NCBI GenBank assembly: GCA_017547285.1
Contig: JAFYQB010000117.1
Location: 62,001 to 126,000 of the forward strand
DNA length: 64,000 bases
Reading direction: 5' to 3'
Source: Clostridia bacterium
Lineage (GTDB): Bacteria > Bacillota > Clostridia > Christensenellales > Aristaeellaceae
In this document: positions 1-64,000 of the stretch, piece by piece
Position numbering within the stretch: the stretch's first letter is position 1
Layout of the letters: the number at the start of each line of letters is the position of its first letter
The notes under the pieces: model-generated
What the model was told of the DNA's origin: nothing
Seen by the model: only the letters and a program-made list of their open reading frames with translations
Database searches by the model: none
Translations under genes and position numbers: made by a program

Positions 1-477
1 ACCCGCGCCGCGGAAGAACTGCTTCATGTACACCTTATCCATACCGATGGCACTTGCGCCGACACCGGAACTGGAATACGGAATATTGCACAGCTCCAGC
101 AGGCCCTGTACAGTACCGTCCTCACCATGCATGCCGTGAAATACAGGAATAGCGCAGTCCAGACGAGCGACTACCACTTCCTTATCCTTGCCCAGCAGAC
201 CTTTGCCATGCTCAATGCAGGTAAGAGCGCCGCTGCCGGCGGTCAGGTCGGGATTGATTCGAATCACGCCCTTTTTGGCGGGATCAAAGGGCGTATAGGT
301 GCTCATATCCAGCAATGCTTCGCCGGTAAACCACTCGCCCTGCTTGCTGATATACACGGGAATCACATCATACTTTTCACGGTCGGCCGCGCGCATCAGC
401 TGTACTGCGCTGATGATGGACACATCATGCTCGCAGGTGCGGCTGCCGTAAAAAACGCCAAGTTGAATTTTGCTCAT
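1..477 (-). CDS. ddl: D-alanine--D-alanine ligase, N-terminal part (cut by left edge)
   Basis: ATP-dependent ligase that joins two D-alanines for peptidoglycan synthesis in the cytoplasm. Only the first 159 residues are in the window; the ATP-grasp core and C-terminus lie beyond position 1. The N-terminus reads GVFYGSRTCEHDVSIISA, the Ddl glycine-rich start with SEH-like motif, and residues near 120-150 give the family signature HGMHGEDGTVQGLLE and SSGVGASAIGMDK. The ATG at 477 has GGAGG 8 nt upstream. It follows the MurF-type gene by 15 nt, so the dipeptide maker and dipeptide user are probably co-transcribed. Family assignment is secure; the subclass cannot be read from the fragment. Confidence 0.93.
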   Translation of the reverse strand, partial: MSKIQLGVFYGSRTCEHDVSIISAVQLMRAADREKYDVIPVYISKQGEWFTGEALLDMSTYTPFDPAKKGVIRINPDLTAGSGALTCIEHGKGLLGKDKEVVVARLDCAIPVFHGMHGEDGTVQGLLELCNIPYSSSGVGASAIGMDKVYMKQFFRGAG

Positions 478-492
478 ATTCTTATCCTCCAA

Positions 493-2112
493 TCAGGCTT
501 CCTGATAGTGATCTGGCAGGTCGTTTTCGTACAGTACGGTATCGGTGGGACGAACCAACGTATGCAAAAGGCGGGTGGAATCATCCAGACTGTCAACGCG
601 GAAAATCTGATCATCAGCAAAACCGGCTTCCTTAAGCCCTTCAATAATCGGCTTCACACGGTTTTTACCCACGATGATGGCAATATCCACGCATTCCTTC
701 ATGGCGCGGCCGAAATCTCGGTTGTATTCCTCTTCCTTTTCGCCAAGCTCTACCATGCCAGGCGTGATGATGATGCGACGTTCCGGAAAAGCCTTCAGCA
801 CATTCAGCGCGGCCTTTACACCAACGGGGTTGGAGTTGAACGCGTCGTTGATAATGGTGAAGCCGCCGGGACGGGTGATCAGCTCAAGACGGTTTTTGAC
901 AGGCTGCAGCTTGTTGATGCCATGGCTGATCTGCTTGAGCGTAAGGCCCAGATCGCTGGCAACAGCGGAGGCCAGCAGGATGTTCTGCAAGCTGTGTTCG
1001 CCCAGCAGACGGGTCTGGCAGTCAACGCTGCCCTTCCCTTTAATGTGCAGCGTAAAGCTGCTGCCCTGCGCGGAGACGCTCACATTGTCACACCAGACGT
1101 CACTGGTCTCAGGATCACGTCCGCAAAGTACCTTGGTTTTGGTGGTCTTGTCGTACAACTGCTTGCAAATCGCGCCGTCGTTATAGAAATAGGAGCGGCT
1201 ACCCTCCTGCGGGAGCGCATCGATCAGCTCATACTTGGTTTTGGTGATGCGTTCAATAGACTTAAAGGTTTCCAGATGCTGCGGGCCTACGGAGGTGATG
1301 ATGCCGATGGTCGGCTTAACCAGACGGCACAGTTCCTTGATATCGCCCACATGCCGCGCGCCCATCTCTCCCACAAAAATCTGATGGGAAGGGGTCAGAC
1401 GCTCGCGAATGGCGCGGGATACGCCCATTGGCGTGTTAAAACTGGCAGGTGTGATCAGCGTTGGATACTTTTCACTGAGAAGCGCGCCCAGAATATGCTT
1501 GACGCTGGTCTTGCCATAGCTTCCGGTCAGACCGATGCGGGTAAGTCCGGGATTTGCAAGCAACTTTCGGCGTGCATCGCGGAAATAGCATTCGCTGATG
1601 GCTTTTTCAATAGGCCACGCCAGCAGACCGCTCAACGCAACGACCAACGGCAGGAATACAATCCAGAGAATGCTGAACAAAGCAGCCCCACCGCAAGCCA
1701 TCAGGCAGCTGATGAGCAGCATGACGACGAAATGAACAGCATACAGGCGTTTGACACGCGCTGTAATAACAAACTTCTTTTTGGCGTGCTTTGCATTGAA
1801 CAGCTTTGCGATCAGCAGACCCAATCCAACGCTTGAGGCCAGACAGAGGAGGCCGAAGAAAAGCATCAGCCAACTGTTTTCAACCGTCAACGCACCGTAC
1901 AGGCCGAACAGTACAAACAACCCGGCCGCACCGCATAAGCCCGGCAGCAGACTGTGTTTCCAGTTGCGTTTAAGCGTGCGGAAGTAGCCGGGAAACTGAT
2001 AGCTTTCCAGCTGAAAATAATGCAGCAGCGTCCGGGAAGCCAAAAGGCTGCACAGAACCGGACAAAGAATGAAAATCCATTGGAGAATCAGCGGCAATTC
2101 CGCATGAATCAT
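493..2112 (-). CDS. murF: Membrane-anchored MurF-type Mur ligase
   Basis: Adds D-Ala-D-Ala to UDP-MurNAc-tripeptide in the MurF family. The protein has 539 residues. Residues 1-170 hold about four or five hydrophobic segments (near 8-28, 56-74, 80-102, 126-166) where ordinary MurF has a soluble substrate-binding domain. The Mur ligase core starts at about 190: P-loop TGSYGKTS at 196-203, then FNTPMGVSRA, the GEMGARHVGDI motif, TSVGPQHLETF and a C-terminal NDAFNSNP loop. It overlaps the hydrolase gene upstream by 4 nt (ATGA) and leads into ddl. The ligase family is clear. The exact substrate is inferred from the neighbouring ddl, and a membrane-bound relative with another amino-acid or dipeptide substrate is possible. 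Confidence 0.85.
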   Translation of the reverse strand: MIHAELPLILQWIFILCPVLCSLLASRTLLHYFQLESYQFPGYFRTLKRNWKHSLLPGLCGAAGLFVLFGLYGALTVENSWLMLFFGLLCLASSVGLGLLIAKLFNAKHAKKKFVITARVKRLYAVHFVVMLLISCLMACGGAALFSILWIVFLPLVVALSGLLAWPIEKAISECYFRDARRKLLANPGLTRIGLTGSYGKTSVKHILGALLSEKYPTLITPASFNTPMGVSRAIRERLTPSHQIFVGEMGARHVGDIKELCRLVKPTIGIITSVGPQHLETFKSIERITKTKYELIDALPQEGSRSYFYNDGAICKQLYDKTTKTKVLCGRDPETSDVWCDNVSVSAQGSSFTLHIKGKGSVDCQTRLLGEHSLQNILLASAVASDLGLTLKQISHGINKLQPVKNRLELITRPGGFTIINDAFNSNPVGVKAALNVLKAFPERRIIITPGMVELGEKEEEYNRDFGRAMKECVDIAIIVGKNRVKPIIEGLKEAGFADDQIFRVDSLDDSTRLLHTLVRPTDTVLYENDLPDHYQEA

Positions 2113-2906
2113 GCTTTGTTCCCTCCAAACAGGAATGTAGTAACAATCACCTGAAAACGCTGTGCCTCTTCCAGAAAGGCAAAGTGGCTGCGGCCGTCAA
2201 ACACAACCAGGCCGGCATCTGGAATGGCTTTTTCCATCTGCTGTCCCATCCACAAGGGCGTTTCAGTGTCGTTACCGCCCCAGATAAGCAGCGTAGAAGC
2301 CTTGATTTTCGGCAGATATTCCGTAAGATCCTGATTGATGACCTTCACAAACGTCTTGCGCATATGGGGATTCAGCCTTTTATAGTCCGCAGAACCGTAC
2401 TTCTGCACAAGCGCCTCCTGCCATTTGGCAACGATTCCCTTCATGAAGGGAATCGTCCCTACCGCGTTGGCCACCGCTTTCAGCCGCTTATACTGCTGCT
2501 GACGTTTGGTAGGCTTTCCCTCATCCGGTTTGCGCAGACCTGCTCCACCAGTAATGACCATTTTGTTCACCAGTTCCGGATAATGGGAACTGATCCAAAG
2601 CGCCACACGTCCGCCAAAGGAATGTGCAATGATGTGAACATTCTTCAAACCCAGCTGGTCGAATAACAAACGAACCTGTTCTGCATACTCGGGTACACCC
2701 CACGGCTCCTGCGGTTCGCCGCTCTGACCATGACCGGGAAAATCAATCAGGAGCATAGAGGCATTATGACCAATTGCATTTTCAAAAGAACGAAAGATGG
2801 AGCCATCACAGCCCCAGCCGTGCATAAAAACAACCGTTGGCGCATCGTTCTTTGTACAACGCTCATAGCGATAAAAAAGTTTACAGCCCTGAATAACAGC
2901 TTCCAA
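2109..2906 (-). CDS. Alpha/beta hydrolase
   Basis: A 265-residue serine hydrolase of the alpha/beta fold. Oxyanion segment HGWGCDGS is at 29-36, the nucleophile elbow AHSFGG puts the catalytic Ser at 96, the acid is Asp213 (GGNDTETP) and the base His241 (GRSHFAF). No signal peptide is seen, so it is probably cytoplasmic. The start is TTG at 2906 with AAGGTGG about 8 nt upstream. Its stop overlaps the murF start (ATGA), so translation is probably coupled. Linkage to murF-ddl might suggest a cell-envelope ester or amide as substrate, but the sequence does not show this; the substrate is unknown. Confidence 0.85.
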   Translation of the reverse strand: MEAVIQGCKLFYRYERCTKNDAPTVVFMHGWGCDGSIFRSFENAIGHNASMLLIDFPGHGQSGEPQEPWGVPEYAEQVRLLFDQLGLKNVHIIAHSFGGRVALWISSHYPELVNKMVITGGAGLRKPDEGKPTKRQQQYKRLKAVANAVGTIPFMKGIVAKWQEALVQKYGSADYKRLNPHMRKTFVKVINQDLTEYLPKIKASTLLIWGGNDTETPLWMGQQMEKAIPDAGLVVFDGRSHFAFLEEAQRFQVIVTTFLFGGNKA

Positions 2907-2955
2907 AGAAGCACCACCTTTCCAGATGAACCCAACATATTTTACCCTATTCTAT

Positions 2956-2998
2956 GCAAAAAGAAAAGCCCAAACCGCATTTTTTGCGGTCAGGCTTT
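2956..2998 (-). terminator. Intrinsic terminator after the acetyltransferase gene
   Basis: Read on the minus strand, AAAGCC (2998-2993) and ACCGCA (2990-2985) pair with TGCGGT (2979-2974) and GGCTTT (2970-2965), followed by TTTTCTTTTT. The hairpin overlaps the stop codon of the acetyltransferase gene and separates that unit from the hydrolase-murF-ddl unit. Confidence 0.75.
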
Positions 2999-3478
2999 GG
3001 AAATTTCATAGATATAGCGTCTTTTGCGATGACTCAGACAGAATTCCGCCCGACACCAGTTGGGAACATCCACTGTACTTTCCAGCACGCAGCCCAGCCT
3101 TTCGCAGGTTTTAACGCTGGGGATATTGTCTTCGTCCGTAGTAATTACAAAGCTTTGCATTCCCATTGCACGAAGCAATGGAATCACCATACGGCAAGCT
3201 CGTAAAGCCCCGTGACGCCCCTGAAAAGGTGGATCCATATGATAACCGATATGCCCCAGGTAGAATAGACTTTGTCCTTCTCCGACTCGCAAGGCAATTT
3301 CCCCTGCAGTACGCAAGGTTTGAATATCTACGATATCAAAAACCATAGAACAAGCCCCATCAATCTGGCTGACGCGATGAGCGTATTCGCGAGGGATCAA
3401 TGCAAACTCTTCATCAGCAAACAAGGCCTGTCTCTGCCTACCGGCACGAATGAATTCTTTTTCGGCGCTCGTCTTCAT
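2990..3478 (-). CDS. GNAT-family N-acetyltransferase
   Basis: A 162-residue acetyl-CoA-dependent acetyltransferase. The GNAT core is visible in the second half: LGHIGYHMDPPFQGRHGA (beta-4 and the Q/RxxGxG/A pyrophosphate loop), then TTDEDNIPSVKTCERLGC, the N-x-x-S motif B. The pyrophosphate loop reads QGRHGA rather than RGxGxA, a small deviation. Its start overlaps the stop of the sugar kinase by 4 nt (ATGA). Substrate unknown: RimJ-type protein acetylation and small-molecule acetylation are both possible. Confidence 0.85.
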   Translation of the reverse strand: MKTSAEKEFIRAGRQRQALFADEEFALIPREYAHRVSQIDGACSMVFDIVDIQTLRTAGEIALRVGEGQSLFYLGHIGYHMDPPFQGRHGALRACRMVIPLLRAMGMQSFVITTDEDNIPSVKTCERLGCVLESTVDVPNWCRAEFCLSHRKRRYIYEISKA

Positions 3479-4398
3479 ACCTCTTGCACCGTAACCTTTG
3501 GCAAAAGCACATCAAAATCAGCTTTGCGTACAAGCTGGGTTCCGTCCGTCATCACACTGGCAGCTCCGGCCGCTACACCAAATTTGAACGCTTCCGTAAG
3601 ATTTGCCCCACGCATCAAACCGGTCAGGATGTCGCCGATCATAGCGTCTCCGGCTCCCACAGTAGATCGTGCTTCTACGCGAAGCGCAGGCGCAAATAAA
3701 GTCTTCTTTTCATTTACAAAGACCGCGCCTGTTTTTCCCATAGATACAACCACATTCTGTGCTCCATAACTAATCAGGAACATGGCGGCATCGCGGATTT
3801 CGCGAAGCGTACGCAGTTCTTTGCGCATAATGGCCTGCATTTCCGGAAGGTTTGGCTTAATCAGATAAGGACGTTCCTTGATACCGTGCAGAAGAGATTC
3901 GCCCGCCGTGTCAAGGAAAACCTTTTTACCTTGAAGTACTTGCATACAACGCTGATAAGTGTTGGGAGGGCATCCATCCGGAAGGCGGCCGCTGAAAACC
4001 ACGTATTGACTATCCTGACTTTTCTGCTGAAGGAGATCCAAAAACCGTTCGATTTGCTCGTCAGTCAACGAAATGCCGGGTTCGTTAATTTCAATGACAG
4101 TCTGTTTGGTGTGATCCAGCATTTTCAGATTGGTTCTCACTTCACCCGGTACAGAAATGTAATCAAAAGGAACATCTTCACGAGCAATCATTCGAAGAAA
4201 GCGATCTGCATTTTCTTCGCCAAGGCACCCGACACATCGAGCTGCTTCGTTCAATCTGCGAAGTACAATCGCAACGTTTACACCTTTGCCGCCAACGTCC
4301 ACACGAATATTGCGCAGACGGGTCACGTCTCCCACGTTTACCTTATCCGTTTCGGCTGTTTTGTCAAAACACGGATTCATACATACAGTCGTAATCAT
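3475..4398 (-). CDS. fruK: PfkB-family hexose-phosphate kinase, 1-phosphofructokinase type
   Basis: ATP-dependent kinase of the ribokinase/PfkB family, most like 1-phosphofructokinase or tagatose-6-phosphate kinase (fructose-1-P to fructose-1,6-bisP). The 307-residue length is normal. Signature parts are the N-terminal MNPCFDKT, GGKGVNVA with a neighbouring arginine-rich stretch, the KPNLPEM segment, and the catalytic anion-hole motif STVGAGDAMIG with its Asp near residue 250. No fructose PTS gene lies beside it, so the symbol follows family resemblance only; tagatose-6-phosphate is an alternative substrate. GGGGAG precedes the ATG by about 7 nt. It is coupled to the acetyltransferase gene downstream. 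Confidence 0.82.
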   Translation of the reverse strand: MITTVCMNPCFDKTAETDKVNVGDVTRLRNIRVDVGGKGVNVAIVLRRLNEAARCVGCLGEENADRFLRMIAREDVPFDYISVPGEVRTNLKMLDHTKQTVIEINEPGISLTDEQIERFLDLLQQKSQDSQYVVFSGRLPDGCPPNTYQRCMQVLQGKKVFLDTAGESLLHGIKERPYLIKPNLPEMQAIMRKELRTLREIRDAAMFLISYGAQNVVVSMGKTGAVFVNEKKTLFAPALRVEARSTVGAGDAMIGDILTGLMRGANLTEAFKFGVAAGAASVMTDGTQLVRKADFDVLLPKVTVQEV

Positions 4399-4424
4399 GC
4401 GCTTCTCCCCTTTTGGGATGTAAA

Positions 4425-4455
4425 CGGGACCGATGCGGCAATCGCACCGGTCCCG
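4425..4455 (-). terminator. Hairpin after the EF-G-like gene, weak terminator
   Basis: CGGGACCGATGCG pairs with CGCACCGGTCCCG with one A-C mismatch around the loop GCAAT. On the minus strand only a short TTT follows. It lies 19 nt past the EF-G-like stop and 27 nt before the sugar-kinase start, so it may act as a leaky terminator or mRNA end. Confidence 0.55.
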
Positions 4456-4473
4456 TGAATCGACTGGAAAAAA

Positions 4474-6558
4474 TTATTCTTCCTCGTCGTCCTCGAACTT
4501 GGCATTCTCAATGATCTTCTGAGCTACGTTGGCAGGAACTTCCTCGTAGCGCTCGAAGGACATGATGAAAGAACCGCGGGCCTGAGTCATGGAACGAAGG
4601 TCAGTAGCGTACTTGAACATTTCAGCATGGGGAGCTTCAGCGACCAGCTGCTGCAGGCCATCCACCTGATTCATGCCCATGATACGGCCGCGACGCTTGT
4701 TCATATCGCCCATAACATCGCCCATGTACTCGTCGGGAACCAGCACTTCCACGTGCATGATCGGCTCAAGGAGCACAGGATTGGCCTGAGCGCAGCCGTT
4801 CTTGTAAGCGATACGGGCAGCGGTCTTGAAGGCCATTTCAGAAGAGTCAACAGGGTGATAGCTGCCATCATACAGCTTGGCATGCAGGCCAACCATGGGA
4901 TAGCCGGCCAGAACGCCCTTGCGGATGTGCTCGCGCAGACCCTTTTCAACAGAGGGGATGAAGTTGCGCGGAACCACGCCGCCAACAACCGCATCTTCGA
5001 ACTCGAAGTCGATGCCGGTGTCGCCGATGGGAGAGAACTCGATCCAAACATCGCCGAACTGGCCGTGACCGCCAGACTGCTTCTTATGACGGCCCTGAAT
5101 CTTCACAGTCTTCTTAATGGTCTCACGGTAAGGAATGCGAGGATCCTGGAGGGTGGCCTGAGCGCCGAACTTGGCGGCCAGCTTGTTCTTAATCACATCC
5201 AGATGCAGTTCACCCTGACCAGAGAGGAGGGTTTCGGTGGTTTCGACGTTCTTTTCAATCTTGATGGAGGGGTCTTCTTCCATCAGACGGGCAAGGCCGC
5301 TGAAGACCTTATCTTCTTCGCCCTGCTTGGCAGCAAATACAGCCTTGCTCATGCAGGGAGTGGGATACTCGATGGCGGGATACTTGATGGGCTTGGCGGG
5401 ATCACACAGGGTATCACCGGTGTTGGTGTACTGCAGCTTGGCCAAAGCGCCCATATCGCCGGCAGACAGCTGCTGGGTATTGATCTGCTTCTTGCCGCGC
5501 AGCACGTACAGGCCGTTGAGCTTTTCGGTCTTGTCGTTGGAAGCGTTGTAAACACTGCCGCTGGCATTGAGCACGCCGCTCATAACCTTGAACAGGCTCA
5601 GCTTGCCAACGAAGGGGTCCGCGATGGTCTTGTAAACGAAAGCGCTGAAGGGCTCGTCAGCCTTGCACTTGCGGGTTTCTTCTTCGTCATTCTTGGGGTT
5701 GACGCCGGTGTAAACCTGGCGCTTGGGAGAAGGCAGGAAGTCAGCCATAACGTCCAGAAGTTTGCTGACGCCAACGCCGGTCAGAGCGGATACAGGTACC
5801 ACGGGGCAGATTTCGCCATGGAACATACCGGCCTTGAAGGCTTCCAGAATCTCTTCGTGGGTCAGTTCTTCGCCATCCAGATACTTCATCATGAGCTCTT
5901 CATCAGCACCGGCAGCTGCTTCGGTAAGAGCTTCCAGAGCGACAGCGATGTCATCGGCCATATCAGCGGGAACGGGAACTTCCTTGGGCTGGCCCTTGTT
6001 CACGCGCTCGTAAGCCTTGTTTTCCAGAACATTTACGATGCCCTTGTAGTTTGCACCGGAGCCAATAGGCAGAATGATAGGACAGACGCTGGTGCCAAAC
6101 TGTTCACGCAGCTGGGTAGCAACCTTCATAAAATCGGCATGGTCGCGGTCCATCTGGTTGACAACAAACATCTTACCAACGTTGTTCTTGGTGGCCAGCG
6201 CCCAGGCTTTTTCGGTGCCAACGGCGATGCCGTTAACGGCGCTTACAAGAATAGCAGCAGTCTCAACAACACGCAGAGGGCCCATGGCTTCGCCGATAAA
6301 ATCGAAGTAGCCAGGAACGTCGATCACGTTGAGCATCTTCTGATTCCAGTCGATAGGAGCAACAGCCGCGCTGATGGAGATCTTTCTCTTGATTTCTTCC
6401 GCTTCAAAGTCGGTCACGGTATTGCCGTCTTCCGTGCGGCCCTGACGGTCGATTGCGCCGGCAGCGAACAGCAGTGCCTCCATCAGCGTCGTTTTGCCTT
6501 CGCTGCCATGCCCCATGAGGGCGACGTTACGGATGTTTTTAGTTTCATAGCTTGCCAT
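4474..6558 (-). CDS. fusA: Elongation factor G-like translational GTPase (EF-G paralogue type)
   Basis: A 694-residue GTPase with the full EF-G domain order: G domain (about 1-270), beta-barrel domain II, domains III and V, and domain IV around 470-600. The P-loop is GHGSEGKT (16-23). The G3 motif is DVPGYFDF (80-87), with Tyr84 where classical EF-G has the catalytic His of DTPGHVDF. The G4 motif is NQMD (134-137) instead of NKMD. These changes are typical of the EF-G-like (FusA2/EF-G-2) group, which also lacks the usual REKGITI switch-I wording. The C-terminus ends in an acidic tail. The main EF-G is expected elsewhere in the genome, beside rpsL/rpsG. Strong AGGAGG site before the ATG. Confidence 0.9.
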   Translation of the reverse strand: MASYETKNIRNVALMGHGSEGKTTLMEALLFAAGAIDRQGRTEDGNTVTDFEAEEIKRKISISAAVAPIDWNQKMLNVIDVPGYFDFIGEAMGPLRVVETAAILVSAVNGIAVGTEKAWALATKNNVGKMFVVNQMDRDHADFMKVATQLREQFGTSVCPIILPIGSGANYKGIVNVLENKAYERVNKGQPKEVPVPADMADDIAVALEALTEAAAGADEELMMKYLDGEELTHEEILEAFKAGMFHGEICPVVPVSALTGVGVSKLLDVMADFLPSPKRQVYTGVNPKNDEEETRKCKADEPFSAFVYKTIADPFVGKLSLFKVMSGVLNASGSVYNASNDKTEKLNGLYVLRGKKQINTQQLSAGDMGALAKLQYTNTGDTLCDPAKPIKYPAIEYPTPCMSKAVFAAKQGEEDKVFSGLARLMEEDPSIKIEKNVETTETLLSGQGELHLDVIKNKLAAKFGAQATLQDPRIPYRETIKKTVKIQGRHKKQSGGHGQFGDVWIEFSPIGDTGIDFEFEDAVVGGVVPRNFIPSVEKGLREHIRKGVLAGYPMVGLHAKLYDGSYHPVDSSEMAFKTAARIAYKNGCAQANPVLLEPIMHVEVLVPDEYMGDVMGDMNKRRGRIMGMNQVDGLQQLVAEAPHAEMFKYATDLRSMTQARGSFIMSFERYEEVPANVAQKIIENAKFEDDEEE

Positions 6559-6689
6559 TATAGAGTCCTCCTTGGTTTATATATTTTGCATATGACGCAT
6601 TCCTCGCGGGAAGGCTGTTTGTAAGGGAATATACGAAGATAACAGTACAGCGCGCGCCCATGCATATTGACTGTATAAAATCAGTATTT

Positions 6690-6718
6690 ATTATAACAGA
6701 AATATTTTGAAATGAAAA
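6690..6718 (-). promoter_or_regulatory. Probable sigma-A promoter for the EF-G-like gene
   Basis: On the minus strand TTTTCA (6718-6713), a 17-nt spacer and a perfect TATAAT (6695-6690). The transcript would carry a leader of about 125 nt before the start at 6558. Confidence 0.6.
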
Positions 6719-6744
6719 GATAAAACGGAAAAAAAACAACCATT

Positions 6745-7653
6745 TTAGTCAACATAATCAAAAATGTATTTTTCTTTTAAATATCCTTCCAGATTACCGT
6801 GTTCACTGACCATAATCGATGGAATATTCATGGCTTGCATACACGCAAGCAGAATGCACATGCCATGCACTACGATATCCGCACGATGCGGTTGCAGGCA
6901 ATCCAGCTTCAGTCTTTCTTCCATAGGCATAGGCGCAAGATAACAGATCGCGTCCATCAGACTTTGCCGGCTAATAGAAAATCCATGTATCGAGCCTCGT
7001 TCCTGCCATGGAATGCGCTGAATCAAAGCGGCAGAGGTGGTAAAAGTCCCCCCCACGCCAACCCATGTCAATTCGTCGCAAATGGATACAAAACGTTCCC
7101 GAACCGGCTCCAGAATTTGCGACGCGATAGATGTAACCTCCATCGCCTCCTGTACAGAACTGATTGCACGCATACGATACAGCCGTACAGCGCCCATTTG
7201 CAGACTGACTGCGTCATTTACTGTTTTCCCGCATCCAACAGCGATTTCTGTTGAGCCTCCGCCAATATCAATCAGGCCGGTCGGTCCGTTTTCGGCGCCG
7301 CCCCAAAACGAAAGAGTCGCTTCCTTGTCACCGCTGCATACATCAAGCTTCAGCTTCGTGCTCTCTTCCAGTGCACGGATGAACTGTTCCTGATTGGCAG
7401 CATCACGAGTAGCGCTTGTCGCGAAAAGATGGATTTCTTCCGCACCTTTGGCTGCTGCCTGCAATTTAAAGTTTAGAACACTCTGACAGGCCTTATCAAT
7501 CATTTCCGGTGAAATATTTCCACGTTCGTCAAGCGCTGCAAATACCCGAAGTCCCTCTCTGTATCGGATGGGGTTATGCAGTTTTCCCTCCAAAACATCC
7601 GCTACAAGCATTCTCAGCGAATTGGATCCAATCCCGATGGCTGCTACCTTCAT
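6745..7653 (-). CDS. Ppx/GppA-family exopolyphosphatase
   Basis: Acts on polyphosphate or on pppGpp, releasing phosphate. The family belongs to the actin/Hsp70-like ATPase superfamily. Signature parts seen are the N-terminal phosphate-1 motif AAIGIGSNSLRMLVAD, the ATSATRDAAN stretch, the phosphate-2 motif LIDIGGGSTEIAV, and VGVGGTFTT further on. The protein is 302 residues, the short single-domain length without the HD-like C-terminus of E. coli Ppx. The ATG at 7653 is preferred to a TTG ten codons upstream because GGGGTGG lies 6 nt before it. It begins just after a terminator that closes the divIC unit. Confidence 0.88.
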   Translation of the reverse strand: MKVAAIGIGSNSLRMLVADVLEGKLHNPIRYREGLRVFAALDERGNISPEMIDKACQSVLNFKLQAAAKGAEEIHLFATSATRDAANQEQFIRALEESTKLKLDVCSGDKEATLSFWGGAENGPTGLIDIGGGSTEIAVGCGKTVNDAVSLQMGAVRLYRMRAISSVQEAMEVTSIASQILEPVRERFVSICDELTWVGVGGTFTTSAALIQRIPWQERGSIHGFSISRQSLMDAICYLAPMPMEERLKLDCLQPHRADIVVHGMCILLACMQAMNIPSIMVSEHGNLEGYLKEKYIFDYVD

Positions 7654-7681
7654 TGCGTCCACCCCATTCGTTTTCTTTGGC

Positions 7682-7726
7682 AAAACAAACAGAGATATCC
7701 TCTCCTTTACGGGGAAGATATCTCTG
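7682..7726 (-). terminator. Intrinsic terminator overlapping the divIC stop codon
   Basis: CAGAGATATC (7726-7717 on the minus strand) pairs with GATATCTCTG (7699-7690), followed by TTTGTTTTG. The divIC stop TAA lies inside the loop, and the phosphatase gene begins about 30 nt past the tail. Confidence 0.75.
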
Positions 7727-8021
7727 CTTCGGTTTCATTGTAATCAGTGCCGGTAATGACAAAACGGATCTCATCCGGCATCATATAACCATACTCATTG
7801 CGTGCCTGATCTTCAACAAACGCATCAGTATCAGCTGCTTTGAGCGTAGCTTCCAATCTGGCATTTTCCGCCTGAAGCGCAGCAAGGCGTACATTACCGG
7901 TTTCAACAGCTGCCCGCAATTCAGCTACAGTATTTGTCAGTTTGCTTGAATACCAGAAAAAAGCAGCAGTAACACAGGCTACAACAGCGATTACCCACCA
8001 GATATTCACCGTTCTGCGCAT
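7707..8021 (-). CDS. divIC: Septum formation initiator, DivIC/FtsB family
   Basis: Small bitopic division protein that works with FtsL and DivIB/FtsQ at the septum. The 104-residue protein has a single membrane segment at about 7-25, then a Leu/Ala-rich coiled coil (about 30-68) and the family ending VEDQARNEYGYMMPDEIRFV, which matches the ARexLgmvkpgE box. It lies 6 nt after yabQ, as divIC does in Bacillus subtilis. ATG at 8021 with AAAGGATG upstream. Confidence 0.9.
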   Translation of the reverse strand: MRRTVNIWWVIAVVACVTAAFFWYSSKLTNTVAELRAAVETGNVRLAALQAENARLEATLKAADTDAFVEDQARNEYGYMMPDEIRFVITGTDYNETEAEISSP

Positions 8022-8027
8022 TCTGCA

Positions 8028-8357
8028 TCATCCTTTCTGGTGATATTTATTTCTCCATCCGTTCTTCGAATCCTGCTGGCGTTTTAAAGTGCGAATGATT
8101 TTTCCAAAACCGCCCACATACAGCACTGCTCCTGTTGCAAAGCCGAGAAAATGATATAGTCTCAGATCGTTTTCCTTGCATAAGACAAGCATAAACAGCA
8201 CAGCAACACCAGCCGCCAGCAGCAGGAACAGATCTGCAAACACACGCAATTTTCCAGCAATCACATCTGTATCCAGGCAAAAGGCAATAAACATTCCAAC
8301 AGGTGTCATACACAAGAAGCATACGGCCTGCCCGCTCGATTCAAAAAACAGATTCAT
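8028..8357 (-). CDS. yabQ: Spore cortex biosynthesis protein YabQ-like membrane protein
   Basis: A 109-residue membrane protein with three hydrophobic segments (about 8-28, 38-60, 68-86). The stretch with LCKENDLRLYHFLGFATGAVLY resembles the YabQ core, where a polar ENxxLRxYxFLG segment joins the last two membrane helices. YabQ is needed for spore cortex formation in Bacillus. Identification rests strongly on position: it sits between yabP and divIC and overlaps yabP by 4 nt (ATGA). By sequence alone the call would be weaker. Confidence 0.8.
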   Translation of the reverse strand: MNLFFESSGQAVCFLCMTPVGMFIAFCLDTDVIAGKLRVFADLFLLLAAGVAVLFMLVLCKENDLRLYHFLGFATGAVLYVGGFGKIIRTLKRQQDSKNGWRNKYHQKG

Positions 8358-8629
8358 GTTCTTTTTCCAACCCGGAACAGTTTTGCGGGCTTATGCGGCT
8401 GTTCATAGTGAATGCCATCCACTCTTCCAGCCAGCTCCACACGTCCCTCTTCCAGAAGCAGTTTGCTCACATGCAGATTTTCACCCGTGATGACCATTGT
8501 ACCGCTATCCACATTCAGAACAACTTCATTTCCATGAAAACTGCATACGTCGCTTACACCTGAAACCGATGCCTGCCTGCGTTGATCCACCATCACTTTG
8601 TGCGCGGTGCCGCGCTGCATCTCCCCCAT
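8354..8629 (-). CDS. yabP: Sporulation protein YabP
   Basis: A 91-residue soluble protein of the YabP/YqfC family, needed for a late stage of endospore formation. It shows the family pattern HKVMVDQRRQASVSGVSDVCSF, a central SGTMVITGENLHVSKL and the C-terminal LEEGRVELAGRVDGI. AGGAGG lies 7 nt before the ATG. First gene of the yabP-yabQ-divIC unit on the minus strand; yabQ starts inside its last codons. The presence of this gene suggests, but does not prove, that the organism can sporulate. Confidence 0.9.
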   Translation of the reverse strand: MGEMQRGTAHKVMVDQRRQASVSGVSDVCSFHGNEVVLNVDSGTMVITGENLHVSKLLLEEGRVELAGRVDGIHYEQPHKPAKLFRVGKRT

Positions 8630-8700
8630 ACGCCAACCTCCTTGCGAGGTATAATATGCGTGCGGTGATCAAAACAGACCGCCCTGGGGGGCTGCATCGT

Positions 8701-10002
8701 TTATACCGGCAGTATTTTATCTATTTCTTTGTGAGTCAGACCGATGATACCGCTGTTAAGTTCCGTCAGTGTCTGTCCGCTGCCGTAGAGCCTATATTTA
8801 TAGGTACAAAGGCCTTCCATGCCCATGGGGCCGCGCGCATGGATCTTTCCTGTAGCTATGCCCACCTCCGCGCCAAAACCAAACAGGAATCCATCTGCAA
8901 AACGGGTGGAGCAGTTGGCAAACACGTCTGCGCTGTCAACGAGTGTCATAAAAGTATGAATATTGTCTGCATTAGTAGTCAATATAGAGTCGGTGTGATG
9001 GGAACCATACTGATTAATGTGTTCAATGGCTTCCTGCATGGAATCCACCACTTTAACAGAAAGCACGGCGTCCAGATATTCCGTTTTCCAGTCCTCTTCG
9101 TTGGCTTCCATACATTCGATAAAGGTGCAGGTACGAACATCACCTCGCAGTTCCACATTCTTTTTGTCCAATTCCGCTTTGACCAGCGGCAAAAATTTCT
9201 TTGCTATTCCCGCATGCACAAGCATCGTCTCTGCAGCGTTACAAACACTCAAATTCTGAGTTTTACTGTCTACCGTCAGTTTTACAGCCTGTGGAATATC
9301 AGCATATTCATCCACATATACATGGCACAGACCATCCGCATGACCCAGCACGGGAATTTCGCTGTTTTGCATAATATAGCGAACAAAAGCATTGGAACCA
9401 CGCGGGATAATAAGATCAATCCATTCGTGAAGTTTCAGCATTTCCTGCACATCCCCTCGGGAATGCAGCAGGTTACACCAGCCTGCAGGAAGGCCGCATT
9501 CAGATGTAGCTTCCAGAATCAGCTCCGTCAGCTTTTCATTGGTCTGCATGGCTTCCCTTCCGCCCTTGAGAAGCACTGCGTTTCCGCTCTTTAAGCACAG
9601 GGAGGAAATCTGAATGAGCGCATCCGGGCGACTTTCAAAAATCACGCCGACTACACCGATGGGGCAAGCCACGCGATACAGGTTGAGACCCGGGCTGAGT
9701 TCTTTGGCATACTGAACATGCCCCAGCGGATCAGGCAGCTCGGCCAGTGAACGCAGACCTTCCGCCATGCGGGCACACTTGGTTTGGTTTAGTTTCAGGC
9801 GGCCCAGAAGCGGCGCGCTCAGACCTTCTGCCTCCGCCTTTTGTACATCCATTACATTGGCCTCCAGAATGGCCATTTGATTTTGTTCCAGCTTATCTGC
9901 AAGCGCAAGTAAAACAGCATTGCGCTTTTCAAGGGAGGCGCTCGCCAGCTGCAATGCGGCGTTTCTCGCGTTCTTTGCCATATCAAGGATGGTGATGCTC
10001 AA
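8701..10002 (-). CDS. proA: Glutamate-5-semialdehyde dehydrogenase (gamma-glutamyl phosphate reductase)
   Basis: Second step of proline synthesis: NADPH-dependent reduction of gamma-glutamyl phosphate. About 433 residues, normal for ProA. Seen are the NAD(P) region CPIGVVGVIFESRPDA, GNAVLLKGGREA, the PRGSNAFVRYI segment, the catalytic cysteine in LSVCNAAETMLVH and a C-terminal TGKIHARGPMGMEGL. The start is uncertain: TTG at 10002 has GGAG 8 nt upstream and matches the usual ProA N-terminus, while a GTG three codons earlier overlaps that site. proB is not next to it. The gene stands alone, facing away from smpB. Confidence 0.95.
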   Translation of the reverse strand: MSITILDMAKNARNAALQLASASLEKRNAVLLALADKLEQNQMAILEANVMDVQKAEAEGLSAPLLGRLKLNQTKCARMAEGLRSLAELPDPLGHVQYAKELSPGLNLYRVACPIGVVGVIFESRPDALIQISSLCLKSGNAVLLKGGREAMQTNEKLTELILEATSECGLPAGWCNLLHSRGDVQEMLKLHEWIDLIIPRGSNAFVRYIMQNSEIPVLGHADGLCHVYVDEYADIPQAVKLTVDSKTQNLSVCNAAETMLVHAGIAKKFLPLVKAELDKKNVELRGDVRTCTFIECMEANEEDWKTEYLDAVLSVKVVDSMQEAIEHINQYGSHHTDSILTTNADNIHTFMTLVDSADVFANCSTRFADGFLFGFGAEVGIATGKIHARGPMGMEGLCTYKYRLYGSGQTLTELNSGIIGLTHKEIDKILPV

Positions 10003-10068
10003 AATGATCACTCCATTCTGTTAGCGTATTGCAGTCATTATACGGCAGTTTGGGATGTGTGGCAAGGC

Positions 10069-10098
10069 TTGCGTTTTGTACTTCTTTTGTGTTATAAT
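10069..10098 (+). promoter_or_regulatory. Sigma-A promoter for smpB-ssrA
   Basis: TTGCGT at 10069-10074, 18-nt spacer, perfect TATAAT at 10093-10098, about 40 nt ahead of the smpB start. Confidence 0.7.
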
Positions 10099-10138
10099 CG
10101 CAGGGTCTGCGAAATAGACCGTGAAAGGAGGTTTCCCC

Positions 10139-10606
10139 ATGCCGCATCAGAAGGGCATCAAAATCATTGCCCAAAATAAAAAGGCGTATCACGAGTACTT
10201 CGTGGAGGAAACCTACGAGTGCGGTCTGGCGCTCAAGGGCACGGAGGTCAAATCCATGCGTCAGGGACGTGTGAATTTGAAGGAAAGCTTTTGCATGATC
10301 CGGCAAATGGAGATTTTTGCCGAGGGCATGCACATCAGTCCCTACGAACAGGGAAGCTTTTCCAACACCGATCCCCTGCGTCCAAAGAAGCTGCTGATGC
10401 ACAAGGCGGAGATTCGCAAGCTGAGCGGACTGGTTGCCCGTCAGGGCTATACGCTGATTCCTTTGAAGGTGTATTTGAAGGATGGCCGCATGAAGCTTGA
10501 ACTTGGCCTGTGCCGCGGCAAGCATCTGCATGACAAGCGCGATTCCGCCGCAGAGCGCGATGCCAAGCGCGAGATGGACCGCGCCATCCGTGAGCGGATG
10601 AAGTAA
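10139..10606 (+). CDS. smpB: SsrA-binding protein SmpB
   Basis: Binds tmRNA and carries it into stalled ribosomes for trans-translation. The 155-residue protein shows the OB-fold signature: [40 protein letters not shown], later RPKKLLMHK, and the basic tail with [27 protein letters not shown]. The ATG at 10139 is chosen over an in-frame GTG six codons upstream because AGGAGG ends 7 nt before it. The ssrA gene for its RNA partner begins 26 nt downstream, the common smpB-ssrA arrangement. Confidence 0.97.
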
Positions 10607-10632
10607 CCCAGATCTCTATTGTCAACATACAC

Positions 10633-10980
10633 GGGGGTGTTCTGGTTTCGACGGGAGTTGACGAAGGTACGGTAAGCGAGCCGCGGACCCTGAACCGCGT
10701 AAAAACGGGGAAAAACAATAACTGACAATAGCGATTTCGCTTTCGCGGCCTAAGGGCTGCGCGTTGGCCCGGAGCGCCCACAGCTTCGGTCACCAGCGTC
10801 ATTAAAGTGGGGAACGAGCACGTTAAAGCTTTGAAACGCTGCCCGTAATTATGAAGCTACCGATGGCGTGAGCCCGTCATGAGGCGTACGCAGGGGGGAA
10901 TCCCAAAATCGTGACTGCGCTCGGAGAAAACCGTATCGGCGTGCTTTCGGACGGGGGTTCGATTCCCCTCACCTCCACCA
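10633..10980 (+). ncRNA. ssrA: Transfer-messenger RNA (tmRNA)
   Basis: Rescues stalled ribosomes and tags the unfinished protein for proteolysis. The 5' end GGGGGTG pairs with CACCTCC before an encoded ACCA, forming the alanyl acceptor stem. The start TGTTCTGGTTTCGACGGG and the T-arm GGGGGTTCGATTCCCCT are hallmark tmRNA parts. At 348 nt it is a normal one-piece length. The tag reading frame lies at 10709-10753. Confidence 0.97.
10709..10753 (+). other. tmRNA tag reading frame
   Basis: In frame with the TAA at 10751 the RNA encodes GKTITDNSDFAFAA if translation resumes at the GGA codon at 10709. The ending AFAA replaces the more common ALAA. The resume codon is inferred; a start one or a few codons later would give a shorter tag with the same ending. 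Confidence 0.6.
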
Positions 10981-11036
10981 TATAAGACCGATTATTTTGA
11001 TACGAAAGTATCTGAATGGTCGGTCTTATATTTGCA
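10981..11036 (+). terminator. Intrinsic terminator of ssrA
   Basis: TATAAGACCGA (10981-10991) pairs with TCGGTCTTATA (11020-11030). Inside it GATAC-GAAA-GTATC forms a second stem with a GAAA loop. A short T-rich stretch follows. Confidence 0.8.
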
Positions 11037-11059
11037 ATTTTACAAATCTATGTTACGAT
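11032..11059 (+). promoter_or_regulatory. Possible promoter for the GyrI-like gene
   Basis: TTGCAA at 11032-11037, 16-nt spacer, TACGAT at 11054-11059. Imperfect boxes; the gene needs its own promoter because the ssrA terminator lies directly upstream. Confidence 0.4.
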
Positions 11060-11094
11060 CAGTTAAACAAACTTGAATTTGACGGAGGTGTAAT

Positions 11095-11559
11095 ATGAAA
11101 ATTGAAAAACAAATGAAGGCTTCGTTCTCTGTAATTGGTAAAGAAGGCTCAACCTTGGATGGTCAAGGCTTTATTCAAAAATTGTGGGAGGATGCCAATT
11201 CTCATTTTAGTGAAGTCCAGGCATTGGCTAAGAAAGATGAAAATGGCAATTTAATTGGTATTTGGGGCGCGATGTCTGATTACACCCATTCCTTCAAACC
11301 TTGGGAAGAAAACTTCAGCAAGGGTCTATACCTTGCTGGCATTGAATGCACGGATGATGCATACGCACCAGATGGGTGGACAAAATGGACGATTCCAAGT
11401 TATGAGTATCTTTGTGTAGAGGTTGAGAGCGAAAGCACTTTTTTAGATGTGCTGGATTATATGAATACAAACAGCATTGCCTTGGTAGGTGCTGTCCATG
11501 ACTTTACTTGCCCATCGAGTGGAAAAAACTATATGTATTTTCCGATAAGAACGCTTTGA
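11095..11559 (+). CDS. GyrI-like / effector-binding domain protein
   Basis: A 154-residue single-domain protein resembling the GyrI-like small-molecule-binding fold, which forms the effector domain of some AraC/MerR regulators and also occurs alone. Supporting features are the start KQMKASFSVIGKEGS, the middle IWGAMSDYTHSFKPWEENFSKGLYLAGIECTDD, the IPSYEYLCVEVESE strand and the closing YFPIR. No DNA-binding domain is present. GGAGG lies 7 nt before the ATG. The gene and its flanks are visibly richer in A/T than the smpB-ssrA neighbourhood, and it lies directly behind ssrA, a common site of inserted DNA. Function unknown; binding of a drug or metabolite is the family expectation. Confidence 0.7.
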   Translation: MKIEKQMKASFSVIGKEGSTLDGQGFIQKLWEDANSHFSEVQALAKKDENGNLIGIWGAMSDYTHSFKPWEENFSKGLYLAGIECTDDAYAPDGWTKWTIPSYEYLCVEVESESTFLDVLDYMNTNSIALVGAVHDFTCPSSGKNYMYFPIRTL

Positions 11560-11586
11560 CAAATTCCAATTTGTCGAATTCTTTTC
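11558..11586 (+). terminator. Weak AT-rich hairpin after the GyrI-like gene
   Basis: GACAAATT and AATTTGTC (11558-11575) form a short stem around a CC centre, with TTTT at 11582-11585. It overlaps the stop codon of the gene. Confidence 0.45.
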
Positions 11587-11589
11587 ATG

Positions 11590-11643
11590 AGGGTTGCATT
11601 TTCCTCTGATGGTTGCAACTCCGATGCAACCCTTATGCAACCA
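11590..11643. repeat. Cluster of four GGTTGCA half-sites in inverted pairs
   Basis: AGGGTTGCAT (11590-11599) is the exact inverse of ATGCAACCCT (11624-11633), and TGGTTGCA (11610-11617) of TGCAACCA (11636-11643). The pairs cross one another (A-B-A'-B'). They lie between the GyrI-like gene and a bidirectional terminator. Role unknown: operator sites, a pseudoknot in RNA, or the foot of a lost mobile element are options. Confidence 0.6.
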
Positions 11644-11676
11644 TATAAAACCGTATCATTATTATCAACTGTTGCC

Positions 11677-11712
11677 AAAAAAATCCTGAAACATTTGTTT
11701 CAGGATTTTTTT
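11677..11712. terminator. Bidirectional intrinsic terminator
   Basis: ATCCTGAAAC pairs with GTTTCAGGAT around the loop ATTT, flanked by a run of A on the left and T on the right, so it can stop transcription from both sides. It lies 3 nt past the end of the beta-helix gene. Confidence 0.85.
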
Positions 11713-11714
11713 AT

Positions 11715-12788
11715 TCAACGGAATTCTGGAACTTTCATCCCTTCACCGCCTGTCGCTTTGCTCGCAATCCAGGCTACATTTTCGCAGGAGCCTTCATAGA
11801 GCTTTTCTGTTCCGACAGTTCCGCGGAAGGCGCAGGACATTACCACCAGATGACCGCCCAGATGCCTGATGGCTGTAGACTGTTTGAGTCCCATCAGCTT
11901 ATTATTGAAAAAATCACAGTTGACAAGTCTGGTATCACTGTGTATCTGATAACCAATTTCTGCAGTATCAGCATAACAGCCATCCAACACATTGCATCCG
12001 CCGTGAATATCAAAGGAGATGGAACCAAGCAGCATTTCAGGAACAGCATTCTGGTACTGCTGCTGTTCCTGTTCACCATACACACCGTTGTTCAGCTTCA
12101 TCTTACGTTCACCGTAGATTTGCGACCAGTCTTTTACCGAAATGTCAAGTGGTGGCACAGTTCCGCTCCACAGATGGCATCGCGTAATGCGGTTGGCACT
12201 TCCCCACATCTGCATACCAATGGTATAGTCCACTACAATGCAGTCATTATAGTGCGCATCGTGCTTATCAGACCAGATACCGATGTTTCCGCTCAAACCT
12301 TTCATGGTGCACTTGCAATATACATTATTGCAAATCAGCTCATAGATGTGTCCAGCGCGATTCCCGCCCACATACAGACCATATTTCCTGCCGTTATGCA
12401 GCGATATGTTGGTGATGGTAAAATGATGCGCATTGGTAATGGCAAGGCAGCTTGCCAGACCATTGCCTTCAATATCGCCGCCACGAATAAACAAACCCAG
12501 GTTATCGTATACTGTTCCATCGTCATTAAACAATGTAAGCTCATGGTAATTGCCTGCAGCCGCATACTCCACCACAAATTCCATTTCTTTTTTGGCAATC
12601 AGCCGTGCTGCCGGATGCATATCCAATGAACAACGATTTCTGATATAAAGAGTTTCAGTGATTTCATAATCTCCCCTGGGAATACACAAGATGCCATTTG
12701 GCGTTGCATCAATTGCACGCTGGATACGTGCAGAATCGCTGCTTTCTCCTTCCAGTCTGGGAAACTGGCTCAAAATATGGTCGTACAC
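11715..12788 (-). CDS. Right-handed beta-helix protein, pectate-lyase/GH28-like fold
   Basis: A 357-residue protein with the layout of parallel beta-helix carbohydrate-active proteins. An N-terminal SARIQRAIDATPNGILCIPRGDYEITETLYI segment is typical of pectate-lyase-superfamily caps. Irregular repeats follow, rich in G, N, and I/V-x-N/D-C steps (FTITNISLHNG, NRITRCHLWSG, NVLDGCYADTAE, RLVNCDFFNN). No signal peptide is seen, so it may act inside the cell on imported oligosaccharides. GTG start at 12788 with GGGAGG 8 nt upstream. It faces the sialidase-fold gene with about 140 nt between starts. Catalytic residues cannot be named; substrate unknown. Confidence 0.7.
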   Translation of the reverse strand: MYDHILSQFPRLEGESSDSARIQRAIDATPNGILCIPRGDYEITETLYIRNRCSLDMHPAARLIAKKEMEFVVEYAAAGNYHELTLFNDDGTVYDNLGLFIRGGDIEGNGLASCLAITNAHHFTITNISLHNGRKYGLYVGGNRAGHIYELICNNVYCKCTMKGLSGNIGIWSDKHDAHYNDCIVVDYTIGMQMWGSANRITRCHLWSGTVPPLDISVKDWSQIYGERKMKLNNGVYGEQEQQQYQNAVPEMLLGSISFDIHGGCNVLDGCYADTAEIGYQIHSDTRLVNCDFFNNKLMGLKQSTAIRHLGGHLVVMSCAFRGTVGTEKLYEGSCENVAWIASKATGGEGMKVPEFR

Positions 12789-12929
12789 ACTATTTTCCTC
12801 CCTGTTTACTTTAATAGTACGTTTACCACTTTTGTTTATTGCTTATACTTTATCACACATCCTTCAGAAAAGCTACGAATTGACAAACTTTTGCTTTACC
12901 GTTACACTGATTCAAAGGAGGATGAAAAT

Positions 12930-13931
12930 ATGCTTATTTTCCAACCGGATCTTTATTTTCCACAGTGTCACGCAAGCTGCCTTCTCCCTCTGGATCATGA
13001 ACAGATCCTTTGCGTCTATTTTGCCGGTTCGCATGAGAAAGCCAACGATGTTGGCATCTGGTTAAGCGAATACGATTCGTTAAAATGGCTTCCACCGCGT
13101 CTGATTGCGAAGCTCAACGATGAACCCCACTGGAATCCTGTCATTTTTCCTGTCAAAAACGGTATTCGTCTCGTTTTCAAAGTCGGAAAGGAAATTCCGC
13201 ATTGGCGCAGTTACACCATGATTTCTCATGATAACGGGCGTACATGGTCAAGCCCGGCTCCATATACCGATAATCCAGCGGGCGGTCCTGTACGGTCAAA
13301 GCCGTTACGTCTTTCCAGCGGTGAACTGCTCGCGCCCAATTCAGATGAAAACGGCGCCTGGCTGCCACGGGTGGATGTTTCAACTAACGAGGGTCTTACC
13401 TTTGAGCGCCGAGCTCAAATTCCAGTCAATCTGGTTTATCCTGCTGAGTCGGATTACATTTGCGGTCGCGGCGCTATTCAGCCTACATTATGGGAAAGCG
13501 AACCCAATCATGTGCACGCGCTTCTTCGTACAAGCGCCGGCACTGTTTACCGTTCTGATTCGACAGATGGCGGACGAATCTGGAAACGGGCTTATCCGTT
13601 GGCTGTACCCAATAACAATAGTGGTATCGATGTCGCTCGTGCACCAGACGGACGGCTTTTCCTCGCGCTCAATCCAACCAGCGGCGATTTTGTCAAACGT
13701 ACTCCTCTATGTATTTTCGAAAGTAATGATAATGGAAATACGTTTTATCCATTTCAAATCGTCAATGGTGAGCCGCTGAATGAGTGGACCGGCGAAACAG
13801 CCGAATTTTCATATCCCTCGCTCGTCCTGAAGGAACAAAAACTGCATTTAAGTTATACATACAACCGAAAATCAATTGCCTACTGGACGTGCGCCATTCC
13901 TGCAAAGACGGAACAAGGCAGAAAACTCTGA
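12930..13931 (+). CDS. Sialidase-fold (BNR/Asp-box) protein
   Basis: A 333-residue six-bladed beta-propeller candidate. Asp-box repeats are seen: SHDNGRTW, STDGGRIW and a weaker SNDNGNTF. Other sialidase-like parts are HWNPVIFPVKNGIRLVFKVG, PVRSKPLRLSSGELLAPN, and YPSLVLKEQKLHLSYTYNR near the end. No signal peptide is present. The start ATG at 12930 follows AAGGAGG by 8 nt; an open frame further upstream lacks such a site. The BNR_2-type family includes proteins acting on sugars other than sialic acid, so the substrate is left open. No sialic-acid lyase or kinase is in the window. Confidence 0.8.
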   Translation: MLIFQPDLYFPQCHASCLLPLDHEQILCVYFAGSHEKANDVGIWLSEYDSLKWLPPRLIAKLNDEPHWNPVIFPVKNGIRLVFKVGKEIPHWRSYTMISHDNGRTWSSPAPYTDNPAGGPVRSKPLRLSSGELLAPNSDENGAWLPRVDVSTNEGLTFERRAQIPVNLVYPAESDYICGRGAIQPTLWESEPNHVHALLRTSAGTVYRSDSTDGGRIWKRAYPLAVPNNNSGIDVARAPDGRLFLALNPTSGDFVKRTPLCIFESNDNGNTFYPFQIVNGEPLNEWTGETAEFSYPSLVLKEQKLHLSYTYNRKSIAYWTCAIPAKTEQGRKL

Positions 13932-13952
13932 CAATGCAGAGTTTTCTTTTTA
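13920..13952 (+). terminator. Intrinsic terminator after the sialidase-fold gene
   Basis: AGAAAACTCTG (13920-13930) pairs with CAGAGTTTTCT (13937-13947), followed by TTTTTAT. It overlaps the stop codon and may also serve the convergent dehydrogenase gene. Confidence 0.8.
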
Positions 13953-14966
13953 TGCCATGGTTTCCAGCATTTTTTCTGTCACTTCATACAGAACATCCTG
14001 TCCATTCATATACCGTATGCATTCGTCAAGCATGTATTCTCCCATACGATGAACTTCATGCCCAGATGAACCCGCCATATGCGGTGTTAAAAAGACATTG
14101 GGCAATTCATAAAGCTCAGATTCCTGCGATGGCGGTTCCGGAAAAGTAACATCCAATGCGGCCGTCCTGGTGGGAACCTGTTTTAAAGCAAGGATCAGAT
14201 CTTCTTCAACCACTTGTGCTCCCCGACCGGTATTGATAAAAACGGCAAAAGGTTTCATTTTATCAAACAGTTCACCATTTATGATCCCCACAGTCTGTGG
14301 GTTATTTGCCAGATGATTGGAAATGACGTCGCTCTGCTCAAAAAGAGTTTCCAAATCACACAATTCCACGCCGAGTTGATTTGCTTTTTCCGGCGGAAGA
14401 AAAGGATCGAATACCAAAATACGAATATGTTCCAGAACAAGATGGATTTTTTGGATGACCATGCGTCCTATCATTCCTGCGCCGATAATTCCCACTGTTA
14501 TTTCATAATTTCCCGGGAAATTTTCTAACGTTTTTTCTTTTCTTTTGAGATATCCTTTTTCACCCGAGGCCGGAAGCACCAACCGACAGAAGTATCCTTT
14601 GGATGCCAGAATAATATGAGCAAGGGTGAACTCCGCAACCGGAACAGCATTGGCAGCCCACGCGCTGAACACCTTTACACCGCGCTTCAAAAACGGCCGT
14701 GCAAAGCGCTGCACAGATCCGGCTGCATAAAACACACACTTCAGCTGCGGAAACAGATGCAGAATTTTTTCTTCTGAAAGTTCACACATTCCCCACGTAG
14801 AAAACAAAAAATCAATTTCACAAAAATTTTGGCTTTCAAGTTCATTTTCGGCAAATACACGTTCTCCATACGGGAATGAAACCATCTTCATCAACGCTGC
14901 TACGGTATCTGTAGAATAAACATTTCGTATGTTTCGCTCATCGCCAATAAAAACAGCCTTTTGCAT
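13950..14966 (-). CDS. D-isomer-specific 2-hydroxyacid dehydrogenase family protein
   Basis: NAD(P)-dependent oxidoreductase of 338 residues. The C-terminal Rossmann domain begins at about 150 with VGIIGAGMIGRMV. The NTGRG motif carries the conserved Arg, DVTFPEPP holds the acid, and TPHMAGSS the catalytic His. The N-terminal catalytic domain lacks a recognisable substrate motif. A family member in a glycan region could act on sugar acids or 2-keto acids, but this is a guess. ATG with GGAGTGG upstream. Confidence 0.87.
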   Translation of the reverse strand: MQKAVFIGDERNIRNVYSTDTVAALMKMVSFPYGERVFAENELESQNFCEIDFLFSTWGMCELSEEKILHLFPQLKCVFYAAGSVQRFARPFLKRGVKVFSAWAANAVPVAEFTLAHIILASKGYFCRLVLPASGEKGYLKRKEKTLENFPGNYEITVGIIGAGMIGRMVIQKIHLVLEHIRILVFDPFLPPEKANQLGVELCDLETLFEQSDVISNHLANNPQTVGIINGELFDKMKPFAVFINTGRGAQVVEEDLILALKQVPTRTAALDVTFPEPPSQESELYELPNVFLTPHMAGSSGHEVHRMGEYMLDECIRYMNGQDVLYEVTEKMLETMA

Positions 14967-15067
14967 TTGTGTTCCACTCCAACATTACAAGTTGATATTA
15001 AAAATATTCTATCATCCGTATTCAACAGCGTCAATAAATCTTTATTTAAAAAACTTTCAATCAGCCA

Positions 15068-15095
15068 TTGACAAAACACAGAATCATGATATAAT
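15068..15095 (+). promoter_or_regulatory. Consensus sigma-A promoter for tRNA-Pro
   Basis: Perfect TTGACA (15068-15073), 16-nt spacer, perfect TATAAT (15090-15095), 11 nt before the tRNA. Confidence 0.85.
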
Positions 15096-15106
15096 AAAAA
15101 AGTCGC

Positions 15107-15183
15107 CTGGGTGTAGCGCAGTTTGGTAGCGTGCTTGAATGGGGTTCAAGAGGCCGGAGGTTCGAATCCTCTCACCCAGACCA
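15107..15183 (+). tRNA. tRNA-Pro (anticodon GGG)
   Basis: Acceptor CTGGGTG pairs with CACCCAG, discriminator A, encoded CCA. The anticodon stem CTTGA/TCAAG closes the loop ATGGGGT, giving anticodon GGG. The T-arm contains GGTTCGAATCC. Length 77 nt with CCA. Confidence 0.95.
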
Positions 15184-15184
15184 C

Positions 15185-15217
15185 AAAGACTTGCAGAATC
15201 GCAAGTCTTTTTTTATT
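15185..15217 (+). terminator. Intrinsic terminator of tRNA-Pro
   Basis: AAAGACTTGC (15185-15194) pairs with GCAAGTCTTT (15201-15210) and is followed by more T. From here to the next promoter at 15360 nothing else was recognised. Confidence 0.85.
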
Positions 15218-15359
15218 TCAAAAATCACCAATAAAAAACGCATTGCACCTATTAATGCGCCTTCAGAAGCCCTGATTAATGAGAACAACTTCAGTTGCGC
15301 ATTGCTTTGCGCCTGGTTTTCATGCGGTTCGATAATTTTTACAAAACAGAAGCTCCGTC

Positions 15360-15388
15360 TTGATTGATTGCTGCAAAGAAGGTATAAT
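15360..15388 (+). promoter_or_regulatory. Probable promoter for the GH130-GH38-peptidase unit
   Basis: TTGATT (15360-15365), 17-nt spacer, perfect TATAAT (15383-15388), about 50 nt before the GH130 start. Confidence 0.65.
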
Positions 15389-15438
15389 GAATTTACTTCT
15401 TTATTAGTTCACCCAAATCTTTGCTGGAGGAATCGAAT

Positions 15439-16437
15439 ATGACTAAAATCATCGGAAAAGCTTTGCCCAATATGCCCTGGGAGGATAAGCCGGAAGGATG
15501 TACCGAACCTGTATGGCGCTACAGTCAGAACCCTATTATCAACCGTTTCGGCAACAAGCGCTCCAACAGTGTTTTCAACAGCGCGGTTGTCCCCTTCAAA
15601 GAAGGCTATGCCGGTGTGTTCCGCTGCGACAGCCGTTCCATCAGCATGGATCTGTTCAAGGGCTACAGCAAAAACGCTTTGGATTGGGAAATCAGCAACG
15701 AACCGCTTGAATTTGAAGATGACTGCGATCCCGAGGTGCTCAACAAAGAATACCGTTATGACGCACGCATTACGCCCATTGAAGACAAGTATTACATTAC
15801 CTGGTGCAATGGTTATCACGGTCCCACCATCGGCGTCGGCTGGACCAAAGATTTTGAAACCTTCCACCAGCTGGAAAATGCCTATCTGCCCTATAACCGA
15901 AACGGCGTGCTCTTCCCCCGCAAAATCAACGGTATGTATATGATGATGAGCCGTCCCAGCGATACCGGCCATACGCCCTTTGGCGACATTTACGTCAGCC
16001 AGTCTCCCGATATGGAGTTCTGGGGCCGTCATCGCTTTATGATGGGAACCGTGCCCGGAAACACCTCCGCATGGCAGGCCACCAAGATCGGCGCCGGCCC
16101 GACTCCCATTGAAACCGATGAAGGCTGGCTTCTTATCTATCACGGCGTACTCAATACCTGCAACGGTTTTGTATACCGTATGGGCGTAGCGATCCTTGAT
16201 ATCGATGAGCCCTGGAAGGTAAAGCACCGTTCTGCAGATTACATTATGGCCCCCTGGGAACTGTATGAGTGCGTGGGCGATGTTCCCAACGTAGTCTTCC
16301 CCTGTGCGACTCTGCAGGATGCAGATACCGGGCGCATCGCTATTTATTACGGCTGCGCAGATACTGTGACCGGCGTTGCTTTCACCACTGTAGACGAACT
16401 GGTGAATTTCTGCAAGGAACACGATATGAACAAGTAA
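15439..16437 (+). CDS. GH130 beta-mannoside phosphorylase
   Basis: Phosphorolysis of beta-1,4-linked mannosides to mannose-1-phosphate in the cytoplasm. The 332-residue protein is a five-bladed propeller of GH130. Seen are [24 protein letters not shown], the [16 protein letters not shown] blade with the conserved Asp, [22 protein letters not shown] and [22 protein letters not shown] near the end. The length suits the mannooligosaccharide / mannosyl-GlcNAc type (GH130_2) better than the longer mannosylglucose enzymes, but subfamily is inferred. The ATG at 15439 follows GGAGG by 8 nt. It is 23 nt ahead of the GH38 gene, so mannose release from one glycan is a likely joint task. Confidence 0.87.
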
Positions 16438-16460
16438 AACTTCGAAAGCGAGGTTTTGAT

Positions 16461-19400
16461 ATGCATTATCTTGACAAACGCGTTCAGGTGATTTGTGACC
16501 AGCTGAAAAAACAGTGTGTTCTGAAATCCGAACCCGTCAGTGACCTTTTCTGTAAGAAGGGCCTCTTCCATCATTGCGAAGAAGCCCATGAAGACGAAGC
16601 TGCTTTCGCTCCCTTCAACAGCCAAAGTATGTTCTGGTACGGTGCCGACGAACATTATTGGTTCTATTTTGATTGTGATCTTCAGCCCGTTCCCGAAGGC
16701 ATCATCCGCCAGCTGCATGTTTCCACCCAATATAATGGCTGGGATGCTCGCAATCCGCAATTCCTTGTATTCGTAGACGGCGTGCCCGTTCAGGGAATGG
16801 ATACCAATCACCGCGATGTTCGCCTGAATCTTGAAGGAAAGCACCGTATTGATTTTCAGGCTTATACCGGTATCGAGCACAGCGAGTTCCGTTTGAACTG
16901 TGCGTGGGAAGAAGTGGATTCTGAGATCAATGGCTTGTATTGGGATCTGCAGGTTCCGCTTCAGGCTTTTGCACGTCTGGAAGAAGGCAGTCAGAGCCGC
17001 ATTGCTTTGGAACGCGTTTTGAATGATGCAATCAATCTGCTGGATATGCGCACGCCTTACAACCGGGCCTATCTGAATGGCGGGCCTGCCATGCCTGAGA
17101 ACATGCCTGTTGTCCCTCACAGCGAAGCGTATATGGCCTCCGTACGAGAAGCGCGCGCCTATCTGAAAAAGCATCTGTACGAGGAACTGGCCGGACACGA
17201 TGAAGTGATCGCTACTTGCATCGGCCATACACACATCGACGTGGCATGGTGGTGGACGGTTGCACAGACCCGCGAAAAGGTCGCCCGAAGCTTCTCCACC
17301 GTTCTCAAGCTGATGGAGGAATATCCTGATTACAAATTCATGTCCAGCCAGCCCCAACTGTATGCATTCCTTAAGGAGCGTTATCCCGAACTGTATGAAC
17401 AGGTCAAACATCGTGTGGAAGAAGGACGCTGGGAACCCGAAGGCGGCATGTGGGTAGAAGCCGACTGCAACCTTACCAGCGGAGAAAGCCTTGTTCGCCA
17501 GTTTATTCACGGAAAGAAATTCTTCAAAGATGAGTTTGGCGTAGACAACGAAATTCTGTGGCTGCCGGACGTGTTTGGCTATTCCGGCGCACTTCCCCAG
17601 ATCATGAAGGAATGCGGTGTAAAATACTTCATGACCACCAAACTGGCATGGAATCAGTTCAATAAGCACCCTTACGACACATTCATGTGGCGCGGCATCG
17701 ATGGCAGCGAAATTCTCACCCATCTGATCACAACGCTCGGTATCGGTCAGGATCCGAAAAAGAATTTCTTTACCACCTATAACGGTTTCCTGCATCCCGA
17801 CGCTATCATCGGCGGCTGGCAGCGCTATCAGAACAAGGATATCAACAACGACATTCTCATTTCCTATGGCTATGGCGACGGCGGCGGCGGTCCTACCCGT
17901 GAGATGCTGGAAACCAGCGAACGTATGGCGCTTGGCGTGACCGGTATGCCCAAGGTTCGCCAGGAAGGTTCTCTTACTTATTTCCGTGAGCTGGATGAAC
18001 GCGTGCGCGGCAATCGCCGTCTACCCACCTGGGAAGGCGAGCTCTACTTTGAGTACCATCGTGGCACATACACTTCCATGGCGCGCAACAAGCGTTCCAA
18101 CCGAAAAGCCGAACTGCACATGATGGATCTGGAACTTCTGTGTGTACTGGCTGCCGACCACGTAGCCTATCCAACTTCTGATTTGGATGCCATGTGGAAA
18201 GCTATCCTGATCAACCAGTTCCATGATATCCTGCCTGGCTCCTCCATTCACGAGGTATACGAAGTCACCAAGCAGGAATACGCCAAGCTGGAAGCCAAAA
18301 TCGAGTGTATGCGTGCTGAACGTTTTGCTGCCCTGATCAAGAAGTCTGCGAATGTTACTGTCTACAACACCAAGGGCTTCGCCGCAAACGAGCCTGTTCT
18401 CCTCGGCGATGTAAAGGCCTCTGCGCTGCGTGCTGCAGATGGCGCTGTCTATCCTGTACAGCAGACGGCCGACGGTGCGGTTGTGTTCCTCAAGGATCTC
18501 CCCGCCAAGGGTTATACTGTGCTGGAACCTGTTGAAGCTGAGACTGAAACTACTTTCAAACAGGAAGGTAATGTGCTCGAAACACCTTTCTATACCGTAG
18601 AACTGGATGAAAACGCTCTCATCAGCCGCCTGTATGACAAAGAAAACGACCGTGACGTCTTCAAACCGGGCGAAAAGGGCAACCTGCTTCGCATGTATGA
18701 AGATAAACCGATCTACTATGATAACTGGGATGTCGATATCTTCTATACCGAAAAGTACTGGGATGTGACTGATGTTCAGTCCGTTGCATGGACTGAAATG
18801 GGCCCGGTACGCGCGACGTTGGAAGTCATCCGCAAAATTTCTGGCAGCACACTTTGCCAGAAAATCCACTTCTATGCCGATAGCCGTCGTATCGACTTTG
18901 AAACCAGGGTGGACTGGCAGGAGCACCAGCATCTGCTTAAGGCGCTCTTCCCCGTGGATGTTCATACCGATGAAGCCACCTTTGACATCCAATTCGGCAA
19001 TCTCAAGCGCAAAATCCACCAGAACACCAGCTGGGATGTGGCAAGATTCGAAAGCTGTGCTCAGAAGTGGATGGATATGTCCGAAGCTTACTACGGTGTC
19101 AGTCTGCTCAACGACTGTAAGTACGGTCATTCCGCCCTTGGCGGCGTAATGGGGCTCACCCTGATCAAGAGCGGCATTGAACCCAATCCGGTAGCCGATC
19201 GCGGCGAGCATGTGTTCACCTACGCGCTGTTCCCCCACGCCGGCGACTGGCGCAGTGCTGGTACGATTCAGGAAGCCTACTGTCTCAATCAGCCCGCACT
19301 GGCCGTGCAGGGCGGCGAAGCCGGAGCGGGCTTCTCCCTGTGCAGTGTAAACAAAGGCAATGTGATTGTAGAGACCATTAAGCAGGCCGAAGACGGCGAC

Positions 19401-19589
19401 GGCGTGATTGTTCGCATGTATGAGAGCCATAACGCCCGCACTCCTGTTACTTTCACCTGGAACCGTCCTGTAGTCAGTATTGAAGAATGCAACGCCATCG
19501 AAGAAAAGAAGGGCGACATTGCCGTAGAAAACGGACAGTTTTCCTTCATTATCAAGCCTTACGAAATCAAGACTTTCCGCATAAGATAA
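16461..19589 (+). CDS. GH38 alpha-mannosidase
   Basis: Zinc-dependent retaining alpha-mannosidase of 1042 residues, without signal peptide. The catalytic barrel begins at about 250 with GHTHIDVAWWW, whose His256 and Asp258-260 region holds metal ligands. SSQPQLYAFLKERYPELY and GGMWVEADCNLTSGESLVRQ follow. The nucleophile Asp370 is in WLPDVFGYSG, and QFHDILPGSSIHEVY is the late helical-domain motif. N-terminal residues 1-240 form a beta-sandwich seen in cytosolic bacterial GH38 enzymes. ATG at 16461 with GAGG 8 nt upstream; a longer upstream open frame overlaps GH130 and is rejected. Between GH130 and the peptidase gene in one plus-strand unit. Confidence 0.93.
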   Translation: MHYLDKRVQVICDQLKKQCVLKSEPVSDLFCKKGLFHHCEEAHEDEAAFAPFNSQSMFWYGADEHYWFYFDCDLQPVPEGIIRQLHVSTQYNGWDARNPQFLVFVDGVPVQGMDTNHRDVRLNLEGKHRIDFQAYTGIEHSEFRLNCAWEEVDSEINGLYWDLQVPLQAFARLEEGSQSRIALERVLNDAINLLDMRTPYNRAYLNGGPAMPENMPVVPHSEAYMASVREARAYLKKHLYEELAGHDEVIATCIGHTHIDVAWWWTVAQTREKVARSFSTVLKLMEEYPDYKFMSSQPQLYAFLKERYPELYEQVKHRVEEGRWEPEGGMWVEADCNLTSGESLVRQFIHGKKFFKDEFGVDNEILWLPDVFGYSGALPQIMKECGVKYFMTTKLAWNQFNKHPYDTFMWRGIDGSEILTHLITTLGIGQDPKKNFFTTYNGFLHPDAIIGGWQRYQNKDINNDILISYGYGDGGGGPTREMLETSERMALGVTGMPKVRQEGSLTYFRELDERVRGNRRLPTWEGELYFEYHRGTYTSMARNKRSNRKAELHMMDLELLCVLAADHVAYPTSDLDAMWKAILINQFHDILPGSSIHEVYEVTKQEYAKLEAKIECMRAERFAALIKKSANVTVYNTKGFAANEPVLLGDVKASALRAADGAVYPVQQTADGAVVFLKDLPAKGYTVLEPVEAETETTFKQEGNVLETPFYTVELDENALISRLYDKENDRDVFKPGEKGNLLRMYEDKPIYYDNWDVDIFYTEKYWDVTDVQSVAWTEMGPVRATLEVIRKISGSTLCQKIHFYADSRRIDFETRVDWQEHQHLLKALFPVDVHTDEATFDIQFGNLKRKIHQNTSWDVARFESCAQKWMDMSEAYYGVSLLNDCKYGHSALGGVMGLTLIKSGIEPNPVADRGEHVFTYALFPHAGDWRSAGTIQEAYCLNQPALAVQGGEAGAGFSLCSVNKGNVIVETIKQAEDGDGVIVRMYESHNARTPVTFTWNRPVVSIEECNAIEEKKGDIAVENGQFSFIIKPYEIKTFRIR

Positions 19590-19610
19590 GAATCCGAGGA
19601 GGAAACCGCC

Positions 19611-21314
19611 ATGATTTTTTCCGAACTGGAGTACAAACGTATTGATCTGGAAGCGCTGAAAGAAGAACTGAAATCTCTTACCGCTCAGCTGGTCAACGCC
19701 AAAACATTCGAAGAAGCCGAGAAAGCATTTATCGCCAAAGAAAAAGTCGAAGGCATGAGTACGGGCACCATGCGCACCATTGCCCAGATCCGCCGCGATA
19801 TTGACACTCGCGATGAATTTTACGATGCCGAAATGGCTTTTTATCATCAGGAGCTGCCCAAACTGCAGCCTCTGCGTAAGGCGTGGACAGACGCACTACT
19901 TGCAAGCCCCTTCCGCAAGGACTTCGAGAAAAAGTACGGCTCTGTCTCTTTCATTAACGCTGAACTGGCAGCACGCAGCTTTGTGCCGGAATTGGTGGAG
20001 GATATGCAGCAAGAAAACAAGCTGGTCAGTCAGTATACCAAGCTGATCGCTTCCGCACAGATTCCTTTTGAGGGTCAGGTACTTACCCTTTCCCAGCTTA
20101 CTCCTTATAAGCTCAGTCCAAACGATGAGATTCGCCGCGCCGCATGGATCGCCGAAGGCGAATGGTATAACCAGCACGGCGAGGAACTGGACAGTTTGTA
20201 TGATCAGTTGGTCAAACTGCGTGACGGCATGGGACGCAAACTGGGTCACGCCAACTACACGCCCCTTGGTTATGACCACATGAAGCGCAACTGCTACAAT
20301 GCCAAGGATGTGGATGCCTTCCGTAAGGCTGTGCAGAAATATCTGGTGCCTGTCGCATCCAAAGTGTGCAAGGTACAGGCAGAGCGTATGGGCTTTCCTT
20401 ATCCCATGAGCTTTGCGGATAAGGATCTTGCTTTCCGTTCCGGTAATCCCAAGCCCGCCGGCACGCCTGAAGACATTTTGAACATGGGCACCACCTTCTA
20501 CTCCGAACTGAGCCCCGAAACCAAAGAATTCTGGGCACATATGCGCGATCATCAGATGATGGACGTGGAAAGCAAGCCCGGCAAAGCGTCCGGCGGCTAC
20601 TGCACCAGTCTGTATGCCATCAAGTCGCCCTTCATCTTTGCCAACTTCAACGGAACCGCACATGATGTGGAAGTTATCACCCACGAAGCAGGACATGCCT
20701 TTGCCGGTTATGTCAACCGCAATCGCATCCCCTCCGATACCGCATGGCCCAGCCTGGAAGGCTGCGAGGTTCACTCCATGTCTATGGAATTCTTTGCTGA
20801 GCCTTGGGCTGATGGTTTCTTCGGCACCGATGCACGCAAATTCCGCTATACTCATCTGGCAAATGCACTTACCTTTATTCCCTATGGCACCATGGTGGAT
20901 CACTTCCAGCACGAAGTGTATGAACATCCTGAATATACGCCTGAACAGCGTCACCAGATCTGGCGAGACCTGCTGAAGGTGTATATGCCCTGGGTCAAAC
21001 TGGACGAGGTTCCCTTCTACGGTGAAGGCAAGGGCTGGCAGCGCCAGAGTCACATCTACAAGCGCCCCTTCTACTACATTGATTACTGTCTGGCGCAAAC
21101 GGTCGCTCTGGAATTCTGGCTGCGCATCCGCAAGGATCAGAAAGCTGCATTCGAAACCTATATGAAGTATACCAATCTCGGCGGCAGCATGCTGTTTACA
21201 GATTTGTTGAAAGCGGCAGGTTTGAACAGTCCGTTCGACGAAAAGGGAATGGCTGAAATCTGCGCCGAAGCCGAGACGTTCCTTGACAGCTATGATCTGA
21301 ACGGCATCGAGTAA
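19611..21314 (+). CDS. M3-family oligoendopeptidase (PepF-like)
   Basis: Cytoplasmic zinc metallopeptidase that splits short peptides. The 567-residue protein has the active-site motif HEAGHAF with His358, Glu359 and His362, and the downstream third-ligand helix SLEGCEVHSMSMEFFAEPW. HIYKRPFYYIDYCLAQTVALEFW near the C-terminus is typical of the M3 oligoendopeptidase family. GAGGAGG lies upstream of the ATG. It is 21 nt behind GH38. Pairing with a mannosidase might fit glycopeptide breakdown, which is an inference from order only. Confidence 0.92.
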   Translation: MIFSELEYKRIDLEALKEELKSLTAQLVNAKTFEEAEKAFIAKEKVEGMSTGTMRTIAQIRRDIDTRDEFYDAEMAFYHQELPKLQPLRKAWTDALLASPFRKDFEKKYGSVSFINAELAARSFVPELVEDMQQENKLVSQYTKLIASAQIPFEGQVLTLSQLTPYKLSPNDEIRRAAWIAEGEWYNQHGEELDSLYDQLVKLRDGMGRKLGHANYTPLGYDHMKRNCYNAKDVDAFRKAVQKYLVPVASKVCKVQAERMGFPYPMSFADKDLAFRSGNPKPAGTPEDILNMGTTFYSELSPETKEFWAHMRDHQMMDVESKPGKASGGYCTSLYAIKSPFIFANFNGTAHDVEVITHEAGHAFAGYVNRNRIPSDTAWPSLEGCEVHSMSMEFFAEPWADGFFGTDARKFRYTHLANALTFIPYGTMVDHFQHEVYEHPEYTPEQRHQIWRDLLKVYMPWVKLDEVPFYGEGKGWQRQSHIYKRPFYYIDYCLAQTVALEFWLRIRKDQKAAFETYMKYTNLGGSMLFTDLLKAAGLNSPFDEKGMAEICAEAETFLDSYDLNGIE

Positions 21315-21321
21315 TTTCATA

Positions 21322-21356
21322 AAAACGTCTCTCCGCGCTGAGCGGAGAGACGTTTT
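21322..21356. terminator. Strong bidirectional terminator
   Basis: AAAACGTCTCTCCGC and GCGGAGAGACGTTTT form a 15-bp perfect stem around GCTGA. It separates the peptidase gene from the convergent GH172/DUF2961 gene. Confidence 0.88.
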
Positions 21357-21365
21357 AAGATGCAT

Positions 21366-22430
21366 TCAGATCAATTCCAATTCATCTGGCGAACCAAGCA
21401 CCGGCAACTGACAGGACGGCCTATTCAGATAAAAATAGGCCACACAACTGATATCATCCTGCAAAGGCAGATATCGTCCACCGCTGCGCCATCCAAGTGC
21501 TTGACAGGTCAGCCTGATATCCTTCTCAAAATAAATCGGATCTGTAATATGGAAACGATAAAGTCCAAAACGCGTCTGTGAGCGGTATACGCCATCAGGC
21601 CGCTGCACCTGCGCCAAACCAGAATATGGTGTAGTAAACGCTTCATATTGCTTGGTTTTCTGATTTTCAAAGTTGTAGGAACCGCAGAAATAATCTTCCG
21701 TTCCTGTATAGCAAATCGAAGGATACTCTTGATCGCCATCCAAAAATACCTTTACTTCTCCTTCGCCCCACCAACCGCTGTTATTCACGCCCCATGTCAT
21801 ATACGTGCCTACATACTGTCCACAGCCCTGAATGTGATCCAGCATGGTAAAAACCTGCTTGTACGGGAGTGGATTCTGTCGTCGGAACTGTGCATGGAAA
21901 TAACACGCACTTTCCGAAACAGGCTTGCGTACATAGCTAATCTGATAATAGATGCGTTCATCTGAACCGCTTCGGTTTTCCAGTGTTATTTTAAAACCTT
22001 TTCTAAAAGGCATTATCCAATAGCAATTAAAAGCCGAACCTGGATTCACACAAACCGGCAGAGCGCGCACTGGAGCGTATTCGTTCAAACCGCAGGCAAA
22101 GAAATCTCCAAGCGGACATTCTACCGCCGGTACTTCTTCTCCATCCCAGTAAAAACGAATAATCTGCCCGCGCCACACGCCTGTGGGAGTCAGCCAAATT
22201 TGCCGTATTTCACCCTCGTCTTTTATATCAGCAAGCGTGAGCGTATGACCGTTCGGAATATGCAGATAGGGATTCACCTTCCAGCCTGTTCCAAGATCCC
22301 GGGCAGCGTCTCTCGCTGTGCCCTTTTCCAAGGGCACGGCGCCGCCGCAGCCTTTTTTTCCGGTCATATTTTCCGGCGAGATGGAAATTGTACGATATCC
22401 GCAGTTGCAGTACGCCAAATGATCCAGCAT
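21366..22430 (-). CDS. GH172 / DUF2961 family protein
   Basis: A 354-residue protein of the DUF2961 family, now glycoside hydrolase family 172, which includes difructose-dianhydride and D-arabinofuranoside-active enzymes. Hallmarks are EIRQIWLT, the YWDGEEVPAVECPLGDFF stretch, NCYWIMPFRKGFKITLEN, and the acidic signature WWGEGEVKVFLDGD with GTEDYFCGSY about 20 residues later; these Glu residues are the likely catalytic pair. The ATG at 22430 is chosen because GGGAG precedes it by about 8 nt; a TTG six codons upstream is less likely. No signal peptide. Divergent from the ABC importer. Substrate not known. Confidence 0.83.
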   Translation of the reverse strand: MLDHLAYCNCGYRTISISPENMTGKKGCGGAVPLEKGTARDAARDLGTGWKVNPYLHIPNGHTLTLADIKDEGEIRQIWLTPTGVWRGQIIRFYWDGEEVPAVECPLGDFFACGLNEYAPVRALPVCVNPGSAFNCYWIMPFRKGFKITLENRSGSDERIYYQISYVRKPVSESACYFHAQFRRQNPLPYKQVFTMLDHIQGCGQYVGTYMTWGVNNSGWWGEGEVKVFLDGDQEYPSICYTGTEDYFCGSYNFENQKTKQYEAFTTPYSGLAQVQRPDGVYRSQTRFGLYRFHITDPIYFEKDIRLTCQALGWRSGGRYLPLQDDISCVAYFYLNRPSCQLPVLGSPDELELI

Positions 22431-22573
22431 ATTTTCTTCTCCCTTCAATCAGGAACGTTTTTTATAGTATATACATTTCGGCTGAAAAAGTCATCCCCAA
22501 AAACCATCTACAGAAAGTACATTGATCCGTTACATCCAAGAGAATGTAAATAAAGATAGTTATCTTTCCTTGG

Positions 22574-22601
22574 TTGACAAAAAAGAAAATGAATGTATAA
22601 T
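22574..22601 (+). promoter_or_regulatory. Consensus sigma-A promoter for the sugar ABC importer
   Basis: Perfect TTGACA (22574-22579), 16-nt spacer, perfect TATAAT (22596-22601), about 36 nt before the binding-protein start. AGGAGG precedes the ATG. Confidence 0.85.
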
Positions 22602-22637
22602 TGAAAATACTAAAAAACAAATACAGGAGGTTATCCC

Positions 22638-24200
22638 ATGAAGAAGGTTCTGTCCCTCGTACTGGCCCTCGCTCTTGTGCTGTCCCTGTGTGTCAGCGCT
22701 TCCGCCGAGGAAAAGGTTACCCTGTCGTTCTTCGATAAGAACTCCGGCACCCGTACCTTTGATGATCCCGTCGCTCTGGCTCTGATGGAGCGCACCGGCG
22801 TGAATCTCGAACTGGTTTCCCCCACCGGCAACCCCGGCGAAAAGCTGTCCCTGATGCTGGCTGCTCTGGACTATCCGGACATCGTTCTGATGGACCGTGG
22901 TTCCGACATCGTTAACCAGTACATCGAAGCCGGCGCTCTGGTCAACCTGAGCGAGTACATGGATCTGATGCCCAACGTAGTTGCTATGTACGGCGACGTT
23001 CTGAACAAGACCCGCTACACCGACGGCAACAACTACTACCTGTCCAACTGGTACGGCTACGATCCCGACCCCGTCAATGGCTTCATCATGCGTTACGACT
23101 ACATGGTGGACATGGTTGGCAAGGAGCGCGCCGATTCCGCCGAGCCCTTCACCTTCTCTGAAATGGTTCAGCTGCTGAAGGACTGGAAGGCCAAGTACCC
23201 CACCATCGACGGCACCGATACCATCCCCCTGGTTATCCGTGAGCCCGGCTCCGGTTCCATCCACGGCACCTTCGCCGGCATGAACGGCATGTATCCCTAC
23301 TACGTGAACGAAGAAGGCAAGATCGAGTTCACCGTTAACGATCCCAAGTTCCTGGATGCTATCCACCAGATGAACGAACTGTACCGCGAAGGCCTGCTGG
23401 ATCCCGAGTGGACCACCAACAACGGCGAGCTGGCCAACCAGAAGCTGTCCAACAACCATGTGTTCGGTTATGTTGGCGCTTACTGGGATACCTGGACTCC
23501 CTCCGCTACCCTGCTGGCTCAGCAGAACGCCGACGCTGAATACCTGGCTTACAAGGTTGTAGCCGACGGCATGGATCCCGACAAGACCACTCTGGCCGGC
23601 CGTTCTTCTCTGGGTTGGGACGCCATCGGCATCACCGCCAACTGTGAGAACATCGAAGCTGCCTGCAAGTTCATCGACTACTGCGCCAGCCAGGAAGGCC
23701 AGGACCTGCTCCTGTGGGGCATCGAAGGCCAGGATTGGGAGTTTGTTAACGGCGTTCGCACCCCCATCGGCGATATCGTAGCCCGTTACCAGGCTGATCC
23801 TTCCAACACCGTTAACGACACCGGTATCACCAAGTGGACCTGGTTCGTTAAGAACGACGTGCATCCCGATGATGGCACCACCTGCCGTATCTGGTTCAAC
23901 GAGAAGGACCGCTGCGCTACCTACGCTTACCAGAACCTGACCAACTCCTACTACGACAGCGCTGAGTTCGCTACTCTGGAGCCCGCCGGCAACAGCATCG
24001 AAGCTCTGCAGTACCAGAAGGTGATCGACCTGTTCGACCAGGCTTATCCCAACATGGTCAACGCTGCTACCGTTGAAGAGTGCGACGCGATCTACGCTCA
24101 GCTGGTTGCCGATATGGACGCTGCCGGCGCCGAGGCCGTAGAAGCTGCCATGTCTGAGGTTTATGTTGCCCGCGTTGAGCTGTGGGGTCTGAACAAGTAA
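22638..24200 (+). CDS. Extracellular solute-binding protein of a sugar ABC importer (LplA type)
   Basis: Captures a carbohydrate outside the cell for the permease pair downstream. The 520-residue protein begins with a Sec signal peptide (MKKVLSLVLALALVLSLCVSASA, likely cut after ASA); a Cys at 18 lies in LSLC, not a good lipobox. Later parts such as LAALDYPDIVLMDRGSDIVNQYIEAGALVNLSEYM and GRSSLGWDAIGITANCENIEAACKFIDYCASQEGQ are typical of the family-1 oligosaccharide-binding proteins near LplA/YtcQ. The gene is unusually rich in C-ending codons compared with its neighbours, pointing to high expression. Sugar unknown; the adjacent glycosidases suggest galactosides or mannosides. Confidence 0.92.
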   Translation: MKKVLSLVLALALVLSLCVSASAEEKVTLSFFDKNSGTRTFDDPVALALMERTGVNLELVSPTGNPGEKLSLMLAALDYPDIVLMDRGSDIVNQYIEAGALVNLSEYMDLMPNVVAMYGDVLNKTRYTDGNNYYLSNWYGYDPDPVNGFIMRYDYMVDMVGKERADSAEPFTFSEMVQLLKDWKAKYPTIDGTDTIPLVIREPGSGSIHGTFAGMNGMYPYYVNEEGKIEFTVNDPKFLDAIHQMNELYREGLLDPEWTTNNGELANQKLSNNHVFGYVGAYWDTWTPSATLLAQQNADAEYLAYKVVADGMDPDKTTLAGRSSLGWDAIGITANCENIEAACKFIDYCASQEGQDLLLWGIEGQDWEFVNGVRTPIGDIVARYQADPSNTVNDTGITKWTWFVKNDVHPDDGTTCRIWFNEKDRCATYAYQNLTNSYYDSAEFATLEPAGNSIEALQYQKVIDLFDQAYPNMVNAATVEECDAIYAQLVADMDAAGAEAVEAAMSEVYVARVELWGLNK

Positions 24201-24224
24201 TTCGTACCTCCGTCAAACACAAAA

Positions 24225-24248
24225 ACCGGGAGACTCCGGTCTCCCGGT
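24225..24248 (+). promoter_or_regulatory. First hairpin between binding-protein and permease genes
   Basis: ACCGGGAGAC and GTCTCCCGGT form a 10-bp stem with the loop TCCG. No T run follows, so it is more likely an mRNA-stabilising end for the binding-protein message than a terminator. Confidence 0.7.
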
Positions 24249-24256
24249 AAAACCCC

Positions 24257-24292
24257 GGAAAGGCAGTTTGAATCCAAACTGCCTTTCCTTAT
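24257..24292 (+). terminator. Second hairpin between binding-protein and permease genes (attenuator)
   Basis: A 14-bp perfect stem (24257-24270 with 24275-24288) around AATC, followed by TTAT. The poor T run suggests partial termination, which would give much more binding protein than permease. Confidence 0.7.
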
Positions 24293-24307
24293 AAAGAGGG
24301 ATGTAAA

Positions 24308-25270
24308 ATGACTGCTCTTAATCATAAAGCTCCAGTAATCAAGCCCCACAAGGTGCCGCTCAAGCGCCGTCTTTGGGATCAGCGCTATCTGTTTTTGCTG
24401 ATGATCCCTGCTTTGGTTTGGGTTATTCTTATCTGCTACGCCCCCATGTCCGGCCTGTACATGGCTTTTACAAACTACCGCCCTTCCCGTAACGGCTATT
24501 TCTTTGACCTGCTGAATGCTCCGTTCGTAGGTTTCCAGTGGTTTGAGTATTTCTTCCAGAACGACTTCAAGATGATCATGCGCAACACCATGTTCACCAG
24601 CTTGCTGACGTTGCTGTTCTCATTCCCTGCCCCTATCATGTTGGCTGTCTTCCTGAACGAAGTGAAAAACATCAAGGTAAAGAAGTTTGTGCAGACTGCT
24701 TCCTATCTGCCCTACTTTATCTCCTGGGTTATCGCTTCCAACATCTTTATGACTTTCCTCGCCGGCAACGGCGTTATCAACGACCTTCTCATGGGTCTTG
24801 GCCTGATTGATCAGCGAATCCTGTTCTTCCAGAACGGCAACATGTTCTGGTGGATCATCGCTATCGCCAACACCTGGAAGGGTATCGGCTACAACGCGAT
24901 CATTTACCTCTCTACCATTTCCGGCATCGAGCAGCAGCTGTATGAAGCCGCTGAGGTCGACGGCGCCAACCGCGTGCAGCAGATCTTCCACATCACGCTG
25001 CCTTCCATCCTGCCTACGATCTGTGTTCTGCTGATCCTGGCGATCGGCGGTCTGCTGAACACCGGTTTCGAGCAGCACCTGCTGATGGGCAACAACGCCA
25101 TCCTCAACTACTCCGACGTACTGGATACCTACTCCTACCGCTACGGTCTGCAGAAGGGTATGTATTCCTACGGTACTGCTGTTGGTCTGTTCAAGTCTGT
25201 TGTTTCCTTCATCCTTGTTATGAGTGCCAACAAGATTACTGCCAAGCTGAACGGCTCCGCATTGTTCTAA
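24308..25270 (+). CDS. Sugar ABC transporter permease (LplB type)
   Basis: A 320-residue inner-membrane permease with six predicted helices, the first at about 30-50 (FLLMIPALVWVILICY). The EAA loop that contacts the ATPase reads YEAAEVDGANRVQQIFHITLP. The N-terminal PHKVPLKRRLWDQRYLFLL and GLYMAFTNYRPS stretches are typical of the LplB/YteP group. It is followed after 18 nt by the second permease. No ATPase gene lies nearby; such importers commonly share an MsmX-type ATPase encoded elsewhere. Confidence 0.93.
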   Translation: MTALNHKAPVIKPHKVPLKRRLWDQRYLFLLMIPALVWVILICYAPMSGLYMAFTNYRPSRNGYFFDLLNAPFVGFQWFEYFFQNDFKMIMRNTMFTSLLTLLFSFPAPIMLAVFLNEVKNIKVKKFVQTASYLPYFISWVIASNIFMTFLAGNGVINDLLMGLGLIDQRILFFQNGNMFWWIIAIANTWKGIGYNAIIYLSTISGIEQQLYEAAEVDGANRVQQIFHITLPSILPTICVLLILAIGGLLNTGFEQHLLMGNNAILNYSDVLDTYSYRYGLQKGMYSYGTAVGLFKSVVSFILVMSANKITAKLNGSALF

Positions 25271-25288
25271 GAAAGGAGGTAGACACAA

Positions 25289-26215
25289 ATGTCAACGGTT
25301 ACTGTAAAGCCTACTGTTAACAATCGCATTCAGCGCAAGCGCACCGCGAGTGAGTGGGTTCTTGATATTATCAAGGTCCTGTTCCTCACTCTGGTAACAA
25401 TCGTAACGATCTACCCCTTCTGGAACATCTTCATCGTTTCCATCAACGATGCTCAGGATGCCGTAAAGGGCGGTCTGTACTTCTGGCCCCGTATTTTCTC
25501 TCTGTACAGCTATCAGGAAATTCTGGGTCGTCCCACCTTCCAGGATTCCATCATCATCACCGTATCCCGTACACTGATCGGCGCTCCTCTGGCTGTATTC
25601 TGTACCGCCATGTGTGCTTACTCCCTGTCCCGCAAGGAAATGGTAGGCCATAAGTTCTGGAACCTGCTGTTCGTATTCACCATGTACTTCGGCGGCGGTC
25701 AGGTTCCTTACTACATGGTACTGAAGGGTCTGGGTCTGCTGGATAACTTCCTGGTCTTCATCTTCCCGCTGATCATGAGCGTTTACAACATGATCCTCAT
25801 CAAGTCGTACATCAACTCGATGCCGGAAAGCCTGTTTGAAGCGGTCAAGATTGACGGCGGCAACGACCTTGTGATCTTCTTCAAGTTTGTTATTCCGCTG
25901 TCCAAGCCCATTCTGATGACGGTAGCCCTGTTTGCCGCCATCAACCAGTGGAACAGCTGGTTCGATGCCTACCTGTACACTTCTTCTCAGAAGCTGAAGC
26001 CCATGCAGTCCATCCTGGTTGAAATTCTGAACCAGTATCAGACCGGCTCCACCACTTCTCAGCAGATGTCCAACGCCAAGGCCGGCATGACCGTAACCGC
26101 CGACTCCATCCGTATGGCTGCTACCATGGTTGCGACCATCCCGATCATCATGGTTTATCCCTTCATTCAGAAGTACTTCGTCAAGGGCATTATGCTCGGC
26201 GCTGTAAAGGGTTAA
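25289..26215 (+). CDS. Sugar ABC transporter permease (YtcP type)
   Basis: Second permease subunit of 308 residues with six predicted membrane helices. The EAA loop reads FEAVKIDGGNDLVIFFKFVIPLSKP. The pattern WNSWFDAYLYTSSQKLKPMQSIL and a late YPFIQKYFVKGIMLGAVKG tail are typical of carbohydrate permeases of the YtcP/MalG-like group. AAGGAGG stands upstream of the ATG. It ends the importer unit, with a strong terminator 10 nt downstream, so the glycosidases behind depend on read-through or on their own promoter. Confidence 0.94.
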   Translation: MSTVTVKPTVNNRIQRKRTASEWVLDIIKVLFLTLVTIVTIYPFWNIFIVSINDAQDAVKGGLYFWPRIFSLYSYQEILGRPTFQDSIIITVSRTLIGAPLAVFCTAMCAYSLSRKEMVGHKFWNLLFVFTMYFGGGQVPYYMVLKGLGLLDNFLVFIFPLIMSVYNMILIKSYINSMPESLFEAVKIDGGNDLVIFFKFVIPLSKPILMTVALFAAINQWNSWFDAYLYTSSQKLKPMQSILVEILNQYQTGSTTSQQMSNAKAGMTVTADSIRMAATMVATIPIIMVYPFIQKYFVKGIMLGAVKG

Positions 26216-26225
26216 ACCCTCATTC

Positions 26226-26262
26226 AAGTGCCTTCCCGCATTCGCGCGAAGGCACTTTTTTA
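26226..26262 (+). terminator. Intrinsic terminator after the importer genes
   Basis: AAGTGCCTTC (26226-26235) pairs with GAAGGCACTT (26248-26257) and is followed by TTTT. Confidence 0.85.
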
Positions 26263-26281
26263 AAGAACAGGAGAATTCATC

Positions 26282-28195
26282 ATGTATTGCTGGAAACAGG
26301 CCAAAAACGGCAAATTCGAGCTCTTTGCCAATGGGATCTCCGTTATGTCATCGTACGCAAAGGCTGCTCACATCGATGGACGTAAAGTGGATACACGTTT
26401 TGATAAACTGGTCAGCATCAACGAAGCAAACGATCAGCTCGAACTGGTTTATCAGGCGGAAAACGGACTTGTCCTTACCGAAAAGCTGACTGTAGAAAAT
26501 CAGATCCCGATGGCGTACTGTACGCTTTCTGATGCAAGCGGCGCCGATGTCGAAACCAATCATTTGGTTCCTCTGATTCTCTCCAGCGACTGTGATGGCA
26601 AACTTCCTCTCTGGAAGAGCCTTTGGACCCGTATGCTTGCCGTCCCCTATGACAACACCATGTGGCTGCGTTTTGAGGCGCTCCCCATGCGAGCGGGACG
26701 TTTGAGCTACGATATGACCGTCATTTTCGATCCTGACAGCCGTAATGGTCTGCTGGCTGGCGCTGTAGACTTTGATTGCTGGAAGAACGCGCTGATGTGC
26801 TCCGCCTACGACGCACGCAATCTGGAAGCCGTTTGCGGCGTTGCAGACGCCGGAAGCCATGATACCCTTCCCCATGGCACGCTCGCTGGCAAAGAAGTTT
26901 CCTCTTCCCGCTTCTGCGTGCTGTACGGTAGCGATTACCGCAAACTGTTGGAAAACTACGGCGACCTCGTCAAAGCGCAGAAACCCATTTTGACCTGGGA
27001 CGCTGAAACGCCTTATGGCTTCAACAGCTGGGCCGGCCTTGCTTTCCGCCTGAATGAAGATAATTTCTATCAGACCGGTTGCTTTATGCGTGAAAAGCTG
27101 GTTTCCAATCATTATCATGCAAACGGTGTCAGCTATGTCAATCTGGACGCAGGCTGGAATTCCATCGGAGAAGAAGGCTTGAAGCGGCTTCGCGATGAAC
27201 AGCATGAAAATGGTCAACTGGCCGGTATCTATGATGCTCCGTTCGCATTCTTCGGTCATGATGTAAAGGCTGAAATTCCCGGTGTTCCCGGTCACCAGTT
27301 CGAAGAAATCCTTCTGAAAGATCCAAATGGTGATTTTCTGCCCCGTGTAGATGGCGCCATCCCAATGGATGTGACTCATCCGCTGTGGAAGCAGCATACC
27401 GCCTGGAAATTTGGACGTTTTGTAGAATGGGGTTATGAATACGTAAAGGTCGATTTTATGACTCACGGAGGCATGGAAGGCGTACATGCTGATCCTGCTG
27501 TTTCTACAGGCCGTCAGGCGTTGAATTTGGGTTATCAATACCTGTGTGATCTTCTCTCACCAGAAAAAATCGGGCGTCCTTTCTTTATCAGTCTCTCTAT
27601 CGCCCCCCTCTTCCCCAACGGTTACGGTCATGCCCGGCGTTTCTCCTGTGATGCCTTTGGCATTAACGAAGATGTCGAGTACGTTTTGAACGCCCAGACC
27701 TATGGTTGGTGGGAGAACCAGCGTATCTATGATTTTAACGATCCGGATCATATTGTACTTCATCAGGCTTTCTGCATGGAGCGAGAGAGCACTATCGGCG
27801 AGGCACGCGCCCGTTATACAACGGCGGCTATCGCTGGCGGCGTTATGATGCTTAGTGATGACTATGATCATCCTGAAGCTCGGAAGCGTGCAGAAATGTT
27901 TGCATGCAACGCTGAAGTAAACGCTGTTGCCGCTTCCCGCACCGCGTTTGTACCTGTTGAAGCTGCTGATTCCTTTGCATCACAAGCCTTTACCGCTGTA
28001 ATCAATGAAAAAGCGCATCTTGCCCTCTTTGCTCTCAAAACGTCCGGAGAAAAAGTCAGCATAAGCTGCAAACGTGCCGGAATCCCGGAAGGTACCTATC
28101 GTGATCTTTGGACCGGAAGAATTTTCTGTTCTGAAAATGGTTTCATCTGCTGGCAGAGTGATGGCTGCGACGCCGTTCTGCTGGTTAATGAATAA
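26282..28195 (+). CDS. Clan-D glycoside hydrolase, alpha-galactosidase-like (first of tandem pair)
   Basis: A 637-residue protein without signal peptide. The N-terminal third is a beta-rich domain. The barrel contains YVKVDF with the probable nucleophile Asp391 and, about 90 residues later, YDFNDPDH (487-489), which matches the WNDPDM motif of GH27/GH36. The region between, with FSCDAFGINEDVEYV, corresponds to where these families carry the acid/base Asp. Overall fold assignment to clan GH-D is good; true alpha-galactosidase activity is not proven because the usual galactose-pocket wording is altered. It has a close-by paralogue starting 15 nt downstream. Confidence 0.78.
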   Translation: MYCWKQAKNGKFELFANGISVMSSYAKAAHIDGRKVDTRFDKLVSINEANDQLELVYQAENGLVLTEKLTVENQIPMAYCTLSDASGADVETNHLVPLILSSDCDGKLPLWKSLWTRMLAVPYDNTMWLRFEALPMRAGRLSYDMTVIFDPDSRNGLLAGAVDFDCWKNALMCSAYDARNLEAVCGVADAGSHDTLPHGTLAGKEVSSSRFCVLYGSDYRKLLENYGDLVKAQKPILTWDAETPYGFNSWAGLAFRLNEDNFYQTGCFMREKLVSNHYHANGVSYVNLDAGWNSIGEEGLKRLRDEQHENGQLAGIYDAPFAFFGHDVKAEIPGVPGHQFEEILLKDPNGDFLPRVDGAIPMDVTHPLWKQHTAWKFGRFVEWGYEYVKVDFMTHGGMEGVHADPAVSTGRQALNLGYQYLCDLLSPEKIGRPFFISLSIAPLFPNGYGHARRFSCDAFGINEDVEYVLNAQTYGWWENQRIYDFNDPDHIVLHQAFCMERESTIGEARARYTTAAIAGGVMMLSDDYDHPEARKRAEMFACNAEVNAVAASRTAFVPVEAADSFASQAFTAVINEKAHLALFALKTSGEKVSISCKRAGIPEGTYRDLWTGRIFCSENGFICWQSDGCDAVLLVNE

Positions 28196-28210
28196 TTCAG
28201 GAGGTATATC

Positions 28211-30205
28211 ATGAACATCCCCGAAGTAACAGTTGTAGCACAGCACAGCGGCAAACACGCCGGCGTAGAAATTCTCTCCAATGGTTCCTTCTTCTATCTG
28301 CAGGACGGACGCAAAATTCAGTGCGCTTATTCTTCTGCTGAATCTGCTGACGGACGCAAAATCGACACGCGTACCGCCCAAATGATCGAAACAAAATTCG
28401 GCGCTATTGAAACTGAATTAGGAAAAGCAGATACCGTCACGACTTTCTTCACCGAAGAAGATTTGATTCTGGAACGAGAGATTCAAATCTTCGCAGAAGC
28501 CGATTACATTGTTGTGAAAGCGTATCTGCAAGACACAAAAGGCGAAACTGCTACCCGCCATATCGAACCCATCGATACTGCCTATCCCACCAAGGAATGC
28601 GATCCTTTGTTCCTTGAACTGGATCAAAAAATGCTGCTGGTGCCTTATGACAACGATATGTGGGTTCGCTACGAATCCACTCATCTGCGTCCGGGCCGCC
28701 GCAGCTACGACGTGACTGCGATCTACAACGAAGAAAGCCGTAACGGTCTGGTGCTTGGTGCTCTGGATCACAAAGTATGGAAGAACGCCGTTACCTGTTC
28801 TGGTTTTGATGCTCGTGTCGTCATTTGCGAAAGCGGTATTGCTGATATGGGCACCCACGATGTGGTTCCTCACGGCATTGTAACCGGCGAAAAAGTAGGC
28901 TCCTCCCGTTTTGTTATGCTTTGGGCAGAGGACGTGCGAGATGGTATGGAGGTATTCGCGGATTTGTGCGCTGCCGTCCATCCTGCGATCAAGTGGCCAG
29001 GCAAAGTTCCCTTTGGTTTCAACACCTACTCCGGCTTTGGCGGACGTGTCGATCTCCCCTCCTGGCAGGTCGCAGGCGATCTGCTCCACGAAGAACTGAA
29101 ATCCTTTGGCGATGAAGATGGCGTAACCTACATCAATCTGGACGCAACATTCGGCCTGGATGAAACAAAAATCAGGGAAATGGTGGATGCTTTCCACGCT
29201 CGCGGTCAGAAATGCGGTACCTATGCCGCTCCCTTTGTAGGCCACCGTCGTATGGGACTCGAGCGCAAGCTGCTTGGCAACAGCGGGCTTACTTTTGCGG
29301 CTTTGCTGATGAAAGACGACAAGGGCCGTTACCTGCCCACGCCGGATAGCCTTGCCCCCCTTGACGTCACTCATCCTGCCTGGGAAGAGCACATGCGTCT
29401 GCATCTGAAGCATATTATCGATATGGGCTTTGATTATCTCAAGATCGACTTCCTTGCCCATGCAGCCATGGAAGGCGTACATTACGATTCTTCCTATCAG
29501 ACCGGTCGTCAGGCACTTGTGCATGGTTATGAGGTCATCGTTGATGAACTTTCCAAAGCAGACCGTCCTATCTTCCTGAGCTTGTCCATTGCTCCGCTCT
29601 TCCCCCACGGTTACGGTCATGCTCGCCGTCAGTGTTGTGACTCCTTTGGTCACAGCGATGACGTACGCTACGTACTCAATGCCGTCAACTTTGCTTGGTG
29701 GACCAACCGCAAGCTGTACTATTTCAATGACCCCGATCATATCACCCTGTACAAGTCCCTGGTGGATGGCCGTAGCATCACGCTTGAAGAAGAAGCACGT
29801 TCCCGTTACAACAGCGCCGCCATTTCCGGTACTGTTATGCTGCTGAGCGACAACTACGGTCCTCACACGGATGATGAAACGATCAAAGCCACCCACGCTC
29901 GTGCAGCTCGCATTGCAGATAATGAGCGGCTGAATGCCATTGCCCGCGAAGGCGTTTCTTTCCGTCCTGTCGAACTGAAAGATGGCACAGCTCAGATTTA
30001 TACCTGTGAACACAACGGAAAAATCAGAGCTGCGTTCTTCAATTACAGCGATAAACCGGCTGCCGTTTCTGTAACTGCTGCGCGAGCCAAACTGCCTCAG
30101 ACCGGTGTTGTAACCGATATCAACCGCAACATCACCTGGCAGTACGATACCGTGCTGAACGTTGCACTGGCCCCCTTTGATTCTGCTGTACTTGAGTGGA
30201 ATTAA
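28211..30205 (+). CDS. Clan-D glycoside hydrolase, alpha-galactosidase-like (second of tandem pair)
   Basis: A 664-residue paralogue of the preceding gene with the same order of motifs: LVPYDNDMWVRYES near 140, NTYSGFGGRVDLPSW in the first barrel strands, YLKIDF with the probable nucleophile Asp413, LSIAPLFPHGYGHARRQCCDSFG, and YYFNDPDHITL. No signal peptide. AGGAGG precedes the ATG. The two genes are clearly diverged copies, so different linkages or anomers may be split by each. The gene ends the glycan region before a strong bidirectional terminator. Confidence 0.78.
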   Translation: MNIPEVTVVAQHSGKHAGVEILSNGSFFYLQDGRKIQCAYSSAESADGRKIDTRTAQMIETKFGAIETELGKADTVTTFFTEEDLILEREIQIFAEADYIVVKAYLQDTKGETATRHIEPIDTAYPTKECDPLFLELDQKMLLVPYDNDMWVRYESTHLRPGRRSYDVTAIYNEESRNGLVLGALDHKVWKNAVTCSGFDARVVICESGIADMGTHDVVPHGIVTGEKVGSSRFVMLWAEDVRDGMEVFADLCAAVHPAIKWPGKVPFGFNTYSGFGGRVDLPSWQVAGDLLHEELKSFGDEDGVTYINLDATFGLDETKIREMVDAFHARGQKCGTYAAPFVGHRRMGLERKLLGNSGLTFAALLMKDDKGRYLPTPDSLAPLDVTHPAWEEHMRLHLKHIIDMGFDYLKIDFLAHAAMEGVHYDSSYQTGRQALVHGYEVIVDELSKADRPIFLSLSIAPLFPHGYGHARRQCCDSFGHSDDVRYVLNAVNFAWWTNRKLYYFNDPDHITLYKSLVDGRSITLEEEARSRYNSAAISGTVMLLSDNYGPHTDDETIKATHARAARIADNERLNAIAREGVSFRPVELKDGTAQIYTCEHNGKIRAAFFNYSDKPAAVSVTAARAKLPQTGVVTDINRNITWQYDTVLNVALAPFDSAVLEWN

Positions 30206-30217
30206 TCCCGTAACAAA

Positions 30218-30243
30218 AGCCGCCCCTTGGTCAAGGGGCGGCT
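30218..30243. terminator. Bidirectional GC-rich terminator
   Basis: AGCCGCCCCTTG and CAAGGGGCGGCT form a 12-bp perfect stem. TTTT follows a few nt later on the plus strand and TTTTGTTA directly on the minus strand, so it serves both the hydrolase pair and the convergent cyclophilin gene. Confidence 0.85.
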
Positions 30244-30254
30244 GATGTTTTATA

Positions 30255-30890
30255 TTAAGGCTTTTCGATGCGCTTAACGCTGGTCATAACAGGCTGGTTT
30301 TCTTTGCTGACACTACCGTTATAATCGGTAACCGGCACAGAACTGCAAATGGCATCCACCACTTCCATGCCGGTAAGCACACGGCCAAAAGCAGCATATT
30401 GACCATCCAGATGCGGCGCAGCTTCATGCATGATGAAGAACTGGCTGCTGGCACTGTCTTTGGCTGCAGAGCGCGCCATGGAAAGTACGCCGCGTTCATG
30501 TGCAAGATTATTCTCTACTCCATTGGCTCTAAACTCGCCCTTGATCTTCTGAGCAGAACCGCCAGTTCCGTTACCGTTAGGATCTCCGCCCTGAATCATG
30601 AATCCACTGATAATCCGATGAAAAGTTAGTCCGTTATAGAAGCCTTCTTCCGTAAGCTTCATAAAGTTGGTTACAGTGATAGGTGCAACGTCCGCATCCA
30701 ATTCAGCGATGATCGTGCCATAATCTGCAATATCAATCTGCACGTAATGTTTTCCATTCAGCGTGCCGTTCTCATTCGACCCAGGCTTCAACATAGTCAG
30801 AGCTGCACAACCGACAATCGCAGCAACAGCTGCGAGCAGCATCCAAAGCCACCGTTTTTTCCTGTTTTTCCCCTGATGCCTTTTCTTCAT
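30255..30890 (-). CDS. Peptidyl-prolyl cis-trans isomerase, cyclophilin type, probable lipoprotein
   Basis: Speeds folding of exported proteins by isomerising prolyl bonds. A basic N-terminus and hydrophobic helix lead to IVGC, a good lipobox with the lipid Cys at 28 from the ATG at 30890. The cyclophilin domain begins at about 45. Active-site parts are FHRIISGFMIQGGDPNGNGTGG, GVLSMAR, SSQFFIMHEAAPHLDGQYAAFGRV. The Trp of human cyclophilin is replaced by His in the APHLDGQ segment, which is usual in bacterial forms. The GTG two codons earlier is too close to the ribosome site. Stands alone. Confidence 0.93.
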   Translation of the reverse strand: MKKRHQGKNRKKRWLWMLLAAVAAIVGCAALTMLKPGSNENGTLNGKHYVQIDIADYGTIIAELDADVAPITVTNFMKLTEEGFYNGLTFHRIISGFMIQGGDPNGNGTGGSAQKIKGEFRANGVENNLAHERGVLSMARSAAKDSASSQFFIMHEAAPHLDGQYAAFGRVLTGMEVVDAICSSVPVTDYNGSVSKENQPVMTSVKRIEKP

Positions 30891-30976
30891 AGCCACAAAC
30901 CCTTTCTTCTTTATATTTTCACCTTGAACTCATCTGAATGTAAGAAAAAAACGATGACTATCAAAATCATCGTTTC

Positions 30977-31059
30977 TGGTGCGATGGACGGGACTTGAAC
31001 CCGTACCCTCTCGGACACGCCCCTCAAACGTGCGCGTATGCCAATTCCGCCACCATCGC
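30977..31059 (-). tRNA. tRNA-Leu (anticodon GAG)
   Basis: On the minus strand, acceptor GCGATGG pairs with CCATCGC, followed by A and encoded CCA. The D-arm reads TGGCGGAATTGGCA as in class-II tRNA-Leu. The anticodon stem CACGT/GCGTG closes the loop TTGAGGG, giving GAG. A variable arm of class-II length and the T-arm GGGTTCAAGTCCC are present. Length 83 nt. Confidence 0.94.
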
Positions 31060-31226
31060 ATGTCGCTTTCGCAACGTTGATTATTATACCCGAACTATAC
31101 GTCTTTGTCAACCATAAAAATCAGTTTTTCTCAAATTCATGGGAAGATTTGTGAAACAGTTTTTCAGGTTTCGGTATGCCGCTGATCTGGTATAACATAT
31201 TTACCACTATATAAGGAGGGGTGTTT

Positions 31227-31505
31227 ATGGCTTGTACTGTAAATGTAACAAATGGAACCATGAATCAACAGGAAATTGATGCGTACATCGCTCGTGCAAC
31301 GGAGAAATACGGGTCAGAACCTACCAGGATCGAAATAACCATCGACGGCGATGAAGTAGAGCTGGACTACACATTTGAATCTCATCCATTTCAGAGAATC
31401 CGTCGGATTACCGGTTATCTTGTCGGTGCACTGGACCGTTTTAACAACGCCAAACGCTGCGAAGAGCAGGACCGTGTCAAGCACGCCATCCGCAAAGATT
31501 CCTGA
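31227..31505 (+). CDS. Small protein like the C-terminal glycyl-radical end of anaerobic ribonucleotide reductase
   Basis: A 92-residue protein. Its second half, RIRRITGYLVGALDRFNNAKRCEEQDRVKH, resembles the C-terminal end of NrdD, where RVCGYL carries the glycyl radical and RVKH follows; here the corresponding glycine sits in ITGYLV. The N-terminal half (TVNVTNGTMNQQEIDAYIAR) is not recognised. It is far too short for a reductase. Stand-alone pieces of this kind occur in Clostridia and are often named after NrdD. A spare-part role like that of YfiD for pyruvate formate-lyase is conceivable but unproven. ATG at 31227 is 7 nt behind AGGAGG; a GTG two codons earlier overlaps that site. Confidence 0.65.
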   Translation: MACTVNVTNGTMNQQEIDAYIARATEKYGSEPTRIEITIDGDEVELDYTFESHPFQRIRRITGYLVGALDRFNNAKRCEEQDRVKHAIRKDS

Positions 31506-31514
31506 TAAATGCCC

Positions 31515-31543
31515 TTGTCATTTCTGTTCAAATTGCGTATAAT
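31515..31543 (+). promoter_or_regulatory. Sigma-A promoter of the VOC-protein leader
   Basis: TTGTCA (31515-31520), 17-nt spacer, perfect TATAAT (31538-31543). It lies about 130 nt ahead of the VOC gene, leaving room for a leader RNA. Confidence 0.75.
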
Positions 31544-31549
31544 TGTGGT

Positions 31550-31645
31550 ACGACAAAGAACAGTATATTCGTCTTCACGGACGGACCTCAGCTGGGATAC
31601 CCAACCCTCCCCGGCGCTGTCTTTGCAGCGCGGGGAGGGTTTTTC
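31550..31645 (+). promoter_or_regulatory. Leader RNA with attenuator-like layout (riboswitch or small RNA candidate)
   Basis: Between the promoter and the VOC gene lies about 95 nt that ends in a full intrinsic terminator. Before it a small hairpin CGTC-TTCACG-GACG is possible, then CAGCTGGG, whose CAGC could pair with GCTG inside the terminator stem and so prevent it forming. No known riboswitch consensus was recognised. Alternatives are a free-standing small RNA of about 95 nt or a simple leaky terminator. Confidence 0.5.
31603..31645 (+). terminator. Intrinsic terminator in the VOC leader
   Basis: AACCCTCCCC plus GCGCTG pair with CAGCGC plus GGGGAGGGTT, with one bulged G and the loop TCTTTG, then TTTTT. 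It ends 29 nt before the VOC start codon. Confidence 0.85.
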
Positions 31646-31673
31646 GATCAACAAAAGCACAAGGAGGAGCAGG

Positions 31674-32111
31674 ATGTACAAAGGAATTGGACACTATGCC
31701 ATTCGCACGCGTGACATTGATCAGAGCCTTCATTTTTATAAGGAGATTCTTGGTTTTCAGGAAGCCTTCCGCCTCAACGATGAAAATGGCGATCCATGGA
31801 TTATCTACCTTTCCATCGTACCCGGACAATTTGTCGAACTCTTCCTCAACGGAACCATTCCTCAGGATCATGGCAACGATGTGATCGGCGTAACACACAT
31901 CTGTCTTGAAGTAGAAAATGCAGATGAAGCCTGTGAACTTCTTCGCAGCAAAGGTGCGCCTATTGATAAAGAAATCGCCTTTGGTCGCTCCAAGGCAAAG
32001 CAATTCTGGACGCACGATCCGGACGGCAACCCCATTGAATTGATGGAGCTTCCCGTGGATTCCGAGCAGGCTAAAGCGATCGTACGGCTTCGCGCTGCAC
32101 AGCAGGCATAA
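31674..32111 (+). CDS. VOC-family metalloprotein, glyoxalase I-like
   Basis: A 145-residue protein of two beta-alpha-beta-beta-beta modules. The four metal ligands of glyoxalase I-type enzymes are all present: His7 (GIGHYAI), Glu55 (FVELF), His75 (VTHICLEV) and Glu122 (NPIELMEL). WTHDPDGNPIELME is the common closing motif. Lactoylglutathione lyase is the best-known reaction, but VOC proteins also include dioxygenases and resistance proteins. AAGGAGGAGCAGG precedes the ATG. The position behind an attenuator-like leader suggests control by a signal. 31 nt ahead of the PIG-L gene. Confidence 0.88.
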   Translation: MYKGIGHYAIRTRDIDQSLHFYKEILGFQEAFRLNDENGDPWIIYLSIVPGQFVELFLNGTIPQDHGNDVIGVTHICLEVENADEACELLRSKGAPIDKEIAFGRSKAKQFWTHDPDGNPIELMELPVDSEQAKAIVRLRAAQQA

Positions 32112-32142
32112 TAATCCCCATAGAACGACAGGAGAGATCAAA

Positions 32143-32841
32143 ATGAGTAAAACAATTATGGCAGTCGGCGCTCACACTGGCGATGCTCAGCTGACCTGTG
32201 GAATGCTTCTGGCCAAACACGCAATGGCAGGCGACAAAATCATTACCGTTGACCTTACCGCCGGAGAGCGCGGAACTCCAGCCGGTCTTACACCCGAACA
32301 GTTCCGGCCCCAGAACGTTGCTGCAGCGGCTGAATTTGCCAAAGGACTTGGTGGAGAAAGCATTGTTTTTGATATTCCCGACGGTGAACTGTATGCCTCT
32401 CAGGAAATCGAACTGAAACTGGCCCGTATCATGCGTGAGCACCAGGTGGATGCCGTTCTCTATCACTGGCCCAAAAGCATGCACAAGGATCATATTGAAG
32501 CAAGCAAAATCACTGAAAACGCAATCTTCTTTGCCTCTCTTCCAACCTTTGCCATGGAAAATCTTGCCCCCGCCCCCATTCGCAGTTTTATGCATGCTGA
32601 GAACTGGGAGGATTCCGAAGGATTTGTTCCCTATTACTATTTTGATGTCACTGAAGCTTTCCCCCTTTGGAAGGAAAACATCAAAAAGCTTTGGCTTACC
32701 GAGCATTCCCGCGATTTTAAGTATCTGCGCTATTACGAAGCGCTGTCTATTATGCGCGGCGCACTGATTAAGGTAGATCACGCCACTGCATTTGGCATTC
32801 CCGATTACAGCAAGCGCGTCAAGCGTGATCTGCTTGTCTGA
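32143..32841 (+). CDS. PIG-L/LmbE-family protein with altered AHPDDE motif
   Basis: A 232-residue member of the zinc-dependent N-deacetylase family that acts on GlcNAc-type amides. The usual AHPDDE motif reads AHTGDA (10-15): the zinc ligands His11 and Asp14 remain, as does the HKDH motif with His117, but the catalytic base position is Gly13 instead of Asp. TAGERGTPAG, FDIPDGEL and a late EHSRDFKYLRYYEALSIMRGAL are further family parts. Zinc may still be bound; deacetylase action would be weak or altered. Follows the VOC gene in one unit. Confidence 0.8.
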   Translation: MSKTIMAVGAHTGDAQLTCGMLLAKHAMAGDKIITVDLTAGERGTPAGLTPEQFRPQNVAAAAEFAKGLGGESIVFDIPDGELYASQEIELKLARIMREHQVDAVLYHWPKSMHKDHIEASKITENAIFFASLPTFAMENLAPAPIRSFMHAENWEDSEGFVPYYYFDVTEAFPLWKENIKKLWLTEHSRDFKYLRYYEALSIMRGALIKVDHATAFGIPDYSKRVKRDLLV

Positions 32842-32870
32842 TAGCAAGAATCGTTTTTTCTGTCGTCTTC

Positions 32871-32901
32871 GCAGCCGCATTTCCCGCGGCTGCTTTTCAT
32901 T
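32871..32901 (+). terminator. Intrinsic terminator after the PIG-L gene
   Basis: GCAGCCGC (32871-32878) pairs with GCGGCTGC (32886-32893), followed by TTTTCATT. Confidence 0.75.
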
Positions 32902-32929
32902 AAAGTGAGAAAAATGGAATGCTGATACT

Positions 32930-33209
32930 ATGTTCAAACGGCCTTTCAAGCAAAAACCTAATCAATTAAGCAATTACACCTTCGGCTTTTCTAAAGCTGC
33001 ACTGGTTGTAACCGCAGCTCGTATCTGATAAGAAAAACTACCACGTACCAGGCAATCTACAAGTTTTGTCCCACTACGCCAAATTTCAAAGTTGGTTTGA
33101 ACATTTCGAGGAAACTTGTGCCATTTATGAGGAACAGTTTCAAATCAAAGTACTTCGTCTGAATGATGGAATTGGTGTATTCATCAATCAAGCACAGAAA
33201 TCTGCATAG
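32930..33209 (+). pseudogene. Frameshifted remnant of an unrecognised gene
   Basis: From ATG 32930 an open frame gives MFKRPFKQKPNQLSNYTFGF and stops at 33028. A second frame, open from 33012 to TAG 33207, continues with protein-like sequence (NYHVPGNLQVLSHYAKFQSW, later IKVLRLNDGIGVFINQAQKSA) and has no start codon of its own. Joining the two by one frame change near 33015-33025 gives about 92 residues. Family not recognised. No good ribosome site is seen before the ATG. A decayed gene is the simplest reading; chance is possible for the first part, less so for the second. Confidence 0.5.
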
Positions 33210-33218
33210 GATAATTTC

Positions 33219-33255
33219 AAAAGCTGAAGCTCACTCCGGAGCTTCAGCTTTTTTA
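33219..33255. terminator. Bidirectional intrinsic terminator
   Basis: AAGCTGAAGCTC (33221-33232) pairs with GAGCTTCAGCTT (33239-33250) around ACTCCG, with A before and T after. It separates the remnant from the convergent recQ gene. Confidence 0.85.
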
Positions 33256-35040
33256 TTCTATCAGTCCCAGTTTTTGCAGTCTGGCTCGGATACCGCCAAC
33301 CGTTCTTTCATGCGTTCGGGCTATTTCCCGCAGGGGCATCTCCGCCTCATATTCCGAACGCAGCTGATTCTCCTCTGCATCCGTCCAAAGGGCATTTTTA
33401 TTGGATTTAATCAATTTCTGTTTCTGATAATCCTGCAGTTCATTGATAGCCTCATTCGGTTCGCGACCATCTCTGATCACTGCCAGAAAAACCTGGCCGT
33501 ATTGTTCCTGTTTGACCAGGCCAACACCAGAAACATCCAAAAAGGCATCCATGCTCGTTGGATGTTTGCGAACCATATCAATCAACGCAGCATCAGAAAA
33601 CACCGTATAGGCAGGAACGCTTCGCTCGCTCGCAATCAGCTGGCGCAGCATTTTCAGATTTTCAAACAAAGCACGTTCCCAAGCAGTAAATCCGTCCACT
33701 TCGCTCATGCGGCGATTTTTTCGTTCTCCCCTACGGACCACGCGTTCCTCACGGCGAATTCTGCGTTCTTCCTCGGTGCGCGGCCTTCTTGTCCGCCGAC
33801 CAGTATCAACTTCAAATGGTTCATCATCGCACACAGAACAATTGCTGCAGTTTTGAGGCACATCCTGTTCGCCGAAATACCTGAGGATATACTGACGCAA
33901 ACAGCTTTTGGATGTAGCGTAATATGTCATTTGCTTAAGTTTTTCCATATCGAGCTTCATCACCGCTTCACGCTGTTCTGGCGTAAGTTCACTGTTTTCA
34001 TCACTATGCTCGATCATCCATTTGCCGGTGATAACATCCTGTCCGCTGTACAACAGCAGGCATTCCGCAGGCTGACCATCGCGTCCTGCTCTTCCAGCTT
34101 CCTGGTAATAGCTTTCCAGATTGCGCGGCATATTGTAATGTACCACAAACCGAACGTTTGACTTATCAATACCCATGCCAAACGCATTTGTTGCCACCAT
34201 GATTTTGGCACGGTCATATTGAAAGGCATCCTGATTGGCCTGCCTTTCCGCATCAGTCAGGCCTGCGTGATAACGAGTTGCGATATAGCCTTCTTCAATC
34301 AGTCTAAGCGTTACATCCTCCACTGTTTTTCTGGTATTGCAGTATACAATACCACAGTCGCCGTCTGTATCTCCCAAAAACGAAAGAAGCATGTTGAACT
34401 TATCCGTCGGTTTCACACTGCCAAACCGCAGATTTGGACGGTTAAATCCCGTTGTCAGACAATATGGCTCCTGCAAGCGTAGTAGTTGGATGATATCCGT
34501 TCGTACCTGACGGGTCGCTGTTGCTGTAAAAGCAGCTACCGGCGGACGTTTGGGCAATTTTTCAATAAACTCGGCAATGTGCAGATAACTGGGACGGAAA
34601 TCGTGTCCCCACTGCGAAACACAGTGGGCTTCATCCACTGCAAGCAACGAGATGTTCGTATGCTGTGCAAACCAAACAAAAGAAGGCATTTCCAGTCTTT
34701 CAGGCGCAACATAAATGACCTTGTATGCACCGTTTCCCGCACGGCGAATAGCCTCCGCCTGCTGACCAGGCGTCAAGCTGGAGTTGATATAGGCAGCAGG
34801 AACGCCACACGCCTTAAGCGACATAACCTGATCTTTCATAAGAGAGATCAAAGGTGAAATAACAAGCGTAATTCCTTCCATCAACAAAGCAGGGATCTGA
34901 TAACAAATGGATTTTCCCGCTCCGGTCGGCATAACGCCCAGTACATCGTATCCGTTCAGCAGTTGATCAATCATTCCTTCCTGCCCTTCTCGGAATTCAT
35001 CGTGACCAAAAATCTGCTTCAGAATGCTGTGCTTGTCCAT
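33253..35040 (-). CDS. recQ: ATP-dependent DNA helicase RecQ
   Basis: 3'-5' helicase for repair and recombination. In 595 residues it has superfamily-2 motifs I (MPTGAGKSICYQIP, about 36-50), the RecQ-specific motif 0, II (VDEAHCVSQWGHDFRPSY), III (AFTATATRQV) and VI (YYQEAGRAGRDGQ). A four-Cys zinc site follows (SKSCLRQYIL and NCSNCSVC). Then come a very basic linker (RRTRRPRTEEERRIRR) and an HRDC domain at about 440-520. The C-terminus (ALWTDAEENQLRSEYE to GGIRARLQKLGLI) looks like an added SANT/Myb-type helix-turn-helix. AAGGAGGC precedes the ATG. Confidence 0.95.
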   Translation of the reverse strand: MDKHSILKQIFGHDEFREGQEGMIDQLLNGYDVLGVMPTGAGKSICYQIPALLMEGITLVISPLISLMKDQVMSLKACGVPAAYINSSLTPGQQAEAIRRAGNGAYKVIYVAPERLEMPSFVWFAQHTNISLLAVDEAHCVSQWGHDFRPSYLHIAEFIEKLPKRPPVAAFTATATRQVRTDIIQLLRLQEPYCLTTGFNRPNLRFGSVKPTDKFNMLLSFLGDTDGDCGIVYCNTRKTVEDVTLRLIEEGYIATRYHAGLTDAERQANQDAFQYDRAKIMVATNAFGMGIDKSNVRFVVHYNMPRNLESYYQEAGRAGRDGQPAECLLLYSGQDVITGKWMIEHSDENSELTPEQREAVMKLDMEKLKQMTYYATSKSCLRQYILRYFGEQDVPQNCSNCSVCDDEPFEVDTGRRTRRPRTEEERRIRREERVVRRGERKNRRMSEVDGFTAWERALFENLKMLRQLIASERSVPAYTVFSDAALIDMVRKHPTSMDAFLDVSGVGLVKQEQYGQVFLAVIRDGREPNEAINELQDYQKQKLIKSNKNALWTDAEENQLRSEYEAEMPLREIARTHERTVGGIRARLQKLGLIE

Positions 35041-35061
35041 AGGCGAATGCCTCCTTTCCTT

Positions 35062-35110
35062 TGGAAATCAAAAGAAATGAAAGAACTGTTTAACAGAAAC
35101 AGTTCTTTCA
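35062..35110 (-). terminator. Terminator after the tldD-tldE unit
   Basis: TGAAAGAACTGTTT (35078-35091) and AAACAGTTCTTTCA (35097-35110) form a 14-bp perfect stem around AACAG. On the minus strand TTTCTTTTGATTT follows. About 50 nt past the tldE stop and ahead of recQ. Confidence 0.7.
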
Positions 35111-35162
35111 TTGTACCATGAACTTTGCAAAAGAGGAAGCAGTTGCGTATTGTTATTTTTTA

Positions 35163-36500
35163 TCAACAGCCGCTGATGGAAAGCTCGCCCACATCAATGC
35201 TGGGACTGCCCATGCTGCCAAGCGGGAACGCCATATCATCAGCCATGGCGCGCGCGTTCTTGAGCAGATCGTAGAAGTTGCCTGCAACCGTAATCTGTTC
35301 CACAGCCTTTTCACGCTTGCCATTTTGTACCATATAACCCTTGGAAAGCAGCGAGAAATCACCACTGACAGGATTGGCGCCAGCGTGCAGACCAGATACT
35401 TCTGTGATGACAACGCCAGTATCCATTTCAGTCAGCAGTTCTTCAAAGCTCTTATGCCCGCCTCTGATAAAGAAATTAGAAGGAGATACATGTACAGAAG
35501 ATGCATATCCTGCCTTGCTGGCGTTACCGGTGGTCTCCACACCATCTTTGTGGGCGGTTTTCAGGTTGTGCAGGAATGTCTTGAACACGCCATTTTCCAC
35601 CACGGTATGTGCCTTGGAAGGTACACCCTCTGCATCAAAGGGGCGTGCATCCAAGCCATCCAGCAGCAGGGGATCATCAATGATCGTCACACATTCTGCA
35701 GCAATGGTTTCACCCAAACGGCCTTTCAGCAGAGAAAGTCCCTTCTGTGCCGTTTCGGCAGAAAAGATACCGCTGAACGTTTCCAAGAGATCAACCATTG
35801 CATCACGATGGATGATTACACGATAACGGCCGGAAGGAATCTGTTCTGCCCCCAGCTTTTCAACGGCGCTTTTAGCCACTTCGCTGCCAATCAACTGTGC
35901 ATCCAGCAGTTCAAAGCTGCGGCCCCCTCTGCCGAAGAAGCCGGTAGCGATATGCCCCTCCTGCTTTGCGGTTGCCTGGCCGTACATAACGCATGAGTCT
36001 TCGGTAAAGGAACGATCCATACCATAGGAATTGATAATACGGATGGTATAGCGTCCGGTTTGAATCATATTTCGTGCAGCCTTATCAATGCGCTCATCAT
36101 AGGCTTTGATCGCTTTTTCCATTGCCTGCACGCGTGCAATTTTTTCATATGGATCCAGATTGTACAATTCATCGTTCGTCAGATCCAGTTTGGGAGTCTC
36201 AGTGTTTCCATCATACAGAAAAACAGGATCATCATCTTCGCTCAGTTCAGCGCTTTCCACCACGCCACGCACCAGTTGTTCCACAGCGTTGTCATCGAAA
36301 GCCTCGGTACTGGAATAGCCCATTTTCCCGTCTTTCATGCCTCGAAAACCAAGGCCTTTGGTAGCATTGGTATTGTATTCGGTTACATCGCCATCCGTAA
36401 CCATTGCACGGAAACTGTCGCGTTCCACGATATAAGCTTCGCAAGCTTCAATGCCTTCCGCTTTGGCGGCATTCATCAGTTTTTTCAAAAACTCATTCAT
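35163..36500 (-). CDS. pmbA: TldE/PmbA subunit of the TldD-TldE metalloprotease
   Basis: Non-metal-binding partner of TldD; the heterodimer degrades unfolded peptides and matures some modified peptides. The 445-residue protein shows the PmbA pattern: TDGDVTEYNTNATKGLGFRG near the start, GRYRVIIHRDAMVDLLETF in the middle where TldD carries its zinc motif, RPFDAEGVPSKAHTVVENG, NFFIRGGHKSFEELLTEM and EQITVAGNFYDLLKNARA. It lacks HExxxH. The ATG at 36500 is preferred because AAGGAGGG lies upstream; a longer open frame starts 16 codons earlier inside tldD's end. 13 nt behind tldD. Confidence 0.93.
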   Translation of the reverse strand: MNEFLKKLMNAAKAEGIEACEAYIVERDSFRAMVTDGDVTEYNTNATKGLGFRGMKDGKMGYSSTEAFDDNAVEQLVRGVVESAELSEDDDPVFLYDGNTETPKLDLTNDELYNLDPYEKIARVQAMEKAIKAYDERIDKAARNMIQTGRYTIRIINSYGMDRSFTEDSCVMYGQATAKQEGHIATGFFGRGGRSFELLDAQLIGSEVAKSAVEKLGAEQIPSGRYRVIIHRDAMVDLLETFSGIFSAETAQKGLSLLKGRLGETIAAECVTIIDDPLLLDGLDARPFDAEGVPSKAHTVVENGVFKTFLHNLKTAHKDGVETTGNASKAGYASSVHVSPSNFFIRGGHKSFEELLTEMDTGVVITEVSGLHAGANPVSGDFSLLSKGYMVQNGKREKAVEQITVAGNFYDLLKNARAMADDMAFPLGSMGSPSIDVGELSISGC

Positions 36501-36513
36501 TTTCCAGCCCTCC

Positions 36514-37905
36514 TTATGCGCGTCCGCCAACGGTAATGGCGGATACACGGATCATCGGCTCGCCTACATTGGTGGGTACGCTGCCGCTCATGCTGCCGCA
36601 CATACCTTGAGCCATCTTCATGTCTTTGCCTACGCGGTCGATTTTCATCAGCACATCCGCGCCCTTGCCGATCAAACTGGCGCCACGGACCGGAGAGGCA
36701 ATCTTACCATCCTTCACAAGATAGCCTTCCTGTACAGCGAAATTAAATTCGCCGGTAGCAGGATTGACAGAGCCTCCGCCCATCTTGGCTGCATACAGAC
36801 CGTTGCCCATAGAAGAAATGATTTCTTCATTGTCGTCGTTACCCGCAGCGATATAGGTGTTGCGCATGCGTGATGTAGGAGCAAACGCGTAACTCTGCCT
36901 GCGTCCGCTTCCAGTGGGTGCCATATTCATACGCTTGCCATTCAGGCGGTCAATCATATAGTTTTTCAGAACGCCGTTTTCAATAAGCACCAGTTTTGTG
37001 GTGGGCGTACCTTCGTCGTCTACATGCTCACTGCCCCACTCATTGGGAAGGGTACCATCATCAATTGCCGTTACGCAGGGCGCAGCGATCTGCTGACCCA
37101 GTTTTCCGCAAAACTCACTCATTCCAAAAGCCACGCTGGTTGCTTCCAGACTATGACCGCAGGCTTCATGGAAGATGACACCACCGAAACCGTTATCAAT
37201 AGCGACCGGCATTACGCCGGAAGGACACTGAGGCGCATGCAACATGGTAACAGCCGTTTTGGCTGCTTTTGCACCGTAGTAAGCGGGATCAACGCGATCA
37301 AGGAACAGTTCGTATCCCATCATTGCACCGGGGTTTTCGCTGCCGGATTGATTTTCCATACCGCTGGATGCAACCGCCGTACAGGCCATACGGGTATATA
37401 CACGCCTATCCGTTACAAAAAGGCCTTCGCTGTTACAGATCAGCACATCCTGCTCGCTGTCCGTATAGGTGCACACAGCCTGTGAAATCTCATTGCTGAC
37501 ACTTCTGGCGGCTGCATTGGCAGCACGCAGAATATCAGCCTTCTGCTTTGCCGCTGTTTGAGAAGGCAATTGACGGAAAGTGTGTACGGTTTCCATTGCG
37601 GGCGTATAGAAAGGCTTGGCCTTCACTAAGCCTTCCTTCTGGTCACGAACTGCCTGGGCTGCCTTCTTTGCACAGCGCAGCATGCCTTCTCGGTCTGTAT
37701 CGTTGGTATAGGTGTATACGGCGTTCAAACCTACATACACACGGATACCTGCGCCATGGATACGTCCGGAATTCACGGTTTCCAGTCGATCGTTCTGCAG
37801 AACAAGCGTGTTGTTGCGTCTGTCCTCCAGAAAGATCTCAGCAAAATCACCGCCGGTTGAAAGCGCAAGGTTCAGCGCTTCCTGTGCAAGAATGGGATTA
37901 ATCAT
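36514..37905 (-). CDS. tldD: TldD metalloprotease subunit
   Basis: Zinc peptidase of 463 residues. The TldD zinc motif HEACGH is at 246-251 (HExxxH), in NGFGGVIFHEACGHSLEATSV. The late MCGSMSGSVPTNVGEP stretch supplies the usual cysteine ligand. DDEGTPTTKLVLIENGVLKNYM and SGRRQSYAFAPTSRMRNTYI are further family signatures. AAGGAGG stands before the ATG. tldD and tldE form one unit, possibly with the upstream beta-phosphoglucomutase gene 15 nt away. No precursor-peptide gene for a modified peptide was seen nearby. Confidence 0.95.
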   Translation of the reverse strand: MINPILAQEALNLALSTGGDFAEIFLEDRRNNTLVLQNDRLETVNSGRIHGAGIRVYVGLNAVYTYTNDTDREGMLRCAKKAAQAVRDQKEGLVKAKPFYTPAMETVHTFRQLPSQTAAKQKADILRAANAAARSVSNEISQAVCTYTDSEQDVLICNSEGLFVTDRRVYTRMACTAVASSGMENQSGSENPGAMMGYELFLDRVDPAYYGAKAAKTAVTMLHAPQCPSGVMPVAIDNGFGGVIFHEACGHSLEATSVAFGMSEFCGKLGQQIAAPCVTAIDDGTLPNEWGSEHVDDEGTPTTKLVLIENGVLKNYMIDRLNGKRMNMAPTGSGRRQSYAFAPTSRMRNTYIAAGNDDNEEIISSMGNGLYAAKMGGGSVNPATGEFNFAVQEGYLVKDGKIASPVRGASLIGKGADVLMKIDRVGKDMKMAQGMCGSMSGSVPTNVGEPMIRVSAITVGGRA

Positions 37906-37920
37906 CAGGTTACCTCCTTA

Positions 37921-38574
37921 TCAAGCATTCAGAATAGATTCAAAATCAGCCTTTTCAAGATTTTCAGCCGCAAAGGTGGCTGTTGGGTTGACACAAGCGG
38001 ACCCAACCCCCAGCACACGCATTTTTCCCGCAAGCGCAGCCTGCACTCCGGCATCCGCATCCTCCACAACCAGACAGTTGGAGGGGTTGAGGTTCAGCAG
38101 TTTGGCAGCCAGCAGAAATACTTCCGGATCGGGTTTGCTGTTTTGGATAGCATTTCCGTCTGCTACAGCGTCAAAGAACTCAGAGAGTCCGATCTGCTTC
38201 AAAATAACAGGCGTATTGCGACTGGAAGAGCCTACAGCAACTTTAATGCCTCTCTGTTTCAAAAGCTTCAGCGTATCCATTGCACCGGGCAAAATATCGT
38301 TTGGCGTCAGGCTGGCGATCAGTTCCACATAATAGCCGTTTTTTCTGGCAGCCATAGCTCGCTTTTCTTCTTCGGAATACTGCCTGCTTGCTTTTTCCAG
38401 AATGATGGCCAGGCTCTCCATTCGGCTAACGCCGCGCAGACGTTCATTGATGGTACGGTCAAATGCAATCCCTTCTTCGTCCGCCATACGTTTCCAGGCC
38501 AGATAGTGGCAATTATCCGTTGATACGATCACACCGTCCAAATCAAAAATAACGCCAAGAATCTTTTCATTCAT
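37921..38574 (-). CDS. pgmB: HAD-family beta-phosphoglucomutase
   Basis: Converts beta-glucose-1-phosphate, the product of maltose- or kojibiose-type phosphorylases, to glucose-6-phosphate. The 217-residue protein has the HAD nucleophile motif FDLDGVIVSTDNCHYLAWKRMADEEGI, the cap motif LRGVSRMESL, VGSSSRNTP (motif II), NSKPDPEVF with the motif III Lys, and VVEDADAGVQAA (motif IV). These match beta-PGM more closely than general phosphatases. It precedes tldD. No matching phosphorylase is beside it; the GH130 enzyme gives mannose-1-phosphate, which is not the usual substrate. Confidence 0.9.
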   Translation of the reverse strand: MNEKILGVIFDLDGVIVSTDNCHYLAWKRMADEEGIAFDRTINERLRGVSRMESLAIILEKASRQYSEEEKRAMAARKNGYYVELIASLTPNDILPGAMDTLKLLKQRGIKVAVGSSSRNTPVILKQIGLSEFFDAVADGNAIQNSKPDPEVFLLAAKLLNLNPSNCLVVEDADAGVQAALAGKMRVLGVGSACVNPTATFAAENLEKADFESILNA

Positions 38575-38764
38575 TCATCGTTCCTCCCATAAAATGACAC
38601 CAACAGAAATTACAACGATTATAACACGAAAACAGCCAAACGTACAGCAAAATACGCTGCTGTATTCAGACCTTCTTTTGTATGTTTCGATCATTTTACT
38701 GTTTTCATTCCGACGGTTTATGGTATGATAATCCTGCCGTAAAACGGCAGAGAGGAAGAGATGT

Positions 38765-39742
38765 ATGAAATACAGAGGAATGAAAAAAGGTCTATCTATT
38801 GCCCTTTGCATCGTTGCTGTTGTGGCTGTTATTGCCAGCGGCAGTTTTTACCGTGTAGGTCAGGGCGAAGAAGCGCTGGTAATCACGCTTGGCCGGGTGA
38901 CCGATATCAAAGGGCCTGGCCTTTACTGGAAGCTTCCGCTGATTCAAAGCATCATCAGTGAAAGCGTCACCACCATTCACACCAAGGAATACGGATACCG
39001 TACGACTCAGTCTGGGTCTGCAGGTACTGCTGCCAAATACGCGGATGTGGAAGATGAAAGTGTGATGTTGACCAATGATGACAGCATCGTATCCATTGAA
39101 GCTATTTATCAGTATACCATTCGTGATGTGAAACAGTATGCCTTTGACATTGATGATCCGGAAGGCACGCTGCAGCTGGCTTTCGAGGCCATCATCCGCC
39201 GAAACATTCAGAATCGTACCCTGGATGACGCACTGCTGAACAAGGAAGAAATCGAACAGCAGGTTCTGCCGGATTTCCAGGCTCTGATTGACACTTATGA
39301 GATGGGCGTGAAAATCAACGACGTTCGCATCCAGAATATCACCGTGCCTGCGGACGTAGCCTCCGCTTACGAGGATGTGAATAACGCCAACAACGAAAAA
39401 ACCAAGCGTCTGGACGAGGCTGAAAAATACGCCAATGAAATTCTGCCCACCGCACGTTCCAAGGCTTATCAGACTGTGCAGGAAGCAGAAGGCTACAAAG
39501 CTGAAACCATCGCTGCAGCCGAAAGCGAAGTGGCGGTTTTCAAAGCGGTTTATGAAAAGTATCAATCCGCTCCGGAAATTACACGCAAGCGGTTGCTGAT
39601 TGAAACCATGGAACGTATTTTGCAAAACAGCGGCCGCATTATTGTAGCCGAGCCGGACAGTGATGTAGTTAAAATTCTGAATGTGGATGAATCCTCTTCC
39701 AATGCTATCAGCGTTGTAGGAGCTGAAGAAGGGAGTCTGTAA
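38765..39742 (+). CDS. hflK: SPFH-domain protein HflK
   Basis: Membrane-bound band-7 protein that forms the HflKC cage around FtsH. In 325 residues there is one N-terminal membrane segment (about 8-25), the SPFH domain (SFYRVGQGEEALVITLGRVTDIKGPGLYWKLP, then SIVSIEAIYQYTIRDV), the coiled region ARSKAYQTVQEAEGYKAETIAAAESE and a C-terminal tail. GAGGAAGAG lies before the ATG. hflC starts 2 nt after its stop. A small hairpin CTGCCG-TAAAA-CGGCAG lies in the leader at 38734-38750. Confidence 0.92.
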   Translation: MKYRGMKKGLSIALCIVAVVAVIASGSFYRVGQGEEALVITLGRVTDIKGPGLYWKLPLIQSIISESVTTIHTKEYGYRTTQSGSAGTAAKYADVEDESVMLTNDDSIVSIEAIYQYTIRDVKQYAFDIDDPEGTLQLAFEAIIRRNIQNRTLDDALLNKEEIEQQVLPDFQALIDTYEMGVKINDVRIQNITVPADVASAYEDVNNANNEKTKRLDEAEKYANEILPTARSKAYQTVQEAEGYKAETIAAAESEVAVFKAVYEKYQSAPEITRKRLLIETMERILQNSGRIIVAEPDSDVVKILNVDESSSNAISVVGAEEGSL

Positions 39743-39744
39743 AC

Positions 39745-40770
39745 ATGGAACAGAACGTATATGATTTTGACCGCGAAGCCCGCAAACGTTATGTGCGCGA
39801 ACGCGTGCGCAAATTGACAATTGCCGGTATTATTCTTTTGGCGCTGCTCGTTCTGCTCAGTCAGAGTCTGTTTGTGGTTGGCGAAGCAGAACAGGCGGTT
39901 GTGAGCCGCTTTGGCGTGATTCGCAAACTGGTACTGAACAGCAGCAACACCTTTCATGAGGATTACGCTTCTATTTTGGATGGCGAAATCACCACAAGCG
40001 GCAAGGTCAAAGTGGAGAACACAAGCGGTCTGCATTTCAAAATGCCCTTTATTGATACAGTACAGACCTATTCTTCCCGTATGTATACTTATGTAAGCGA
40101 CAGCGAAGTGGTCAATACTGCTGAGAAAAAACAGTATTACATCAAGACCTATGCCCAGTGGAGTATCGAAGACCCTGCTCTGTTCAGCCTCAAGCTTGGT
40201 TCCATGAACAGTGCAGAAAACCAGCTGGATAACCTGATTCATCCCGTCATTGTGCAGGCGATCAACCGTTTGAGCGCAGAAGATTTTGTCAGCAACAAGG
40301 ATGCGCTGAACGCTGCGCTGGCGCAGGGGCTGCAGACCATCAACCGCGACATGGCGCCCCGCGGTATCGAAATCAAGGATATTCAGGTACACCGCACCAT
40401 CCTGCCCTCCGCCAATATTGAAAGCACTTATTCCCGCATGAAAGCGGACCGAACCAAGGTTGCCCAGCAGCTGCGCAGCGAAGGCGAGGAATCCTACCTC
40501 AAAGCGGTTGCCAGCGCTGATCTGGAGGCCCGCGTAATCGAAGCGGAAGCAGTCAGTGAAGCCGGTGTAATCCGCGGCGAAGGCGATGCCGCCGCCCTGG
40601 AAATCTACGCTAACGCTTACAGCGCTGATGAAGAATTTTATGCTTACTGGCGCAGCCTGCAGGCTTTGGAAAGCGCGTTGGACGAAAACAGCACGCTGAT
40701 TCTGGACAGGGATCATCCCCTGTGGAAAGATCTGCTTACCTACGCCACAGCTTCTTCACAAGCCGAATAA
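39745..40770 (+). CDS. hflC: SPFH-domain protein HflC
   Basis: Partner of HflK, 341 residues. The N-terminal membrane segment is at about 25-45 (IAGIILLALLVLLSQSLFVV), followed by VGEAEQAVVSRFGVIRKLV, SGLHFKMPFIDTVQTYSSRMYTY and the helical EAVSEAGVIRGEGDAAALEIYANAYSADEEFYAYWRSLQALE, which is the HflC C-terminal signature. Spacing of 2 nt to hflK implies one message. The DUF2238-type gene follows after 15 nt. ftsH is not in the window. Confidence 0.93.
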   Translation: MEQNVYDFDREARKRYVRERVRKLTIAGIILLALLVLLSQSLFVVGEAEQAVVSRFGVIRKLVLNSSNTFHEDYASILDGEITTSGKVKVENTSGLHFKMPFIDTVQTYSSRMYTYVSDSEVVNTAEKKQYYIKTYAQWSIEDPALFSLKLGSMNSAENQLDNLIHPVIVQAINRLSAEDFVSNKDALNAALAQGLQTINRDMAPRGIEIKDIQVHRTILPSANIESTYSRMKADRTKVAQQLRSEGEESYLKAVASADLEARVIEAEAVSEAGVIRGEGDAAALEIYANAYSADEEFYAYWRSLQALESALDENSTLILDRDHPLWKDLLTYATASSQAE

Positions 40771-40785
40771 AGGAGTTCCCGAATT

Positions 40786-41487
40786 ATGACAAAGCAGCGA
40801 ATCAAGCGTTCCTTTGCCGAACGCGCTGGCATCATGCTTTTCATTACACTGATTATTTCCGCCGTGTATTCTCTGGTGCGCATCATCGTTCCTCAGCCGC
40901 TTGGAACAACTGGAGCTGCCTATGCAAGCCTGCGAAGCGATTACGTACTCAAGTTCATTCAATGCCTGCTCGGTCTGGTGGTTCTCTCCGTTCCCTCCAT
41001 GGCCAGCCGAAAACTGAAGTTTGACATTCCCAACTTTATTTATATCATGTATTACATTTTTCTCTACTGCGCCATTTTTCTGGGCGAAGTACTGAACTTT
41101 TATTACGTGATTCCTCACTGGGATATCATTCTTCACTTTTTCTCCGGAGCCATGCTGGGAGCGCTCGGGTTTATTCTGGTCAGTCAGCTCAATGACAGCG
41201 ATATGATCCGTGTGTCCCTTTCTCCCTTCTTTGTGGCACTGTTTGCCTTTTGTTTCGCGCTCAGCTGCGGCGCAGTCTGGGAGATTTACGAATTTGTATT
41301 TGACGGACTGTTAGGGCTGAACATGCAAAAGTTCATGACGGCTGCAGGTGAAGTACTAACAGGTCATCACGCGCTGCACGATACGATGAGTGATTTGATC
41401 GTGGATGCGCTGGCAGCGCTGCTGATTTCGCTGATCGGATACAGCAGGCTGAAAGCGGAAAAATGGTTTCACAGCACAAAGGAATAA
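40786..41487 (+). CDS. Membrane protein, DUF2238/YjdF type
   Basis: A 233-residue protein with five or six predicted membrane helices. The pattern HWDIILHFFSGAMLGALGF, GAVWEIYEFVFD and HDTMSDLIVDALAALL matches the DUF2238/YjdF family, whose conserved His and Asp residues line up on membrane faces. No function is established. It is the third gene of the hflK-hflC unit, which may suggest a role in membrane quality control; this rests on position only. Confidence 0.75.
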   Translation: MTKQRIKRSFAERAGIMLFITLIISAVYSLVRIIVPQPLGTTGAAYASLRSDYVLKFIQCLLGLVVLSVPSMASRKLKFDIPNFIYIMYYIFLYCAIFLGEVLNFYYVIPHWDIILHFFSGAMLGALGFILVSQLNDSDMIRVSLSPFFVALFAFCFALSCGAVWEIYEFVFDGLLGLNMQKFMTAAGEVLTGHHALHDTMSDLIVDALAALLISLIGYSRLKAEKWFHSTKE

Positions 41488-41490
41488 GCC

Positions 41491-41525
41491 AACCCCCGCA
41501 TACCTGCTGTATGCGGGGGTTTTGT
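41491..41525 (+). terminator. Intrinsic terminator of the hflKC unit
   Basis: AACCCCCGCATAC and GTATGCGGGGGTT form a 13-bp perfect stem around CTGCT, followed by TTG. Confidence 0.85.
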
Positions 41526-41552
41526 TCGTGCTGTGCAAAGAATGTTTTCCCG

Positions 41553-41581
41553 TTGCATTTCGCCCCTCTTCATGCTACAAT
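41553..41581 (+). promoter_or_regulatory. Sigma-A promoter of the ctsR operon
   Basis: TTGCAT (41553-41558), 17-nt spacer, TACAAT (41576-41581), directly ahead of the CtsR box. Confidence 0.75.
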
Positions 41582-41587
41582 GTTATT

Positions 41588-41604
41588 AGTCAAAGAAGGT
41601 CAAT
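41588..41604 (+). promoter_or_regulatory. CtsR operator
   Basis: AGTCAAA-GAA-GGTCAAT matches the CtsR direct-repeat box (RGTCAAA-NAN-RGTCAAA) with one mismatch in the last base. It covers the expected transcription start, so CtsR would repress its own operon. Confidence 0.88.
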
Positions 41605-41630
41605 AACTCTTTGATGAAAGGAGGCGCATT

Positions 41631-42098
41631 ATGCGTCTGAGCGATTCCATTGAACAATTTATCAAAACCATGCTTGCGCAGGAAGAACAGGAAGTAGAAT
41701 TAAAGCGCAACGAGTTGGCTGAATACTTTGGCTGTGCGCCTTCTCAGATTAACTATGTGCTTGCTACTCGCTTTACACCGGATCATGGATATATCATTGA
41801 AAGCCGCAGAGGCGGAGGCGGATATATCCGCATCTTCCGTATGCAGCAGGATACCGGAAAACAGTTGGTTTATCTGTTGAATGAGAGAATCGGAGATTCC
41901 ATTTCTGCGTTATCTGCCAATCATTTGATTCAGCAGCTGCAGGAGCGCGAAATTGTTACGCCAAATGAAGCCGCCATAATGACGGCCGCTGTTTCCGCAC
42001 AGTCTTTGAGTCTGCCACTGCCAGAAGCGCTGAAAGACGCATTACGCGCCAAAATATTGAAAAGCATGCTGTTGGAAGCGGCGCGCAAAGTTCGTTAA
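41631..42098 (+). CDS. ctsR: Transcriptional repressor CtsR
   Basis: Heat-sensitive repressor of clp genes. The 155-residue protein has the winged helix-turn-helix RNELAEYFGCAPSQINYVLATRF and the signature glycine-rich wing ESRRGGGGYIRI, which senses temperature. The C-terminal half contains the segment for McsB/ClpC-dependent turnover. AAAGGAGGCG lies before the ATG. It binds its own CtsR box 27 nt upstream. First gene of ctsR-mcsA-mcsB-clpC. Confidence 0.97.
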   Translation: MRLSDSIEQFIKTMLAQEEQEVELKRNELAEYFGCAPSQINYVLATRFTPDHGYIIESRRGGGGYIRIFRMQQDTGKQLVYLLNERIGDSISALSANHLIQQLQEREIVTPNEAAIMTAAVSAQSLSLPLPEALKDALRAKILKSMLLEAARKVR

Positions 42099-42119
42099 GG
42101 TGAAAGGGAGGAAACATTC

Positions 42120-42632
42120 ATGCTATGCGAAGAATGCGGTAAAAATCAGGCGACGGTTTCCATCACCGTCACCACAGGCAGCGGCACCAATACGCGCCGC
42201 CTCTGTCCCGAATGCATGAAAAAGATGGAACTGAATCTTGTCAAGGGAGATATTCAGAGCTTTCTGAGTTCCGTCCTTTCTGTGCTTGGCAATGAAAAGA
42301 AAACCGAAGAGAAGCCCTCTGTTGTTTGCACCGCCTGCGGTCTTTCCTATGCAGAATTTGAGCATACCGGCCGGCTTGGCTGCGCACAATGTTACCGTGA
42401 TTTTGCAAGCCACCTTAAGCCTTCTCTCCAAAAGATCCATGGGCGCACGCAGCATGCAGGCCGTAAACCGAAGGCTTTTGTGCCTGATCCTCAGGATGAG
42501 CTGAACCAGCGCATCATCGAGCTGCGCAAACAAATGGATGAGGCTGTGGCGGATGAAAACTTCGAGGAAGCCGCTCGGCTGCGCGATGAGCTTCGCGCTC
42601 TGACCGAAAGTCAGGAGGTGACGGAACAATGA
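42120..42632 (+). CDS. mcsA: McsA, zinc-binding activator of McsB
   Basis: Adaptor that activates the protein-arginine kinase McsB. The 170-residue protein has four CxxC pairs (CEEC, CPEC, CTAC, CAQC) for two zinc sites and a C-terminal UVR motif (QMDEAVADENFEEAARLRDELRAL) that binds ClpC. Its stop overlaps the mcsB start by 4 nt (ATGA), so translation is coupled. Confidence 0.95.
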   Translation: MLCEECGKNQATVSITVTTGSGTNTRRLCPECMKKMELNLVKGDIQSFLSSVLSVLGNEKKTEEKPSVVCTACGLSYAEFEHTGRLGCAQCYRDFASHLKPSLQKIHGRTQHAGRKPKAFVPDPQDELNQRIIELRKQMDEAVADENFEEAARLRDELRALTESQEVTEQ

Positions 42633-43633
42633 GCGAAACTGCCATTCGAAACGTCATTGTATCGGATCGCGTCCGTCTGGCCCGCAACTATCACGACCTG
42701 CCTTTCTCCACTCAGAAAAGCCCTGAAAACGCACTTTTGTGTATCGCCCGCGCACGTGAAGCCATGGAAGCTCTGGAGCAGGAATACACTCTGTATCAGT
42801 TAAATGCCATGCCTCAGGTAGAACGCATGAAACTGGTGGAACGGCATCTTATCAGCCGTGACCTGCTCAAAAATGCAGACAGCGGCGCGGCTTTGATCCG
42901 AACGGATAAACACGTAAGCGTCATGGTCAACGAAGAGGATCACCTTCGCATTCAGGCTATCGGCGACGGGCTTTCTTTGCAGGATACGGCGAGGGAAGCG
43001 TTTGAAGCCGAGGAAGCGTTGGAGGATGTTTGTACATTCAGTTTTGATCCCCAGCTTGGCTACCTGACCTCCTGCCCCACCAACACAGGCACCGGTATGC
43101 GGGCTTCTCTGATGATGCACCTGCCAATGCTCACCCGTTATAAGCAGATGGGGAACGTCAACCAGTCCATTGCCAAACTTGGCCTGACCATTCGCGGAAT
43201 TTACGGTGAAGGCAGCGAGGCGCTGGGCGATCTGTATCAGGTCAGCAATCAGGTTACGCTGGGCCGCACGGAAGAAGAAATCATCGATGCTGTTACTGCA
43301 GTAGGAAAAAAGATGATCGATATGGAACAGGCACTCCGTCAGCGGGCCATGAAGGAAAAACATGCTGAATTGACGGACAACATTTGGCGCAGTTACGGTC
43401 TTCTGCGCTATGCCCGCCAAATGGATGAAAAGGAGTTTATGCAGCACTGGAGCAATCTGAGACTTGGGACAGTGCTGGAAATTTTGAAAACACCGCTTGC
43501 CTCGGTGGATGAACTGCTCACAGTAGCGCAGAGCGCACACGCCAAACGCTACGCGGAAAGTATGGGCGCAGAACTGACCGTTGATCAGGCCCGCAGCGCC
43601 ATGATCCGCACCACATTGCGACTGACCCCGTAA
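42629..43633 (+). CDS. mcsB: Protein-arginine kinase McsB
   Basis: Phosphorylates arginine residues to mark proteins for ClpCP. The 334-residue protein is of the phosphagen-kinase fold: VIVSDRVRLARNYHDLPF holds the ATP-binding SxRxRxxR signature, then MVNEEDHLRIQAI (acidic guanidine-binding NEEDH) and the CPTNTGTGMRAS loop with the conserved Cys. The C-terminal domain after 250 holds the phospho-arginine sensing part. Third gene of the CtsR operon. Confidence 0.97.
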   Translation: MSETAIRNVIVSDRVRLARNYHDLPFSTQKSPENALLCIARAREAMEALEQEYTLYQLNAMPQVERMKLVERHLISRDLLKNADSGAALIRTDKHVSVMVNEEDHLRIQAIGDGLSLQDTAREAFEAEEALEDVCTFSFDPQLGYLTSCPTNTGTGMRASLMMHLPMLTRYKQMGNVNQSIAKLGLTIRGIYGEGSEALGDLYQVSNQVTLGRTEEEIIDAVTAVGKKMIDMEQALRQRAMKEKHAELTDNIWRSYGLLRYARQMDEKEFMQHWSNLRLGTVLEILKTPLASVDELLTVAQSAHAKRYAESMGAELTVDQARSAMIRTTLRLTP

Positions 43634-43648
43634 GGAGGAATCCGTATC

Positions 43649-46132
43649 ATGCCCATTTTTGGACGTTTTACCCAGCGCGCTCAGCGCGCCATGGCCGCCG
43701 CCCAGCAGGCTGCCGTGAAACTTCATCAACCCTACGTAGGTACAGAACATTTGCTGCTGGGACTGCTCAAGGAGCCCGGCCCGGTCATTGCAAATGCATT
43801 GCCCGAAAATGTCACTTATGACACCGTTTTTGAGCAGGTGCGCAATCTGCTCGGCGAAGGCAATGTACAGAAGGCAGGCATGCTGGAACTTACGCCACGC
43901 AGCAAAAAAATTCTGGAAGGCAGTATTTTGGAAAGCCGCCGTTTGCATCACAGTTTTGTCAGTTCCGAGCATTTCTGGCTGGCTCTGCTTCACGAAGGCG
44001 AAGGCGTCGCAGTTACGCTGCTGCGCGGCATGGGCGTTGATGTTTCCGTCCTGCAAAACAGAATTCTGGAAAACATCAACAGCGCACAGTCTGATGCACA
44101 GGAAATGCCGAAAGCTTCTGGTGCTGAACCAGCCCAGCACAGTGAAAATGGCTATATTCTGGAAAAGTTCAGCCGCGATTTGACCAAAGCCGCACAGGAC
44201 GGCGAGTTGGATCCCGTGATAGGACGTGCCAACGAAATGGAACGCATCATCCAGATCATGAGCCGGCGCACCAAAAATAATCCAGTTCTGATCGGAGAGC
44301 CCGGCGTTGGCAAAAGTGCGGTTGTGGAAGGGCTCGCACAGTTGATCGTATCAGGTAAAGTTCCTGAAACGCTTACCGGCAAGCGGCTGCTCTCGCTGGA
44401 TCTGGGCAGCATGATCGCAGGCAGCAAGTACCGCGGCGAATTTGAAGAGCGTCTTAAGGACACCATCAAGGAAGTACAAAAGCAGGGCAACGTCATTCTG
44501 TTTATTGACGAATTCCATACGCTGATCGGCGCGGGCAAGGCAGAAGGCAGCATGGACGCTGCCAACATTCTGAAGCCTGCGCTGGCACGCGGCGAATTGC
44601 AGTGCATTGGTGCAACCACACTGGATGAATACCGCAAGAATATCGAAAAGGATGCTGCGCTGGAACGCCGTTTTCAGCCTGTCAAAGTTGGCGAACCCAC
44701 CCCGGAGGAGGCTCTGGCCATTCTCAAAGGTCTGCGCGACCGGTATGAAGCGCATCACAAGGTCAAAATCACCGATGAGGCTTTGGAAGCTGCCGTCAGT
44801 TTTTCTGACCGCTATATCAGCGACCGTTATCTGCCGGACAAGGCCATTGACCTGATGGATGAAGCCGCTTCCCGCGTACGCCTGAACAGTTTTACCGCTC
44901 CGCCTGATGTAAAAGAGCAGGAAGAACGCCTTAAAGCACTTCAAAACGAAAAGAAGGAAGCAATTGCGCATCAGGATTTTGAGTCCGCCGCTCGCCTGCG
45001 TGATGAAGAACGTCAGCTGCGCGAAGAAATCAGCCAGAAGCGCGCTGAGTGGGAACAGAGAAAGACGGTCAGCCATGAAGCCGTAACGGATGAGGATATT
45101 GCTCAGATCGTAGCAAGCTGGACGGGCGTACCTGTCAAAAAAATGACGGAAGATGAGAGTCAGCGTTTGCTGCACATGGAGGAGCTTCTCCATAAGCGTG
45201 TCGTTGGTCAGGAGGAAGCCATCAGCGCCGTCAGCCGTGCCCTGCGCCGCGCACGCGCCGGTTTGCAGGATCCCAAGCGTCCAATCGGATCGTTTATCTT
45301 CCTGGGGCCTACAGGCGTGGGCAAAACCGAGCTCTGCCGCGCGCTTGGCGAAGTCATGTTTGATGACGAGAATGCAGTTATCCGAATCGACATGAGTGAA
45401 TACATGGAGAAACACAGCGTCAGCCGTCTGGTTGGCAGCCCTCCTGGCTATGTAGGCTACGAGGAAGGCGGTCAGCTGACTCAGAAGGTGCGCAACAAGC
45501 CATACAGCGTAGTGCTGTTTGACGAAATTGAAAAAGCACATCCCGATGTCTTTAATATCCTGCTGCAGATTTTGGATGACGGACGATTGACAGACAGCAC
45601 AGGACGCGTGGTCAACTTCAAAAACACCATCATTGTCATGACCTCCAACGCCGGTGCAAGAAGCGTTAATACCAAGCGCTCCATGGGATTCGGCGGCAGT
45701 GTGGAAACAACACGGGATTACGAAGCCATGAAAGAACGTGTGATGGCAGAAGTCAAGGATATTTTCCGTCCTGAGTTCATTAACCGTATCGATGACCTGA
45801 TCGTTTTCCACGCGCTGGAACCGCAGGATATTGAGCAAATCACCGGCCTGATGCTTTGTAGCGTTGCCAAACGTTTGAACGAGCGAGGTATGTCGCTGCG
45901 CTATGACGAAGATGTGGTAAAGCTGCTTGCTACCGCCGGATACGATGCCAATTATGGTGCCCGTCCCTTGCGCAGAACCATTCAGCGCAGTGTAGAAGAT
46001 GCCTTGAGTGAAGAAATCATCGCCGGAAACGTAGCGTTGGGCGATGCGGTGGAACTGTATGTGAAGGATCAGAAAATCGCTTTCCGTAAAGAACAGACAG
46101 ACCAGACCGTTCTTCCCGAAACAACATTGTAA
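43649..46132 (+). CDS. clpC: ATP-dependent Clp protease ATP-binding subunit ClpC
   Basis: Hexameric unfoldase that feeds ClpP. The 827-residue protein has the double Clp-N repeat (1-145, [29 protein letters not shown]), AAA domain 1 with GEPGVGKSA and [12 protein letters not shown], the middle coiled coil with a UVR motif ([19 protein letters not shown]), and AAA domain 2 with GPTGVGKTE and [18 protein letters not shown]. Arginine-marked proteins delivered by McsB are its expected clients. A strong terminator follows 15 nt after the stop, closing the operon. Confidence 0.98.
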
Positions 46133-46147
46133 TTATTCCTCGCCCTG

Positions 46148-46179
46148 TTCCGGACAGCAAAAACTGTCCGGAATTTTTT
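46148..46179 (+). terminator. Intrinsic terminator of the ctsR operon
   Basis: TTCCGGACAG (46148-46157) pairs with CTGTCCGGAA (46164-46173) around CAAAAA, followed by TTTTTT. Confidence 0.92.
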
Positions 46180-46211
46180 GGCTTGTGAAAAAGTAAACCA
46201 CTTGCTGTGTA

Positions 46212-46239
46212 TTGATAAATTGCAGGAACATGGTATAAT
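46212..46239 (+). promoter_or_regulatory. Sigma-A promoter of the multi-FMN gene
   Basis: TTGATA (46212-46217), 16-nt spacer, perfect TATAAT (46234-46239), leaving a leader of about 85 nt. Confidence 0.75.
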
Positions 46240-46330
46240 AAAGTGTATGTGTCTGTGTGCAGTGCGCTGCATACAGTCAGGATTGTTCTCAAGCGTCTTC
46301 AGACGCAAAAACGAAGGAGGATTTCCCGTT

Positions 46331-48718
46331 ATGAAGAAGTTCTTTCGCGATCTGGTGCCGTTGGTTGGCATTTGTCTGGTGGCCGCTCTGCTGCTGGCTG
46401 TTTTCAACCTGATCACCGAAGGTCCGATTGCTGAGAATGCTCTCCGCGCAGCACAGGAGACCCGTACCCGTCTGTTGTCTGCAGCCGCCACCTTCGAGCA
46501 GGTAGAGCTTGACGAAGGCAGCGCTATGGACAGTTGCTATGAAGGTTTCGACGCCAATGGCGAAAGCGTTGGCTACGTTGTTGAAACGACTGTCGGCGGC
46601 TACGCTGGTGAAATTGTTGTAACCGTTGGTCTGGATGCCGATAATGTCATTACCGGTATCAATGTTGGCGGCGACAATTTCAGCGAAACTGCCGGCTTGG
46701 GCGCCAAGGCCAAGGAAGCCAGCTTCACTGACCAGTTTATCGGCGAAAGTGTTCCCCTGACCCTTGCCAAAGGTACCACCGGTCTGCAGGACGGCGTAAT
46801 TGACGCTATTTCCGGCGCTACCATTACCTCTACTGCGGTCAACGGCGGCGTCAACTCCGCCGGTAAGTTCGTCATGGATATGAGTGGCGAAGGCGCTTCT
46901 CCCAACACTGCCAGCGTACAGGGCTTTGCCGGTCCCGTTGCTGTTACCCTGTCTCTGGATGATGCCGGCGCGATCACCGAAATCACCATCGGCGACGCCT
47001 TCTTCAATGAAACCCCCGGCTACGGTGCGGGCGCTCTGGAAGAATCTTTCCAGGCTCAGTTCATTGGCAAGGTTCCTCCGCTCACTTTGGCTGATATCGA
47101 CCAGATTGCCGGCGCCACCATCACCTCCAACGCTGTTGTGAATGCTGTTAACCAGGTGCAGGCTCAGCTGAGCGGTGCTGCTCCCGTTTCTGCCCCCGCT
47201 GAAGAAATTGCTCCTGTGCCCGCTGCTGGTGAGAACGCCAAGACGGGTTCTGCTCAAGGCTTTGCCGGTCCTGTGGCAGTTGCTGTTGATATGGATGATA
47301 ACGGCGCGATTACTGCCATCACCATTGGCGATGCTTCCTTCGCTGAGACTGCCGGTTTCGGTGCCAAGGCTCAGGACGACGCTTTCAAGACCCAGTTCAT
47401 TGGCAAGACTCTGCCTCTGACTATGGATGACATTGATGCCATTACTGGCGCTACCATTACCAGCAAGGCTGTTGTGGAAGCCCTGAACGCCGCTGGCGGT
47501 TTTGCTGCTGAGACCCCCGCTGAAACGGTTGCTGTACCCGCTGCCAGCGCCGATGCCAAGAAGGCTTCCGCCAAGGGCTTCGCCGGCAATGTAGCAGTGG
47601 CTGTTGATCTGGATGCCAACAACGCTATTACAGCTATCACCATCGGCGATGACAGCTTTGCTGAAACTGCCGGCTTTGGCGCCAAGGCTCTGGAAGATGC
47701 CTTCAAGGCTCAGTTCATCGGCAAGACGCTGCCTCTGACTGCTGCTGATATCGATGGCATTGCCGGCGCTACCATTACCACCAACGCGGTCGTAGAGGCT
47801 CTGAATGCTACTGTAACCACTACCGAAGCACCCGCTGAAGAAGCTGCTCCTGCTGCCGCTGTAGAAGGTGAAGTATTCAACGCTTCTGCTCAGGGCTTCG
47901 CCGGCCCCGTGGCTGTGGAAGTGACTGTGGCCGATGGCAAAATTGCCGCTATCAAGATCGGTGATGCTCAGTTTGCTGAGACTCCCGGTTTCGGCGCCAA
48001 GGCTCTGGAAGAGGATTTCCAGAAGCAGTTTATTGGAAAGTCTCTGCCTCTGACTTCTGCTGATATCGATGGCATTGCCGGTGCTACCATTACCACCAAC
48101 GCTGTGATCGAAGCTCTGAATGCTGCTGCTCCCGCTGCTGCCGAAGAAGCTGCCACTGGCACCGTTTATACCGCTTCTGCTCAGGGCTTCGCCGGCCCCG
48201 TTGCTGTAGAAGTAACTCTGGATGATGCGAATGTAATCACCGCTGTCAAGATTGGCGATGACCAGTTTGCAGAAACGCCCGGTTTTGGTGCCAGCGCTCT
48301 GGAAGACTCCTTCCAGAATCAGTTCATTGGCAAGTCTCTGCCTTTGACTGCTGGTGATATCGACGGCATTGCCGGTGCTACCATCACCACCAACGCTGTG
48401 ATCGAAGCTCTGAATGCTGCTGTTCCTGCCGCAGAGGAAACTGCCGGTGAAACTGTCAAGAATGGTTCCGCTCAGGGTTTTGCCGGTCCTGTGGCTGTAG
48501 AAGTGACTGTTGACGCTTCGAACACCATTTCCGCCATTAAGATTGGCAACGATCAATTCGCCGAAACCGCTGGTTTTGGCGCAAAGGCTCTGGAAGAGGA
48601 TTTCCAGAAACAGTTCATTGGCAAGACTCTCCCCCTCACCGTTGCTGATATCGATGCTATCGCTGGCGCGACCATCACCACCAACGCTGTGATCGAGGCT
48701 CTCAACGCTGCGGAATAA
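46331..48718 (+). CDS. Membrane-anchored protein with seven tandem FMN-binding domains
   Basis: Probable extracytosolic electron carrier with several covalently bound flavins. In 795 residues the N-terminus (FFRDLVPLVGICLVAALLLAV, 5-30) is an RnfG-like membrane anchor. Seven FMN-binding domains follow, beginning near residues 90, 198, 310, 416, 522, 619 and 716. Each ends in a D-x-I-[S/A/T]-GAT-IT motif; the candidate flavin-acceptor threonines are T164, T263, T375, T481, T586, T684 and T781. Domains 2-7 start with GFAG and are joined by Ala/Glu/Pro-rich linkers. Five copies read AGAT rather than the usual S/T-GAT. The other Rnf subunits are absent here. AAGGAGG lies before the ATG; the flavin transferase ApbE is encoded next. 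Confidence 0.85.
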   Translation: MKKFFRDLVPLVGICLVAALLLAVFNLITEGPIAENALRAAQETRTRLLSAAATFEQVELDEGSAMDSCYEGFDANGESVGYVVETTVGGYAGEIVVTVGLDADNVITGINVGGDNFSETAGLGAKAKEASFTDQFIGESVPLTLAKGTTGLQDGVIDAISGATITSTAVNGGVNSAGKFVMDMSGEGASPNTASVQGFAGPVAVTLSLDDAGAITEITIGDAFFNETPGYGAGALEESFQAQFIGKVPPLTLADIDQIAGATITSNAVVNAVNQVQAQLSGAAPVSAPAEEIAPVPAAGENAKTGSAQGFAGPVAVAVDMDDNGAITAITIGDASFAETAGFGAKAQDDAFKTQFIGKTLPLTMDDIDAITGATITSKAVVEALNAAGGFAAETPAETVAVPAASADAKKASAKGFAGNVAVAVDLDANNAITAITIGDDSFAETAGFGAKALEDAFKAQFIGKTLPLTAADIDGIAGATITTNAVVEALNATVTTTEAPAEEAAPAAAVEGEVFNASAQGFAGPVAVEVTVADGKIAAIKIGDAQFAETPGFGAKALEEDFQKQFIGKSLPLTSADIDGIAGATITTNAVIEALNAAAPAAAEEAATGTVYTASAQGFAGPVAVEVTLDDANVITAVKIGDDQFAETPGFGASALEDSFQNQFIGKSLPLTAGDIDGIAGATITTNAVIEALNAAVPAAEETAGETVKNGSAQGFAGPVAVEVTVDASNTISAIKIGNDQFAETAGFGAKALEEDFQKQFIGKTLPLTVADIDAIAGATITTNAVIEALNAAE
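46922..48715 (+). repeat. Six in-frame tandem repeats inside the multi-FMN gene
   Basis: Units begin at 46922, 47258, 47576, 47894, 48185 and 48476, with spacings of 336, 318, 318, 291 and 291 nt. Later units are more alike than earlier ones, suggesting growth by duplication at the 3' end. The first, more diverged FMN domain lies before them. Confidence 0.85.
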
Positions 48719-48732
48719 ACAATTCCTTTCAG

Positions 48733-48764
48733 AAGGGACGGCTCGTCGAGTCCGTCCCTTTTTT
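48733..48764 (+). terminator. Terminator between the multi-FMN gene and apbE
   Basis: AAGGGACGG (48733-48741) pairs with CCGTCCCTT (48752-48760), followed by TTTT. It would lower apbE expression relative to the carrier, with apbE read by read-through; no separate apbE promoter was recognised. Confidence 0.8.
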
Positions 48765-48788
48765 CAAATTGATTTCGAGGTGAAGACC

Positions 48789-49814
48789 ATGAAACGCTGT
48801 TTTCTGGCTGTATGCCTGGTTCTGATGCTGGTTGTATCTTCTTCATGCGCGCAACAGGTTACCTATGAAAAACATCAGCATTACTTTTTTGGCACGTTCG
48901 ACACCATTATCACATTGATTGCTTACACCCAGAATACGGATGACTTTCAGAGCTACGCCAAGCTGACTGAGTCTGAGATGTACCGATATCATCAAATTTT
49001 TGACCAATATAATGGTTACAACGACGTCCGCAATCTATATGCCCTGAATCAGAACGCCGCTTCCGCACCGTATGCTGTTGAACCGGAACTGCTTGCCCTT
49101 TTGAAACAGATTCAGGAATGGCAATCTCTTTACAGTACAAAGACAAATCCTGCCATGGGCAGCGTGCTGCGCCTTTGGCACAATGCCAGAACGGCGGGCG
49201 ACTATATTCCAGACACAGAGGCTCTTGCAGCCGCAGCCAAGCATATGAATTTTGATGATGTTGTGATTGATGAAACTGCTGGTACTGTCTATTACGCGGA
49301 TCCTGATCTGCGAATTGATCTTGGCGCGGTGGCCAAAGGTTATGCAGCCCAGCAAGTGGCCAATCAGCTGCGCAAGGCTGGTCTGGATTCCTTTATTCTG
49401 AATGCCGGCGGCAACGTGGTTTGCGGCGATGCTCCGCGTGACGGTCGTACACAGTGGACTGTGGCCGTGGAGGATGTGGATGGCGTTACCACTCGTCTTA
49501 AGTTAGGTCTGAAGAATTTGAGCATCGTAACCAGCGGCGATTATCAGCGGTATTTTGAAGTCGATGGTAAGCGTTATCATCATCTGATTGATCCCGCCAC
49601 GCTGCATCCGGCGGAATATATGCGTGCCGTCAGCATTATTCACCCCGATTCCGGCCTTGCAGATTTTCTCTCTACTGCTGCCTTCCTGCTCCCCTATGAA
49701 GAAAGTCGTGCACTGATTGAATCTGTCTCCGATGCCGAAGCCACCTGGCTGCTTTCCGATGGCAGTGAATACTGCACAGATGGTTTTCAGAAACTGATGG
49801 ATCTTGTCAAATAG
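48789..49814 (+). CDS. apbE: ApbE family FAD:protein FMN transferase (lipoprotein)
   Basis: Transfers FMN from FAD to a threonine of FMN-binding domains outside the membrane. The 341-residue protein starts with a lipoprotein signal ending in VVSSSC (Cys20). ApbE motifs are FFGTFDTIITLIAY, the core DLGAVAKGYAAQQV, ILNAGGNVVCGD, SIVTSGDYQRYF and HHLIDPATLHPAE, which supplies metal and active-site residues. The ATG at 48789 fits GAGG about 8 nt upstream; the GTG at 48780 overlaps it. The neighbouring seven-domain protein is its obvious client. Confidence 0.95.
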   Translation: MKRCFLAVCLVLMLVVSSSCAQQVTYEKHQHYFFGTFDTIITLIAYTQNTDDFQSYAKLTESEMYRYHQIFDQYNGYNDVRNLYALNQNAASAPYAVEPELLALLKQIQEWQSLYSTKTNPAMGSVLRLWHNARTAGDYIPDTEALAAAAKHMNFDDVVIDETAGTVYYADPDLRIDLGAVAKGYAAQQVANQLRKAGLDSFILNAGGNVVCGDAPRDGRTQWTVAVEDVDGVTTRLKLGLKNLSIVTSGDYQRYFEVDGKRYHHLIDPATLHPAEYMRAVSIIHPDSGLADFLSTAAFLLPYEESRALIESVSDAEATWLLSDGSEYCTDGFQKLMDLVK

Positions 49815-49817
49815 GAC

Positions 49818-49846
49818 TTGTTGTTTGGTTTCAGGCATGTTATAAT
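49818..49846 (+). promoter_or_regulatory. Sigma-A promoter of the mrfA-mrfB unit
   Basis: TTGTTG (49818-49823), 17-nt spacer, perfect TATAAT (49841-49846). The -35 box overlaps the end region of apbE. Confidence 0.7.
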
Positions 49847-49853
49847 AGTGATA

Positions 49854-49865
49854 GAACAAACGTTC
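49854..49865 (+). promoter_or_regulatory. LexA/DinR (SOS) box
   Basis: GAAC-AAAC-GTTC is a perfect GAAC-N4-GTTC core of the Bacillus-type SOS box, within A and G flanks. It covers the expected start of transcription 8 nt after the -10 box, a repressing position. Confidence 0.8.
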
Positions 49866-49900
49866 GCTTTTGAATTTCCTGTAACACAGGAGGCGTTTAC

Positions 49901-52171
49901 ATGAATGTAGATCAGCTGATTGGCCGTTTGAAAACGGATCAATCCTTTATGGAATGCGTAACCGAATGGCGCACATTGCCTGCAACCGAAGGGCATTATT
50001 TACCGCTGCCTGAAAATATGGATGAGCGTCTCAAACAGGTTTTGCGTTCTCGCGGCATTCATACGCTCTATACTCATCAGGCGGAGTGCTATCAACTAGC
50101 ACAGGCAAAGAAAGATTTTGTGGTGGTAACACCTACCGCCAGCGGTAAAACCTTGTGCTACAATTTGCCTGTTGTATCCACTATTCTGGAAAACGAGGAT
50201 GCGAGAGCACTCTATCTGTTCCCTACTAAGGCTTTGTCTGCAGATCAGGTAAGCGGCCTTTATGAGATGATCGAAGCATTGGGTGTGAACATCAAGACCT
50301 ATACCTACGACGGAGATACACAGGGTGCAGCCCGCAAGGCAATTCGTCAGGCGGGCCATATTGTGGTAACCAATCCCGATATGCTGCACGCCAACATTCT
50401 GCCCCACCACACCAAGTGGGTCAAACTGTTTGAAAATCTTAAGTATATCGTGATCGATGAAATTCACACTTACCGAGGCGTTTTCGGCAGCCATCTGGCG
50501 AATGTACTTCGGCGGCTGCTCCGACTGTGTGCTTTTTATGGCAGCCACCCCCAATTCATCCTGTGCAGCGCAACCATTGCCAATCCTGTAGAACTGGCGC
50601 AGCAGCTGACCGGCCGCCCGATTGAAGCTGTAACCAATAACGGCGCCCCTACCGGAGAACGTCATTTCGTGTTCTACAATCCGCCTGTGGTCAATCGTCA
50701 GCTTGGCATTCGTCGTGGTGTTGTGAATGAGGTCAAGCGCATTGGCGAAAATCTGCTGCGCAATGAAATCCCCACTATTGTATTTGCCAAAAGCCGCTTG
50801 CAGGTAGAAGTCATCACACGGCATTTTAAAGAATGTGTTCGCAACGCCTATGGTTTTACAGACCGCGTGCGCGGCTACCGCGGCGGCTATCTCCCTAGCG
50901 AACGCCGCGACATCGAACGTGGACTTCGTGATGGTCATGTTGATATGGTTGTATCAACAAACGCCCTGGAACTGGGTATTGATATCGGTTCCCTGACCGC
51001 CTGTATCCTGTGCGGCTATCCAGGCACCATCGCCAGCACATGGCAGCAGGCTGGCCGCGCCGGTCGTCGCAAAGATACTGCTTTAACCATCATGGTCGCT
51101 TCTTCTGCCCCATTGGATCAATATATCATTCAGAACCCGGATTACTTCTTTCAAGCTTCTCCCGAAAATGCACTGGTACAGCCCAACAATCTGTATATTC
51201 TCCTCTCCCATATCAAATGCAGTGCGTACGAACTTCCGTTTGACGAAAACGAACAATTTGGCGATGTAACTGATACTTCGCAGTTTCTGGAATATCTGTC
51301 CGAAAACAACATTCTGCGCCATCTCGATGGCAAGTATTACTGGATGGAAGAAGAACTGCCGTCCGGCGAAATCAGCCTGCGAAGCGCAAAAACAGAAAAC
51401 TTTGTTATTATCGACATTACCAATCCTGCTCATCACCGTGTGATCGGCGAAATGGATCGTTATACTGTTCCTATGCTTTTGCACGAAAATGCTATTTACA
51501 TGCACGATGCGCGCATGTATCAGGTGGAACAGCTTGATATGGACACCTGCAAAGCCTATATCAAAGCGGTGGATACCGATTACTACACCGACGCAGATTT
51601 AAACGTCAGCCTGCACATTCTGGATGATTTGGAAGAAAAACAGCTTCCGTGCGGCGCAGGCTTGACGCTTGGCGAACTTCGGGTAAGCACCATCGTGAAA
51701 ATGTTCAAAAAATTCAAACTGGACACTCACGAAACCGTGGGATTCGGCGAAGTGCGTCTCCCCCAGACCGATCTGCATACCGTTGGTATGTGGTGGACGA
51801 TGCCCGACAGCATCAGTCAGCGCTATTCCAACGATGACATACAGGGTGCACTTCTTGGCATTGCCAATCTGCTTTCCATCGTTTCGCCGCTGTACCTGAT
51901 GTGTGCTCCGCGCGACATCAACGTCGTCTATCAGGTCAAGGCGCCGATTACAGACAAACCCACGATTTTCCTGTATGATGCCTATCCGGGCGGTATTGGT
52001 TTAAGTGAAAAAGCGTATCAGATGCAGGAGTTGCTGCTGGAACATGCTTTGCAGATCGCTGTGGGCTGCAGTTGCGAATTCGGCTGTCCCAGCTGTGTAG
52101 GACCGTTGATCGAAGTAGGAGAACAGGGTAAGGCCGATGCCATCGCGCTGCTGAAGGAGCTGCTGAACTGA
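49901..52171 (+). CDS. mrfA: DEAD/DEAH-box helicase MrfA (YprA-like)
   Basis: DNA helicase of the mitomycin-damage repair pair MrfA-MrfB. In 756 residues it carries helicase motif I TPTASGKTLCYNLP (about 77), motif II VIDEIHTYRG (about 186), SATIAN, LELGIDIGSLTACI and QQAGRAGRRKD (motif VI). A DUF1998-type C-terminus closes with a four-Cys cluster, CSCEFGCPSC, as in YprA. The N-terminus has the family QAECYQLA Q-motif. Its stop shares one base with the mrfB start (TGATG). The LexA box upstream suggests induction by DNA damage. Confidence 0.92.
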   Translation: MNVDQLIGRLKTDQSFMECVTEWRTLPATEGHYLPLPENMDERLKQVLRSRGIHTLYTHQAECYQLAQAKKDFVVVTPTASGKTLCYNLPVVSTILENEDARALYLFPTKALSADQVSGLYEMIEALGVNIKTYTYDGDTQGAARKAIRQAGHIVVTNPDMLHANILPHHTKWVKLFENLKYIVIDEIHTYRGVFGSHLANVLRRLLRLCAFYGSHPQFILCSATIANPVELAQQLTGRPIEAVTNNGAPTGERHFVFYNPPVVNRQLGIRRGVVNEVKRIGENLLRNEIPTIVFAKSRLQVEVITRHFKECVRNAYGFTDRVRGYRGGYLPSERRDIERGLRDGHVDMVVSTNALELGIDIGSLTACILCGYPGTIASTWQQAGRAGRRKDTALTIMVASSAPLDQYIIQNPDYFFQASPENALVQPNNLYILLSHIKCSAYELPFDENEQFGDVTDTSQFLEYLSENNILRHLDGKYYWMEEELPSGEISLRSAKTENFVIIDITNPAHHRVIGEMDRYTVPMLLHENAIYMHDARMYQVEQLDMDTCKAYIKAVDTDYYTDADLNVSLHILDDLEEKQLPCGAGLTLGELRVSTIVKMFKKFKLDTHETVGFGEVRLPQTDLHTVGMWWTMPDSISQRYSNDDIQGALLGIANLLSIVSPLYLMCAPRDINVVYQVKAPITDKPTIFLYDAYPGGIGLSEKAYQMQELLLEHALQIAVGCSCEFGCPSCVGPLIEVGEQGKADAIALLKELLN

Positions 52172-53331
52172 TGGCCAATTTGCTTAACAAATTACGCATG
52201 CTGGATGCAGCACCTAAAAAAACCCCTTCAAAACCCGTCGATACAAAGAAAGACTTCGCGTGTTACCGCAGCCAGTCTTTATTTCCCCTGTCGCTTTTCA
52301 CGAACCATTGTCATGCCCGTCAGGACATTCTGCAAGCTATTTTTGGTTGTCCATTTCCCGCTGAAGTTCACCCGGAGGATATCTTGTTTCTTGATACAGA
52401 AACAACAGGACTGTCAGGCGGAGCCGGAACCATTGCTTTCCAGATTGGCGCAGGGTACTTTACCGCTTCCGGATTTGTTGTGGAGCAATTCCTGATCCAT
52501 GATTACCCTGAAGAAGCGGAAATGCTGCGTCTGGTAGACGGATTGATGCAGCGCTTCCCCATCCTTTGTACATTTAACGGGCGTACGTTTGATATTCCGC
52601 TGCTTAAGTCGCGTTTTCAGATGAACCGCATAAGCAACGCGCACATTCCGAATATACACGCGGATGTGCTTTACCCTGCACGACGGATTTGGAAGCTTCG
52701 TCTGAAAAACTGCCGTCTGAGCAATTTGGAGGAACAGCTGCTCCACGTGCAGCGCGATGATGATCTGCCAGGTGCTTTGGTGCCTCAGACCTATTTCCAA
52801 TATCTGAAAGACGGAAACTTTGATCCACTGCTGAAAATACTTGAACACAACAAACAAGATATTGTAAGCCTGGCACAGTTGTTTTACTTCATGTGCAGAC
52901 AAGTCGATAAACCTGAAGAAATAGAAGCAGCAGAAGACCTGTTTTCTCTGGCTCGTTCCATGGAAAAAACCGGCGAAAAGAGCAAAGCCATGAAATGTTA
53001 CCATTTAAGCGCCGCCAGCGGAATGGCTGCTGAAGCCTGTCTGGCCATGGCTCGAATAGAAAAACGAGAAGGAAACTGCGATGCAGCTGTAAAACTGTAC
53101 CAATCCATGCTGCTTCAGGACAAAAAATCTGTTGCGGCTTGCGAAGGACTTGCAAAACTGTATGAACACCAGTTAAAAGATTTGCCCAAGGCTGTCAGTT
53201 ATACAAGGCAGGCGCTGCTTTTGCTTTCTGAACCTGCACTTTTTAAGAATGAGACTGTACAAGAACAGCAAAAAGCGTTACAATATCGTTATGCGCGTTT
53301 GAGGCGCAAACTTTCCAAACAGACAACATAA
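52171..53331 (+). CDS. mrfB: MrfB (YprB-like) DnaQ-fold exonuclease with TPR tail
   Basis: Partner nuclease of MrfA. The 386-residue protein has an RNase H-like DEDD domain: DTETTGLSGGAGT (first acids, about residue 71), CTFNGRTFDIPLLKSRF (middle Asp), and LEHNKQDIVSLAQLFYFM (last His and Asp). After 250 come two or three TPR-like helix pairs (EDLFSLARSMEKTGEKSKAMKCYHLSAASG). The start overlaps the mrfA stop. A TPR gene follows 14 nt later. Confidence 0.92.
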   Translation: MANLLNKLRMLDAAPKKTPSKPVDTKKDFACYRSQSLFPLSLFTNHCHARQDILQAIFGCPFPAEVHPEDILFLDTETTGLSGGAGTIAFQIGAGYFTASGFVVEQFLIHDYPEEAEMLRLVDGLMQRFPILCTFNGRTFDIPLLKSRFQMNRISNAHIPNIHADVLYPARRIWKLRLKNCRLSNLEEQLLHVQRDDDLPGALVPQTYFQYLKDGNFDPLLKILEHNKQDIVSLAQLFYFMCRQVDKPEEIEAAEDLFSLARSMEKTGEKSKAMKCYHLSAASGMAAEACLAMARIEKREGNCDAAVKLYQSMLLQDKKSVAACEGLAKLYEHQLKDLPKAVSYTRQALLLLSEPALFKNETVQEQQKALQYRYARLRRKLSKQTT

Positions 53332-53345
53332 GGGAGGTTCCCAGA

Positions 53346-54032
53346 ATGGGCTTGTTTACAACTTTGAAAGCGCGCAAAGCGTCTCTGCTGATCAACAAGG
53401 GCGATTCAGAAGGCGCCATGAAACTTTATGCCGAAGCTGAAAAAGAAGGCTTGAAGGAAATGAACGCTCTTCTTGCCTACTCTGTTTTGCTGATTCGCGC
53501 AGGTAAATTTCAGGAAGCCCGTGAATTGCTCGTAAAAATTCAAAAATATCCCATGACTGAAGAACACCGTCGTCAGTTGATGGTCAATTATGCCTCTGTC
53601 GCCTATAAACTGGGCAATCTTGAAAAAGGCATCGAACTTTTGGAGCGTATGCATCAGAAGGCCCCCAGTGGTATGGTCTATCAAACGCTTGGTTATCTGT
53701 ATGTAGAAGCGGGCGATTATGAAAAAGCCGTCGCTTTCAACAAGGAAGCCTATGAGTATGATGACGAGGACGCTATCACGTTGGATAACCTTGGCCAAGC
53801 CTACTATCGTTTGGGAAACGACAAAGCGACAGCCAAAGAGTATTTCGAAAAAGCGTTGGAAACCAAACCCGGCCAGATCGACACGCTTTATTTCCTTGCC
53901 CAGTACGATATTGAAGCCGGAGACAAGGAGGCTGCCAGAAGCAAGCTGCAAAAAGCCATGGAAGGCCGTTTCTCTCCCCTGAATTATGCCACCCGCGAGA
54001 AAGTTCAGCAGGCGCTTGATTCCCTGTCCTAA
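53346..54032 (+). CDS. TPR-repeat protein
   Basis: A 228-residue soluble protein made almost fully of tetratricopeptide repeats: KGDSEGAMKLYAEAEKEG, RAGKFQEARELLVKIQ, KLGNLEKGIELLERMHQKAPS, EAGDYEKAVAFNKEAYEYDDEDAITLDNLGQAYYRLGN and ATAKEYFEKALETKPGQID are clear units. Such proteins act as binding platforms. It shares its unit with mrfA and mrfB and would be co-induced through the LexA box; a part in the repair pathway is inferred only from that. GGGAGG lies before the ATG. Confidence 0.88.
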   Translation: MGLFTTLKARKASLLINKGDSEGAMKLYAEAEKEGLKEMNALLAYSVLLIRAGKFQEARELLVKIQKYPMTEEHRRQLMVNYASVAYKLGNLEKGIELLERMHQKAPSGMVYQTLGYLYVEAGDYEKAVAFNKEAYEYDDEDAITLDNLGQAYYRLGNDKATAKEYFEKALETKPGQIDTLYFLAQYDIEAGDKEAARSKLQKAMEGRFSPLNYATREKVQQALDSLS

Positions 54033-54041
54033 ATCAGCCGA

Positions 54042-54073
54042 CCGCTTTGCATCAATTGCAAAGCGGTTTTTGT
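54042..54073 (+). terminator. Intrinsic terminator of the mrf unit
   Basis: ACCGCTTTGCA (54042-54052) pairs with TGCAAAGCGGT (54058-54068) around TCAAT, followed by TTTTG. Confidence 0.9.
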
Positions 54074-54124
54074 ATCTCATCGAAATAAACAATCAGCAAA
54101 TATGAATTTTTTGTTTCAAAAGGC

Positions 54125-54153
54125 TTGATTTTTTTCATAATTCATTTTACAAT
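54125..54153 (+). promoter_or_regulatory. Probable promoter of the two-component unit
   Basis: TTGATT (54125-54130), 17-nt spacer, TACAAT (54148-54153), in an AT-rich gap about 70 nt before the response-regulator start. Confidence 0.6.
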
Positions 54154-54221
54154 GTAAATATCTTAATATTCTGATGCAGTCATTTTCTGATTGTATCATT
54201 GTACAGGAAAGGAAGAAGCCG

Positions 54222-54914
54222 ATGGCAAAGCGGATTCTTTTGGTCGATGACGAGCCCTTGATCATCAAAGGCTTGAAATACACGCTGGAACAGGAAGGTT
54301 TTGAAACCGATTCTGCCGCCGATGGCGAAGAAGCGCTAAATAAGTTCTTCTCTGATCATTTCGATTTTATTCTGCTGGATGTGATGCTTCCGAAAGTAGA
54401 CGGCATCACTGTTTGTCAGCGCATTCGTGAGCACAGCAATGTTCCGATTATTATGCTGACTGCCAAAGGCGAACAGATCGATAAAATTCTGGGTCTGGAA
54501 TACGGCGCAGATGACTATATGACCAAGCCTTTTAATATTTTGGAGGTAAAGGCGCGCATTAAGACCATTATGCGCCGCGCTTCCGGCAATGTGCAGAGCG
54601 AACCCCGCAAGGTGGTTAAGGTGCACGATATGGAGATTAACGCGATTAATCGCTCCGTTTCTCTTGGAGGAACAGATATCCGACTGACCGCTAAGGAATT
54701 TGATCTGCTGCAGGTGTTTGTAAACAACCGCGGCAAAGTGTTCAGCCGTGAAGCGTTGCTTGAAACCGTTTGGAAATACGACTATACAGGCGACGCTCGT
54801 ACTGTTGATGTTCATATTCGCCGTCTGCGCGAAAAAATCGAACGTAATCCTGCTCAGCCTGAGTTTATCTTCACCAAGTGGGGAGTGGGCTACTATTTTA
54901 CCGACAAAGACTAA
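54222..54914 (+). CDS. OmpR/PhoB-family response regulator (WalR/MtrA-like)
   Basis: A 230-residue DNA-binding regulator. The receiver domain has the acidic pair DDEP, phospho-acceptor in FILLDVMLPKVDGI (Asp near 53), the switch Thr in MLTAKG and Lys in DDYMTKPF. The winged-helix domain begins at about 130, with LTAKEFDLLQVFVNNRGKVFSREALLETVW and DARTVDVHIRRLREKIE, ending in TKWGVGYYF. The ATG at 54222 follows GGAAAGGAAG; an earlier start 16 codons upstream lacks a site. The sensor kinase follows, with overlapping or adjacent start. Confidence 0.95.
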   Translation: MAKRILLVDDEPLIIKGLKYTLEQEGFETDSAADGEEALNKFFSDHFDFILLDVMLPKVDGITVCQRIREHSNVPIIMLTAKGEQIDKILGLEYGADDYMTKPFNILEVKARIKTIMRRASGNVQSEPRKVVKVHDMEINAINRSVSLGGTDIRLTAKEFDLLQVFVNNRGKVFSREALLETVWKYDYTGDARTVDVHIRRLREKIERNPAQPEFIFTKWGVGYYFTDKD

Positions 54915-56382
54915 TACCTTTTTTTCTTCCATCCGGTGGAAGATCATACTCGCCTTCCTGCTTGTTTTGGGGGTCAGCTACTATGCTGTAGCGACCTCTT
55001 TGATCGGGCTGGTAGGCGATTATTTGTTCGACGACCGCATGCGTCAGGATCGGGCGAACACCAACAAGCTGGCTCAGGAGCTGGTTCCCCTCTATCAGGA
55101 TGCCCGATTTGAACTTTTGCAGAAGGAACTCGTTTCCTCCAGCGCTGATCTCGGCGGACGCCTGATGGTGCTGGATCAATACGGAAAAGTACAGGCAGAT
55201 AGTTTGAACCAACTGAACGGCTCAAGACTGCCTGTATCCGAAGCCCTGAACGTTCTGGTATTCGGAGAACAGAATGCTTACGGTGTACATACAACATCCA
55301 AAGAAGATCAGGAGGCTGAAAAATTCAACCTCCTTCGTTTGTTGCAGCCGTTTGACGGTAATGCCGAATGGAGCGCTTACTGTGCTTCTGCCATGGTTTC
55401 CAACGGCAGCTCCATAGGTGTGCTCCTCTACGCCTCCCCTATTCAGGATATGATGCAGCGCGTATTTCAGCTGCAGGATCGCATGATTCTGTATTTCATG
55501 ATCGCCGCTCTGGTTGCCATGATTATTGCGCTTGTCTTTTCACGTGTTCTTACACGACCAATCGTATCCCTCACTCGAAGCATCCAGCGTATGGGCCGCG
55601 GTGATTTTTCCACTCGCGTTCCCGTCACAGGAAGCGGTGAACTTCGCCGTTTGTCAGAAACCTTTAACACCATGTCAGAAAAGCTGGAAATGCTGGACCA
55701 AAGCCGCAACCAGTTTGTTTCCAATGCCAGTCATGAGCTCAAAACGCCTCTCGCTACCATGAAAATTCTGTTGGAAAGCATTATTTACCAGCCGGATATG
55801 GATAGCGGCATGAGAACCGAATTCCTTACTGACATTAACAAGGAAATCGACCGTTTGAACATGGTCATTGGCGATCTGCTTACGCTCGTCAGCATGGATT
55901 CTAAAACCATGCGTCTGAATCGAACAACCTTTAGTCTTTCCCAGCTTGTAACAGATACAGCTAGTCGTTTGAAGCTTGTTCTTGAAAAGCGCAATCAGGA
56001 ATTGAAGCTCAATTTGAGCGATCGATGCGAAATGTATGCCGACAGCGCAAAGCTAACTCAAGTTATTTATAATTTGATGGAAAATGCCAGCAAATATACC
56101 CAGGAAGGCGGCTGTATCCGGGTTCGTTTGATCCGTTCAGGACGGGATGCCATATTAACCGTAAGCGACAACGGTCCCGGCATTCCGAAAGAAGACCAGG
56201 CTCATATTTTCGACCGTTTCTACCGGGTCGATAAAGCGCGAAGCCGCGAAACAGGCGGTACCGGACTTGGACTAAGCATTGTGCATCAAATGGTACTGAT
56301 GCACGGCGGTACGGTTTCCGTCGAAAGCGAAGAAGGCAGTGGCACAACCTTTACGGTCGAGCTGCCGATCCATCAGGGATAA
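54808..56382 (+). CDS. Sensor histidine kinase (start codon uncertain)
   Basis: Partner kinase of the response regulator. The first membrane segment (WKIILAFLLVLGVSYY) is coded at about 54940, then an outside sensor of about 150 residues, a second membrane segment (ILYFMIAALVAMIIALVF), HAMP, the H-box FVSNASHELKTPLAT, N-box NLMENASKY and G-boxes DNGPGIP and GGTGLGLSIV. No ATG, GTG or TTG lies in frame between the regulator stop (54912) and the first membrane segment. The coordinates use the only upstream ATG, which overlaps the regulator by 107 nt without a ribosome site. An ATT at 54895, 9 nt after GGGGAG, would give a more natural N-terminus. Confidence 0.88.
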   Translation: MFIFAVCAKKSNVILLSLSLSSPSGEWATILPTKTNTFFSSIRWKIILAFLLVLGVSYYAVATSLIGLVGDYLFDDRMRQDRANTNKLAQELVPLYQDARFELLQKELVSSSADLGGRLMVLDQYGKVQADSLNQLNGSRLPVSEALNVLVFGEQNAYGVHTTSKEDQEAEKFNLLRLLQPFDGNAEWSAYCASAMVSNGSSIGVLLYASPIQDMMQRVFQLQDRMILYFMIAALVAMIIALVFSRVLTRPIVSLTRSIQRMGRGDFSTRVPVTGSGELRRLSETFNTMSEKLEMLDQSRNQFVSNASHELKTPLATMKILLESIIYQPDMDSGMRTEFLTDINKEIDRLNMVIGDLLTLVSMDSKTMRLNRTTFSLSQLVTDTASRLKLVLEKRNQELKLNLSDRCEMYADSAKLTQVIYNLMENASKYTQEGGCIRVRLIRSGRDAILTVSDNGPGIPKEDQAHIFDRFYRVDKARSRETGGTGLGLSIVHQMVLMHGGTVSVESEEGSGTTFTVELPIHQG

Positions 56383-56414
56383 CCAGCCGTTTTCCCTCAA
56401 AGGAGTTAGATACA

Positions 56415-57953
56415 ATGTATACCAGACGACTGTTTCTTTTGCTGATCAGTCTTTTGTTTCTGCTGACCGGCTGTGCCGGCACCGGGTTACCCATAACCGA
56501 TGTTTCGCCGGATGTAACCCTTCCTCCGGCCGAGGTAACCTACCTTGCCCCCATCGGCGATGCTGCGCTTGAATACAAGGATACTGCGACGCTCTATCTG
56601 CCAAGCCATGACGGCATCGGCCTTGCGGATATCGAAACAGACATTTCTTTTTCTCTGGTTCGTCCCGCTGCCGAAACGGTTATGCGCTCTCTGATTTCCC
56701 AGACTGGCAGCAGAGAATACACTTCGCTTGGAGGAGAGGTTCGCCTCTCTTTGTACGGCGCAAATCCTGTAGAAATCAGCCGCAATGTAGCAACCGTCAA
56801 TTTAAGCGCTTCTGCTTTGCAGCTTGACCGGCAGCGTCTGTACATCGCATGTCAGGCGATTGCCAACACCCTTACCGCCATTGACGGCATTGATTATGTC
56901 AATGTGCTTGTAGTGGACAAGCCGGTTGGCCTGGACATCGCAAACACCCTTCCCATGGGCGCTCTGAAAGCCAATAGTTCCAGAGATTTATCCTCCGTAT
57001 ACGAGCAGTTGCTTGCAAAGCGCGTGCCCGCAGGCAGTCAGGCAGCCGTTCCCCTGTCCGCCTATGTTGCGCTCTACTTTCCCCTGCAAAACAGCGACGG
57101 CCTGGTTTGCGAAGCAAGACCTATCAGTTTTGAAAATCAGCAATTGCCTGAAATGGTTACGGCTATTCTGCGCGCACTTGCAGCCGGGCCGTCAGATTCG
57201 CAGATCCGTTCTCCGCAGCTCCCTCTGCTGGCTGATCTGCTCACAACGACGCCTGTTCTTCAGGATAATCCGTCTTCGGGCAGTCAGATCATCGCGCTTG
57301 ATTTTGCACACAACCTGGACGACATGCTGGATGCCTATGGCATCACCCGCAGCCAGTGCACAGCCTCCCTGTGTTATACGCTTTCCAGTTTCTTTCCCAA
57401 TGTAAGCGGCATTTCCCTATCCATCAACGGAACGCCTGTTGATGCCCTGTATTTAACGGAAGAAGATGCTTCCGGAGAGGAATCAGATGTTTTCCTTCGC
57501 GCCGCTTTTTCAGGTCTGATTTACGACTACTGTACGCTGTATTTTGCAGACCCGGAAACGCAGAAACTGGCTCCCTCCAGCAGAGCAATCGCCTATTACC
57601 AGCGCACCAATCCACGCGTTTTGCTGTGCGAGCTGGCCAAAGGCCCGCAGGCAGGAGACAGCCACCCCGATCTGCTGCCGGTTATGGACGAAAAATCCAT
57701 TACCGATACGACTCTGCTTGGGTTTGCCCTGTCAGATCACACGCTACTTGTGAACTTCGCACCGTCTTTTTCGGATCTTGGAAAAGGAATCTCTCCGCAG
57801 CAGGAACGCCTGCTTGCTTATGCGCTTGTTAACTCGCTTTGTATGGATGAACGGGTGCGCAGCATTTGTTTCTTCCAGTCTGGTACACAGTTTGACGGCT
57901 TTACGGATGAAATCTACTGGCGCGGATTGTTTAATCCTTTGGTTTTGGAATAG
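56415..57953 (+). CDS. GerMN-domain lipoprotein
   Basis: A 512-residue lipoprotein: signal MYTRRLFLLLISLLFLLTGC with lipid Cys20. The rest looks like two or more GerMN-type domains, with typical pieces ATLYLPSHDGIGL, NVATVNLSASALQLD and ANTLTAIDGIDYVNVLVVDKPVGLD in the first, VALYFPLQNSDGLVCEARPI and ILRALAAGPSD in the second, and a third partial copy ending LVNSLCMDERVRSICFF. Placed 32 nt behind the kinase, it recalls the MtrA-MtrB-LpqB layout, where the lipoprotein tunes the kinase; this comparison is an inference. Confidence 0.8.
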   Translation: MYTRRLFLLLISLLFLLTGCAGTGLPITDVSPDVTLPPAEVTYLAPIGDAALEYKDTATLYLPSHDGIGLADIETDISFSLVRPAAETVMRSLISQTGSREYTSLGGEVRLSLYGANPVEISRNVATVNLSASALQLDRQRLYIACQAIANTLTAIDGIDYVNVLVVDKPVGLDIANTLPMGALKANSSRDLSSVYEQLLAKRVPAGSQAAVPLSAYVALYFPLQNSDGLVCEARPISFENQQLPEMVTAILRALAAGPSDSQIRSPQLPLLADLLTTTPVLQDNPSSGSQIIALDFAHNLDDMLDAYGITRSQCTASLCYTLSSFFPNVSGISLSINGTPVDALYLTEEDASGEESDVFLRAAFSGLIYDYCTLYFADPETQKLAPSSRAIAYYQRTNPRVLLCELAKGPQAGDSHPDLLPVMDEKSITDTTLLGFALSDHTLLVNFAPSFSDLGKGISPQQERLLAYALVNSLCMDERVRSICFFQSGTQFDGFTDEIYWRGLFNPLVLE

Positions 57954-57970
57954 TTTCTGTTTTCTCTGAC

Positions 57971-58016
57971 GAAAAGACCGCCCCACCCTTGCTTGAAAGC
58001 AGGTATGGTGCGGTCT
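57971..58016. terminator. Bidirectional terminator
   Basis: AAAGACCGC with CCA pairs with TGG and GCGGTCTTT; TTTT follows on the minus strand and a looser T-rich stretch on the plus strand. It lies between the lipoprotein and phosphodiesterase genes, which converge. Confidence 0.75.
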
Positions 58017-58043
58017 TTGGCTTTCGATGAATTGATAAAAAAT

Positions 58044-59135
58044 TCAGGTTTCAACAGCAATCAGCGGAATCATCATTTCGTCACGCGTCATTCCCCCATG
58101 ATCCGCCGGATGAATGACGTTTTTGGTTCGCAGAACAGCATTGCCAACAGCAACAGAAAGATAATTGCCAAGCATGCGCTGCAAACGCGGATGATCGTTT
58201 CCGGTCCCGAACAGTCCAAGGCGCTGGACTTCTTCCATGGGCAGCAGCTGGAAACGGTCGCCGTACCGCTGATGAAACAGTGATTCGAAGCGCTCCCTGC
58301 ATTCCTCTTTGACAAACAGATTCAGCGCACGCGCCTCCATGGAAGGACGGCGAATCATACAGTCCATCATTTCATGATCCTGATGGAACAGGATGGTTTC
58401 ACCATCAACAAGGCCATGATCCGCTGTAATCAGAATCAGCGTATCCTGCAGTTGTTCACACAGTCGTCTGGTCTCATCCTCCAGTTGACGAACCAGCTCG
58501 CCCATTTCCGGGACATGCACGCCTTTTTCGTGCATGCTCTTGTCTGGCTCCTCCCAGTAGGCATAGATAAACTGGCGTTCCTGCGGTGCACACAGCCGTG
58601 TGATTTCATCACACATCGCACTGAATTTTTGGGGTTTTGGTTCGCGCCAGGAACACAGCCAATGCGCCTGCACGCCCATGGCACGGATAGGTTCAAAGAT
58701 ATCCGCATACGGCACAAAGCGTTCAGCTACATTCATTTCAGTAATTTTTTCGCCCGTATCGTTGTCTTTGTTGAGAAAATAAACCACATTGCGGTCAATT
58801 TCATCAAAGTAACCCACCCAGCCAAGCCATGCGCTTTGATTGGGGTACAGACCGCTCATCACAGCAGTAGTCGCTGCAACGGTCGTGGGCGGAAAGGTGG
58901 ATGAATACGGACAGCACAGATTACGTCTGAAGAAACCGTTCTCTGACAAATGCTCCTCCAGTGCACTCATCCCCATGCCATCCAGCAGCATCAGCACAAC
59001 ATTTTTGTACGACTTTTGAAGCAGTTCATCCGCCTGTGAAAGCGTGGGATTTGGTGCATCACAGCCATAATAGCGCAGAATGGAGCAGGCCAGATTGGCG
59101 ATGCAATTGCCGTATTGCGGATAGCAAATGTTCAT
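58044..59135 (-). CDS. Type I phosphodiesterase / nucleotide pyrophosphatase family protein
   Basis: A 363-residue member of the alkaline phosphatase superfamily, without signal peptide. Metal and active-site motifs are VLMLLDGMG, STFPPTTVAATTAVMSGLYP (nucleophile Thr), YWEEPDKSMHEKG (Asp and His), TADHGLVDGE and ADHGGMTRDEMMIPLI. It probably splits phosphodiesters or nucleotides in the cytoplasm. It follows the nucleoside hydrolase gene by 6 nt, which points to nucleotide breakdown, although phosphonate and lipid substrates also occur in the family. Confidence 0.85.
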   Translation of the reverse strand: MNICYPQYGNCIANLACSILRYYGCDAPNPTLSQADELLQKSYKNVVLMLLDGMGMSALEEHLSENGFFRRNLCCPYSSTFPPTTVAATTAVMSGLYPNQSAWLGWVGYFDEIDRNVVYFLNKDNDTGEKITEMNVAERFVPYADIFEPIRAMGVQAHWLCSWREPKPQKFSAMCDEITRLCAPQERQFIYAYWEEPDKSMHEKGVHVPEMGELVRQLEDETRRLCEQLQDTLILITADHGLVDGETILFHQDHEMMDCMIRRPSMEARALNLFVKEECRERFESLFHQRYGDRFQLLPMEEVQRLGLFGTGNDHPRLQRMLGNYLSVAVGNAVLRTKNVIHPADHGGMTRDEMMIPLIAVET

Positions 59136-59141
59136 GATACT

Positions 59142-60053
59142 TTACCTCGTCAGATGGGCAAACAGATCGCCAAACAGTGCGTCGCGGTTGATATGATAAA
59201 CATACTTGCACAACACGCGGGAACAGCTTTGCGAGTAATGATGATCATACTGCGGAATGGGCGTGGGAATCAGTTTTTCCTGCATAAAGTGTCCATTGTC
59301 GTTCAGCAGCCAGCCAATGGTGGTTACATCCCAGATCACACGGCTCCACACACGACCCTCTGCATAGCTTTTTACTTCATCCACAGTATTCTTGACCAAA
59401 TAATCACACAATGCATTCTTTCCCCGCAGCCAGTAATCCAGTTCGGGACCTGTCGTCGTAAAGCTGCTTACTACGCCCATACAGGGCAGCATAACCAGCG
59501 GAGCACCGGAACCAAAAACAACACGCGCCGCTGCAACATCCTGTTTGATGTTAAATTCAGCATTGTCATGCCACTCAAGCGCATGACCGCCCAACCATAC
59601 AACCACAATGTTGTCAGCAATCTCCGGAGCCATCAGCAAAGCAGAAGCAACATTGGTAATCGCGCCGATAGCGGCCACATACAAGGGTTTTTCAGGGGTG
59701 TATTTCTTCGCTAATTCCACCAGATGGGAGGCTGCATCCGAATCAACAGGTGTGTTCTCATCCGGCAGATATACTGTCGATCCTCGGTAGGTGGGTATAT
59801 CTTCCCCGCTCAGTTTGAGCAGCATAAGGATTTCCTGATAACTGCGTTCCATACCGTCAGCCGGACCATTGGAACGATGATTATGAAATGGTGCCGCATA
59901 CAGAGCTAGTAAATTGATTTTTTCTTTTGCCTTTAAAGCATATGAAATAGCAAACTGGTCATCAATCTCGTTATAGGCATCCGTATCCAGCACAAGATCT
60001 ATTTTCCCTTTCGGACATTCCAGCATTTGCAGGCGTTGTTCCAGCGTAAGCAT
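59142..60053 (-). CDS. Nucleoside hydrolase (IUNH family)
   Basis: Splits nucleosides into base and ribose. The 303-residue protein has the calcium-binding start DLVLDTDAYNEIDDQFAI (DTDAYNEIDD instead of the more usual DTDPGIDD), the YVAAIGAITNVASAL stretch and IWDVTTIGW near the end with the last calcium Asp. The changed first motif suggests a divergent subgroup and a possibly different nucleoside or C-ribosyl substrate. GGAGGAATC precedes the ATG. Second gene of the argF-nucleoside hydrolase-phosphodiesterase unit on the minus strand. Confidence 0.87.
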   Translation of the reverse strand: MLTLEQRLQMLECPKGKIDLVLDTDAYNEIDDQFAISYALKAKEKINLLALYAAPFHNHRSNGPADGMERSYQEILMLLKLSGEDIPTYRGSTVYLPDENTPVDSDAASHLVELAKKYTPEKPLYVAAIGAITNVASALLMAPEIADNIVVVWLGGHALEWHDNAEFNIKQDVAAARVVFGSGAPLVMLPCMGVVSSFTTTGPELDYWLRGKNALCDYLVKNTVDEVKSYAEGRVWSRVIWDVTTIGWLLNDNGHFMQEKLIPTPIPQYDHHYSQSCSRVLCKYVYHINRDALFGDLFAHLTR

Positions 60054-60077
60054 GGCTGATTCCTCCTACGTTTATCA

Positions 60078-61055
60078 CTACAGGGTAGCTGCCATCACAG
60101 CTTTAATGGTATGCATACGATTTTCCGCTTCATCAAAAACAATGGAACGTTCACTCTGGAACACTTCGTCGGTCACTTCCATGCAATCAATACCGAATTT
60201 CTCATAAATTTCGCGTCCAACCGTAGTTTCCAAGTCATGGAAGGCCGGCAGGCAATGCATAAAGAAGCACTGACTTCCTGCCAGTTCCATCAGATTCATG
60301 GTAACACGATAGGGTGAAAGTTCGCGGATACGCTCCGCCCATACCCCCTCTGGTTCACCCATGGAAACCCATACATCAGTGTAAATCACATCCGCGCCCA
60401 TAACGGCATTCCGGGGATCCGTTTCAAAACAGAGGGTAGCGCCGGTTTCAGCTGCAATGGCCTTGCATTTGGCAATCAGTTCTTCATTCGGAAAATATTT
60501 TTCCGGAGCACAGGCAACAAAGTGCATACCCAGCTTGGCGCAGCCGATCATCAGCGAATTACCCATGTTGTAGCGTGCATCGCCCATATACACCAGTTTG
60601 CGTCCTTTGAGGCTGCCACAATGTTCGCGGATCGTAAGCATATCCGCCAAAATCTGCGTGGGGTGATATTCATTGGTCAATCCATTCCACACCGGTACGC
60701 CGGCATACCTGGCCAAAGCCTCCACCCGCTCCTGACCATAACCACGATACTCAATACCATCAAACATGCGACCAAGTACCTGCGCGGTATCAGCAATGCT
60801 TTCCTTCTTACCAATCTGGCTTCCGTTTGGATCCAGATAAACCGCAGTCATACCCAGATCAGCCGCTGCTACTTCAAACGCACAGCGGGTACGGGTAGAC
60901 GTTTTTTCAAAAATCAACGCAATATTCTTACCCTCACACAGACGATGCGGGATACCAGCCTTTTTCTTCGCTTTCAATTCCGCTGCAAGATCAAGAAGCT
61001 GCAGAATTTCATCCGGCGTATAATCCAAAAGAGTCAGAAAATGACGGTTTTTCAT
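60078..61055 (-). CDS. argF: Ornithine carbamoyltransferase
   Basis: Makes citrulline from ornithine and carbamoyl phosphate, or works in reverse in arginine fermentation. In 325 residues the signatures are [19 protein letters not shown] (carbamoyl-phosphate site), [24 protein letters not shown] and [10 protein letters not shown] (ornithine site HCLP). The ATG at 61055 follows AAGGAGG; an earlier start eight codons upstream overlaps that site. No other arginine gene is beside it, so anabolic and catabolic roles cannot be told apart. Confidence 0.96.
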
Positions 61056-61134
61056 ATGTATATACCTCCTTGGCGGCAATAAAATCTACTCATTTTCTAT
61101 TCAACGTTCAAGGTATTCTTCCCTGCCTTTATGC

Positions 61135-61164
61135 TTGCGTTTTCCTATGAAAACGCGTTATAAT
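61135..61164 (+). promoter_or_regulatory. Promoter of the AGE-family gene
   Basis: TTGCGT (61135-61140), 18-nt spacer, perfect TATAAT (61159-61164), about 40 nt before the start codon. Confidence 0.7.
61137..61156 (+). promoter_or_regulatory. Candidate operator in the promoter spacer
   Basis: GCGTTTT-CCTATG-AAAACGC is a perfect 7-bp inverted repeat placed between the -35 and -10 boxes. This is where a repressor of the LacI or GntR kind would block transcription. No regulator gene lies nearby. Confidence 0.6.
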
Positions 61165-61205
61165 ATCTATACTATTTGATCCTTTTGCCAAGGAGGCGGA
61201 AAACA

Positions 61206-62411
61206 ATGAACAAAGAAAAGCTTGCCCTGCAGCAACAGTGGATTCGCGAGGAGTTAATGCGCTGTGCTGATTTCTGGGTTAATAATGGTTGGGATCACGA
61301 AAACGGCGGTGTATATACCTGTCTGGATCGTTTTGGAAAGATCTATTCCACAGATAAAAGCGTATGGATGCAAGGGCGCTGCGCTTGGACATTCTCCTAT
61401 CTGTGCAATGTATACGGCATCCGTAAGGAATGGCTGGATTTTGCAAAGAGCTGTCTGGACTTTATGGAGGATCACTGCATCAACCGCGAAGCCGGCAACC
61501 GTATGTACTTTACCGTGACCGGCGATGGCAAGCCTCTGCGCCAGCGCCGCTACTGCTTTTCCGAAAGCTTCTACACCATTGCCAATGCAGAGTTCTATAC
61601 GCTCACCCATGAGCCGGAATATCTGGAGCGTGCGCGTTCTGCCTACAATATCTTCTGGGATCTGTGGCAGGGCAACATGGAGGATCCCACCGGCATGGGC
61701 CCCAAGACCATTCCCGAAACCCGCAGCGGTCGTGGTCTGGCGATGCCAATGATTTTCCTGAATATGTGCTCTGTGCTGCGGCGCTGTGATCCCAGGCATG
61801 CCGCCGAGTATGATGAGCGCTCCAAGGTCTGCGTGCATGATATCTTTGCCTATCATCACAAGCCCGAAATGGGCTGCACACTGGAAAACGTTGGCCCGGA
61901 CGGCGAATTCCGCGGCGATGTGACCGAAGGCCGCATTGTAAACCCTGGCCACGACATCGAATGCAGCTGGTTCCTGATGGAGTACGCCAACCAATCGCAG
62001 GACAATGAACTGCATCAGCAGGCGCAGAACGTGTTCAACTACGCCATCAACGCCGGTTGGGACGAGGAATTTGGCGGTCTGCTGTACTTCATCGACTGCA
62101 AGGGTTTACCGCCGGAAGCTTACGAGCATGATATGAAGCTGTGGTGGCCTCACAACGAAATACTGATCGCCAGCATGATGGCCTACCGTGATACCGGTGA
62201 TGAAAAGTACTACGACTGGTTCTGCAAAACACTGGATTACTGTCAGGAAGTATTCAGTGATCCCGAAAACGGCGAATGGTACGGTTACCTGCGCCGTGAT
62301 GGCAAACCCACCATGCCCTCCACCAAGGGCAGCACTTTCAAAGGCCCCTTCCATCTGCCCCGTTGTCTGAGCATGGTGGATCAGATGATCAGCCAGCTTC
62401 TGGCTGAGTAA
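61206..62411 (+). CDS. AGE-family epimerase (N-acylglucosamine 2-epimerase family)
   Basis: A 401-residue alpha/alpha-barrel enzyme that interconverts C2 epimers or aldose/ketose forms of sugars, for example GlcNAc/ManNAc, cellobiose or mannose/fructose. Family features are GGVYTCLDRFGKIYSTDKSVWMQGRCAWTFSYL near the start, RYCFSESFYTIANAEFY, NPGHDIECSWFLMEYA with the conserved His, and LWWPHNEILIASMMAY with a second conserved His and Glu. AAGGAGGCGG precedes the ATG. The exact sugar is not readable from motifs; the nearby GH130/GH38 theme would fit mannose or mannosyl sugars. Confidence 0.9.
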   Translation: MNKEKLALQQQWIREELMRCADFWVNNGWDHENGGVYTCLDRFGKIYSTDKSVWMQGRCAWTFSYLCNVYGIRKEWLDFAKSCLDFMEDHCINREAGNRMYFTVTGDGKPLRQRRYCFSESFYTIANAEFYTLTHEPEYLERARSAYNIFWDLWQGNMEDPTGMGPKTIPETRSGRGLAMPMIFLNMCSVLRRCDPRHAAEYDERSKVCVHDIFAYHHKPEMGCTLENVGPDGEFRGDVTEGRIVNPGHDIECSWFLMEYANQSQDNELHQQAQNVFNYAINAGWDEEFGGLLYFIDCKGLPPEAYEHDMKLWWPHNEILIASMMAYRDTGDEKYYDWFCKTLDYCQEVFSDPENGEWYGYLRRDGKPTMPSTKGSTFKGPFHLPRCLSMVDQMISQLLAE

Positions 62412-62428
62412 TCCATTCCATAAATTTG

Positions 62429-62460
62429 ACCGCAGCGAGTTTGCTTCGCTGCGGTTTTCT
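62429..62460. terminator. Bidirectional intrinsic terminator
   Basis: ACCGCAGCGA (62429-62438) pairs with TCGCTGCGGT (62446-62455), followed by TTTCTTTG. It serves the AGE gene and, from the other side, the SH3 gene. Confidence 0.82.
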
Positions 62461-62463
62461 TTG

Positions 62464-63567
62464 TTATTTGATATCACGCCAGAGCGCTTCCTGTTCACCG
62501 GCAAACAGACGGCTGTACGTTTCAGCGCTATCAAGCGCCTGATGGCTGATGAACGTTTCGTAAATCAGTTCACCTTCCGCAATGCCTTTGGTATAATCCC
62601 ACACACGAACACGCAGATTTTGAAGATCGGTATGAATGGTATATCCCCCGCCATCTGAAAATCTCGTCATTTCTGTAGCGTTTTCAGATAATGCACGTCG
62701 AATCACACGCAGTTCGTTTCCCTCCCAGCGAAGCAGCACATCCTCATGCTCCGCTCCCGCTGAGCCGTTGTTTGCATCGGAATGTACGATGCCATATTCC
62801 GGATACAGGTGATAATTGCAGATGCCCTGCGTAAGCCCCGGATGACGCGCATACACGTACTGGCCATCATCCCAGACAAAAAACTCTGTAAAAAAGTTAC
62901 TCGCCCCACGGATGATAAAGACGACCACATCTTTGTGTCCATCAAAGTTAACATCCTCGTATTGGATGACCGGATCTTCCAGCGCAGTAAAATACAGCGT
63001 CTGGCCATTTGGCGCAGGCCAGCTGTAAATGAAATCCCCGTTATAGCATTCGCCAATTTTGCGGATGTCAGCATTGTGGTCAGAAACCATTTCTCCGGTC
63101 AGCGTTACGTATTCCGGCATCACATAACCAGTCAGACCATTCTGTGTTTTCACATAATACCAGTCATTGGAACACTGACCGAGCATACACAATTGTTCCT
63201 GTTCCTTTAGCACTGCCTCCACATCATTGTTTTTAGATGGGCCAGAACGCAGATTCAGCGTATCAGACTTCACCCTCGCACCAGGCAGCATATATTCCAG
63301 CGGCCGTTCATGGCTCAGGTAGTCGCACATGATATAGCCATTTACAGCTCCAATCTGCACACGCGCCCAGTCATCCGCCAGTGTGGAATCATCAAGCTTT
63401 ACTTCTGTACCTGTATAAAACAACCCTATGGAATCCGCCTGCTTTGAAGGAGCATTTCTGAGATGTACACGACTGGCTGTTTTACCGTCTACATACGCAG
63501 TTTCCGCATAAGCAGCGGTCAGCATTATACACAACATCACAACCCAAAAGAACGCGCTTTTTTTCAC
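62464..63567 (-). CDS. Secreted protein with two SH3b domains
   Basis: A 367-residue exported protein. The GTG start at 63567 follows GGGGGAAAAG and opens a signal peptide (KKSAFFWVVMLCIMLTAAYA). Two bacterial SH3 domains follow: about 25-85 (SRVHLRNAPSKQADSIGLFYTGTEV) and 95-155 (DTLNLRSGPSKNNDVEAVLKEQE), of the kind that bind peptidoglycan. The remaining part contains DVNFDGHKDVVVF, a calcium-type D-x-N-x-D-G repeat. No catalytic domain is recognised. It probably acts at the cell wall. Confidence 0.82.
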   Translation of the reverse strand: MKKSAFFWVVMLCIMLTAAYAETAYVDGKTASRVHLRNAPSKQADSIGLFYTGTEVKLDDSTLADDWARVQIGAVNGYIMCDYLSHERPLEYMLPGARVKSDTLNLRSGPSKNNDVEAVLKEQEQLCMLGQCSNDWYYVKTQNGLTGYVMPEYVTLTGEMVSDHNADIRKIGECYNGDFIYSWPAPNGQTLYFTALEDPVIQYEDVNFDGHKDVVVFIIRGASNFFTEFFVWDDGQYVYARHPGLTQGICNYHLYPEYGIVHSDANNGSAGAEHEDVLLRWEGNELRVIRRALSENATEMTRFSDGGGYTIHTDLQNLRVRVWDYTKGIAEGELIYETFISHQALDSAETYSRLFAGEQEALWRDIK

Positions 63568-63639
63568 GGCTTTTCCCCCGTTTATTTGGATGCAAATACA
63601 ACGTATAACCACTGCATTTCCTGTGCACCAAAAAGAAAT

Positions 63640-64000
63640 TTACGGCTCATCCGCCAGCGCAGCCTCAGAAGAAATTTTAACTTCCATGCCGTTTTCCACA
63701 GGACGAGCTGCATAGATGGCCACACCCTGATCATTGCCTGCGGTAAACGGGAATACAGGAAGCGTTGTGGCTGCACCATATTCACCCTTAGGAGAAAGCG
63801 CAATCACGCTGATCGAACCTGCATCTTCTCCGAGTTGGATCTTGCGCTCCGAAAGCGCCTGTACAGCTGTTTCACATGCTTTTTGCGCAGACAAGCCATC
63901 ACGCATCAGCGATACAATTTCGTAGGACAGGCAGACGCGCATAATATCTTCTCCAAGTCCGGTAGCTGCTGCTGCACCATAACGGATATCCGCATAAAAA
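63640..64000 (-). CDS. N4-(beta-N-acetylglucosaminyl)-L-asparaginase, C-terminal part (cut by right edge)
   Basis: Ntn-hydrolase that splits the GlcNAc-Asn bond left after N-glycan breakdown. The last 120 residues are in the window. FYADIRYGAAAATGLGEDIMRVCLSYEIVSLMRDG matches the beta-subunit region of glycosylasparaginase (GxYADNEVGAATATGxGE); the nucleophile Thr and the alpha subunit lie beyond 64000. The end SISVIALSPKGEYGAATT and the AIYAARP stretch also fit. Isoaspartyl peptidase of the same superfamily is a less likely alternative. Confidence 0.85.
   Translation of the reverse strand, partial: FYADIRYGAAAATGLGEDIMRVCLSYEIVSLMRDGLSAQKACETAVQALSERKIQLGEDAGSISVIALSPKGEYGAATTLPVFPFTAGNDQGVAIYAARPVENGMEVKISSEAALADEP

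Follow-up and report, generated by a model that had tools for sequence, protein, structure and literature searches.

Why should a strong promoter be followed within about 95 nt by a complete intrinsic terminator lying directly ahead of a gene for a VOC (glyoxalase-family) protein, and does this arrangement act as a switch? We addressed this question in a 64,000-nt stretch of a Clostridia genome, here called the window. The promoter is of the sigma-70 type (TTGTCA-17-TATAAT, 31515 to 31543, plus strand) and matches the consensus at 11 of 12 positions; with both strands counted, seven sites in the window, this one included, have at least 11 matches. The leader begins near 31550 on the same strand and closes with the T-run at 31644, some 53 to 55 nt of it preceding the terminator (31603 to 31644, plus strand). 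The arms of the latter, 31603 to 31620 and 31625 to 31641, form a stem of 17 pairs worth about -33 kcal/mol when folded alone, followed by a T-run of five T (31640 to 31644). As read from the sequence, the Shine-Dalgarno motif of the VOC gene, AAGGAGG, lies at 31661 to 31667 (plus strand), and the ATG at 31674 is 29 nt past the terminator. Promoter, leader length and complete terminator had all been proposed by a first-pass annotation and were all borne out.

The whole leader folded at -44.1 kcal/mol, compared with -28.4 kcal/mol for shuffled sequences (z = -5.1); nearly all of this excess stability was contributed by the terminator, and the part 5' of it (the first 53 nt) was as stable as shuffled sequence. 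Since no recognizable promoter was found in the 29 nt separating the T-run from the VOC ATG, transcription of VOC and of the PIG-L gene behind it must cross the terminator, and judging from the sequence the transcript would have to originate either at the 31515 to 31543 promoter or at the promoter of the upstream gene, ORF1. An intrinsic terminator between promoter and gene is what makes a generic transcription attenuator, and the locus has one. A leader-peptide attenuator was rejected: no ATG occurs from about 31550 to the terminator, no short translated frame with regulatory codons and a Shine-Dalgarno motif of its own was found, and the frame open from 31509 begins 5' of the predicted transcription start and continues into VOC.

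ORF1 (31227 to 31505, plus strand; 92 aa) resembles the C-terminal tail of the anaerobic ribonucleotide reductase NrdD, is 67 to 74% identical to its congener counterparts and is conserved across much of the genus, providing a marker gene just 5' of the promoter. It stands alone, its second half being the part that matches the NrdD tail, and it is possibly a spare glycyl-radical domain. The VOC protein (31674 to 32111, plus strand; 145 aa) is followed by a PIG-L/LmbE-family deacetylase (32143 to 32841, plus strand; 232 aa) and by the convergent recQ (33253 to 35040, minus strand). Short broken reading frames in the gap between PIG-L and recQ (32950 to 33210), possibly gene remains, contain no match to serS. 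VOC homologues share no more than 53% identity, and among the 30-odd loci examined none had PIG-L as a neighbor or a promoter-terminator leader like that of the window. PIG-L homologues reach 75% identity and occur in about one-fifth of the family genomes sampled; none of the 19 loci examined had a VOC neighbor.

A terminator just ahead of a gene is not rare; it is a usual layout in the window genome. On the 165-kb contig, with 2 kb left out of the count, strong terminators number 76, and 12 of them stand no more than 65 nt ahead of a Shine-Dalgarno motif and gene start, five of these 12 with a promoter-like site upstream; the VOC leader ranks first of the 12 in both energy and promoter score. 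Strong intrinsic terminators also lie at 26255 and 48758 (plus strand) between same-strand neighbors, 26 to 30 nt ahead of the next gene start.

Searches of Rfam with the leader, at gathering as well as permissive thresholds, returned only chance matches, chiefly to microRNA families, in agreement with the first-pass annotation, which had recognized no known riboswitch. The T-box covariance model (RF00230) left the leader unmatched even at E values up to 10. A T-box identity was rejected: the leader has no Stem I, specifier loop, T-box sequence or antiterminator, and the genes 3' of it are not aminoacyl-tRNA synthetase or amino-acid genes. BLAST against 60 relatives, the genus (17 genomes) and 308 family genomes gave only short chance matches, the best one in the genus (in genome G010) lying within an apparent coding sequence. 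A covariance model of the three-way-junction fold described below, run over the same 308 family genomes as the kind of check that the annotation had suggested, found no homologue: its four weak matches had per-genome E values of 0.01 to 0.05, which is chance level over 308 genomes, and their surroundings held no similar terminated leader. The leader is single copy, and because neither BLAST nor the covariance model finds a homologue, covariation in it cannot be assessed. A metabolite riboswitch of any class gained no support, there being no Rfam match and no homologous leaders in which a conserved aptamer could covary. The annotation had further proposed that a metabolite controls the glyoxalase-like gene; with no Rfam match, no homologous leader and no comparable leader or adjacent PIG-L gene at the VOC homologues examined, such control of VOC-PIG-L is unsupported. 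In a literature search, with subscription journals mostly outside its reach, no description of a glyoxalase riboswitch came to light.

Synteny puts the leader in another light: this locus once housed serS, the gene for the essential enzyme seryl-tRNA synthetase, under the control of a tRNA-sensing T-box, a fact invisible from the sequence alone. In congeners, the ORF1 stop is followed by a promoter, a T-box and serS, and the T-box model matched all eight congener ORF1-serS loci scanned (E values of 5e-8 to 2e-16); it matched nothing between ORF1 and the next gene in the window or in the nearest relative, G013. T-box control of serS is near-universal in the Firmicutes surveyed, and cases of diminished T-box regulation, as well as a box that looks degenerate, are on record (PMC2494555). 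RecQ, the right-hand marker, occupies the other side of the locus in all five congeners compared, as it does in the window. VOC-PIG-L fills the serS slot exactly, between ORF1 and convergent recQ, with VOC in the position of the native serS. The DNA alignment of the window with G013 ends near the 3' end of ORF1 and restarts within recQ, and no serS coding remnants were found in the window. The promoter lies a few tens of bases past the ORF1 stop in both genomes, and the sequence GCGTATAAT is common to the window and several congeners. By position, the window promoter corresponds to the one that drives the serS T-box operon in congeners.

G013 has kept its native serS behind a leader that consists of a promoter, about 30 nt and a terminator, CCGTCCCTG..CAGGGACGG-TTTT, directly before the gene (contig C1, about 17850 to 17970, minus strand; loci L028 and L130). 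This leader resembles two congener serS leaders significantly, none of 500 shuffles reaching the same score, and is best read as a T-box from which the aptamer has been deleted. The window leader shares with it the succession of promoter, short leader, intrinsic terminator, Shine-Dalgarno motif and gene, as well as the absence of the T-box aptamer. The two differ in that the G013 leader drives serS, while that of the window drives VOC-PIG-L, in the length ahead of the terminator (about 30 and 55 nt, respectively), and in that only G013 retains the T-box-type terminator sequence CCGTCCCTG. The genome G004 was also considered as an intermediate stage and was rejected, its region next to recQ being rearranged.

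The only SerS found in the window genome (G000) is a different protein, SerS2, 34% identical to native SerS and encoded on another contig with its own T-box, which was confirmed in both G000 and G013. SerS2 is 96% identical among G000, G004 and G013 and was absent from the search results for other congeners; its loci are L064 (G000 contig C77), L136 and L194, and in G000 its neighbor is valS. In a RecQ tree the same three genomes form a weakly supported group (65/50), the reason being the unsure placement of the long G005 branch.

Is the window leader itself derived from a serS leader? In a set of 160 terminators, the two that came closest to that of the window belong to serS leaders, those of G006 and G013. 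Taken together, the terminators of serS leaders outscored 158 others (P = 1e-4 to 0.08, depending on how similarity was scored) and also 14 T-box terminators from elsewhere (P = 0.001 to 0.36), a similarity that varies with the scoring scheme and comes from serS leaders that are not mutually independent; the resemblance is suggestive, not proof. The 58 nt from promoter to terminator resembled none of the serS leaders significantly and held no significant T-box remnant, and for this reason that stretch could be new. Descent from a serS leader seems likely for the promoter and terminator and is unproven for the middle part. Overall, the window leader resembles serS T-box leaders (RF00230) in its syntenic place past ORF1, in its promoter position and in a similar terminator region directly before the Shine-Dalgarno motif, and it differs from them in lacking every T-box element and any Rfam match and in preceding unrelated genes.

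On this basis we consider it about an even chance, if slightly below, that the leader is what the control region of the T-box-regulated serS left behind once its sensor was lost, acting as a fixed partial attenuator. The ancestral order would have been ORF1, promoter, T-box and serS. Gain of the second SerS, with a T-box of its own in G000 and G013, would have made the native serS dispensable; the T-box aptamer would then have been deleted, a stage that G013 may represent, and VOC-PIG-L would have taken over the place of serS as the next stage in the window genome. The old promoter would now drive VOC-PIG-L through the terminator without a tRNA sensor: most transcripts would stop at about 31644, giving an RNA of about 95 nt, and a constant fraction would continue into VOC-PIG-L. 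The ORF1 mRNA would be ended by the same terminator, and no sensing would be required. The anatomy, the synteny, the missing T-box in the window and in G013 and the presence of SerS2 were observed directly; descent of the terminator itself, the order of these events and a constitutive, unregulated read-through are presumed in this scheme.

A leader of this kind could still switch if an alternative fold competed with the terminator. The first-pass annotation had pointed to a CAGC segment pairing with the terminator stem; the element is present at 31589 to 31592 and a larger alternative pairing does exist, but CAGC alone would contribute only four pairs. The computed candidate is an antiterminator-like three-way junction (31554 to 31626, plus strand), in which P1 pairs 31554 to 31559 with 31620 to 31625 and 31561 to 31564 with 31616 to 31619, P2 is a hairpin (31568 to 31574 with 31579 to 31585) and P3 pairs 31591 to 31596 with 31610 to 31615. 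In this model the terminator 5' arm is sequestered, and the nascent RNA is predicted to adopt the junction while its 3' end lies between about 31621 and 31633, until the terminator 3' arm emerges. The junction is worth -24.4 kcal/mol, compared with -43.5 kcal/mol for the terminated fold, so that the terminator is favored by 19 kcal/mol. In a comparison with shuffled leaders whose terminator arm was kept unchanged, the junction reached a nominal P value of about 0.01 with the arm extending to 31626, which is a hint only, since this arm end was picked among several; shorter arm ends gave P values of 0.05 to 0.17, and overall P ranged from 0.003 to 0.17 with the measure, the assumed start site and the arm end. 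The energy test did not reach significance on its positive control, the antiterminator of a real T-box. Such tests are low in power, and because a real T-box goes undetected, the result for the junction carries little weight in either direction. It hints that the junction is slightly better than chance and that the leader may still switch. Of the attenuator proposed by the annotation, the geometry, the lack of a second promoter and an alternative fold hiding the terminator 5' arm thus stand, while its reading as a metabolite-controlled glyoxalase leader finds no support.

A regulated attenuator, in which VOC-PIG-L is controlled by exchange of the three-way junction (read-through) and the terminator (stop) in response to a metabolite, an ion, a protein or a small RNA, deserves consideration, and we judge it unlikely, though not negligibly so. 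The predicted nascent fold, its pairing gain over shuffles with the longest arm and the need of VOC-PIG-L for read-through would all fit. Such a switch would share with known transcription-attenuating riboswitches and 5' UTR premature termination (PMC7815308) a terminator between promoter and coding sequence and a possible competing fold; unlike these systems, the window leader has no recognized aptamer, conservation or ligand link. In Escherichia coli, transcription often ends prematurely within 5' UTRs, and some of the RNAs so produced act in trans (PMC7815308). The dependence of P on the arm end, the greater stability of the terminator, the chance-level folding of the leader 5' of it and the absence of comparable leaders from the family genomes and from the VOC homologues examined also argue against regulation. 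Somewhat less probable again is that this is an ordinary ORF1 terminator without T-box ancestry, with a promoter within the gap and VOC-PIG-L expressed by read-through as in many operons of the window genome. The frequency of strong terminators just 5' of gene starts on the contig, some between same-strand neighbors, fits such a reading, but here an 11-of-12 promoter stands 5' of the terminator, the syntenic congener promoters drive T-box leaders, and the terminator itself resembles those of serS leaders.

The compact unit of a strong promoter and a strong terminator would suit a stand-alone gene for a small RNA of about 95 nt with a role in trans. We give this reading the smallest chance of all, as the leader is single copy and without homologue in the genus or family, and the next gene adjoins it directly and has no other promoter. 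Only marginally better are the prospects of a reading in which the leader, having lost its T-box sensor, evolved a new, lineage-specific three-way-junction switch for the VOC/PIG-L detoxification pair. If true, a second RNA regulator would have taken over from the first while the promoter and terminator site stayed the same.

The sensor-less relic of the serS leader, our preferred reading, suggests a possible route by which RNA switches die: once a copy of the enzyme arrives by horizontal transfer under regulation of its own, the old copy would become dispensable, the sensor would be deleted, and the promoter and terminator would stay, to be inherited as a fixed attenuator by unrelated genes. 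It also cautions that a promoter, leader and terminator ahead of a gene in a single genome are not evidence for a new riboswitch. Within the window, an A+T-rich hairpin with a perfectly paired 15-bp stem and a T-run lies upstream of recQ (35073 to 35112, minus strand), between a TACAAT element and the Shine-Dalgarno motif, and this hairpin may be another fixed attenuator or an mRNA stabilizer.
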